This document shows, piece by piece, positions 1 to 64,000 of a stretch of 64,000 nucleotides of DNA (position 1 is its first letter; every line of letters begins with the position of its first letter). Location of the stretch: contig OY997640.1 in NCBI GenBank assembly GCA_963921795.1, forward strand, positions 56,962,671 to 57,026,670. The letters run 5' to 3'. The translations under genes were made by a program, and so were the position numbers. Below the pieces are notes generated by a model, which was given only the letters and a program-made list of their open reading frames with translations, did no database searches and was not told where the DNA came from. This DNA is from Nannobrachium achirus. Taxonomy: Eukaryota; Chordata; Actinopteri; Myctophiformes; Myctophidae.

Positions 1-717
1 CCCCACTCCCACCCCTGGAGACACATACAAGGGTTGGCTTTTCAAATGGACCAACTACATAAAAGGATACCAGAGGCGATGGTTTGTGTTGAGCAACGGC
101 CTTCTGTCTTATTACAGGTAGGTTTTGGTCATGAGATCACTCTGGCATGACCACTCAAGCCCAATCTTATACTCGGGCTATTTGAAAAGCTCCCAAGTTC
201 ACAACATGTTAGCTTGTAGATCAGCTATTTTGAGAAATTGTGAACATAATTATTTTTTGGGAGGGGCTGCTTATAATGATTATTATTAGTATTGTAATTG
301 TATAGCAGACATGAAGTCACCATACCAGCTCCGGTTCCGGAAACGGTTCCAATTTCCAAATATGATGGCCCCTTCAGTTTGTCTGAAGTTCTTACTAACA
401 GCATATACACAACCTCTCAGTTTTTTTGTGTGTGTCCTCAGTGAATTACATTCAGCCATGATACGTCAACTCAACATTTCACAAGATCCTAATTTTCTTG
501 CCCTCCAGGACCCAGGCAGAGATGGGTCATACATGCCGGGGAACCATCAACCTGGCCACGGCCAACATTGCCGTGGAAGACTCTTGCAATTTTGTCATTT
601 CCAATGGCGGTGCGCAAACCTACCACCTGAAGGCCAGCTCGGAGGTGGAACGTCAACGCTGGATCACAGCCCTGGAACTGGCCAAGGCCAAAGCTGTCCA
701 CATGCAGGCTGAGTCTG
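1..717 (+). CDS. osbp2: osbp2 exons encoding the PH domain (1-117 and 509-717)
   Basis: The first exon is open from base 2 and reads [16 protein letters not shown], then ends in the middle of an Arg codon (donor GTAGGT at 118). The next exon completes the Arg and gives [18 protein letters not shown] and [20 protein letters not shown], the end of a PH domain. PH domains of OSBP and ORP4 bind PI4P and Arf1 at Golgi or plasma membrane. Whether base 1 is a true exon start cannot be seen. Confidence 0.9.
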
Positions 718-3700
718 GTGAGAAAGACTGGGAGAGTAGATCAGATGTTATCAGATGTGTTACTCATATTATAGGTATTTTAGGGAATAATGTGTATTGT
801 GTGTTGGGGGGCAAGAGGGAAGCCAGGCCATCATTTGTAAGTACACAGAAAAGAGTACATATTACATTTGGACAATGTTTGTGTTGTTTTAAGGCCTTAG
901 TACAGTCTGGGGTGATAAGCCGTCACGGCAGTGTAGTCTTTTACCAGACTAATCAGTGTGCCCCCTGGTTTCAGAAGCACAGAGGCATCATTGTCACGGT
1001 GATAGGACTTCACCGCGACTATTAAGGCCTCAACTTGTTATCTCGTTTTTAGGTGATAACTTATCACCTAGAAGTTGAGGTGATCACCCTTCACCTCGGA
1101 CTATAATAAAGCCTTTAGTACATAAGGCATGACAAGTTGTCTTTTCTTCTTCTACAGATGATTCGGGTGACGATTGTCCCACACCACCCCATACCCCAGG
1201 ACACGGTGGAGGTAACCGGAACGAGATCCAGTTGACATTACGCACGCTGGGCAGTAAGGTGGAGGACCTCAGCACCTGCAACGACCTCATTGCCAAGCAT
1301 GGCTCTGCCCTGCAAAGGTTAGCAGTCAGTCTATTACCCATCAAACTGAGCTCCTTCACTGAAGTACAGATGATGGGAAAGAAGGTGTAGCTGTCGGTGT
1401 ACCTCATTCCTAATTACATTTTCCTGATCTAGGAAAGACAACCTTCCACCAAACCCTTGCCTGTGGGAAAGGGAATGGCCATGGCCAGTGAATCTTCCTT
1501 TTTATATTGACTTATTTATGTATTTAATTGCGTGCCATTGCCCAGGTCATTGTCAGAGCTGGAGAGCCTTCGTTTGGGACCAGACACAGGAGACAAGATC
1601 AGGCAGGTGACGGAGAGATCCACACTGTTCAGAATCACCTCCAATGCCATGATCAACGTAAGTCTGCCAGGGACTTAGGAGCACGAAACTATTATTCTTG
1701 AGACTAGCATTCAGTTAGACAGAATTACTTCACACATATGTGAGAGACAAGGATTGTACAGATGCTGCAACATTGAATATTCTTGAGTCTGAATGTTCAA
1801 CTTTTTAAGGTAATTGAAAATAGTGCAACAATTGTAATCACTGTGTCTTGCTCTCACAAAACAGCATATAACATAGTCACTCTAGGGAGAAGTTGTCTGT
1901 TCAATAATGATGCTTGCATGACTTTGGGTTAGGGTTATTTATGGGTACAGGAGATGGTAACCTCCACATTCATTGGGTTTTGTTCTGATGTTGTTGATGA
2001 TGTATATTTGTTTCTTATCCCTCACCCCTGCTGCACCCACACCACCAGGCATGTCGGGATTTCCTGTCCTTGGCCCAAACCCATAGTAAGCGCTGGCAGA
2101 AGGCTCTGCAAACAGAGAGAGAGCAGAGAGTGAGACTGGAAGACACTCTTGAGCAGCTAGCCAAGCAGCATAACCATCTAGAGAGAGCTTTCAGAGGAGC
2201 TACAGTACTGCCCCCTTCACTCAGCGACGCCGCCATGGACAGCAAGGGTAAGGCACTTTGTTTGTATGCATGTCTAATGGTTGACTGTTTGCTTGCATGC
2301 ACACATGTGAACTGCTTTTGTAAGGTTTAATATGAGCCATAGGACAGCTCAAGAGGAACTAAAGGAGCATCAATTTCTCAAGAGACATCTCGTTAATTGC
2401 TGTTGAACTTGAGTTTCTTGGTCTTGGGTTAAAATGGAAGCTTTATGTTCATGAGGCAGAGCCCTAACCTCAGCACCCCACACCTGGTTCAAAAAATAAT
2501 GACAAGGTTGCTTCTCGAGTGTGTTGAGAGTAGGGATGGGACGATATGAAAATGTAATCGTCACGATTATTGTGCCCAAAGGAATTGCACTTGACCCCTG
2601 GCCTGCACAACTAGAGCGAGTGCTTAGATTACTAATGATTATTAAGCTTTTGACACAAAGAATGTGTTTATTGGGAATTGCCAGATGTTCACATGGCCTC
2701 AATAGAATAATAGCTCTCATGCTAAATATGGATGCAGTTCCCCTTGTCTTAATCTACTGATTCGTCTTTGATTCGTTGTTGCGTTCTTCCATTCTCTCTT
2801 TGCTTTAGGTTCTGGCAGTTCAGGAAAGGGTGATGCCAGTGATGAGGATGATGAGAACGAGTTCTTTGATGCCATGGAAGATCCAGCAGCGTTCATCACT
2901 GTCCCTGCTGACCCCAAATACCACAGGTCTACATCTCTGCCTCACGTGTCAACGTTCTCTTTCTGGATCTCATGTCACTTTATTTCTCTAACCTGTATCT
3001 CGGTCTCTTTTTCTTTCTTATTCACTGTCTCTCTTTTTTTCTTTCTTGTTCACTGTCTCTCTCCTTGTATTTGTCTCAGGATTGTTGTTTTTACCATCAA
3101 CTCTTTCATCGTACTTTTATTTTTGTTATCAGTCATATTTTATGTTATTCTCCCGTCCCTCTGCACACCAGGCGGTCTGGCAGTAATGTCAGTGGGCTTA
3201 GCAGCGAACTCGGAATGGACGACCAGTCGGTAAGTTGGCGTTAAAACTTAATTGTTCTTGTAAGGGAAATTGGATTTGCAAATGAAAGCACATGATGACC
3301 CATCACCCATATCCAAACTACCCAAATCAAATATAACCCGGTCAATTTGGAACTCGGTGTGGGATCCCGTTGAAGTTTTCCACTTTATAATCCCAATAAT
3401 CCATGGCAACGCTCTTGCTAGAAACATTACATTTTTGATTGTTCATAATCACCATACAGTATGTGTATTATTGCTTAAATACTGTATACCAAACATACAG
3501 ACAAACTTGAGTTGGTCTGTACAATCAACTAACCCTTCAGTGGACCTTTTCCCTCCTGCAGCTTGACGAGCAGTCTTTGGCCTCTAACCCGGAGTCCCCA
3601 CAGCCCCTTGAAGTGGAGCCCGTGACACAACGGCGGACACGTATCCCTGACAAACCCAACTACTCCCTCAATCTCTGGAGCATCATGAAGAACTGCATCG

Positions 3701-6700
3701 GCAAGGAGCTCTCCAAGATCCCCATGCCTGTAAGATACCCCTGGCTGTCAAGTCCTTCGTTGTTCTCAGACTGAGTGGCAGTGGCAACCAACACCACACA
3801 TGCACAGAGTGTCACGTTTAATTAAAAAATTGTTGTCAGTTTAACTATGAAAGTGTAAACATGGTCACTTCAGCGTAATACTCTTATCGTACAGCGGTTT
3901 CACTTGCCACTCTGTGAGGAGTTGTTAGCTTCGGCAAGACACACCGTCGCACTACCATTTGGCTGTTCAGGTCCATGTTTAGTTTAGTTTACTTTATTGA
4001 CACAATTGTATAAAACATTGGGTCCAAACAATAATCGAAAACCCATTAATAAAAACTTTAAAAAGTACAAATTACAATACATTAAAATAAACAACACAAA
4101 ATCCCTTGACTCATACAACCGGAACTTTCTGTTGCTCCAAAAGTGACAGGCAGGCATGCAGCATACGCAAGGTTTCTCTGTTAGTGCCCACAAAGAGCGA
4201 GCTCAGATCATCAAACTCAAGTCCATACTTCCCTCTGATGTCCTGTGTGAGGGGACACACCAGTATGTCCTGTTCGTTTTGTATACCAGTCTCACATTGA
4301 CATATACGCTGCTCAGGTGGTATGTGACTCCACCTACCCATTTCCACACGCAGTCTATGAGAGGACAACCGAAACCATGTAAAGTTTATCCTCAAATAGT
4401 CCTCAATGTAAGGTGTACTGCTGGTGCTTGTGTAAAGCGGATGGACAAATACATCTGGGTTAATGGCTTGGTATGTCCTATATCTTGTTCCCTCTTTGGA
4501 TTGCAGTTTATGAATCATGTCCCTTCGGTCTCTCAATATGATCTTGTTTCTCCATTATCTCAGATATATGAGAATACATCACTTTGTTCTCCTGCTTTAG
4601 CAGTTGACCACAAGGGGTCATCAAGCATCCCATTGCGCTGCTGTATCTTGGTGAAGAACCTGGCCTGCTTTTCTCTCACTAAAGCTTGCAATGACGGCAG
4701 CCCTGCTTCCAACAAGCAGGTTAAGTTAGGTGTAGTAACCCTCACCCCAAGTAGGGATTTCACTCCAGTCATGTAGAGAGTTTCAACAGACGTTAAGGGA
4801 ATTTGTAACCAAGCCTCACACCCATACAAAATAGCTGATGAAAAAGTAGCCTCAAAAACCTTACATTATTTACACAAAATGGAGCATCATAGTTGGTGGA
4901 CAGATAATCAGTTTGTTTGAGTGCTTTGTCTTCTCTTTTACATGTAGGGCAAGTGAGTTTCAGGCATTTCCATCAGCAGTATTTACACATCCAGTATTAT
5001 ATATATTATTTCCGTGTGCTGCTCCTCTGAAATACTCTTTCTCCCATTCTTTATAACTCTACCCCCCCTTCCCCCTTCATCCCACCAGGTGAACTTCAAC
5101 GAGCCAATCTCCATGCTGCAGCGTCTGTCGGAGGACCTGGAGTACTACGAGCTGCTGGACAAGGCTGCCAAGTGTCAGAGCTCCCTGGAGCAGCTGTGCT
5201 ACGTGGCCGCCTTCACCGTGTCCTCGTACTCCACCACCGTGTACCGCACGGGCAAGCCTTTCAACCCCCTTCTTGGAGAAACCTTCGAGCTAGACCGCCT
5301 CCAAGAATGCGGTTACCGCTCACTCTGTGAACAGGTGGAGGGGACGCGCGCACGTTAAATTGATTTATCAACTTTACGTAAATGAATGTAATATGTGAAT
5401 TTGTCGTTACCGTCGTCCTCCTGTCTCCTCAGGTGAGTCACCACCCCCCCGCTGCTGCCCACCATGCCATCTCTGTGAAAGGCTGGACCCTCAGACAGGA
5501 GATCGCCCTGGCCAGCAAGTTTAGAGGAAAATATCTATCCATTATGCCCATGGGTAAGTGTTTGTGCACTCCAAACGCTACAGGAAACCATAACTTTATA
5601 CCTGTGAGTGATGCACACCTATTATCAATCTTTACACTTTGCCGGCGCCTTCAAATTAATTTAAAATGTATTTCAATTAAATGAAATACTATGTCGTCGC
5701 TGTGATTCTACAGTGTACTGTGCGAGTCATGTTTCAGTATGTTTTGTGATCATTAGGGTTGAATATACTTCTCCATCCCCAGGGTCCATCCAGTGCATGT
5801 TTGAGAAGAGCAACAATCACTACTCCTGGAAGAAAGTCACAACCACAGTACATAACATCATTGTAGGAAGACTGTGGATTGACCAGGTAACGAGATTCTA
5901 CTTGTTAGTAAACTGTACACAAAAACCTATCCAGCTACACCCAGACATTTACACAAAATTAATCAGTCCAGCTATCCTACCCCTCAGCACAGTCAGTCCA
6001 GCAATCACCTGGCCTTTTACACCAAATCAGTCCGGCTATCACCTGCCCTTTTACACAGAATCAGTCCAGCTGTTGCCTAGCTACCCTTTCCTTCCTGTCT
6101 GTCTCTGAAAAATAGAAATGCATTATAAGTTTTTTTTTTTTTTTTTTTCATTATTTAACTCATTAAAAGCCAACCCCGCGATGTCGCGGGAAAAGTAATA
6201 GAGTATCTATAGTGCCATCCACGCGATGTCGCGGGAAAAGTAATATATTACTGTAACGGCGAGTAAAAATACCTAGTACAATGGCCGACGCTCCGGAGAC
6301 GAAATCCGCGCTGATTTGTCATCATCACAGCTCCACGAGCACACAATAGTCATCCCATAACATTGAGGTGGACGGGCCGCCTCATCTTTAATGTCCATTA
6401 TCTCAAAACTACACTTTAGAAGCGAAGATGGAGGCAGATGCTCGCTTATAAAACACATGTATAAACGCTACGAGCCGATCCAGCATGGCTCCACATAAAC
6501 AATGATCGGTTCAGTCGAAGGATCCGATGACGTCAGACCGGAAGTACTTCCGGTGGCCTTCAAAATAAGACAAAATAAGAGAACGGCCGTGAATGGGGGG
6601 GGGTGGGAGGCACTCTGGATATTATAATCCGTTAATGTCTGAGGCTTTTAATGAGTTAAGAGACGCTTTGAGATGAAAGGTAACTTAATGGGTTACTGTA

Positions 6701-9700
6701 TATCACAGTACAGTGGATTATTTACAATACATACAGTAAAATGTGAGGTTATCCTACTAGTGACTATTTTCCTTTATTGAGTAGCATTTTGTGGCTAGAC
6801 ATTTATGGCCCAGCTAATAATTACTGGAACATCCGGTGATGTAAAACATGTGCCTTTTTGTTGACCCCATCAGTCAGGAGAGATAGATGTGGTGAACCAC
6901 AGGACAGGAGACCGCTGCCACCTCAAGTTCGCTCCCTACAGTTACTTCTCCAGAGATGTGGCAAGAAAGGTGAGTGTTGAGATCTCCCCTTGCTTCATCC
7001 ATCTGTTGAGTAGTAGAGAGAAAAAATATCAGCAGGCACCACAGAGTAAGCTACTTTTCATTTAAAGTAGACCTCTGTGCTTGAAAACTGAAGATGTACG
7101 CAAATTCAAATCAATGCTGGATACTGCACTAGGGATCAATCGAATAATCAATGAATCGTTCCAGAGATGGTCAAAATACATTTTAAAATGTGCTAAAGTT
7201 TATTTATAAAAAACAGTTGATAAACCAGTACAATGCTGTAAATCTTGTTATTTTGATTTTTTGAGCTTTCTGAAGGATTACCTGGAAAAACGTATTTTAT
7301 CTACAATACCATGTTAATGACCACAAGCTGACGGGGGGGGGGTGGATTAATTGTTTTTAATAACGGTAGAATAATTGAAAATGACTATCTCTCCTTTAAC
7401 TGAACACTGTCCTCCTCTATGCACCAGGTAACTGGTGTAGTGATGGATAAGGACGGCAAGGCCCATTATGTGCTGTCAGGAACTTGGGATGAGAAGATGG
7501 AGTTCTCCAGGGTGATGCAGAGCAGTAAGGGAGAGAACGGCACAGAAGGCCAGAAATCAAGGACTGTTTACCAGACACTCAAAGCCAAAGAGCTGTGGAA
7601 GAAAACCCCACTGCCGTGAGTTGGTTCCTGGGTATCGTTAAAGGAGGGGTGGGCATTGATGGAGCTGCAAAATACTGATTCTCAACTCAATTGAGAGTTT
7701 GATATGAATTAGGCCAGTGGTTCCCAAACTTCTCTCCCGGGATCCAAACTAGTGAAAACAGTAGATCTACAAGCTCACAGCGCGACGCTTCGCAAGCTTA
7801 TAGATCGGCTATTTTCACTACTTATTAGATTTGTTTTCTAATTTATGGAATTTCTTAGATTTTTCTTTTATTTATTCATTAACTTACTTAGAAAAATCAT
7901 TGCATTTTTCTTTTATTCATGAAAATCTTAGCTTTTTAGGGAATGAAAACATTTAGGGACCCATAAAAATGTGTCCACGACCCACAAATGGGCCCTGAAC
8001 CAGTGGATTAGGCCACAGACCCGCATTTGATGACAATGTTTATCTCTGGGACACCAATCTACCCTTTAAAATGTGTAGAGTGTTAATTTTGGAAAAACAT
8101 CCGTATCACAGCTGCGCAGATGTGTCAAAAGAGCATGAGATCCACTCGCGCAGAGAATAAAGTTTCTCTCTGTTTTTCCCATCATTATCCCTCATCCGGC
8201 CAGCGAGGGAGCAGAGAGCATGTACTTCTTCTCCTACCTGGCTCTGACGCTCAACGAGCCCGAGGAGGGCGTGGCGCCTACAGATAGCCGTAGGCGGCCC
8301 GACCAGAGGCTGATGGAAGCCGGCCGCTGGGATGAGGCCAATGCCGAGAAGCAGAGGCTGGAGGAGAAGCAACGCATCGCCCGTCGGGAGAGAGAAAGGG
8401 CAGCCAACCCACCAGAGGACGGTAGGGTTTTTCGATTAATCGATTTTTAATCAAAATCCGGGTTTTTTCCTTTGGACGATTTAAAAAAAAAGAAATCGTA
8501 AAATCGATTTTCACTTTAATTAGGGTAATTCTTACTCATTGGAGCCTTGCACGGGGCAAAAAGTACACAGCCCGGTCCTCCTAAAGCAGGACGACAAGGT
8601 CTGACACCAAATTAATACCTACTTTCTCTCTGATGTGTCATTTCTTTGATGCGCGTGCAGCGCAAGTCAAACTGGGCAGAGCTCACCACAGCACTGCATG
8701 CGCTCACTCGCGCTGGTACATGCAGGCAGCAAACAGAACAAAAAGCTGCTGAGCTGGTACACTTAGGTCTACGTTGTAGTTTGAAAGAAGCTTATTAATT
8801 CTGTGTTACCCATCCACTGTAGTCTACTCCTACTGTCCCTGTCACTGTGTTAATTTTGTGTCGGGAAGCGAAGCGCTTCGCCTCCGTGCATGAGCAGTGC
8901 AGGGGCGGCCTTAGCAATTTTTTCACCCGTTTCACCAGCCTCCAAGAGCTGGCTTGTTTTGGCTGTTTTGTCACTCACTATTGATAATGAAACACTAAGG
9001 ACGCTAAGTTAACTTCTGTATGTGATTGTTGCGCAACTAAAGTTATTATTATTATTATTACCCTTATTGTTTTATTACATTTTGCTATTTGGCTATATAA
9101 AAAATAAAACAATAATAAAAAAAAATATCCTTGCATTTTTTAAATGAAAACAAAATAGTTGAAACAATGTATTATTCTTTTAACAAAAAAATCGAAATCA
9201 GAATCGAAAATCGACTTTTCTGAGAAATAAATCGAGATTTTATTTTTAGGCCACATCGAACAACCCTAGAGGACGGTAAGGGAAACAAGACTGGAAGGGA
9301 GAGGAGGTCTCAGGTGGCAGCAGAAAAGAAATTACATGACAACACTGTTCATGAAAATAGTTACTAATGAGTTACTTTGTGTGCGGTTTGGGAACAAAAC
9401 CGTATACATCACAGTGTGGCCTTTTCCACCGGCAAAGAACCGGTTCTGGTTCTTTCTCCCGCCTATGGGATGAACCAGAGGTGTGCTTTTCCACAGAGAA
9501 CCGGAGTTGGTTCCGAACCGTAAAAGTTGGTTCGGAACTGGAACCACAAAATCCTTGGTTTTTGTGGTTCCAGAGCCAAATCCTTGGCTCTGGTTCAATC
9601 TGGTGGAAACGCAAGCTGGTTCGCGTGAACGAACCAAGGTTCCAAGAAAGTTGAACCGGCACTGGTTCTGGAACCGGTTCTTTGCCGGTGGAAAAGGCCC

Positions 9701-12700
9701 CAGTGTGGTGTAATGTGGTGAATTATAAAGGAAACAAACATGAAGACTTGGTCCACGCTTTGAGGCATGTCAACTACTGTGGTGATGGCCAAATAGAAAC
9801 CGCAATCTTTTGGAATACTTATTCTATAAGTACAAAGGTGCTTCACAACAACAGTGTTGGTGAACAAAAATGTTTTCATTTGTAATAGTCAACTGTGATC
9901 CAGCTTTCACACTTCGTCATGAGTTTCACTTTGACGTTACCATTTCATGGTTAGGCACAATGTTCATGGATTTCTTTATAATCGACTAAATTGATTACTA
10001 GTCTGATTAACTGCAGCCCTATTGGACTTTTATTTTTAAAGACCTGTACAGTGTATTGTGTATGGGTATGGTATGTATTTCCAATTGAACAATATACTGT
10101 ATGTTTTTCCAGAAGCCCTTGAACATAGGATGGACAACAGTGATGTTAACTGAACAATAATCGGTTATATGATGAGCTTATATTTATTTCATACCACACT
10201 ATATGCTTTAACCTTTAGCAGCAAAAATACAAAATAAATTAGATTTCCTTTTTAAAAATTGACTATTTAGTTAAATACATTATTTATGATAATTTATTAA
10301 ATTGATTAGTTTGGTTCACTGTTGCACCCTTACACTAATTTGTTTGTTTCTGTCCAAAGCTGTCTCTGAGGACTTCATCAACGACTCGCCTTTAAAAAGC
10401 AAGTACCTCCTCTCTTGGCCTTTCAGTAACCATTGATTGAATGAAGTATTTATTAGAAGTTTTGCATAGCAAAATGTACAGTTTCATGACAGTACAGTTC
10501 ACTGATACAAAGTCGACTAAAAGGAAACCCAGGTAAGGTAGGCTTATTTCCATTGCGATCCATGAGACCATTGCACTGCATTTCTCCCAAGTACATACTG
10601 ACCCAAAATCCGCACCTGCATTCTGTGTGTTTGTTGTGTGTATGGTGGGTGCCAAATGTCCTGCGTGACCCCTTACAACCTGTTCAAACCACTGTTTCCT
10701 TTCCAATCCCTTCATCTGTTTTGCGTTCAGCCGATGCAGAGGAGATTGCCACGGAAGCAAATGAGGTTTCAGATGAAAGCAAGTATCACAGCTCAGATAG
10801 ATAGACTTGTGTGCATGTGTGTGCTCCTAAAAAGAAAAAATATTTTATTTTATTTGTGACCTGCGCTAGTGTAACCAGCCTCATGTCACTGAAACTAAGT
10901 TGATGAAGAAATACTTTGGTTCTCAGGAAGAATTGGAAGTATCACTATTAATCTGTGGAATGCAAGAGCCTCTCCAGTGGAACTCAGAATGTTCGACTCA
11001 TTTGGATCACGTTGAAACCTAAATTTACTACAGTGCATAGTATTAATAATTTGTATTTATAATGCACTTTCCATTCAAAGAATCTCAAAGTGCTACTTTG
11101 CAGAATAAAAACATTATCAATAATCAATAACTTTAGCAGGGTTTAACATCAGACACATCATATAATAACACTATCCAAGTTTAAAAGCAGAAAAAGCAAC
11201 AAACCAAAAAAAAAGTAAAAAGAAAAAGGAAAGCTGATCATTAGCATGCGAAGGCCTTCCTAAATAAAAGGGTTTTTAGGCCTGTTTTAAAATAGTTCAG
11301 GGTCTGTGGTGATCTTAGTTCAATGGGAAGGCTGTTCCACAGACGTGGTGCTGCCGAGCAGAAGGCCCGGTCCCCCATTATTACAGTGTTACAGTATTTG
11401 TGTACCGTATACTATGTGTATTACACTAGAACAGGGGTAGGCAACCTTAGGCACAGGTGCCAACATTGGCACAGGGAAGGGTGATCACTGGCACACTGGC
11501 AGAAGTGTGATAGAGAGGATGGGGTGTCATCAAAATGTATGTTTGCACACTTGACTATCTAGAAAATAAAAACGTGGCACTTAATTTCAAAAAGGTTGCT
11601 GACCCCTGCACTAGAGTATACACTCTAGTGTATGTATATACAGTATTATACACCCTCAGGCTGTGTCTGCTGTTGCGCTTATTCCCATTACATTTGAATT
11701 CTCTTTTGTGTGTGGCTGTTCAGCGGATACTGAGGACTCTCCCTGTCCTACACCTATTGCATGCAAGTACCCTAACTATGCTTTCTGCACCCATTCTTAA
11801 TATTATCCTGTGTCATGTTCACTCATTCATTCATATATGTTCTCATTCATGTCTTTACGTTTGTTTTGTTTTTTGGTTATTTTTTTCTTTTTTGTCCATA
11901 CTGTACATCTCTCGTTGCATCTTTTTTTCTTGCAGCACCCCATGGACCACAACCTTATCAAAGCAAGTATTCCACTCCTGAAATAACTTTTTGAGCAGGA
12001 TCTAGAGCTGCACAACGGATGCAGAAAAGTCCCAGCACTGGCTATTGCAGTTTCCAAATCCAAAGTTGCAACAGATGTCTATCTGTGATAAACTAGAAAG
12101 GAAGTTACAAGTCATTAACTTAAATTAATTTTGTTCGAAGTGGGTACAATCGGCACTTAAAATTTACATTAACTGTATTATTTTTTCCAAATGCAAAAAA
12201 AATGTATTTTTGTACTTGAGTATCACAATCCATTTTTTGGTTACAGTATTCACTAAATAATTGGGCATTTTGCAATGATAATTGTTAGTTGTTTAATCGG
12301 TGTTGTGCAGCCCTAGTAAGTGCCTTTATCAGAACTCTGTCCTCGTGTTTTCACATTTGTTCATCTAGTCCCCTTGTGTCAGACACCGCCAAACCCTTTA
12401 GTCACCTCAGGGTTACAAAAGGTCTCTCTGATTTCCATCCTCACATGCTTTCTGTGTCCTCCTTGAGCTAAGGTTTGTAGGTCCCTATAGAACTGTGGTA
12501 GACTCTGTTCACTCCCATTCTCTTCTACGGTCAACATCTTGTCTGTTTGTCTATTGCTGTCAGATATGGTCATCTTTTTTTAGTAATTACTATAGAGTTA
12601 GTATGATCATCTGACAGATTAAGGTATACAGTAGTATGTTTTGGAGAACAGGGGTGACTGGAAGCGATGATGGAGGGCTCGTCTGAGGACGAACTAAGAG

Positions 12701-13418
12701 AGAGAGAGAGATGTTTTGTGGGGAATTGTTCTTCCTATTTTCCCACAGTCTGAAAAATGTAGGCATTTCCTATTTCTGCATACAGTTTGAAGGTAACAGT
12801 TGAGCGTACTCTATCTCAATAGAGCATGACAGTCTGGTGTCTGAAGTAAACCGCTCCATAAAAAGTAAAGAACATACATTAAAAACATCCAGTAGCAGTT
12901 GCAGAGACCCAAATGTACTATCCAACATTAATCTCCTCTTCCTTCCTAACCTGATTTCTGTGTCATCTGAAAACTGCTGTTGGTTAAATATAACTACTCT
13001 AAGCATCCTGAATGAAAAGCAGGTTGGTCGCAATGTGTTTGGTTTACTGTGATCAATTAGCTTTCTAGCTATATACCAAACAGAAAAGTGCTTTGAATAT
13101 TTATTTAAGTGATTCAGTTATATGCAAAATGAAGTGATGCCTCCAAGGATTTTGATCTTTCTGCTGTTTTGGACAGACTACAGACCTCCAAAGAGCACCT
13201 GCAGTAATACAGTCTGAGACCTTATTCCCCATCTCATAAACTAATTCTTATTTAATTGTATTTGTTTATTTTCAGGCATCCACCATGACGACTACAAGGC
13301 ATTGTGGTTCGAGAGGATTGACGAGCCAATATCTGGAGAGCCCATGAATGTCTACAAAGGAGGCTACTGGGAAACTAAGGATCAAGGCACGTGGGACATG
13401 TGCCCTGACATCTTCTGA
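1..13418 (+). CDS. osbp2: Oxysterol-binding protein 2-like (ORP4), 3' part of gene, 15 constant exons plus 4 candidate cassette exons
   Basis: Coding segments: <1-117, 509-717, 1158-1317, 1546-1657, 2049-2247, 2809-2926, 3172-3229, 3562-3729, 5089-5334, 5433-5553, 5783-5886, 6874-6969, 7428-7615, 8204-8421, 13276-13418. All junction phases agree and give 751 residues to the TGA at 13416. Order seen: PH domain ([18 protein letters not shown]), coiled-coil segment ([18 protein letters not shown]), FFAT motif (EFFDAME), then the ORD lipid-binding domain with LGETFE and the family signature EQVSHHPP. Known family role: sterol/PI4P exchange or sensing at ER-Golgi contacts, tethered to VAP proteins through FFAT. 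The C-terminal half ([21 protein letters not shown]) resembles human OSBP2 more than OSBP, although parts of the ORD look OSBP-like. A fish osbp paralogue is therefore the alternative. The N-terminus (about 170 residues in human OSBP2) lies before base 1. Confidence 0.93.
2809..2926 (+). CDS. osbp2: osbp2 exon carrying the FFAT motif
   Basis: The exon reads [25 protein letters not shown], preceded by acidic residues, fits the FFAT consensus (EFFDAxE) that binds the MSP domain of VAPA/VAPB in the ER. Both exon ends are set by phase: G|GT at the start and the AG of a split Arg at the end. The donor is GTCTAC, which is poor at +4 to +6. The downstream exon at 3172 continues [12 protein letters not shown], as in mammalian OSBP2, so the junction is probably right. 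Confidence 0.88.
4000..4829 (-). pseudogene. Non-LTR retrotransposon 3' fragment (C-terminal end of RT polyprotein), frameshifted
   Basis: The minus strand carries two overlapping-frame pieces. One (4829-4560) reads [12 protein letters not shown] and [20 protein letters not shown]. The next (4536-4111) ends in a Cys-rich C-terminal motif ([20 protein letters not shown]), typical of the segment after the RT thumb in several fish LINEs. A one-step frame change separates them, so the copy is dead. The 3' end is near 3980, at an A/T-rich AATAAAGTAAAC stretch. It is 5'-truncated and lies in an osbp2 intron. Confidence 0.7.
5089..5553 (+). CDS. osbp2: osbp2 exons with the ORD signature (5089-5334 and 5433-5553)
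   Basis: The first exon ends YRSLCEQ and the next starts [12 protein letters not shown], so the family signature EQVSHHPP is built across a phase-0 junction with a 98-bp intron. The paired His residues bind the phosphates of PI4P in characterised ORPs. [10 protein letters not shown] lies just upstream. The exons are GC-rich and third-position conserved, unlike the flanking repeats. Confidence 0.93.
6159..6655. mobile_element. TTAA-flanked MITE (piggyBac-type) in an osbp2 intron
   Basis: The element begins CTCATTAAAAGCC and ends GGCTTTTAATGAG, a perfect 13-bp inverted repeat, with TTAA at both flanks (6155-6158 and 6656-6659). Near the left end the palindromic CGCGATGTCGCGGG occurs twice (about 6177 and 6221). 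No coding capacity is seen. Confidence 0.8.
7716..8006. mobile_element. hAT-type MITE of the CAGTGGTTC family
   Basis: Exact flanking octamer ATTAGGCC at 7708-7715 and 8007-8014. The ends are AGTGGTTCCCAAAC and, inverted, CCACTGGTTC. A complete copy of the dispersed hairpin lies inside (7751-7819). Confidence 0.78.
7751..7819. repeat. Dispersed palindromic hairpin, full copy
   Basis: Arms AGTGAAAACAGTAGATCTAC and AAGCTCACAGCG pair with the inverse at 7785-7819. Loop near ACGCTTCG. Confidence 0.75.
8204..8421 (+). CDS. osbp2: osbp2 exon 14, end of ORD, with donor rebuilt by a transposon
   Basis: The exon gives [20 protein letters not shown] and [20 protein letters not shown], ending PPEDG with one base of the last codon. 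It is the basic and glutamate-rich helix near the ORD C-terminus. The donor at 8422 (GTAGGG) is made partly from a transposon inserted at 8423. An alternative donor, GTAAGG, now lies 854 bp downstream at 9276. Read-through past 8421 meets a stop after about eight codons. Confidence 0.88.
8423..9268. mobile_element. Non-autonomous hAT element (846 bp) inserted in the exon-14 splice donor
   Basis: The element is flanked by an exact 8-bp direct repeat, GAGGACGG (8415-8422 and 9269-9276). Its ends are TAGGGTTTTTCGAT and, at the right end read inward, TAGGGTTGTTCGAT. An 8-bp target duplication with TAGGG-type ends is the hAT hallmark. No transposase reading frame is visible, so it must have been moved in trans. 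The duplicated 8 bp are the last coding bases of exon 14 plus the G of the donor. Confidence 0.88.
9420..9700. mobile_element. hAT-like MITE with long terminal inverted repeats
   Basis: The left end CCTTTTCCACCGGCAAAGAA and right end TTCTTTGCCGGTGGAAAAGG are perfect inverted repeats of about 20 bp, extended by CCGGTTC. The octamer CAGTGTGG occurs on both sides (9412-9419 and 9701-9708), with two extra C on the right. The interior is a further imperfect palindrome of GGTTC/GAACC blocks, so open frames on both strands here are artefacts. Confidence 0.78.
10360..10398 (+). CDS. osbp2: Candidate osbp2 cassette microexon A (39 nt, GC donor)
   Basis: A pyrimidine-rich acceptor (TGTTTGTTTCTGTCCAAAG) precedes 39 nt that enter and leave in phase 1. 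It would insert [13 protein letters not shown] between PPEDG and the final exon. The donor is GCAAGTAC: a GC donor with full U1 complementarity from +3 to +6. The -1 base is A rather than G, which weakens the call when taken alone. See the three sister exons. Confidence 0.6.
10432..10551 (-). repeat. Short interspersed repeat of about 120 bp with (CAAT)n tail, minus orientation
   Basis: The same unit occurs at 22889-23018 and 29014-29140 (+). It starts GGAAATAAGC, contains TCCTTTTAGT and CAGTTCA-type segments, an AATAAA-like block, and ends in TCAATCAATCAATC. The tetranucleotide tail suggests a LINE 3' end or a SINE built on one. Confidence 0.65.
10731..10778 (+). CDS. osbp2: Candidate osbp2 cassette microexon B (48 nt, GC donor)
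   Basis: A strong acceptor (CATCTGTTTTGCGTTCAG) is followed by 48 nt, phase 1 to phase 1, encoding [16 protein letters not shown], then donor GCAAGTAT. The acidic peptide starts like those of microexons A and C (AVSED, TDAEE, TDTED), suggesting exon duplication. Confidence 0.65.
11724..11762 (+). CDS. osbp2: Candidate osbp2 cassette microexon C (39 nt, GC donor)
   Basis: Acceptor TGTGTGGCTGTTCAG, then 39 nt in phase 1 encoding [13 protein letters not shown], then donor GCAAGTAC. It has the same length as microexon A and the same donor heptamer as the other three. Confidence 0.62.
11936..11962 (+). CDS. osbp2: Candidate osbp2 cassette microexon D (27 nt, GC donor)
   Basis: A very strong acceptor (TTGCATCTTTTTTTCTTGCAG region) precedes 27 nt in phase 1 encoding SPHGPQPYQ, then donor GCAAGTAT. 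At 27 nt this is in the true microexon size range, a class often spliced specifically in neurons. Confidence 0.6.
12002..12315. mobile_element. hAT-like MITE relic in the osbp2 microexon intron
   Basis: The left end CTAGAGCTGCACAAC and right end GTTGTGCAGCCCTAG form a 15-bp inverted repeat with one mismatch. I see no matching flanking 8-mer, so the duplication has decayed or one end is misplaced. It lies 40 bp after microexon D. Confidence 0.55.
13276..13418 (+). CDS. osbp2: osbp2 terminal coding exon
   Basis: Acceptor TATTTTCAG at 13275. The exon completes a phase-1 codon and reads [16 protein letters not shown], then [18 protein letters not shown] and PDIF before TGA (13416-13418). This is the conserved C-terminus of OSBP and ORP4. 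Confidence 0.93.
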
Positions 13419-14995
13419 CCACCGAATCCCATCACGCCCTCTTCTTCCACTGAGAAGTGGAGGACCTGAGAAGATGGTCAGAAATACCCTTCATTAAATC
13501 AACCCAAGTAGACAGAAACCGCTCTGCCTAGCTTCATCTATCCCTACCACTTCCCCTCTCCTTCCGCACATTAGATATGAATACATGGCTCAGCAGTTGT
13601 TGGAGGGTGACAGAACGAAAGAAGGTCTGCACAGCACACTGTAGCTTCCTTTTCATTAACCACTTAAACCCTCTATAATATACTTAGTAAAACGGACCAG
13701 ATTTACTTACTGAGCTTGTAGATCTGCTATTTTGGATGCTTGGGTTCAAATGGTTAAGGCAATGATCAACAAGATATGTTTCGAGCCAAAGCTTTTCTTA
13801 AGACTCCTCGAAATGTCCCATGGTGGATGCCATAATAAAAAGTCACTTTAAGGAAGCTTCAGTGTGCTGACCTTGTATGCCTTTTCTCTCCCTGTTTCTT
13901 TTGGGACTAACACCTACCTACTCAGTGACACTTGAGGGTCCAGGAGGTCCAAAACTAAATGATTAATAACTATCAATCAGCTGGGGCCCCCCTCAGCTAA
14001 ATGAAGGGGACCCCTCAAGGGTCATTAATACAGTGAAAAGAGGCTCCATGGCTTGATACATATCGAGCAGGGTTGTTAAAATGTAAAAGGTTGAGATCCA
14101 GCTAACTAGCATTTGGTTGGCGTTCAGTTTTGTTTCTAGGGTCTCTCTATCCAGGGCTCCATGGTGGAACTATTCAGTTGCAGCTTTGCATTTTCAGCCG
14201 GTTGAGCTTCAGTTTGTCTAAGTTATTCTTTTTATATGTATAGTTCTGCTATGTACTAAGAAAATATAAAATGTTTTATAATTTTTGATGACATCACTAC
14301 TCTTCGTTTTGCACTCAAGTAGACTGTTTCACAGTCCGTTTCTGATCGTTAAGTTGATTTGCTTATTGATTCATTGTAAAACATAGTGTGAAGATGTGTT
14401 GCATTGAAAGTAATGTAAATTGGTTGATACAGTAGCTGCAACAATGCTGCCCCCTTTATTCATGCTTCTTTGTTACATTAAGTGTTAAGATTTGTCAGGC
14501 ACATCCAATGTATGTATGTTTTTGTCTGTGGGTCGGATTGCAGCCTCATTAGGCTGAATAGCAGCTGGTCGATAGTGTGTGTGAGCGGAGTAGCTGTATG
14601 CTACTCATTAGACTCGTGGACTCTGTTTCGTGTTAAATATCTAGCCTATAAATCTTTTTAAAGTTTAAATTGCTCTCCAAATATGGGCATTTGTGACATC
14701 CAACCACGGTCCACTTGGTGTCCACCCACAAGGCAGTTTTAATGTAGGATTAAGTGAGTTATACACATAGTACATACTTTATAACACATAGTCGGCAGCA
14801 TATTGTTTTATTTGCTTGAATTTGATCCGTAAAGTGCAATGATACATTTCTGAATCCAACCAACATTCATTCATGTCTTATCATTTCTTACTGAGTGTAA
14901 GTCCGGACTGAAATATTTGTACTAACCAGTTTTGCATTGGTGCTTCCTGCTGAAAATCGTAATGCTCCACTGTAATAAATGCTTTTATTATGGAG
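13419..14995 (+). other. osbp2: osbp2 3' untranslated region
   Basis: Non-coding sequence follows the stop. AATAAA hexamers occur at 13834 and 14974. The second is followed within about 30 bp by a GT/T-rich stretch and is my preferred cleavage signal. The 3' end itself is inferred. The region holds a half copy of the dispersed hairpin motif (13712-13733). Confidence 0.55.
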
Positions 14996-15066
14996 CCCTG
15001 TGATGCATTTTTGGCTCTCAACAACTAAGTCTTACATGCTACATATTTCAGGTAGGCCGCCTAGCC

Positions 15067-15210
15067 CAGTGCTTCGCAAACTTCTACAAAATGGAACCGA
15101 ATAACCCGTTGGGGTCCATTTGTATACTGTCAAGAGTTAAAGACTTGTATGGGATTTAGACCCCATAAAAGAACCCACAAAGTCCCTGGAATCCCCTTTG
15201 AGAACCTCTG
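15067..15210. mobile_element. Short hAT MITE relic (144 bp)
   Basis: The ends CAGTGCTTCGCAAAC and, inverted, CAGAGGTTCTCAAAG belong to the same family as the copy at 7716. The flanking octamers GCCTAGCC and GCTTAGCC match at 7 of 8 positions. Confidence 0.65.
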
Positions 15211-16458
15211 GCTTAGCCTTTTTGTCATGATTCAAGAACCTACAGTATAACCAATATTAATCTAGCCTTTGATAAAAGGTACAGTAATAGTCTCACTGGC
15301 CCTAATGTTGCCGATGAAATGGACCTAGTTTCTCCCCAAATACCTGAAGAATATAAGCACAATTCTGCGAGTGCAGGCTACATATGCTGTACTTCTAAAG
15401 CCTGTCTTCTTGTAACATGCAACACAATTGTTCAGTGGCATACTTCAAAAGTCTGTACACAGGCCTTTTTATTCATCTGTTGAAATCGATGTAAATGCTT
15501 AAACGTTGAACAGTGTTTCTATTAATCTTCCACCAAGTGCAAACAATGCTGTGGCTATGATCTGGAATAGGGGGAAAGAGATTAAGCCTAATAATTTGTC
15601 GTGCAGCGCCAGCCGCGTTGCTCGACAAAAATGACTGCATTTCAAGTCTATATTAGCCTTTGTTGTTGTTGATGAAACTCAAGGGCGAGTAATGCAATAT
15701 AAGTTATCGATCCAACTGTCAATTAAAAATGTCAGTTGATTTTCATTACTTGGGCTGAAGCCAATCGGTCATATGAACGGAGTCAAATGTGTTTCACTAA
15801 CACCCTAAGCGAATATAATGACTGCTTTGCAATATTGGGGAACTTTGATCCAACTTTTCCATGCAGCTTTTCTAATGCGATAAGTTACATTCGTCATAAA
15901 ACACTTGGATGGAATTGTCTTTCTAGAGAGCAGAGCAGTATGTTAAACTGGTCTGTATACATGGCGTTTGAATGCCTATTATTGTACCTGATACTGAAAG
16001 TCATTGTTGACTACAGATTGTGTGTTTTTCTAGCCATGTACAGTAACAGATGAAGGTGTAAATGCTTTGCAGTGGTCTGCACTAAATGAATCCTAAGTAA
16101 CTGAAACAAGTTATTCTTAGCCTAAGTGATGATCTTTGTGATTAGGAATAGAGAATTGACATGTATGTGTGCGTGCCTGCATGTGTGAGTGTATGTGCAC
16201 ACAAAATGTACATGTGTATACATTTGTGCACAAAGTGTAATGTGAAGGCCATGTGTGAGAGAGACTAAAAAAACACCTGTGTTTCTGATTTTGTGCTTGT
16301 GCGCTAGTGTGGTCAAAAAGGTTCAAATCATTCTTTTTTTATATTTAAGTGTACTTAAATGCAAAATCAGTCAAAGAAAACAAAGCTACAAGACAAAGCT
16401 TATGTTACAATTATTTCTATATCAAACAAAGTAATATTAATGATAATTTAATGTTAAG

Positions 16459-16652
16459 TTGGGAGTGATGACACATGACGCTTATCAAGTTGATGTTTTG
16501 ATTTTCATTGTTTGATTTCTATTTTCATTCATTACTGGACAAACTGATTGACTCGTTGGGAGTGATGACACATGACGCTTATCAAGATGATGTTTTGATT
16601 TTCATTGTTTGATATCTATTTTCATTCATTACTGGACAAACTGATTGACTGA
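16459..16652. repeat. Two-copy tandem repeat, 97-bp unit
   Basis: TTGGGAGTGATGACACATGA starts at 16459 and again at 16556. The two units differ at only a few bases (for example TCAAGTTGATG against TCAAGATGATG). The period is 97 bp, directly readable. Confidence 0.9.
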
Positions 16653-18164
16653 CTGATCATATTTTCATTTATACACTCTGAGACCCACCTGTCACTTTAT
16701 AACCATGCAGCATCCATGTGTTCAATCACAGCTGGCCCATTTCAAGATGAAGGTTTAAGTTTATTTGTATGACTGTGTTGCTCAATGAAAACTAGCTCAC
16801 AATGGCTGTGTTTACATGGGCAGGTATATTGCACTTGTATTCAGAATGACTCTTTCAGAATAAAAATGCTCATGTAAAACATCTCAGAATGGAATAGAAT
16901 ATTCCATTCTATTCTTGTTTGGAGGGGTGGTACAGTATATGCTGTTTGAATCGGAATATACTTCTATTCAGGTTCCATGTAAACAGTTGGGTGTGAATCT
17001 CAGTTTGGAACGAGTTCATTCTGAATGAATAAATATTGTCCATGTAACTGAAGCAAATGTGGTGCATTGGTAACTTGTACATCTGTAATTTTACCCTTCA
17101 AAACACAGTCATACGACAGAGTATTATTTAAGCATAATAATTATATCATTGATATGTAGCCTATGTCTATGTTTTACATGACATGCAGATGGCTCAGATC
17201 CAGGACTCTCCAGGACTTTTTGAGATCACTGGAAGCTGAATGCTGGTTTCAACAATGTAAACTGTTTAATTTAATTGTTCTTATTTTATTTGGTTATTAC
17301 AAATTTTAACTACTTACATGTTATGATTTCTTTCTTTTTTGTGTGCTTGTTGTTCATGTGTTGTTTTTGTCTTTCCTTTTTCTTTTCTGATTCCCCTTTT
17401 GCATCTTTCCATTAAACCTTTTCAATGCAGAGTAGATTTGTTTATTACATTTTTTCCCACAAATGAATGACCCTAAAATTAAAGCAGCAATTTTGCTTTA
17501 GCACAATATTCTCATTAAGACAAATAAGTACAACAGGAACTGAACATGTCTATTTCAAACAATTGTTGAGGCATTTTAGACTCATATTTGATCAATGAAA
17601 ACAGGATAACTCTCCGAACTGATAAAACATGGGTCTGAATAACCTCAAATTGATGGCACTGCCTCTAATATCCAATAGAATCCATGTTGCTGGCTGACTT
17701 CATTGAATTGATCTTTAATGGAGACAATATTTTTTTCAGTTATTGAGAACATTTAACATGATCATATAACAATCATGACATTAAACTGCTGATGGAGTGA
17801 AAAGCTGTAGTCTGTTGTTGATTATTTCGTAATTCTTTAGAGAAAGGACCATAATTTGGTGAATGCATAAAAAAATTATCACACAGCTATAACAACTGAC
17901 AACATTTTAGTTGAGAGTTGAGAGATTTCTCCAATTTGGTGCTGTAAGATTTTAGGGTTACCTGGTTTGATAATAAAAAAGTGAACTGACCTACTGAGGT
18001 ATAGAGGTATGCGTATGCATAGAGTGAATGGCAAAGTGAGTTTAACGTTGTTTAATGCAATCAGATAGGACTTTTCTTTTTATATGTATGGGCTGTCAAT
18101 GCCAGAAAGTAGTTTTTTGTCACTCAGTAGGCGTTCCCGACTTCCCGCATAACTTCCGAGTATG

Positions 18165-18866
18165 ATGATGTCACACAGAGGATCACAGCCTGGTTGATGG
18201 TCAGTGTGCTGCATACACATCACAAAGTGTCCAACTTCCATTCCTCCCTGTCCCTCCTGTGAGTTCTTCTTCACTGGAGGGACAAGTACGCTGATGATTC
18301 TATTGTAGTCAGCCTGTTTGATGATGATGAAGATGGTCATTGCCTGCAAGTACTTGAGGATTTTCTTTCTTGGTGTGAGGATGCCTTCCTACAACTGAAT
18401 ATCTCAAAAACAGGAGATCTGTGTTGATTTTAGGAGACCCCCCCCCCCCCTTGTCAAATGTCAGGTTGACAAATCCTTAATGAAATTGTTTTATAGTGCT
18501 ATTATTGAGTCAGTAATCTCCTTCTCCATCATATGTTGGCATGGAAATCTGAACATAAAGGACAAGAACCACTTTAGGAGAATTGTGAGAACAGCTTCAA
18601 AGATAGCCGGAGTAAACTTCAGTAGCCTGGATCACGTCTTTCAAAAATAGGTGCTTAAGAAAGCAAAGTCCATTCATATGGACAGCTCTCATCCTCTCAG
18701 CTGTGAGTACAAGCTGCTTCCTTCTGGCCTTTGCCTGAAAGTTCTAAGGGCCACAACAAACAGGCATAAGTTGCCCTTTGTGCCTAGCCTGATTTCAGAC
18801 TCTGCGCTGGAGCTTGAGTCTGAAGTTGTCCCTATTCTATTTAATTTCAAAGGGGAGGGGATTTAA
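18165..18866 (+). pseudogene. L2/Maui-like LINE reverse transcriptase fragment, degraded
   Basis: One frame reads KYADDSIVVSLFDDDEDG, then FLSWCEDAFLQLNISKT. The RT catalytic box here is YADD, followed by the WCxxxxLxLNxxKT motif typical of L2-clade elements. After a C-rich stretch (18440) it resumes with SVISFSIICWHGNLNIKD, KIVR-type and CEYKLLPSG segments, the L2 C-terminus. Stops, a frameshift and an internal deletion make it inactive. It probably carries remnants of the RGSPQG-type motif upstream of the YADD box. Confidence 0.75.
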
Positions 18867-19377
18867 AATTTGAAATTCCCAATCACAAGAGATCTGGTGG
18901 GAGGGGTTGTGTTTGACTTGTGTACACAAAACATTCCCCCCTCCCCTGTATGACAGGCATCAAACAAGTTGTTGTCTTTGATGTTTCATTGATTAGAGAG
19001 AAGCACTAACGAGCTATTGACACTTGTATGGCTCAATCAATTACTGCAGTTCAGAACCCCTTTGAAGTTCAAAGGGAACAATTAACACCTTCTAAGCCAC
19101 GGGGAGCCCCTTAATGTTAAAACCGTACTATATCGCACATCCCCCCAGGGACTCTCAGCCACGCCGTACATTCCCGGACTTTGTCTTTAAAACCGGAATA
19201 AAAGCTTTTGATCCGAAAATCGGCGATCGTCTAACCTTCCCTAGTCACCACTCGTGCACTGATAGCTCATGCAGACCGTGCATGAAGCAGAGGTGACGTC
19301 AGCGCCTCTCCTTCTCCAAGGCTACTCCCAGCCATCCGTTTGCTGTCTGCACACTCGAGCTCCTACAGCAGCCATGC

Positions 19378-19538
19378 TTGGGGCTATGCTAGCGAAACTT
19401 TTCAGTTCTGTTCTTCAGTCACACATGGACTATTTGCGGGGACATTTACGTGAAAGGATCGCGCACGCGAAACGCACGGGGACATCGACGATCGGCCAAA
19501 ACCCCCATTCTATCCCAACGGAAATCGAGAAAATCATG
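19378..19538 (+). other. Possible orphan first exon (low confidence)
   Basis: An ATG at about 19374 opens a frame reading MLGAMLAKLFSSVLQSHMDY and then LRERIAHAKRTGT to EIEKIM, immediately followed by a good donor GTGAGT (19539). The stretch is richer in CpG than its surroundings, as a 5' exon would be. I recognise no family and see no acceptor-flanked continuation, so it may be chance. Confidence 0.22.
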
Positions 19539-20173
19539 GTGAGTTACTGGCCTGGGGGAAAAAAAAAAAGAAAAAACAGCGGCGCTGTTCAAGATGGAGG
19601 GGCTGCGGGGTCATGTTTATAAACATAATATTATGTCTCAGATCACAATACAATAATAGAAATGTCACGGCTAATCTACCAACCACCATTCTATTTCGGA
19701 CGTCAAGGTGTTAAGAGCTCTAGTGAGCCACCCCTCCCTCCACTGTTTCTGTTGATTTTCAAAAGTTAGACCCACCCCTCCTCTGTCTTGCATTGATTTC
19801 ATTGGTTGGTTTGCCAAGATACCGAAAGAGGCGCGTCATATGGCAAAACCAGACAAGAGAAGCAGTCCACTCAGAGAGTGGGCGGGTCTATTGGCTGGAG
19901 CCAGGCAACTTTGTGCCTGCTTCTATACAGGCTTTAAATGCTGATGAGAGGAGGAGGTAATCTGTTGCCTCCTTGTGCGATTTTACTACAACTTGTAATT
20001 ATTATGAAAATATGCCACTTGCTACTTCAATACTACTTATGAATTAACTCATTAACTCACTGATTGATACCTTGAACTGCTATCATGATTTTATTGTTCT
20101 ATGTGTTTTATGTCTTCTTTGATGTATATTTTGATGTATACCAAATCGCCCTTCGGGGACAAACAAATAAATG

Positions 20174-20622
20174 AACTTCTTGACAAGGATCCTAATCGGC
20201 TCTCTTATGACTTTCTTGGTCACCTCCCGCACCTCAACAGGCATTGTGGCTGACATCAGTACCACTTGAATGTCTCGTGGCAATTTCTTAATGTCAGCGA
20301 TCTGATTCTCTAAACCCAGACTCAATATCTCATTGGCTTCATCCAAAACAAACATCTTCATTCACTTAGGAGAGATGATTTTCCTGCTAAACATATCAGC
20401 TACTACAATAATGTGGGGAGCCATGTCTTCAAGTTTCTGCATCGCCTTGTGGATATCATTTCCTCCAATGCAGATGTAATGCATGTAGTTAGTCACCCAA
20501 GGCTAGGATCACCTTCTGAATCTGCTGTGCCAATTCCCTGACAGCAGCCAGGACCAGGCCCTCATTTTCAACTTCTGCAGGATGGAGATGGCGAATGTTA
20601 CTGTCTTCCCGGTTACTGATTA
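20174..20622 (-). pseudogene. eIF4A processed pseudogene fragment
   Basis: Read on the minus strand, the block matches the middle of eIF4A in order and without introns: RELAQQIQKVILALGD, then a decayed stretch with stops, then [20 protein letters not shown] and [19 protein letters not shown] and PIRILVKK. The DEAD box is altered to DEAN, and stops occur. The 3' side runs into a LINE-tail-like sequence (CCCCGAAGGGCGATTTGG), so it is truncated. eIF4A is the RNA helicase of translation initiation; this copy is not functional. Confidence 0.85.
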
Positions 20623-20659
20623 GGCTGAGCAGTGACATCAAAGTCTTTATGCATTAATG

Positions 20660-21085
20660 CAGGGGTCTTCAACGCCTTCAGGCCAAGGACCCTTAGTTAA
20701 GAGAGAGATTAAGCAGGGAGGGAACCCCACAACCTTTTCATAGATTCCATATAGTTTCATAGTTTGACAGCACAATCATCAGTGTATTTTGGATTCATGT
20801 CAATTTGTGTTTTCAGATATTTAACCACTTGACCCATCATTACCTAATAAACTCGAACTTTTACTGTGTACTTAGTCTGCTCTTTTTCCCTTCTACACCA
20901 AACCTCTTTGCCGAAAATATCCGATCTACAAGCTTGTAGATGTGCTATTTTTGGCTACAGTTCTCCGAATATGGACACTAGGGTTCAAGTTGTTAATATA
21001 AAAAGGATTGGAAGATTTGGAAGACCCCCTGTAGTAACTCTGAGGACCCCCCTAGGGGTCCCGGGCCCCCTGTTGAAGTCCCCTG
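20660..21085. mobile_element. hAT MITE (426 bp) with exact 8-bp duplication
   Basis: The ends CAGGGGTCTTCAAC and, inverted, CAGGGGACTTCAAC are flanked by CATTAATG on both sides (20652-20659 and 21086-21093). A related copy lies at 55829-56224. It contains a compact copy of the dispersed hairpin (20913-20952). Confidence 0.85.
20913..20952. repeat. Dispersed palindromic hairpin, compact copy
   Basis: GAAAATATCCGATCTACAAG is followed directly by its inverse CTTGTAGATGTGCTATTTT, with no inner stem. Confidence 0.75.
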
Positions 21086-21093
21086 CATTAATG

Positions 21094-22440
21094 AATGATA
21101 GATAGATTTTGTTTTGTCTTATGTGTATTCATTTTAGGATGGGTATACATTTCTCTAAAACCCAAGCTGTTCCCTAGCATGCAACTCACTTCCCCTGACA
21201 ACAGGCCTAAGTTCTTTGTTTGAACTCAAATTGATATTCCAGGCAATATCCAAACAACACTATATATGGGTGTTCTTGTAACATGAAGGCTCATTGTATT
21301 ACCTATATCATTTTCATCATAGACAGTGAGATATATTGAAAGTTGTCATCTTTGAATAATGTTAGCTATTGAAGCTTTATTTGTTCCCACATCTGTATGG
21401 CGTTTACACTTTATTGTCAATACTTCTATATAGCTAACCACATTCTACCATCATGTTACTATGCCTGAATATTTATCCTGTATGTGTGATTGCAATTCTG
21501 AACGCAACCATTGGTTGCTGACTTTCGGCACCTTAATCTTTGCCATAACCACATCAAAACCATTCCTAATTTTAAACCTTAAATGTTTAAATATTAAATA
21601 AAATATAAATCATACCCCCACCCCATGTGTAGTCATTTACCACTATTGTAACAGTACGTAAATGTACAGTTTTACTGTACATGTTGATGTTAATTAAAAG
21701 CTTAATATTTGTATATAATTGCTGTTCTTCAAATGTCATTTACTGATAATGAAAGTGCTTTCTTGAAAAGACACAATCATAACCATGAGTAGCCTAGATC
21801 ATGTCTCAAAATGGTTGCATACTCCTAAATAACATTGTTCCACCAATCATCAGTTTTGACCCTTGCTTAGCACTGCCAAAGTTTGAACTGACAAGGACTA
21901 TAATAAAAGATTCATAAAGTGAGTTATTTTGAGCAAAAAAAAAAAAAAGAAAGGTTAAGGAAAGCAAAGTTCAGTCATATCAGCGATCTGGTTAAAAAGG
22001 AAATCAAAGCAACACTTGTCGACTCAAAATAATTGCCACTGATAAATCAATCAACTCTTAGTATAACCTTGGTAAGTTTGCTACCTAATGTATGTGATAA
22101 AATGTAGACTGCAGGAAGACACAACTGAAATTATCAACAGGATACATTTACACAATTATTACCAAAAGAACAACAACAAGTAATAGCGATAACAATAATA
22201 GGCCTACAATAATATCTACTTCTAACTATTTACAAATGTACACAATTACCCATCCACCAAAAACTACAATAACAATAAGGGTAATAATAATTGCAAAAAT
22301 ATGTATATTCTAACAAATGTTCACAATTACCCACCATACCAAAAAATACAGCAATAACAATAACAATGATGCAATGATATTCAAACTATTTACAAAAATA
22401 ATAATAATGAAAAAACAGATTTCAAACAAACTTTTTACAT
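21094..22440. other. AT-rich non-coding stretch, possibly 3' UTR of the minus-strand gene
   Basis: No gene is seen. The part next to 22440 is rich in ATT/AAC repeats and TGTAAATA-type elements when read on the minus strand. AATAAA on the minus strand occurs near 21374. If the neighbouring minus-strand gene is real, this could be its long AU-rich 3' UTR. That is inference only. Confidence 0.35.
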
Positions 22441-22467
22441 TCTGTTGACGAGAAGCTCCTCTCCAGT

Positions 22468-23026
22468 TCAGTGTGTGCGTGCACTGTACAGTTCCTTTGC
22501 GATGTACATAATGTTCATCGTCTCTTTGCAGTTGAGAGACAGCACATACTCACAGACTGCAGGGGTGGGGAATCTGGGGGTCTTTGGCTGGGACTGGGAG
22601 GATTCTCTCCGTCTCTCCAGGGAGCTGTAACCCTCGTCCGACTCCTGCAGTGTGTGGGCGCCAGCAGGGGAGGATTCCACCCATTCCACCTGCAACACCT
22701 GAACCAACGGTCCCGGCTTCGTGGTCTCTGTTGAGGAACCGATGGGATGCCACCACTGTGGGTTGTGTTGGGCCGCTGGCAGAACACTGTTCTTGAAGTC
22801 CATCTGAACAAAGGGTACCAGTTTTGAGACGGTGGTCTGGGTGTCAGGAGACAGGCGGGCTTTGGTCAGCCGTTGCATGGTTTCCTGTGGAAATAAGCTT
22901 AGTCTTTTCATGGATCTCCTTTTAGTAGACCTTGTACCAGTGAACTGTACCGTCATGAAACTGTACCTTTTCCTATGCAAACTTCTAATAAAGTCTTCAA
23001 TCAATCAATCAATCAAATTGTCCCAT
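22468..23026 (-). CDS. Unrecognised compact gene, interrupted at codon 3 by a repeat
   Basis: A frame open to TGA at 22468 encodes about 137 residues: MQRLTKARLSPDTQTTVSKL near the start, then QESDEGYSSLERRRESS, ending ETMNIMYIAKELYSARTH. Upstream on the minus strand are two inverted CCAAT boxes (about 23324 and 23354) and a TATA-like AATAAATA (23291-23300). An ideal start context, CACCATGG, lies at 23026, but a 130-bp repeat (22889-23018) enters after GGGACA and puts a stop five codons in. Without the repeat, that ATG would be in frame with the long frame. An in-frame ATG inside the repeat would give about 162 residues. I do not recognise the family. The compact TATA/CCAAT layout recalls immediate-early genes, but that is a guess. 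Confidence 0.5.
22889..23018 (+). mobile_element. Repeat insertion splitting the minus-strand gene
   Basis: The unit starts GGAAATAAGC and ends TCAATCAATCAATCAAAT. It is flanked by TGT on both sides (22886-22888 and 23019-23021) and has relatives at 10432-10551 and 29014-29140. Removing it joins the start codon to the long reading frame in phase. Confidence 0.65.
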
Positions 23027-23279
23027 GGTGATGCTGATGGCACTGGTCCGTCGACGTCCAAAGTTCCAAACTACTGCCGTTCTAGTTAACTGTTCAGTCT
23101 GTTGTTAACTGAAGTACTGAACCAAAAAGCAGGCTGTAACAAGGAAGGCTGGCTGTAGATGTGGTGTCGTGGTGTTCTCAGTGAAGTTCAAGTTCAAGAG
23201 TTAAACGGACCACTGATTCGAGGAGCAGGTGTCGAGCGTTGCACTTTGCCAGAAGGTTCAGCGAACACTGAAGGTTGAA

Positions 23280-23365
23280 CTGCGCGCTGCTATTTATTAT
23301 CGTCCTGCGGCACAGCGGTTGACCAATCAGCGTGGCCGACAGGTTTGGGTTGACCAATCACAATC
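23280..23365 (-). promoter_or_regulatory. TATA/CCAAT promoter of the minus-strand gene
   Basis: On the minus strand, GATTGGTCA-type boxes occur twice about 30 bp apart, followed by GATAATAAATAGCAGCGCGC. This CCAAT-CCAAT-TATA order with about 240 bp of leader before the first ATG is typical of a compact RNA polymerase II promoter. No transcript evidence is available to me. Confidence 0.45.
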
Positions 23366-23482
23366 AGAGAAGCCGCCAAGTCGCGCTGCCCTAATTTGGT
23401 GTTGGATGCAACCATGACACTTTTCGATGTAACCTGTTCAACAGGCGTGATTAAGGTATTAAACCGAAACAGTGTGCACCTG

Positions 23483-25829
23483 GTTGTCTCCACCAGCCGA
23501 AGGCATGGGGGAGAGTATGTTTTCCCCTCCGTCCGTCCGCGTGTCCGTCCGTCCGTGTGTCCGTGTGTCCGTGCGTCCGTCTGTGCGTCCTCGCAGTTTG
23601 TGTGCAGCTAATCTCAGTCGCCGTTGGCCCGGTCGCTGCCAAAGTGAGCACACACATTCCCTGAATGCCAATCTAGAACCTCTGCCCTAAATTTTTCAAA
23701 TGGGCTTTTTCTAGCGCCACCTAGTGGCCGATGTTCGCAAGACACATTTCTGTGCACTACTCTTACAGATTTTGTCCAAAAATCCTACAAATCGGTAGGC
23801 AGTATCTCGACAGTCATGTGATCGACACGGATCTGTCCGATTTTTCATATTCCATCCTGATTGGCTAAGATTGGCTTCCAAAGTTTGTAGGATTGAGCCG
23901 TTTGGAACAAAATGCCTCAAATCCCAAACGCAAAGTGCAATTATCATGAAATCGCGCACAAATGTTCCCACTAGGTCGAAGAAGAAATGCCACTTAACAT
24001 TTTTTAAATCAGCCTCATGGTGGCGCTATAACAGGCCGATTTGTGGTTTTACCTATAACTCCATCGATCAGTTTCAAACTTTGTAAGCGCATTCCCTAGA
24101 GGCTAAGGATAAACCTTTGCCCTGCATTTTTCACATCAGCCTTTTATAGCGCCACCTTTGGGCCGACTTATGTAAAACACATTTTTGGATATTACTCCTT
24201 GAGATTTTATCCAAAGATCACGCAAATCGGTAAACAGTATCTCTATAGTCATGTGATCAAGTCCGATCCGTCTGTATTTCATATTCCATCCTGATTGGCT
24301 AATATTGGCTTCCAAAGCTTGCAGGATTGCTCCGTTTTTGAACAAAATGCCTCAAATCATCAACGCAGCTTGCGATTACCGTGAAATTTGCCACACATAT
24401 TCCCACTAGGTCAAGGAACAAATGCTACCTTTTTCACATTGGCCTGTTATAGCGCCACCAGCAGGTAGACTTTAGCAAAACTCATTTTTGGAACACAATG
24501 CTTCAAATCATGCATGCAGCATCAGATTGCCATGAAAGATCTAAGGTGAAGAACATATGCCACCCTTTTTACATTGGCCTATTATACAGTAGCACCACCA
24601 GGACGCACGGCCTGGTGGAGACCTGTGCTCGGAAGAGCACTGCTTCTAGTATTTATTTCTGATTTTGTGGGCACTACAAATTATATTTATATGCCAATTC
24701 CAACTAGAAGCAGTGCTCTTCCGAGCACAGGTCTCCACCAGGGTGTGCGTCCTGGTGGTGCTACTGTATAATAGGCCAAAGTAAAAAGGGTGGCATATGT
24801 TCGTCACCTTAGATCTTTCATGGCAATCGGACACTGCATGCATGATTTGAAGCATTGTGTTCCAGAAATGTGTTTTGCTAAAGTCTACCTGCTGGTGGCA
24901 CTATAACAGCCCAATGTGAAAAAGGTAGCATTTGTTCCTTGACCTAGTGGGAATATGTGTGGCAAATTTCACGGTAATCGCAAGCTGCGTTGATGATTTG
25001 AGGCATTTTGTTCAAAAACGGAGTAAACCTGCAAACTTTGGAAGCTGATATTAGCCAATCAGGATGGAATATGAAATATCAGACAGATCCGACTTGATCA
25101 CATGACTATAGAGATACTGTGTACCGATTTGCGTGATTTTTGGATAAAATCTCAAGGAGTAATATCCAAAAATGTGTTTTACATAAGTCCAAAGGTGGCG
25201 CTATAAAAGGCTGATGTGAAAAATGCAGGGCAAAGGTTTATCCTTAGCCTCTAGGGAGTGCGCTTACAAAGTTTGAAACTGATCGGTGGAGTTATAGGTA
25301 AAACCACAAATGGGCCTGTTATAGCGCCACCATGAGGCTGATTTCAAAAATTTGAAGTAGCATTTCTTCTTCGACCTAGTGGGAACGTGTGTGCGCGATT
25401 TCATGATAATTGCACTTTTGAGGCATTTTGATCAAAACGGCTCAATCCTACAAACTTTGGAAGCCAATCTTAGCTAATCAGGATGGAATATGAAAAATTG
25501 GACAGATCCATGTCGATCACATGACTGTCGAGATACTGCCTACCGATTTGTAGGATTTTTGGACAAATCTGTAAGAGTAGTGCACAGAAATGTGTCTTGC
25601 GAACATCGGCCACTAGGTGGCGCTAGAAAAAGCCCATTTGAAAAATTTAGGGCAGAGGTTCTAGATTGGCATCCAGGGAATGTGTGTGCTCACTTTGGCA
25701 GCGACCGGGCCAACGGCGACTGAGATTAGCTGCACACAAACTGCGAGGACACACACACGGACGGACGGACACACGGACGGACGAAGGGGAAAACATACTC
25801 TCCCCAATGCCTTAGGCTGGTGGAGACAA
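23483..25829. mobile_element. Large foldback element, 2.35 kb, arms about 1.15 kb
   Basis: The left arm (23483-24650) starts TTGTCTCCACCAGCC and the right arm (24703-25829) ends GGCTGGTGGAGACAA. The two are inverted copies along nearly their whole length, with a spacer of about 52 bp. Each arm carries a (GTCC)n-type tract near its outer end and internally duplicated units of about 390 bp with the motif TAGCGCCACC/GGTGGCGCTA. No coding sequence is seen; open frames within it are shadows of the repeat. I could not find a clear target duplication. Confidence 0.8.
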
Positions 25830-26131
25830 TAACCCTAACCTAACCGTAACCCTATGCCAATACGGTCAGTTAATGCAATGCCAGATGCTGCCACAAGGTG
25901 GTGCTGGTGAATCCTTTTTTTTTTTTTTTTTTTTTTAAGAAATTGGTCAGTGTTCATGTGACGTCACTTCTCAATGAGTATTTTTTTTACGTTTGGTACT
26001 TTAAAGTACATTTTGATACCAATAGCCTACTTTTGTACTTTTACTCAAATAAATGTTGAATTCTGGACTCTTACTTGTAACTGAGTACGGTATGTCTACA
26101 ATTACCTATTGATACTTTTACAGTAAGTTAA

Positions 26132-26439
26132 AGGAGTAGATCACCCCCAAAATGACTTTTTTTCTATTGATTACTCGTGCCATGGAGAGTTGAGTTCAAT
26201 AATATTTTTTGGTTCTTGTCCCATTCCTAAGACAAAAAATGTATTACAATACATTTACCCCCATTGATTCTGGATGGGGACCCGAATGCATTTGGGTCCC
26301 CATCCAGATTCAATGGGGGTAAATACTATAATGTTTTTTTTTTGTCTCAGGAATGCGACAAATACAAAAAATACTATAGAACTCTCCATGGCGTGAGTAA
26401 TCAATAGAAAAAAAATCATTTTGGTGGTGAACTACTCCT
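26132..26439. mobile_element. TTAA-flanked foldback MITE (308 bp)
   Basis: It starts AGGAGTAGATCACC and ends GGTGAACTACTCCT. The two halves pair across almost their whole length, including TCTATTGATTACTCGTGCCA against its inverse. TTAA flanks both ends (26128-26131 and 26440-26443), as in piggyBac-mobilised elements. Confidence 0.82.
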
Positions 26440-26562
26440 TTAAGTAAACAGGGGTCATCACCATGTCAGCTTGTGATGGACATTTTGATCAATATTTTAT
26501 TTTTGTCACAGACAAAGTAGGCTAACTGTCCAATCATTTTACAAAAAATCAAAAATAAATAA

Positions 26563-27860
26563 GAGTCATTCCACGAAACCGGTACGATTTGAGGTCCCTC
26601 TAATCCTTTTAGCTGTATTTTATCTATTTGGTCACCAAAATTGATTTTTAAAAGCTTTTTGTCATTAATTGAAATGTTCCCTTTAATATTGTGTAAAACT
26701 TACATACATTTTATCTTAATTCCAGAAATTATCTTCCCTTTTTTTAGTAGACACCACCTATTTTGTCCATTTTCTCATGTCCCGGATGGCTGCTAAGGAA
26801 AGTGGACTTGAGATATGACTACTAAAAATGTAAAATAATCCATAAATTATGCTATTCACATAAAACCAGAAATGTACTCTATTGCTGGTCATGTTTAGTA
26901 TTTTAATAGATTGATGATTTATCATTAAAATCACATTATATAGCTCTGTCCCCAAATCACACTCAACTCAACCCCGTTACAAAGTCATTCTCCTCTCTGT
27001 AAAAAGTATGAACTGCTCCTTTAGTGACATCAACAACATGCAATGGCATTCTACTAGCCTGGGCTGGCTTCCAATTTCGGGCTTTTGATCCGGTCGGGAG
27101 CGGAAAGGCTCCTACGTTTTTCTGTAGTCCAAAACGGACTACACTTTGGCCGGAAACAACGACCGGAAACAGTTTCAACCCAGTTTAGCGCATGCGCAAG
27201 TAGTTAGCGCATGCGCAAGTACGGGTTAAAACTGTTTCCGGTCGTTGTTTCCGGCCAAAGTGTAGTCCGTTTTGGACTACAGAAAAACGTAGGAAGTCTT
27301 CCGCTCCCGACCGGATCAAACGGCCCGTTTAGTAAACGAAGACCAGGCTTTCTCTCAGGGGAAAGCCTGGTGAGGCGAGGTTAGCATTCTACAAGTCTTC
27401 TGAGCAAGATGCTGCAGAAAGAGGACATTTCCCAACTTTTTACACCTATATAGTCATTTGTACTTTCATAGTGTGGTCGTAAAGCTTAACAACTCAACCC
27501 GTTACATGAAATAAAGATAGAAAACAATCATTTGTGAAAACTATCTTTTTATTTCAACAGTGTATCTGATTTCCTAATGTCATGCATGCCATGTGGTCTC
27601 CTCTTAATCACCACAGGTAGAGTAATTGCCATCTTGAGTAAAAAATCTCAACCCCGTTCCACTCAACCCCGTTATCAATGTCAACCCTGTTAAATGGATT
27701 ATTCCATAACAATATTAATTTAATGCCTGAGATGGGAAAATATGTTTTTCTGCATGTTAAATATGTCCTTAATGGTGTGGGCTATTCAGAAAAGTAATTC
27801 ATTTCGATCAAATTTTCCCGAAAAAAATGTCCAAATCGTACCGGTTTCGTGGAATGACTC
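26563..27860. mobile_element. Non-autonomous DNA transposon, 1.3 kb, with near-perfect TIRs
   Basis: The left end GAGTCATTCCACGAAACCGG (continuing TACGATTT) is the exact inverse of the right end over about 28 bp. The flanks ATAAATAA and ATAAATCA match at 7 of 8, suggesting an 8-bp duplication. The phrase CTCAACCCCGTTA recurs inside. A second, palindromic element is nested within it (27079-27327). No transposase is seen. Confidence 0.8.
27079..27327. repeat. Nested long palindrome with tandem GCGCATGCGCAAGTA loop
   Basis: Arms 27079-27180 and 27222-27327 pair almost fully (for example TTTCCGGTCGTTGTTTCCGG with its inverse). The loop holds GCGCATGCGCAAGTA twice. It would form a stem of about 100 bp. 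Confidence 0.85.
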
Positions 27861-28326
27861 ATAAATCATATGGCAAAATGGTTGACATTTCAGTTCCTTA
27901 GCTTATTTATTTTTCTCAGTTCTCTGTCTGGAAATGTCTCGTCAAATGATGTGTGGTTTGTCCGCAAGTTCTCTTTCTTCACCATCACTGTGCAGTTCTT
28001 GCTGTTGAGACAAACACTTAAATTAATGATGACAGAGCTCCATTCAGTTCCATGCATGGTAGGCTACATAGGGATTTGTGGTTTGTCAGAAGGGTTTCTT
28101 TCCAAGTTCCCTTTCTTCACTGTCACAGCACTGCATAGTTTTTGCAATTCATTGTCCCAAAAAATATTTGTTGTATACTGTGTATTTTGTCAAACTCATT
28201 CTACCGATCTTATCTCATTTGAGTACTTTTTCCACCACTGACCCTTCCATAAGTGTGGTCAGTGAGTCTCTCAAATGACAGAACAAGCGCTCCTTTTTTG
28301 TCGTAACCCCGCCTGTTCCTTGGCGG

Positions 28327-28341
28327 TGACGTCATCACGTG
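28327..28341 (+). promoter_or_regulatory. casp3: CRE and E-box in the putative casp3 promoter
   Basis: TGACGTCA (28327-28334), a perfect cAMP-response element, is followed one base later by CACGTG (28336-28341), a perfect E-box. They lie about 150 bp before the casp3 start codon. No TATA box is obvious. The transcription start is not known to me. Confidence 0.5.
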
Positions 28342-28487
28342 TTTACTCCTGTGTGGATCATGTGTACGGATGCGACCACAGACAGACAGACACCACAGAC
28401 AAAAGAGTTGCCAGAGGAACACAGTGCGCGACGTCTAACTTAATTTATTTAACGCAAACGTTTCATTTGGCTTAAGTTAATACAATC

Positions 28488-31400
28488 ATGTCAAACGGCT
28501 GCAAACCTGGAGAAGACCACGCAGATGCAAGGCGGGGCGATGGACAAGAGTAAGTTAAAGACCTTTGTTATGCCCCTGCGTACGCCGCTAGATTTAGTAG
28601 TTACGAGAAAATAGAAGATCTACAAGCTCACAAAGCGTTGTGGACGCGACGTGTTGTGGGCTTGTAGATCTGTTAACTACGCATTATCTAACGCCTGCGA
28701 GACCAAGATAAGGTGTATTATTATTCTCTTGCCTTCGTTTCCCAATTTCAAACCCACATTGTAACACTAAATAGTGCATGCTGCTATGCTACGTTAGCAT
28801 AATAGGCTACATTAATATCCCCCAAATCTGTCCCCAGACAGATTTTCAATGAAGATTTGTTTTTCTTTTTTTAATTAGTGGAATGGAATGGAATTCCATA
28901 TTGATACATCTTAAATGCAGCATAAGCACGGAATTATGGTTATGGTTTGAGTTCCATAACCATGGACGTTCTTATATGAGATACATAAAGTGATACATAA
29001 CGTGTGGTTCCTGTGGAAATAAGCCGAAAGCTTTCTAGGATCTCCTTTTAGTTGACCTTGTACCAGTGATTTGTGCTGTCATGAACTGTACTTTTTTCTA
29101 TTGCAAACCTCTAATACATTCTTCAATCAATCAATCAATCCATTATCCAACCCACTCTCTGATCCCTCTAGTCTAGTCTAAAACGAGTCTGTCCTCTGTT
29201 TAGAGCAGAGATTCTCAAACCTTTTAATTTCAAGGACCCATTATATTCCACAGTCCACAGACCCCCATTTGATACGATTTTTTACTATACAATCTGTGAA
29301 CACTTATAGTGTTAGACATGATTTGGTCTGACTCTGATCTGGTCTGTAATTTGGCACAGAATACATACCGTGGATGGCTGTGAAACTTAATTAAAAAGAG
29401 CAATCTTTTTTTTGTTTGTTCTCAAGTTATATTTACTTTTACATGTAATCATGGTGAGGACCACTGGGGGTCCCCACTGCAGACCCCATGTTGAGAATCA
29501 CTGTTGAACTCTTGATTAAGGCATGGTAGTAGTGATGTGTTTTCCTTCAGATCAACAGGGCCTGCTTCGTCTAACCCTGCTGCAACGGAAGTGGATTCCA
29601 AGCCCAAGTCTAACAGCTTCAGATATAGCCTCCAACACCCCAGCATTGGCCAGTGTGTCATCATCAACAATAAGAACTTTGATAGGAGGACAGGTAACCG
29701 TTTTAGCTAGATCATCTTTGCTGAGTTGAACTCGGTGGATGTCTTTACAATCAGCTTCTGCAGTTGGATCTACATTCTGGATTCACCATGAAGCCAGTAG
29801 CCTGCATATTTAACAAAATAAATGTTTACTATCAAATATACTTGGATGGCTCTGGCCTATGCATTTAGGGAACATGGCAAGTTGTTCCATTTACTGCTAT
29901 GCGTCACAAATTGGACACATTTTGTGTGACACAAACCGATTCCGTAAATGTTATGTGGTCTAGTACTGTGGTTGGTTAGAATCTGACTTGTTCTGTATGT
30001 GTTAATCCACCGGAACATCTTGCAATACACATTTTGAGGAATAACAGTCTAGTGGTGTTCTGCTTTTTATCAGGTCATCCAGACCTGATCTACAGATCGC
30101 TCTGACCCGAGATCCACACTTTCTCTCATTTCCATATTTCCAGACACTTTCTACACATTGGCTGGTGCTTGGTGCTGTAGGCACATTGAGGAGGACTATC
30201 AATGTCCTTAAGACGCCCTAAGGGCGAGAAGCGACCTCCATATATGGGCATGAAGGGGATAAGGACGTAATAATTAGTGTGGTTGCTATAGGCAACCAGA
30301 CTATTGTTCTTGTCCGCCTTTTTTCTGTAAACCTTTATTTCACGTAGAGTAAATATTTTTTCTGTCAACGTTTCTGCAACCCCAAAAGTCCATTGAGTTC
30401 AATACAAGACTCTGTAATCTGAAGTTGAGCCCAGACAGTTATTTAGTTTGTATGGATGGTCCCAACAACACACAGGACCATAATAGTTGATTACACTGCA
30501 TTCTTATACAGCAGAATGTTGTGGGAGGGGGTGAGAATGTGTTGTTGCACCAGGCAGGATCAGCACCATGGACAGTGACTGTGTTAATACCTGTGTAGGC
30601 AAAGGTATTCTAACTTATTTCATTGTTCAGTGTTCCTTTCACAAGGCTAAATGTAGGTTTAGTAGAGAGGAAGTTGACATTACATAACCGTAGTCTTTGA
30701 ACTTCTTAGATTTAGCCACTTTAGGTCTACTGAAGGTGAAGACCTTCACGCAAGACAGCTCCTTAGTACACATAAGGCTCTCACATAACAATGAACTGAG
30801 AAATGATCTCCCAAGAAACAAACCAGTGTTCCCCTGCCGTTGTAGGTATGAATCAGCGGAATGGGACGGATGTGGATGCAGCCAACGTCATGAAAGTGTT
30901 TGGGAAACTGGGTTATAGTGTGAAGGTTTACACTGACCAGTCTGTTGACCAGATCAAACACGTTTTGACTACCTGTAAGTACAAATAAAGTGGTTATTAT
31001 TTGTCTTGTAGATTTCTAGTGCCTACTGACACCACATTCTCAACTTTACTCTGAAGTTACATTCGTGGACAGAATCCGTCTTTGCATTGCTGTACAATGT
31101 AAGTTTGTTGGTACCAAAGATCAATAGCATGTGACGACTGATCTTTCCATTTGAAACAAAAAAGAATATCCTTTGTACAGAGAATCAACGGCAGACAGTC
31201 TAAATGCAGTCTTACAATAGTCACAATAGTGACTTGCCACATAATGTTTGCAGAGTGGTAGCAGAGTAGTTGTAAGGGACTTACATGTTGATAGAGAGAT
31301 AACAAAAAAGTAGTGTATTGTGTAATTTAAACTCTGTACCATCATACATAAATGAGGACTGATTGGGATAACTTTTAAATCTCTCCTGCCAACATGTCTG

Positions 31401-34400
31401 CCAACGTGGCAGCATGTTCCTCAGTGCATTGATAACGACCCTGCAAGCACTTTGTTTCTCATCCATTTATACTTTGCATAAAACACAGTCAAAGAATTAT
31501 AATAATACAATAAATTAAAAACACTAATGTTCTCTCTTCGTCAGTTTCAAGGGCAGATCACAGTGATTCAGCATCATTTGTGTGCGTTATGTTGAGTCAT
31601 GGAGATGAAGGCGTGCTCTACGGTACCGACGGCCCAGTAGAGCTGAGGAGCCTCACATCGCTGTTCAGAGGAGACCGCTGCAAATCGCTGGTGGGGAAGC
31701 CCAAAATGTTCTTCATCCAGGTAATGCAAACCGTTGTCTCCTTTCTTCAAATTTGCATTTGAGAGAATGTTTAATTATTGGTCAATCTATTGGTCTATGA
31801 CAGTGGTTCTCAAACTTTTTCATTTCAAGGACCCCCAAAGTGACACTTATTGGCCCCCATTTGAAAAGATAAGCCAGGGACCCCCATGAGAGAAGATCTT
31901 TACAGCTCTAGCAGTGATTCTCAACCATTTTAATTTCAAGAACCACCAGTATGACATGGATTAGGCTACAAACCCCCATCTAATGGCATCTCTGAGTCCC
32001 CAATTTATATTATAAAATCAATGTTAATTTAACTCTGAGGGTGTACAAATATGGGTCCATTTGGTTCCATTTGTACACTCAGAGTTACAAACCAATAAGG
32101 GTCCATTTGGTTCCTAACTCTTCCTAAATCATTTAGCTGGGGGACCACCTGGAACTCCCTCAAGGACCCCACTTTGAGAACCAATGGTCCATGATCTTCT
32201 TCATAGTAGTGATGCCACCAATGCAAAGGGTAGACCAAGACCTACATCATGTTTTGTGTCTTTGCGTGTTGTTTTGTAGGCTTGCCGGGGCACAGAGCTA
32301 GACCCAGGCATTGAGACAGATAGTGGACCAGATGACACGACCAAGATCCCAGTGGAAGCAGACTTCCTCTATGGCTACTCCACAGTCCCAGGTATGGACT
32401 TGTTGTCTTTAGGCTTGGGTGGTTTTAATGGTAAAGGTCTTCACACTATGGGAGCGTGATGAATAAACAATCCGAAAATGCGTTGTCAAGCATTTTGCAT
32501 CAAACTGTTCGTATAGTTGATGTCTCATTCCTACACATTGAAACATCAACCTTGTTTAAAAATAAATAAACACAGCATAATATTTGTGTCTATGACATAA
32601 ACACCAGTCCAAAACCGCTATTTTCAGGTCACATTTATCGCCAACATTGTTTTTCGACTTATGTCGTTCCCTGCAACGCTTTGCGATCCATGTGTTAATT
32701 GCACAGAAAAATAACCGTGTATGGTTAGGTAACCTGATGACATGCATAAAAATGCAGTATCCATGTCACCACCACCATAAAATAATAATGTGGTGCAAAT
32801 CGAGATACTTGTACTGCACAGTAAAATCATCAGTGTTAATTTAACCACTTGAAACTCAAACGTGAGTGCACAAATGTAACCAAAAGGACCCTCCCTCACA
32901 GGTCCTTTAGGTTACATTTTTACACTCTCAGGAGTTTCAACTGGTTAAATAAACAGTAGGATATTACTGTGGGGATACTCAATCCCCACATGGATGGTCC
33001 CTAAAACAGACCGGATCATTGGCAGAGAGTCGATTACACTGCCTTCTCACACAGCAGAATGTTGAGGCAGGGGGTGAGAATGTGTTGTTGCACCGAACAG
33101 GATCAGCACCATGGACAGTGGTCGTGACAATACCTGTGTGTAGGCCTAGGTTATTTTATTCCTTTTTTATTATTATTAATCTCACCAGACTAGGGCTGTC
33201 ATGATGATGACATTTTACATGATGATTAATTGTCACTCAAATAATTGCGATTAACTTAAACACATCATTTAATTGTGTATTTGTCTTTGACAATTACATT
33301 TCTGTTTGGCTTTTAGGCTTTGAAATTGCACATGGCAATCATGACACATAACTTAAATATACAAAGAAATGACTGCCATATTTGACAACTTTATACTTAA
33401 AAAAAGAGCTTGTAGATCTGCTATTTCCACCACTTTTTGAAAGTGTTTGTAACTATATTAACATTTCTCAACATGGAAACGATTATGACGATTATGCAAA
33501 ATAATTGTGACAGCCCTACCCCAGACAGATTTTCAATGGAGATTCTTTTTCTTCTTCTTTTGGAATGGAATCCCATATTGATACTTTGATCTTTAAGTGC
33601 AGCAGCACGGCATTATGGTTTGAGTTCCAACCCTTGTAACCTTATTCTTGCACACTCTGATCCCTCTCGTCTAACGTTACCTAACTACCATAGTTGCTGT
33701 TTGTCATGTCCTCTGTCTAGTGTGCAGTGACCTTATTTCATTGTTCATTTCACAAGGCTAAATGTAGGTTCATTAGAGTGGAGGTTTACATAACATAACG
33801 GTAGTCATTGAAGTTCTTACATTTAGCACTTTAGGTCTACAGAAGGTGAAATTGTCTCTGTAATATGCTAATTTAGTGCTATAGCCTTCATATTGTGAAA
33901 GAATTTAAGACGTACAGGGATTGGAAACCTTCTCTACTTAGCAGTTTGTCAAGGCTGGAGAGATCTACCTCCGTCTGACAGTGAAGTCTTGTTATAGGAA
34001 GCTTTTTAGAACAATGCAAACATGAATAAGTCAATACTTTAATATAGAAACAAAAACTAACCTAGAATTAGTAAATAGTTTAATATATCAATAATGGCAG
34101 GATCAATTCTGAAAAGAATGTTGATGATCAAATAATAATAATTTGTGGGACTAAAACAAAATACAGATTATCTTTTAAAATACATTATTTGTATGCAAAA
34201 ATAATTTACTTTCCCATTATGTGTGAACATTGTATGTCGTTGTATAATGACATATAAACCTGAGTGTAATGAGATGGATAATATTAATGATTTTTTTACA
34301 TATTTGTACATAAAACATGAAATATTTGTTCTATTTAACCGATAAAGAATGGTCTAGTAAATCAATGTGGTCCTGTCACATATCTCTTTCTACAGGCTAC

Positions 34401-34625
34401 TACTCCTGGAGGAACACAATGAGTGGGTCTTGGTTCATCCAGTCGCTCTGTGAGATGCTCAGCAAATATGGCAATGAATTGGAGCTCCTGCACATCATGA
34501 CACGGGTTAACCACAAGGTGGCAGTGGAGTACGAGTCGGCCTCCAACTCACCAGGATTCGATGCCAAGAAGCAGATACCATGCATTGTGTCGATGTTGAC
34601 CAAAGAGATGTACTTCACCCCTTGA
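28488..34625 (+). CDS. casp3: Caspase-3, complete, six coding exons
   Basis: Exons 28488-28549, 29551-29693, 30846-30974, 31545-31720, 32280-32391, 34396-34625; all phases fit; 283 residues (human 277). A short prodomain (residues 1 to about 45, with TEVDS as a likely removal site) precedes the large subunit ([30 protein letters not shown]). The catalytic His is H130 in MLSHGDEG and the catalytic Cys is C172 in QACRGTE. IETDS (cleavage after D184) separates the large from the small subunit, which has [17 protein letters not shown] and the end [13 protein letters not shown]. Known role: cytosolic executioner cysteine protease cutting after DEVD-type sites, activated by caspase-8/9. No disabling change is visible. 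Fish may carry casp3a and casp3b; I cannot decide which this is. Confidence 0.97.
28607..28672. repeat. Dispersed palindromic hairpin in casp3 intron 1
   Basis: GATCTACAAGCTCACAAAGC pairs with TGTTGTGGGCTTGTAGATC. It begins about 57 bp after the end of casp3 exon 1. Confidence 0.75.
29014..29140 (+). repeat. Interspersed repeat with (TCAA)n tail in casp3 intron 1
   Basis: Same family as 10432-10551 and 22889-23018: starts GGAAATAAGC and ends TTCAATCAATCAATCAATC. Confidence 0.7.
29206..29503. mobile_element. hAT MITE of the CAGTGGTTCTCAA family
   Basis: The ends CAGAGATTCTCAAAC and, inverted, CAGTGATTCTCAAC, with internal AAGGACCC/GGGGTCC blocks as in the copies at 31801 and 7716. The target duplication is not clear. 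Confidence 0.6.
31801..32186. mobile_element. hAT MITE (386 bp) in casp3 intron 4
   Basis: It starts CAGTGGTTCTCAAACT and ends AGTTTGAGAACCAATG-like sequence (ACTTTGAGAACCAATG). The flanks GTCTATGA and GTCCATGA match at 7 of 8. A second start-like sequence (CAGTGATTCTCAACC, about 31912) suggests a nested copy. Confidence 0.7.
32280..32391 (+). CDS. casp3: casp3 exon 5, active-site cysteine and subunit cleavage site
   Basis: The exon begins [16 protein letters not shown]. The Ala-Cys of QACRG is the first pair of codons after the phase-0 junction. IETD is the same activation site used in mammals. The exon ends [15 protein letters not shown] with a phase-1 donor GTATGG. Confidence 0.95.
33191..33518. 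mobile_element. hAT MITE (328 bp) in casp3 intron 5
   Basis: The ends TAGGGCTGTCA and TGACAGCCCTA are perfect inverses. The flanks CACCAGAC and CCCCAGAC match at 7 of 8. The duplicated segment at 28.8 kb keeps an uninterrupted CCCCAGACAGATT, serving as an empty-site reference. A half hairpin motif lies inside (33407-33427). Confidence 0.8.
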
Positions 34626-36275
34626 TGCCAGCTCCTCCTGAAAGAAGACACAAGCCTCCCTCATCTGCAAGGTGTAGGCTTTAGATATATGTTGGTGTTT
34701 TTTGTGTTATTTGTTGTTTGGAAATAACTCAAGTTTACATTTCTAATGGAGACTGGCCTTTTGACGACTTAAGCTAAATCTTTCACTGTGGTGTGTGTTG
34801 TTGTGTTACTATACACACTGATTCCATGTGTGTATCACTTTGTTATTATTTCACAGTTCACAATTCAGGTAAATCCACATGACTGTGAGAAGGATAGACA
34901 TGGTTATTGAAAGGGGCGAACTCACACCATCAGGGATATCTAAATTGTGGTTTAGAGTAAATATCCCTGTTGTTGCTCTTAACAAGTGCACGGTCTATAA
35001 CTATCAAGCTCAAGTAGTGAAACTGATCAAAATCATCTTGTGACTTCATGGATGTCATGGTACTCAGAGGGGAGCTGAATAATCCTGTAGAACATGGCTA
35101 TGTCATAAAATCATGATGGCCTACCTGTCTCCCCAGATCCATCAGTTTCTCAGGATACAATCGATAAAATTGTTTCAAAGCATGCGCGTGTGTGATAAAA
35201 CCCACAATCGATATATTTTACATTGCTTAGTAAAAGGTTTAAAGGAATTAATGCACATAATCGCATTATTTTACACTCCTTGCACCCGGTTTGCTGTGTT
35301 ATTGTCAACAATTACTTGAAAACTAAAGTAGGCTATGTATGTACTTTTATATGTGGCAATCAGTCTGCTGTTGCCCCTCGAATATTCCCTGACAGAATTC
35401 AGATGATAATGGAGTTGACCAAATTCAGAATTGGTAACTACTCCAACAATCATGTATTCTGGCTATTGGCCAGTTGGTGGGACTAATGTTCAGTTTTGTT
35501 TGTTTGTTTATTGAAAAGGTCTGTTAGTATAACTGCAGTCCTTTACACATGCGACTATCTAATCAATCTGTGCCTGCCCACCCCCGTGCCTCTGGTTTAA
35601 TGTGACATCTGTGACATGCACAGATATCTATTTTACTTTTGATGTGTATGAGGAAAGATCATTGCATTGCTGTAATATTGGATGCATTTATTCAATTATT
35701 CATACACGAATAGCGGCTTTTCACAAATGGTTACAGTTTCTATTTGTCCCCTGGTCAATAACTGGTGCTCTTTGATCATAAAACAGTACAGTTGTTGTTT
35801 TGTATTGAATGAAATCTTGATACTTTTACTGTGTCAGACAGTCAAGTCCTTTTTTTATCAGACGCAATGTTGTGTATTCATTAAGAAATTGTGTTGCGTC
35901 ATATTGCACGCTGTCTCTTTGAACAGAGTAGTGTCTTGAACCGCTTCACCTCCACTGTTGGGTCGTTAGTGAAAGATTACTGCCATGTGAATGGTCAGTC
36001 TTGCTGTCCTGTATGCTGTGTCTGTGCACCTGTCTTGATTGGGAGATGTAGGCATGACTCCATATTTTTGTAGCCATGTCATACATTTTTATTCAATGTC
36101 ACTAATCACTATAGCTTCACTCTTTATCAGCTGTGAACATTATGGCATTTTTTATATGCTTAAGTTTTTTCTGAGGTAATTCAGAATAAATTGAGACCAC
36201 TTTTCATTTATTTTAAAACTGTTCAGCATAGCCACGAGTTGACGATGACTGAAGTACATTATAATAAACCAGCAT
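34626..36275 (+). other. casp3: casp3 3' untranslated region (extent inferred)
   Basis: No coding signal follows the TGA. AATAAA occurs at 36185 and AATAAAC at about 36261. The stretch has less recognisable repeat content than its neighbours, which fits a transcribed 3' UTR. The end point is uncertain. Confidence 0.4.
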
Positions 36276-37663
36276 TTAAGCTGCAGGGATTGGTGTACAT
36301 TTAGAATGTTTTGTTTGATTAATTTTACTTAAGTGTCGACTGTCGAGACATGTTGAGTAACATTACATTAGTATTGTTATTGTAATATTCAATACAAATA
36401 GTTCACTATACAAATATCCAATCATTCACAATATACAATAGATCCTGTTTAGTGTGGTTGCCCATATAGTTATTGTCTATTCTTCCCTTCACCCAATCAG
36501 ACATCACGATACCTTGATATTGTGATGTCACCCTTTTCCCCCTCCCTGATTGGCTCCCCATTAAGGTCAAAGGCAACCACACTTGCATTGCATATTTCTA
36601 GTTTTATTTGTTCTGGTGAAGTTTCCTTCACCAGAAAAAAATAAATGATGCTTGCATTTCATAATAGAACTACAGGTGCATTCCTGAAGGCTTATTGCTT
36701 ATTAATGACACACATTAAGCAGAGTTTGTTCAGTAACAGGTCTTCCCAACTCTCTGAACAAAGATAATAGTATCCAATCGGCATTTGATTGATTGATTGA
36801 TTGAATACTTAGTATACTTGAATACTTAATACTATTAGTCAGATTCAGAAATGTAAACAGCACGCAATACAGTAATACATGTAGGCTAAAAGACACTAAA
36901 ACGTCCTGGAGACTTGTTTTCATTGTGGTCCAAGGTAATGAGAGAACGCTACAAAGATAATTTATCAGCACCGATTTTATAGTGTTCCAGTTCCAATTTT
37001 GCCTGATAGTGTATATGACTATTCTCATGCTAGAGCCCTGAACATTGTTTTCGCCTCAACAAAATGTGGCCCCTGGCAGCAGTAAGCTGGATTATACATT
37101 GTGTGGACTTGAGGGGCCCCTGGCAGAGTAAACTGTCCGGATTGCACAACATGGCCCCAGGGGGGCCCTGTGATATAGTAAAGGCTGGGTTGGACAATGT
37201 GGCCCTAGCATGACTATTCTCATGGCAGACCCCTAAACAGTGTCTGTGCCTATATAGTTTGGTGCAGATCGGGGCAATGGTGCACCTTGACAATGTGTGG
37301 CCCCTGGGGCCCCATGAAACACTTTTTTTCAGACGTATTTTCACTTGAATATGTCGCAAAATATAATGTAGACCTATTTATTTTTCCCTTAGTGTAGATA
37401 AAACATTAAAACTGAAATTAGGATGTAGGGTTATTTATTTATTTATTTTATAGAAAGGGAAACAAACTTGTTATTATTGCGGGCTACCATTACCTAAAAT
37501 GTCAATAAGTTACTGAGGGGGGAGATATTAGGCTACGTAGAGTGACATGTCAAAATAATAATAATATGACAGGACTGGACTGGTGCATGGTATTTACTGA
37601 GGAAAGATATAATATTGTATTGGTAACATAGTCGCCCCCCGCCCACACGCGCGCACGCACGCA

Positions 37664-37729
<66 letters not shown>

Positions 37730-38105
37730 TCTTGTCATTGGTGAAGAAGGATGAAGTCATCGGCTCCGGTAAATATTTCTTCTGAGAGTCAGCGACGTTG
37801 TCCCGCTGTGTCGCGCTGTAGCTAGTGGAGAAAGAAACTTTAAGTTGTTTTGCCTCAAAATGACCACCTGTGTAGCTTATAGCCTATTGCCTGGGCGCCA
37901 GCCGCCAGTCAACATGTAGACTGTCCCTGCTGCTATCATGTTAGAAGAAGCCTTATATGTATTCTTGTATAGCCTATGGCTTAGATTGTATATGGCTTTT
38001 CATAATGCCGTGTGACAAAATGTCAGGACGACAGTTGAAACGGATTATTTCTAACTGGATGATCAACGCCGAGTTTGCGGTTCATTAACACGCATTTTTG
38101 CTTAA
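36276..38105. other. casp3-stox2 intergenic region
   Basis: About 37030-37320 holds a loose tandem repeat built on TGGCCCCTGGCAG and ACAATGTGGCC. A (CA)n tract of about 70 bp sits at 37661-37728. The last 370 bp before the stox2 start should contain its upstream promoter; no TATA box stands out. Confidence 0.5.
37661..37728. repeat. (CA)n microsatellite
   Basis: An almost pure CA run of about 68 bp, preceded by CGCGCGCACGCACGC. About 380 bp upstream of the stox2 exon-1a start codon. Confidence 0.95.
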
Positions 38106-55715
<17,610 letters not shown>

Positions 55716-55828
55716 GTAGGACCACACTCCAGGAGGGCTTTGTTCTTCTGTCTTCATTTGGGGTTTCTTTTTACATCAATTGTGTTCAAAACAAAAGGTG
55801 ACGGGCGGCTATTCGCATCCATGTAAAT

Positions 55829-56224
55829 CAGAGGTCTTCAACGTTTTCAGGCCCAGGACCCCTTAGTTGAGAGAGAGATGAAGCGGGGACCCCGACAACC
55901 TTAGTTTGGCAGCACAATCATCAGTTTATTTTGGATTCATGTCAATTTGTGTTTTCAGATATTTAACCACTTGAACTGTCAATACTTGACCTTTCACTCT
56001 GTACTCATCTGCTCATTTTCCCCTCTACATCAAAGCTCTTTGCGGAAAATAGCCGATCTACAAGCTCACAACGCCTTGGCTAAAGTTCTCAGAATATAGA
56101 CACTAGGGTTCAAATGGTTAATATAAAAAAGGAGTAACTTTCTATCACTCAAAGATTTGTAGGACCCCCTGTAGTAACTCTGAGGACCCCCTAGGGGTCC
56201 CGGACCCCCTGTTGAAGACCCATG
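55829..56224. mobile_element. hAT MITE related to the copy at 20660
   Basis: The ends CAGAGGTCTTCAAC and, inverted, CATGGGTCTTCAAC. The flanks ATGTAAAT and ATCTAAAT match at 7 of 8. It contains a half hairpin (56046-56074). Confidence 0.75.
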
Positions 56225-56846
56225 ATCTAAATCATTTCCACCTATGAAAAGAGGAGGGAAGGCGATCAGGTGAAATCCAGAGGCGGACATGCGGCCCTCT
56301 GGCTCACCATTAGAAACCACTGGTTTGAATCAGGGCTTGAAAACAGAAACTTAAATCGGCTCGTTCCAAGGAGAACCCATATTTTAATGTTTCTGTGTTT
56401 GCGTTCCACCCCCAACAATGTAGTTCCTAAACCGGTTTGAAAAAAGGAAACTATTAATACATTCACACCTAGGAGTCTTACACTGTCGGTCAACAAGCAG
56501 CTCCACTGGAGCAGTTCATGTAGGCATTAGGCATTATGACGATTAGGCAATATGACGATTTTGTTTTAAGGTCTATAATACTGGTTCCCAAACATTTAGG
56601 TCGAGACCCAAAAGAGATATTAGAAGTTTGCCCGGAACCCAAACTAATGAAAATAACAGATCTACAAGCTCACAATGCGGTGCCGCGAGCAAGGGTGCTG
56701 TTTGGAAATGTTTTGCATTTAAGCCGAATGAACAAGGAAAGGCAAAGTTGCTAGCGAGACAAACACGACCAATAATAAGCAACTTTGCTCTTCTTATTAG
56801 TAGCTTAAAGTGTCGCATTACTCCGCTCACACGCGCACACACGCTT

Positions 56847-56847
<1 letters not shown>

Positions 56848-56938
<91 letters not shown>

Positions 56939-57217
56939 TTAAGGTTGGAAAGGTGAGGTTCTCAATTGCAAGACTCAACTATGAGTTGAGAGGGGATTCT
57001 GAGCTGCAAGGCTCTTCCTCGATCGTTAATGGATATTAAGGAGTTATTCTCTACTTTGAGAGAGAATGGTTCAAATGGGAAGGAATAGCTACAGATTACA
57101 ATCTATAGCTAGTAATCTTAAAATAATCAACGATCAGAGTAATTATGGTTTTGGATAAATTTATAGTATTCAGTTGGGGAAGAAATGACGTAAGATTATG
57201 AAAGCGATACGTCATCC

Positions 57218-57295
<78 letters not shown>
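56848..57295. repeat. Two (CA)n microsatellites
   Basis: Pure CA runs at about 56848-56936 and 57220-57295. Confidence 0.93.
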
Positions 57296-57296
<1 letters not shown>

Positions 57297-58069
57297 CTGA
57301 TGGGCCGTTCATTCCAAGCACTGTCTAGAACTATATATAGTTTAAAAAACTTCTTCCTAAGTCAAGTGGATGGCAGAGTAACACAACTAGTTAACATTAA
57401 CAATGGTGAACAATATAGTTATAGTTACAGTTATAGTTATAGTGACTGGTGTGAGCAGCCCTCAGGATAATTAAGCTCTTTAAACAGTACAAACTCAACA
57501 GACTGTACCACGAGTGCACCCACGCATCATTAAAAATAATTTTATTATACACGTATATAAACATCAGTATCATCACATTTGCATTTCTTATGTAATATTT
57601 TACATCTCATTTATGTCCCACAAACATACTACCCTCCTTTGGGTTATTGTGAACAGTATACAACAATTTCACAAGTGCAAGCAAAACGGGAAAAAAACAT
57701 TACTTAGGTAATGGAGATTTCAAATCAACATTTCTGTTTTGAAAAATAACATATGATTATGTGTCCTTTTCCATTTCTGCTCCTGTTCATTTCTGTTTTT
57801 TGTTTCCATTCCTTAAAGCAGTTTGGCGCACTGGTTGCGACCGAAGGTCGTTGCGACCAAAGGTCGCAGTATACCATGAGAAATGTTGCGGCTTGTCAGT
57901 CCGTCAGTACACATTTTTACAGTCTATGGTTTGTGTATGGTTCTATGGGTTTGTCGCTCTGACATCATGCTCTGATGTCACTGTGATGTCAGGGGAACCA
58001 CTCTTAACAGAATGGGTTTGCCGCTCTGACATCACGCTCTGGCTTGATGTCCCTTTTATGCCCATATAT

Positions 58070-58560
58070 TTTATGCCCATAAATAGTCGACAATATATGG
58101 GCATTCCCAGATCACACTTGCAAATGAATTACGTCCTTGTCCGTTATATGCCCATATATGGAGATCCCTGTCCCGATGTCATCATATCAAGGGCATATCT
58201 GAGAATGCCCATATGGGCCATAGACATGGCCCATATCTGTGTGGCTGGTTCAGATAGGGATCTCTCCATGTATGGGCATAACATGTATTGTATGTATATG
58301 GATACATATTATTATAAAAAAAAGATCAAATGAAATAAAAAGTCCATACATGGGCATTCCCAGAAACAAAATCCCTTTTATGCCCATATATGGGGATCCC
58401 CAGGCATTAAACCCAGGCCCTAACTCGCTAAGGCCCTGCTTGGCTTTACTAATTAACATTATGTTCTATGCCCATATATGGAGATCCCTGTCCCAATGCC
58501 ATCAATATTAAGGACATATCTGGGAATACCCATATTTGGTAATGCCCATATATGGGCATG
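58070..58560. repeat. CCATATATGG palindrome array, part 1
   Basis: ATGCCCATATATGGAGATCC and variants recur (for example at about 58144, 58380, 58467 and 58543), with several half or altered units between. The consensus core CCATATATGG is self-complementary. Confidence 0.85.
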
Positions 58561-58982
58561 TTTTGACATAACATTGTTGACTATCATGCAGGGGTCTCCA
58601 TATGGGTAACTGGTCCAATATACATCACTGGCCATACCTTGCCCTTTAGGGCTAGGTCACATGTCGCCCTGAGGCATCTTACTAGTATTTATCAGAATGA
58701 GACAGAAACCTGATTATGCTTTAACATATTTGCAACCACAGTTGGGTTTAGTGCATAAATGTATGATCTTTGTATGAAATTTTGGACACATTCCAATGAG
58801 GACCCAGCATTTCTGGAGGATTCTCAGTTGACAAGACATCCATTTTTGGGCATCTCACACTATGGGTCAGAAAATTAGGTCACCTGATGCACCTGGCCAG
58901 GGGTGTCGCACCAAATTCTGGGCCCTGGGTACAAGGATTCACTGCGGGCCTCCCGCACAATTATTTTGTGCTTTAACTATTG

Positions 58983-59049
58983 AAAAATAGCAGATATACA
59001 AGCTCACAGCGCCGCACCGAGTGCCGCGCTGCAAGCTTGTTGATCTGCA
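58983..59049. repeat. Dispersed palindromic hairpin
   Basis: AAAAATAGCAGATATACAAG with centre GCACCGAGTGCCGCGCTGC and right arm AAGCTTGTTGATCTGC. Confidence 0.8.
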
Positions 59050-59297
59050 TTTGTTTTTTATCGTGAATATTTCAAATCCTTCGAAGTGTTAAAAAAAAAA
59101 CTATGTTTCTATGTCATTAGTGCTCAAACATTTTCATGTGAAGGACCCCCAAAATGATATGTATTTGGCCACGGACCCCCATCTCAAAATATTTAGTTCC
59201 AGGGACCCCCCAGAAGCAAAATTTGAGTTAAAAATGTTCGCTTAAAAAATACATATATTCAAAGATTTGCACACATTTTCATGACTTATAGCAGATG

Positions 59298-59368
59298 AAA
59301 TAGCAGATCTACAAGCTTGCAGCGCTGAACTCTGTGCCGCACTGTGAGCTTGTATATCTGCTATTTTT
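59298..59368. repeat. Dispersed palindromic hairpin
   Basis: AAATAGCAGATCTACAAGCT pairs with AGCTTGTATATCTGCTATTT. The inner stem has diverged (GAACTCTGTGCCGC). Confidence 0.8.
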
Positions 59369-60103
59369 CAATAGCTAAAGTATAAAATAATTCCAGGCCC
59401 CTCCACCTTGGGCCCTAGTAACTCAGAGCAAAGAATAGTGCATTTTGGAGCAATGTATTAAGTCATTTTTGTAAAAAAAAAAGTATGATCTAATATGGAT
59501 TAATTGTTTAACATTTAGACTGCCATATTTATGTATTTACCGGTACCTAGTCTGGTAGGATTCGCCTTGAAACATGGGCTGCAGATTGTTGTAGTGTTGT
59601 TGTTTGGTTTCTATTCTGAATGTTTTGAAGCTTTGCACAGGGCTCAACATCCGGTATTGTGAGCTGGGACAACTTCCTGGCCAGGGATATAGTTTTGGCT
59701 CAGAAGTTCTTCTAGTCCCCCTAGAGGCGAGAATGGAAAAAGAACTTCTGGGAACTCAGATTAGTATTTACCTGATTTCTGATGGCTCCCGTTCACGGCC
59801 GCGAAAGTCTTTTCTTTCACGCGGAGATGCAAAAATACAACAGCGATGTAAGTTATGGTCCATAGAAAACAGGCCGTTGTGACAAAACGTGTGATATGGG
59901 AAAAGAAGCAGAAATATATACATTTTTCTGCAGCTAGGATGAATACAAGTGAATGCCCAAACAGAAGTCACCGGAAGTGGCTTTCGCGAGGCATCATGGG
60001 AAATTGAGTTTCCTCCTTACAATGGTAACCAGTTGAAACGTCTGTGGACGTGTTAACGAGGCCGCGGCGCTTCACGGGGGGGAATCGTTAATGTGTTAAA
60101 TAG

Positions 60104-60260
60104 AAGCAGCTCAGTGGCCTTGGGGTTAGACGTTAGAGGATTCGCCCTGAGGTTGGGAGGTTGGGGTTCCATTCCATCCCTGGCTTTTCTTAACCAAATC
60201 CTACCCCATGCCTCCACGCTTGGTACTCAGCACTTGGGGTTTGTCCTGTATCTGCCACAC
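60104..60260 (+). mobile_element. tRNA-derived SINE, second family
   Basis: AGCTCAGTGGCCTTGGGGTT (A-box region) and GGGGTTCCATTCC (B-box region, 60163-60175) are about 55 bp apart. The 3' boundary is not clear. Confidence 0.65.
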
Positions 60261-60395
60261 ACTAGCGTCGGCATCAGAGGGTCTACTTATACCTCATGGC
60301 AAGGAGGGGATGAACTTGTACATCAAGCTGCCCCACGCTACAGAGGAGAACTCCTGACCCACATTAGGCTACTTAATTGTGGGCTCGCCTGAAAG

Positions 60396-61661
60396 GCGAG
60401 AACACCATGTTATCTTCATTATTTATTTATCAAGTTCCGCCACGACAGTACAAAGGCAGGGCCCTTAGCCAATGAGGTGCAATTGAGGTGCAGAAAAACG
60501 TCTGGGAGTGGTGCTAGCTGGAGTATTGGTTGAGCTTCACATGACAGTTAGCACGCTGCAGAATATAGTCACGAGCGAGCCCACACTGTTTCGTAGGAAC
60601 AGTATTTCTAGGTTTTTTTGATCTACTCACAGTAGCAAGCATTAGAGCTTAAAAGTTCAGCCCGAGCCCGACGGGACCCAACGGGGCGGCGCGGCGCGGG
60701 CTGGGCCGGGCTCAATTTGTCACGTATATGTCAGGCTTTGGGCTGGGTCGGGCTTTTATAATCCTGTAGGCAAGCGCAGCGCAGTATCATGATGTCTCTG
60801 TGACTGTGTAAAAGCTGCGCGCTCATGACTATCGCTGCGCTGCGCCGCTGCTGCGCAACTTGACACAGTTGAGCGTGTGTGACTATGTGCGCTGCTGCGC
60901 AACTTTCAGACAGTTGAGCATGTGAGTGTGCATGCTCCCGTTGACTGTGTGTGTTCGCATGCACTGCCTGAGCAGAGCGGAGGACATCGTTGAAACCATT
61001 CACAGACACTTTTGTATAGCCTAATAATATTATAGACGTAGTGTGAATGTTGTAGCTATAACAGCCTGTACGTCTGCTTCCTGATTTAGCGGCAGTCGTC
61101 AGCTGTGTTTTCCAGCGAGGCTCCGATGTTTATTTGTTCCATACAGGACGTTGCTTGCTACAATGTATTTATAGGTATATATAAAGACAGTTGGAAAATG
61201 GTAGAATGACTCTGTTCTTAACGAATCACCAATATTTTATGAGAAAAAAGGCTACTGCAGCATGCAGCAATTAAGCTAGTTTAGAATGTCGGGCTGCGAG
61301 CTGTGTCGGTCTCCAATTGTCAATTATGTTTCGGGCTTTGGGCCGAGCTCGGGCTGACGTTCTGCCGGGCTGGGCTGGGCCAGGCTCACTTTTTTAGGCC
61401 CGATTTAAGCTCTAGCAAGCATACATTTACACTGAAAGGCGAGAACACTATGTTATCTTCATTATTTATTTATCTATCAAGTTCTGCCCCGACAGTACAA
61501 AGGCAGGGTCTTAGCCAATGAGGTGCAATTAGAAATTGTCGGAAAAACATCTGGGAGTGGTGTTAGCTGGAGTATTGGTTGAGCTTCACATGACAGTTAG
61601 CACGCTGCAGAATATAGTCACGAGCGAGCCCACACTGTTTCGTAGGAACAGTATTTCTAGT
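60396..61661. repeat. Direct repeat pair of about 225 bp flanking a hAT element
   Basis: Copies at 60396-60622 and 61433-61661 share AAAGGCGAGAACACCATGTT and GTCACGAGCGAGCCCACACT to CAGTATTTCTAG. They differ by a few substitutions and small indels. Confidence 0.85.
60643..61414. mobile_element. hAT element (772 bp), GC-rich, exact 8-bp duplication
   Basis: It starts TAGAGCTTAAA and ends TTTAAGCTCTA. The octamer GCAAGCAT flanks it exactly (60635-60642 and 61415-61422). The interior ends are rich in GCCCGAGCCCG/CGGGCTGGGC. No transposase frame. Confidence 0.88.
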
Positions 61662-61676
61662 TACTTATTTAAATAC

Positions 61677-61680
<4 letters not shown>

Positions 61681-61757
<77 letters not shown>
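61681..61757. repeat. (AT)n microsatellite
   Basis: A nearly pure TA run. Confidence 0.95.
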
Positions 61758-61759
<2 letters not shown>

Positions 61760-61884
61760 CAAAAGATATTCAGCATCTTAGCATCCCCCTAGTTAGATCA
61801 TTTATTGTCTTTCTCAAAATATAGAGACTGGACAGAGGTGGTATACGACATGCAGCCACGTTGCAACGTTCATGAGCCATATCA

Positions 61885-63415
61885 CCAGTAAGACTCCCTA
61901 ATCGGGAGATAAGCGACCGTTGGTCGCTTATCTCCACAAATAGGCCAAAAGTTTGTTTTACCAATTATTACACTCTATGTGAACATTTACATCAACAAAT
62001 CCCAAGTACTATGCAGAACGACCCATTTCAAGTTTTTAATGTACAACAATATTTAGAAAATAGGTCTACAAGCTGACAGTCCTCGTCCCTTATATTCCCA
62101 TAGGTTATATGGAGATCTCAGTGTTTGTCAGTCCTTGTTCATTTATGCCCATATATGGACATCTCTATATCTACTGTAACAGTCCTTGTCCCTTTATGCC
62201 CATATATGGAGATCTCTTAACTGTAAGTCCTTGTCCCTTTTATGCCCATATATGGATATTCCTGATGTCATCAGTATATGAACATATATGGGCTTTCTGA
62301 TATGCCCATATATGGAGATCTCTTAACTGTAAGCCCTTGTCCCTTTTATGCCCATATATGGATATCCCTGATGTCATCCGTATATGCCCATATATGGGCT
62401 TTCTAATATGCCCATATATGGAGATCTCTGTATCTCCATATATGGGTATAAAAGGATACTTCAGGTCTGACATCAGGTTTGTTTATATTGGGTTGCTAGG
62501 TTTGACATCACAAACTCTATGGGCCATCTGACCTAGAAATCTATATTTGGGCATAGATGACTCATCGTGACCTCATCACACGTCGACCACACGTGTGGCG
62601 TGCGGTCGACCGCACGTGTGACCGACGGACGGCCGGTGGAGGTTTTCATACCAGTAAGACTCCCTAATCGGGAGATAAGCGACCGTTGGTCGCTTATCTC
62701 CACAAATAGGCCAAAAGTTTGTTTTACCAATTATTACACTCTATGTGAACATTTACATCAACAAATCCCAAGTACTATGCAGAACGACCCATTTCAAGTT
62801 TTTAATGTACAACAATATTTAGAAAATAGGTCTACAAGCTGACAGTCCTCGTCCCTTATATTCCCATAGGTTATATGGAGATCTCAGTGTTTGTCAGTCC
62901 TTGTTCATTTATGCCCATATATGGACATCTCTATATCTACTGTAACAGTCCTTGTCCCTTTATGCCCATATATGGAGATCTCTTAACTGTAAGTCCTTGT
63001 CCCTTTTATGCCCATATATGGATATTCCTGATGTCATCAGTATATGAACATATATGGGCTTTCTGATATGCCCATATATGGAGATCTCTTAACTGTAAGC
63101 CCTTGTCCCTTTTATGCCCATATATGGATATCCCTGATGTCATCCGTATATGCCCATATATGGGCTTTCTAATATGCCCATATATGGAGATCTCTGTATC
63201 TCCATATATGGGTATAAAAGGATACTTCAGGTCTGACATCAGGTTTGTTTATATTGGGTTGCTAGGTTTGACATCACAAACTCTATGGGCCATCTGACTA
63301 GAAATCTATATTTGGGCATAGATGACTCATCGTGACCTCATCACACGTCGACCGCACGTGTGACGTGCGGTCGACCGCACGTGTGACCGACGGACGGCCG
63401 GTGGAGGTTTTCATA
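61885..63415. repeat. Tandem duplication, 766-bp unit, nearly identical copies
   Basis: CCAGTAAGACTCCCTAATCG starts at 61885 and at 62651. The copies end GGAGGTTTTCATA at 62650 and 63415. I see only a one-base indel (about 62531 against 63297) and a few substitutions near the CGCACGTGTG block. Each unit holds a GGAGATAAGCGACC hairpin and about eight CCATATATGG motifs. Confidence 0.93.
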
Positions 63416-63999
63416 CTAAACTGCGACCTTACGGTCGCAATAACTCGCAATGTTACGATCACCTGTCCCATGTTATGCATAATATTAAAAGGCTGAGCCA
63501 CTGGCATGTGCCAACGTTGAGCTACTTCCTGAAGAGCGTTGCATTATACACACACACTCACACACTCACACACACGATACAATATAACTAGTAGCACGCC
63601 TCAGGGCGACATGCGCCAATTCTTCGCCATCCGGCCAGTGATGTATATCGGACCAGTTACCCATATATGGAGACCCCTGGTACCCATATATGGAGATCCA
63701 TGTACTGTATATGGAGATATGCTGTGAGAGCCCAAACTTGCTTACTCAGTTATTCGTTATGTGAATGTGAAAGTCCTATGATGTCTATAACATCTGACAT
63801 CATACCATTTTATGCCCATACATGGAGATCCCTGTCTGTAGAACCAGCCACACAGATATGGGCTGTCTTGGCCATCTGTCTTGGCCATATATGGATTCTG
63901 TTAGTGTGGTATGTGGCCTCCAAATATGGGCATTCCCATATGAAGTCCTGTTAGATATGGGCTTAATATTGATGACATCAGGGAACACCATATATGGGT
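62140..63999. repeat. CCATATATGG palindrome array, part 2
   Basis: About 20 occurrences of CCATATATGG in two duplicated blocks and a tail (about 63661, 63683, 63887, 63989), usually as ATGCCCATATATGGAGATC. Confidence 0.88.
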
Positions 64000-64000
64000 A

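Follow-up and report, generated by a model that had tools for sequence, protein, structure and literature searches.

U2-type GC-AG introns carry GC followed by AAGT and have been tied to alternative splicing and to weak donors (PMC7242645; PMC2490688). The consensus of human GC donors places G at both -1 and +5, while a further class of 5' splice sites, NN//GURAG, combines G at +5 with any base at -1 (PMC11732430). Sites of this class, with zebrafish among the species reported, are used less on disruption of LUC7L or LUC7L2 (PMC11732430). The duplicated exons in the available text of another study are mutually exclusive substitution pairs (PMC9741552). Tandem duplicated exons in general lie next to one another, are similar, and have the same phase at both ends. 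SRRM4-type neural microexons are at most 27 nt long, show neural inclusion, and have TGC just upstream of the acceptor together with a strong donor.

We analysed four candidate cassette exons in the last intron of an OSBP-family gene, within a stretch of fish DNA of 64,000 nucleotides (the window). As in GC-AG introns, all four donors have GC at +1/+2, AAGT at +3 to +6 and an AG acceptor downstream. The original prediction for this locus had appealed to a preference of GC donors for alternative splicing, a link that the literature indeed makes (PMC2490688; PMC7242645). The G at -1 of human GC donors is absent in all four. As at NN//GURAG sites, the consensus bases of the four donors lie within the intron and the base at -1 is free; GU is part of the definition of that class, whereas the cassettes carry C at +2. 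The four look like this U6-type class, but with C at +2. The segments also resemble tandem duplicated exons in being neighbouring, similar and of the same phase at both ends. Unlike in such exons, similarity above background is confined to the exon ends, the acceptor tract and the donor, and any subset is in frame, in contrast to substitution pairs.

Comparison with SRRM4-dependent neural microexons was likewise mixed. The cassettes are short, keep the frame, and encode charged or Pro/Ser peptides, as these microexons do. However, three of the four measure 39-48 nt, with one alone reaching the size limit of 27 nt, and their donors are weak instead of strong. Segments 2 and 4 have TGC within 20 nt upstream of their acceptors; segments 1 and 3 lack it there. 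The name 'microexons' given by the original prediction holds for segment 4 but fails for segments 1-3 if the limit is 30 nt (PMC11463390), and holds for all four if it is 51 nt (PMC12064062).

Literature searches for OSBP2 together with microexon, and for noncanonical zebrafish donors, found nothing among the papers covered, and OSBP, microexons and zebrafish came together in one general review. Among the matches listed for GC-AG introns, exon duplication and microexons, none concerned OSBP by title or by the start of the abstract. After brain injury, two exons missing from the annotation appear in zebrafish osbp, at a place within the gene left unstated in the available part of the report (PMC8162057).

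The host gene and its last intron

On the + strand, coding exons of the OSBP-family gene lie within the initial 13.4 kb of the window. We placed 14 peptide stretches, the final one ending in CPDIF at 13415. The protein joined from the window's exons matched PF01237 in Pfam (Oxysterol_BP, the C-terminal lipid-binding domain; E 5.3e-125), which assigns the host gene to the OSBP family. When the joined lipid-binding domain was compared with solved structures, the best match was human OSBP (7v62; E 5.4e-180), aligned along the entire query (residues 1-370 of 370), C-terminus included. ORP4 (OSBP2) was absent among the 16 solved matches listed. The gene, called osbp2 in the original prediction, may be either osbp or osbp2. 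The exon at 2808-2927 includes an 11-residue stretch that resembles the FFAT motif, to which VAP proteins bind. By eye, a GT could be seen at a plausible boundary of each of the 13 earlier placed exons, which makes GC peculiar to the cassettes.

Reading by eye, we did not see SSPSSPSS in the exon frame 7404-7619; this is a Ser/Pro motif of human ORP4 (S762SPSSPSS769) whose between-species alignment, in the available part of the report, names mammals only (PMC6440634). The ORP4 lipid-binding domain is regulated by phosphorylation of a different loop (PMC6440634). Searches of the ORD exon against viral contigs (17 pattern stretches) and of the penultimate exon against microbial and viral genome contigs (353 stretches) gave no confirmed match, in collections that are uninformative on fish. 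In a long open frame elsewhere in the window (53143-55716), Pfam identified a Storkhead-box domain (PF10264, E 1.3e-07), marking a STOX-like neighbour gene.

Table 1. Window positions of the 3' end of the OSBP-family gene, the four candidate cassette exons and their GC donors.
Feature	Position	Strand	Description
Penultimate coding exon (exon 14)	8205..8421	+	ends ...AANPPED+G, phase 1; start from protein match
Last intron of OSBP-family gene	8422..13275	+	4854 nt
Candidate cassette exon 1	10360..10398	+	39 nt, 13 residues (S)
GC donor, exon 1	10399..10406	+	GCAAGTAC, -1 A
Candidate cassette exon 2	10731..10778	+	48 nt, (A/T) 15 residues (S)
GC donor, exon 2	10779..10786	+	GCAAGTAT, -1 A
Candidate cassette exon 3	11724..11762	+	39 nt, (A/T) 12 residues (C)
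GC donor, exon 3	11763..11770	+	GCAAGTAC, -1 T
Candidate cassette exon 4	11936..11962	+	27 nt, (A/T/S)PHGPQPYQ(S)
GC donor, exon 4	11963..11970	+	GCAAGTAT, -1 A
Last coding exon	13276..13418	+	(G)+13 residues...CPDIF stop

The four segments had been predicted with these lengths, each preceded by AG and followed by GCAAGTA[C/T], and this proved true letter for letter. Reading the sequence confirmed that all four lengths are multiples of three, that the segments are in phase 1, and that none contains a stop. The predicted freedom of combination also held, as all 16 joined subsets (16 of 16) read through with the full C-terminus retained. The frame is thus kept with or without the segments, as expected of cassette exons. 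All four start with C, which together with the final G of the upstream exon begins an Ala codon in each case (GCT, GCC, GCG and GCA). The encoded peptides are acidic or Ser/Pro-rich, the Pro-rich one being PHGPQPYQ.

Acceptor quality varied among the segments. Scored with an acceptor matrix, the acceptors of segments 1-4 ranked 25, 6, 26 and 1 of the 283 AGs in the intron. The acceptor of segment 4 is therefore the top scorer of the intron; that of the last exon itself ranked 3 of 283. The pyrimidine-rich acceptors claimed by the original prediction are good for segments 2 and 4, but merely moderate at 10360 (AAAG) and 11724. A further usable in-frame acceptor within segment 2, at 10740, would give a 39-nt version.

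Several element-like stretches lie in the same intron. An 846-bp element (8423-9268) with ends TAGGGTTNTTCGAT sits exactly at the donor of the penultimate exon, flanked by an 8-bp target duplication, GAGGACGG, at 8415-8422 and 9269-9276. From its ends and this duplication, we take the element to be hAT-like. In the present donor, GACG/GTAGGG, the T of GT comes from the first bases of the element, and the displaced old donor, GACG/GTAAGG, now lies 854 nt downstream. An element-derived acceptor, ttttatttttag, precedes the old donor and makes possible a 26-nt exon at 9250-9275, which would meet a stop when read in phase 1 (by eye). A MITE-like element at 9405-9712 has 42-nt inverted ends that are 93% complementary. 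Element-like stretches also occur between the cassettes (11434-11610, with inverted ends; by eye, edges approximate) and after them (12002-12316, with 15-nt inverted arms); neither interrupts a cassette.

Chance and duplication as origins of the array

A pattern chosen by eye out of 64 kb could arise by chance, as four acceptor-like AGs that happen to lie ahead of four in-frame copies of one 7-mer. We therefore counted cassettes in shuffled and control sequence, using a single acceptor score cut-off of 5.0 and exon lengths of 15-60. Across 2000 dinucleotide-shuffled versions of the intron, there was no case in which GCAAGTA closed four open phase-1 cassettes of 3n length; it closed two once and one 28 times. 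When every 7-mer was considered, the best of them attained four cassettes in just 2 of the 2000 shuffles. Decoy cassettes do occur, as eight control hexamers, sought on both strands of the window with the four donors left out, had a cassette upstream at 18 of 228 sites, compared with 4 of 4 here. The segments also share similarity at both exon ends, outside the 7-mer. A chance origin of the four-cassette pattern is unlikely, and in our assessment very much so.

The prediction of exon duplication was supported by this similarity at the exon ends. From -6 to +13 across the acceptor, segments 2 and 3 share 16 of 19 bases. This value ties for the highest among 39,621 AG pairs of the intron, the sole other pair being overlapping frames of an AG repeat. 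Segments 1 and 3 are alike at 11 of their first 15 exon bases, and segments 1 and 4 at 14 of 17 bases across the donor ends, seven of these being the common 7-mer. The case is weakest for segment 4, whose 5' end agrees with the others at 2, 3 and 4 of 15 bases.

Relative to a null distribution obtained from 20,000 draws of intron positions, mean identity among the four segments was 0.42 over the first 15 exon nt (p 0.004) and 0.46 over the last 12 (p 0.002). It was 0.45 in the acceptor tract from -20 to -7 (p 0.0015), a similarity to be expected of pyrimidine tracts in general. Further out on either side, similarity was indistinguishable from random. Beyond the donor, for example, identity was 0.32 at +9 to +30 (p 0.11) and 0.28 at +31 to +100 (p 0.23), with a random value of 0.26. 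TRF found no tandem repeat in 8000-14500 from which the array could have originated, and no structured RNA matched the window in Rfam at gathering score. With similarity to their neighbours above background, the segments have the appearance of exons duplicated in tandem.

Positions +1 to +7 of the donor are identical in all four segments, whereas further into the intron identity drops close to background. This suggests selection on the donor, provided that enough time has passed since duplication for the intron sequence around the copies to become random. Moreover, all four have C at +2 and a base other than G at -1, against a plausible GT in each of the 13 earlier exons, so the weakness of the donor may itself be maintained. 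Common descent from a GC donor explains how such a state started, not its retention.

The 64-kb window contains eight copies of GCAAGTA on its + strand and none on the - strand. Within the last intron it is found at the four donors only, with the shorter GCAAGT once more at 8662. One 7-mer common to four duplicated exons might also serve them all as a selector, pairing with a docking sequence so that the choice of exon becomes mutually exclusive, as in Dscam-type clusters. The exact complement, TACTTGC, is nowhere on the + strand of the window (exact match only), and the symmetric exons need no exclusivity to keep the frame. We consider such a selector scarcely credible and rejected it.

Donor strength and register

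The original prediction had named the base at -1 as its weak point. This was correct, and the donors proved worse than claimed, as their U1 pairing is far below that of a consensus GC donor. The computed energies were -2.8 to -3.3 kcal/mol, compared with -9.3 for the consensus. A T at +2 would bring them to -6.9 to -7.5 kcal/mol, and a G at -1 to -7.3 to -8.8 kcal/mol. By U1 energy, the four rank 22nd to 43rd of the 185 GC dinucleotides in the intron, and 94 of its 322 GT dinucleotides pair with U1 at -3.3 or better. In local folds the donors were neither unusually open nor unusually closed: their mean unpaired values were 0.49, 0.41, 0.33 and 0.41, and 150 randomly chosen places had a median of 0.44.

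Such weak pairing would also be expected if the segments were old duplicated exons that are now unused relics, their donors having decayed from AG/GTAAGTA to N/GCAAGTA. Both the G at -1 and the T at +2 are gone, in line with loss of function. Decay would nevertheless strike different places in different donors, yet +1 to +7 are the same in all four with flanks near background, and all four frames remain open. We therefore regard relics as improbable.

GC is supported as the best frame-keeping donor of each segment. Before the stop of each frame, it is the sole GT or GC at a 3n distance with AAGT after it. Other 3n sites do occur within the open frames, at 66 nt in segment 1 (GT; tca/GTAACC), at 60 nt in segment 2 (GC), and at 21 nt (GT; cct/GTCCTA) and 63 nt (GC) in segment 3, so the exon ends are not unique.

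A different register would use the GT four bases later (CAA/GTA[C/T]). The exons would then be real and of 3n+1 length, and their inclusion would truncate the protein, forming a C-terminal off-switch. The original prediction was right that this GT breaks the frame, with truncation of the protein. Its U1 pairing is no better than that of the GC. The energy is nearly equal (-2.8 to -3.4), probably through pairing of the same bases, so U1 alone does not decide between registers. The GT register has some consistency, as every segment would measure 3n+1 and including any one of them would lead to the same early stop in the last exon (K-HPP-stop). Stop codons in a last exon escape decay, and the truncating stop would do so too. 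On the other hand, the bases past GTA are non-consensus, the -1 base is not G, and segments 2 and 3 run into a stop once a 3n+1 segment ahead of them has shifted the frame. The seven constant bases fit GNAAGTA as +1 to +7 instead. These points disfavour the GT register, which we hold to be decidedly unlikely. Given the open 3n frame in all four segments, GC is the simpler register.

Predicted splicing and its meaning

Taken with the anatomy and frame of the array, its non-randomness, the similarity of the copies, the identity of the donors and their weak U1 pairing, we judge it probable that the four segments are real, tandem-duplicated cassette exons that are alternatively spliced from weak GC donors and skipped by default. 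They would have arisen through tandem duplication within the last intron of this fish OSBP-family gene. U1 recognition of the donors would be weak because they are GC donors with consensus on the intron side only (GCAAGTA) and none at -1; skipping would then be the default, yielding the plain protein. Helper factors that favour intron-side donors (of the U6 ACAGA type) would lead to in-frame inclusion of one or more exons. Inclusion would add 9 to 51 residues to the linker before the C-terminal YKALWFER of the lipid-binding domain. We infer the splicing, the regulation of inclusion, the factors acting on it and the effect on the protein from the features of the array.

More tentatively, the array may be under selection for a deliberately weak GC donor outside the human GC consensus, such that one change in a donor factor switches all four exons; we regard this as possible but doubtful. 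A switch of this kind, acting through LUC7L/LUC7L2, METTL16-modified U6 or a variant U1, would retune the C-terminal loop of the lipid-transfer protein.

If the exons are used, their four matched natural donors would test whether consensus on the intron side alone supports a GC donor, and whether the C at +2 is selected to keep exons optional. For the lipid-transfer protein, their use would mean a combinatorial C-terminal loop with up to 16 forms.
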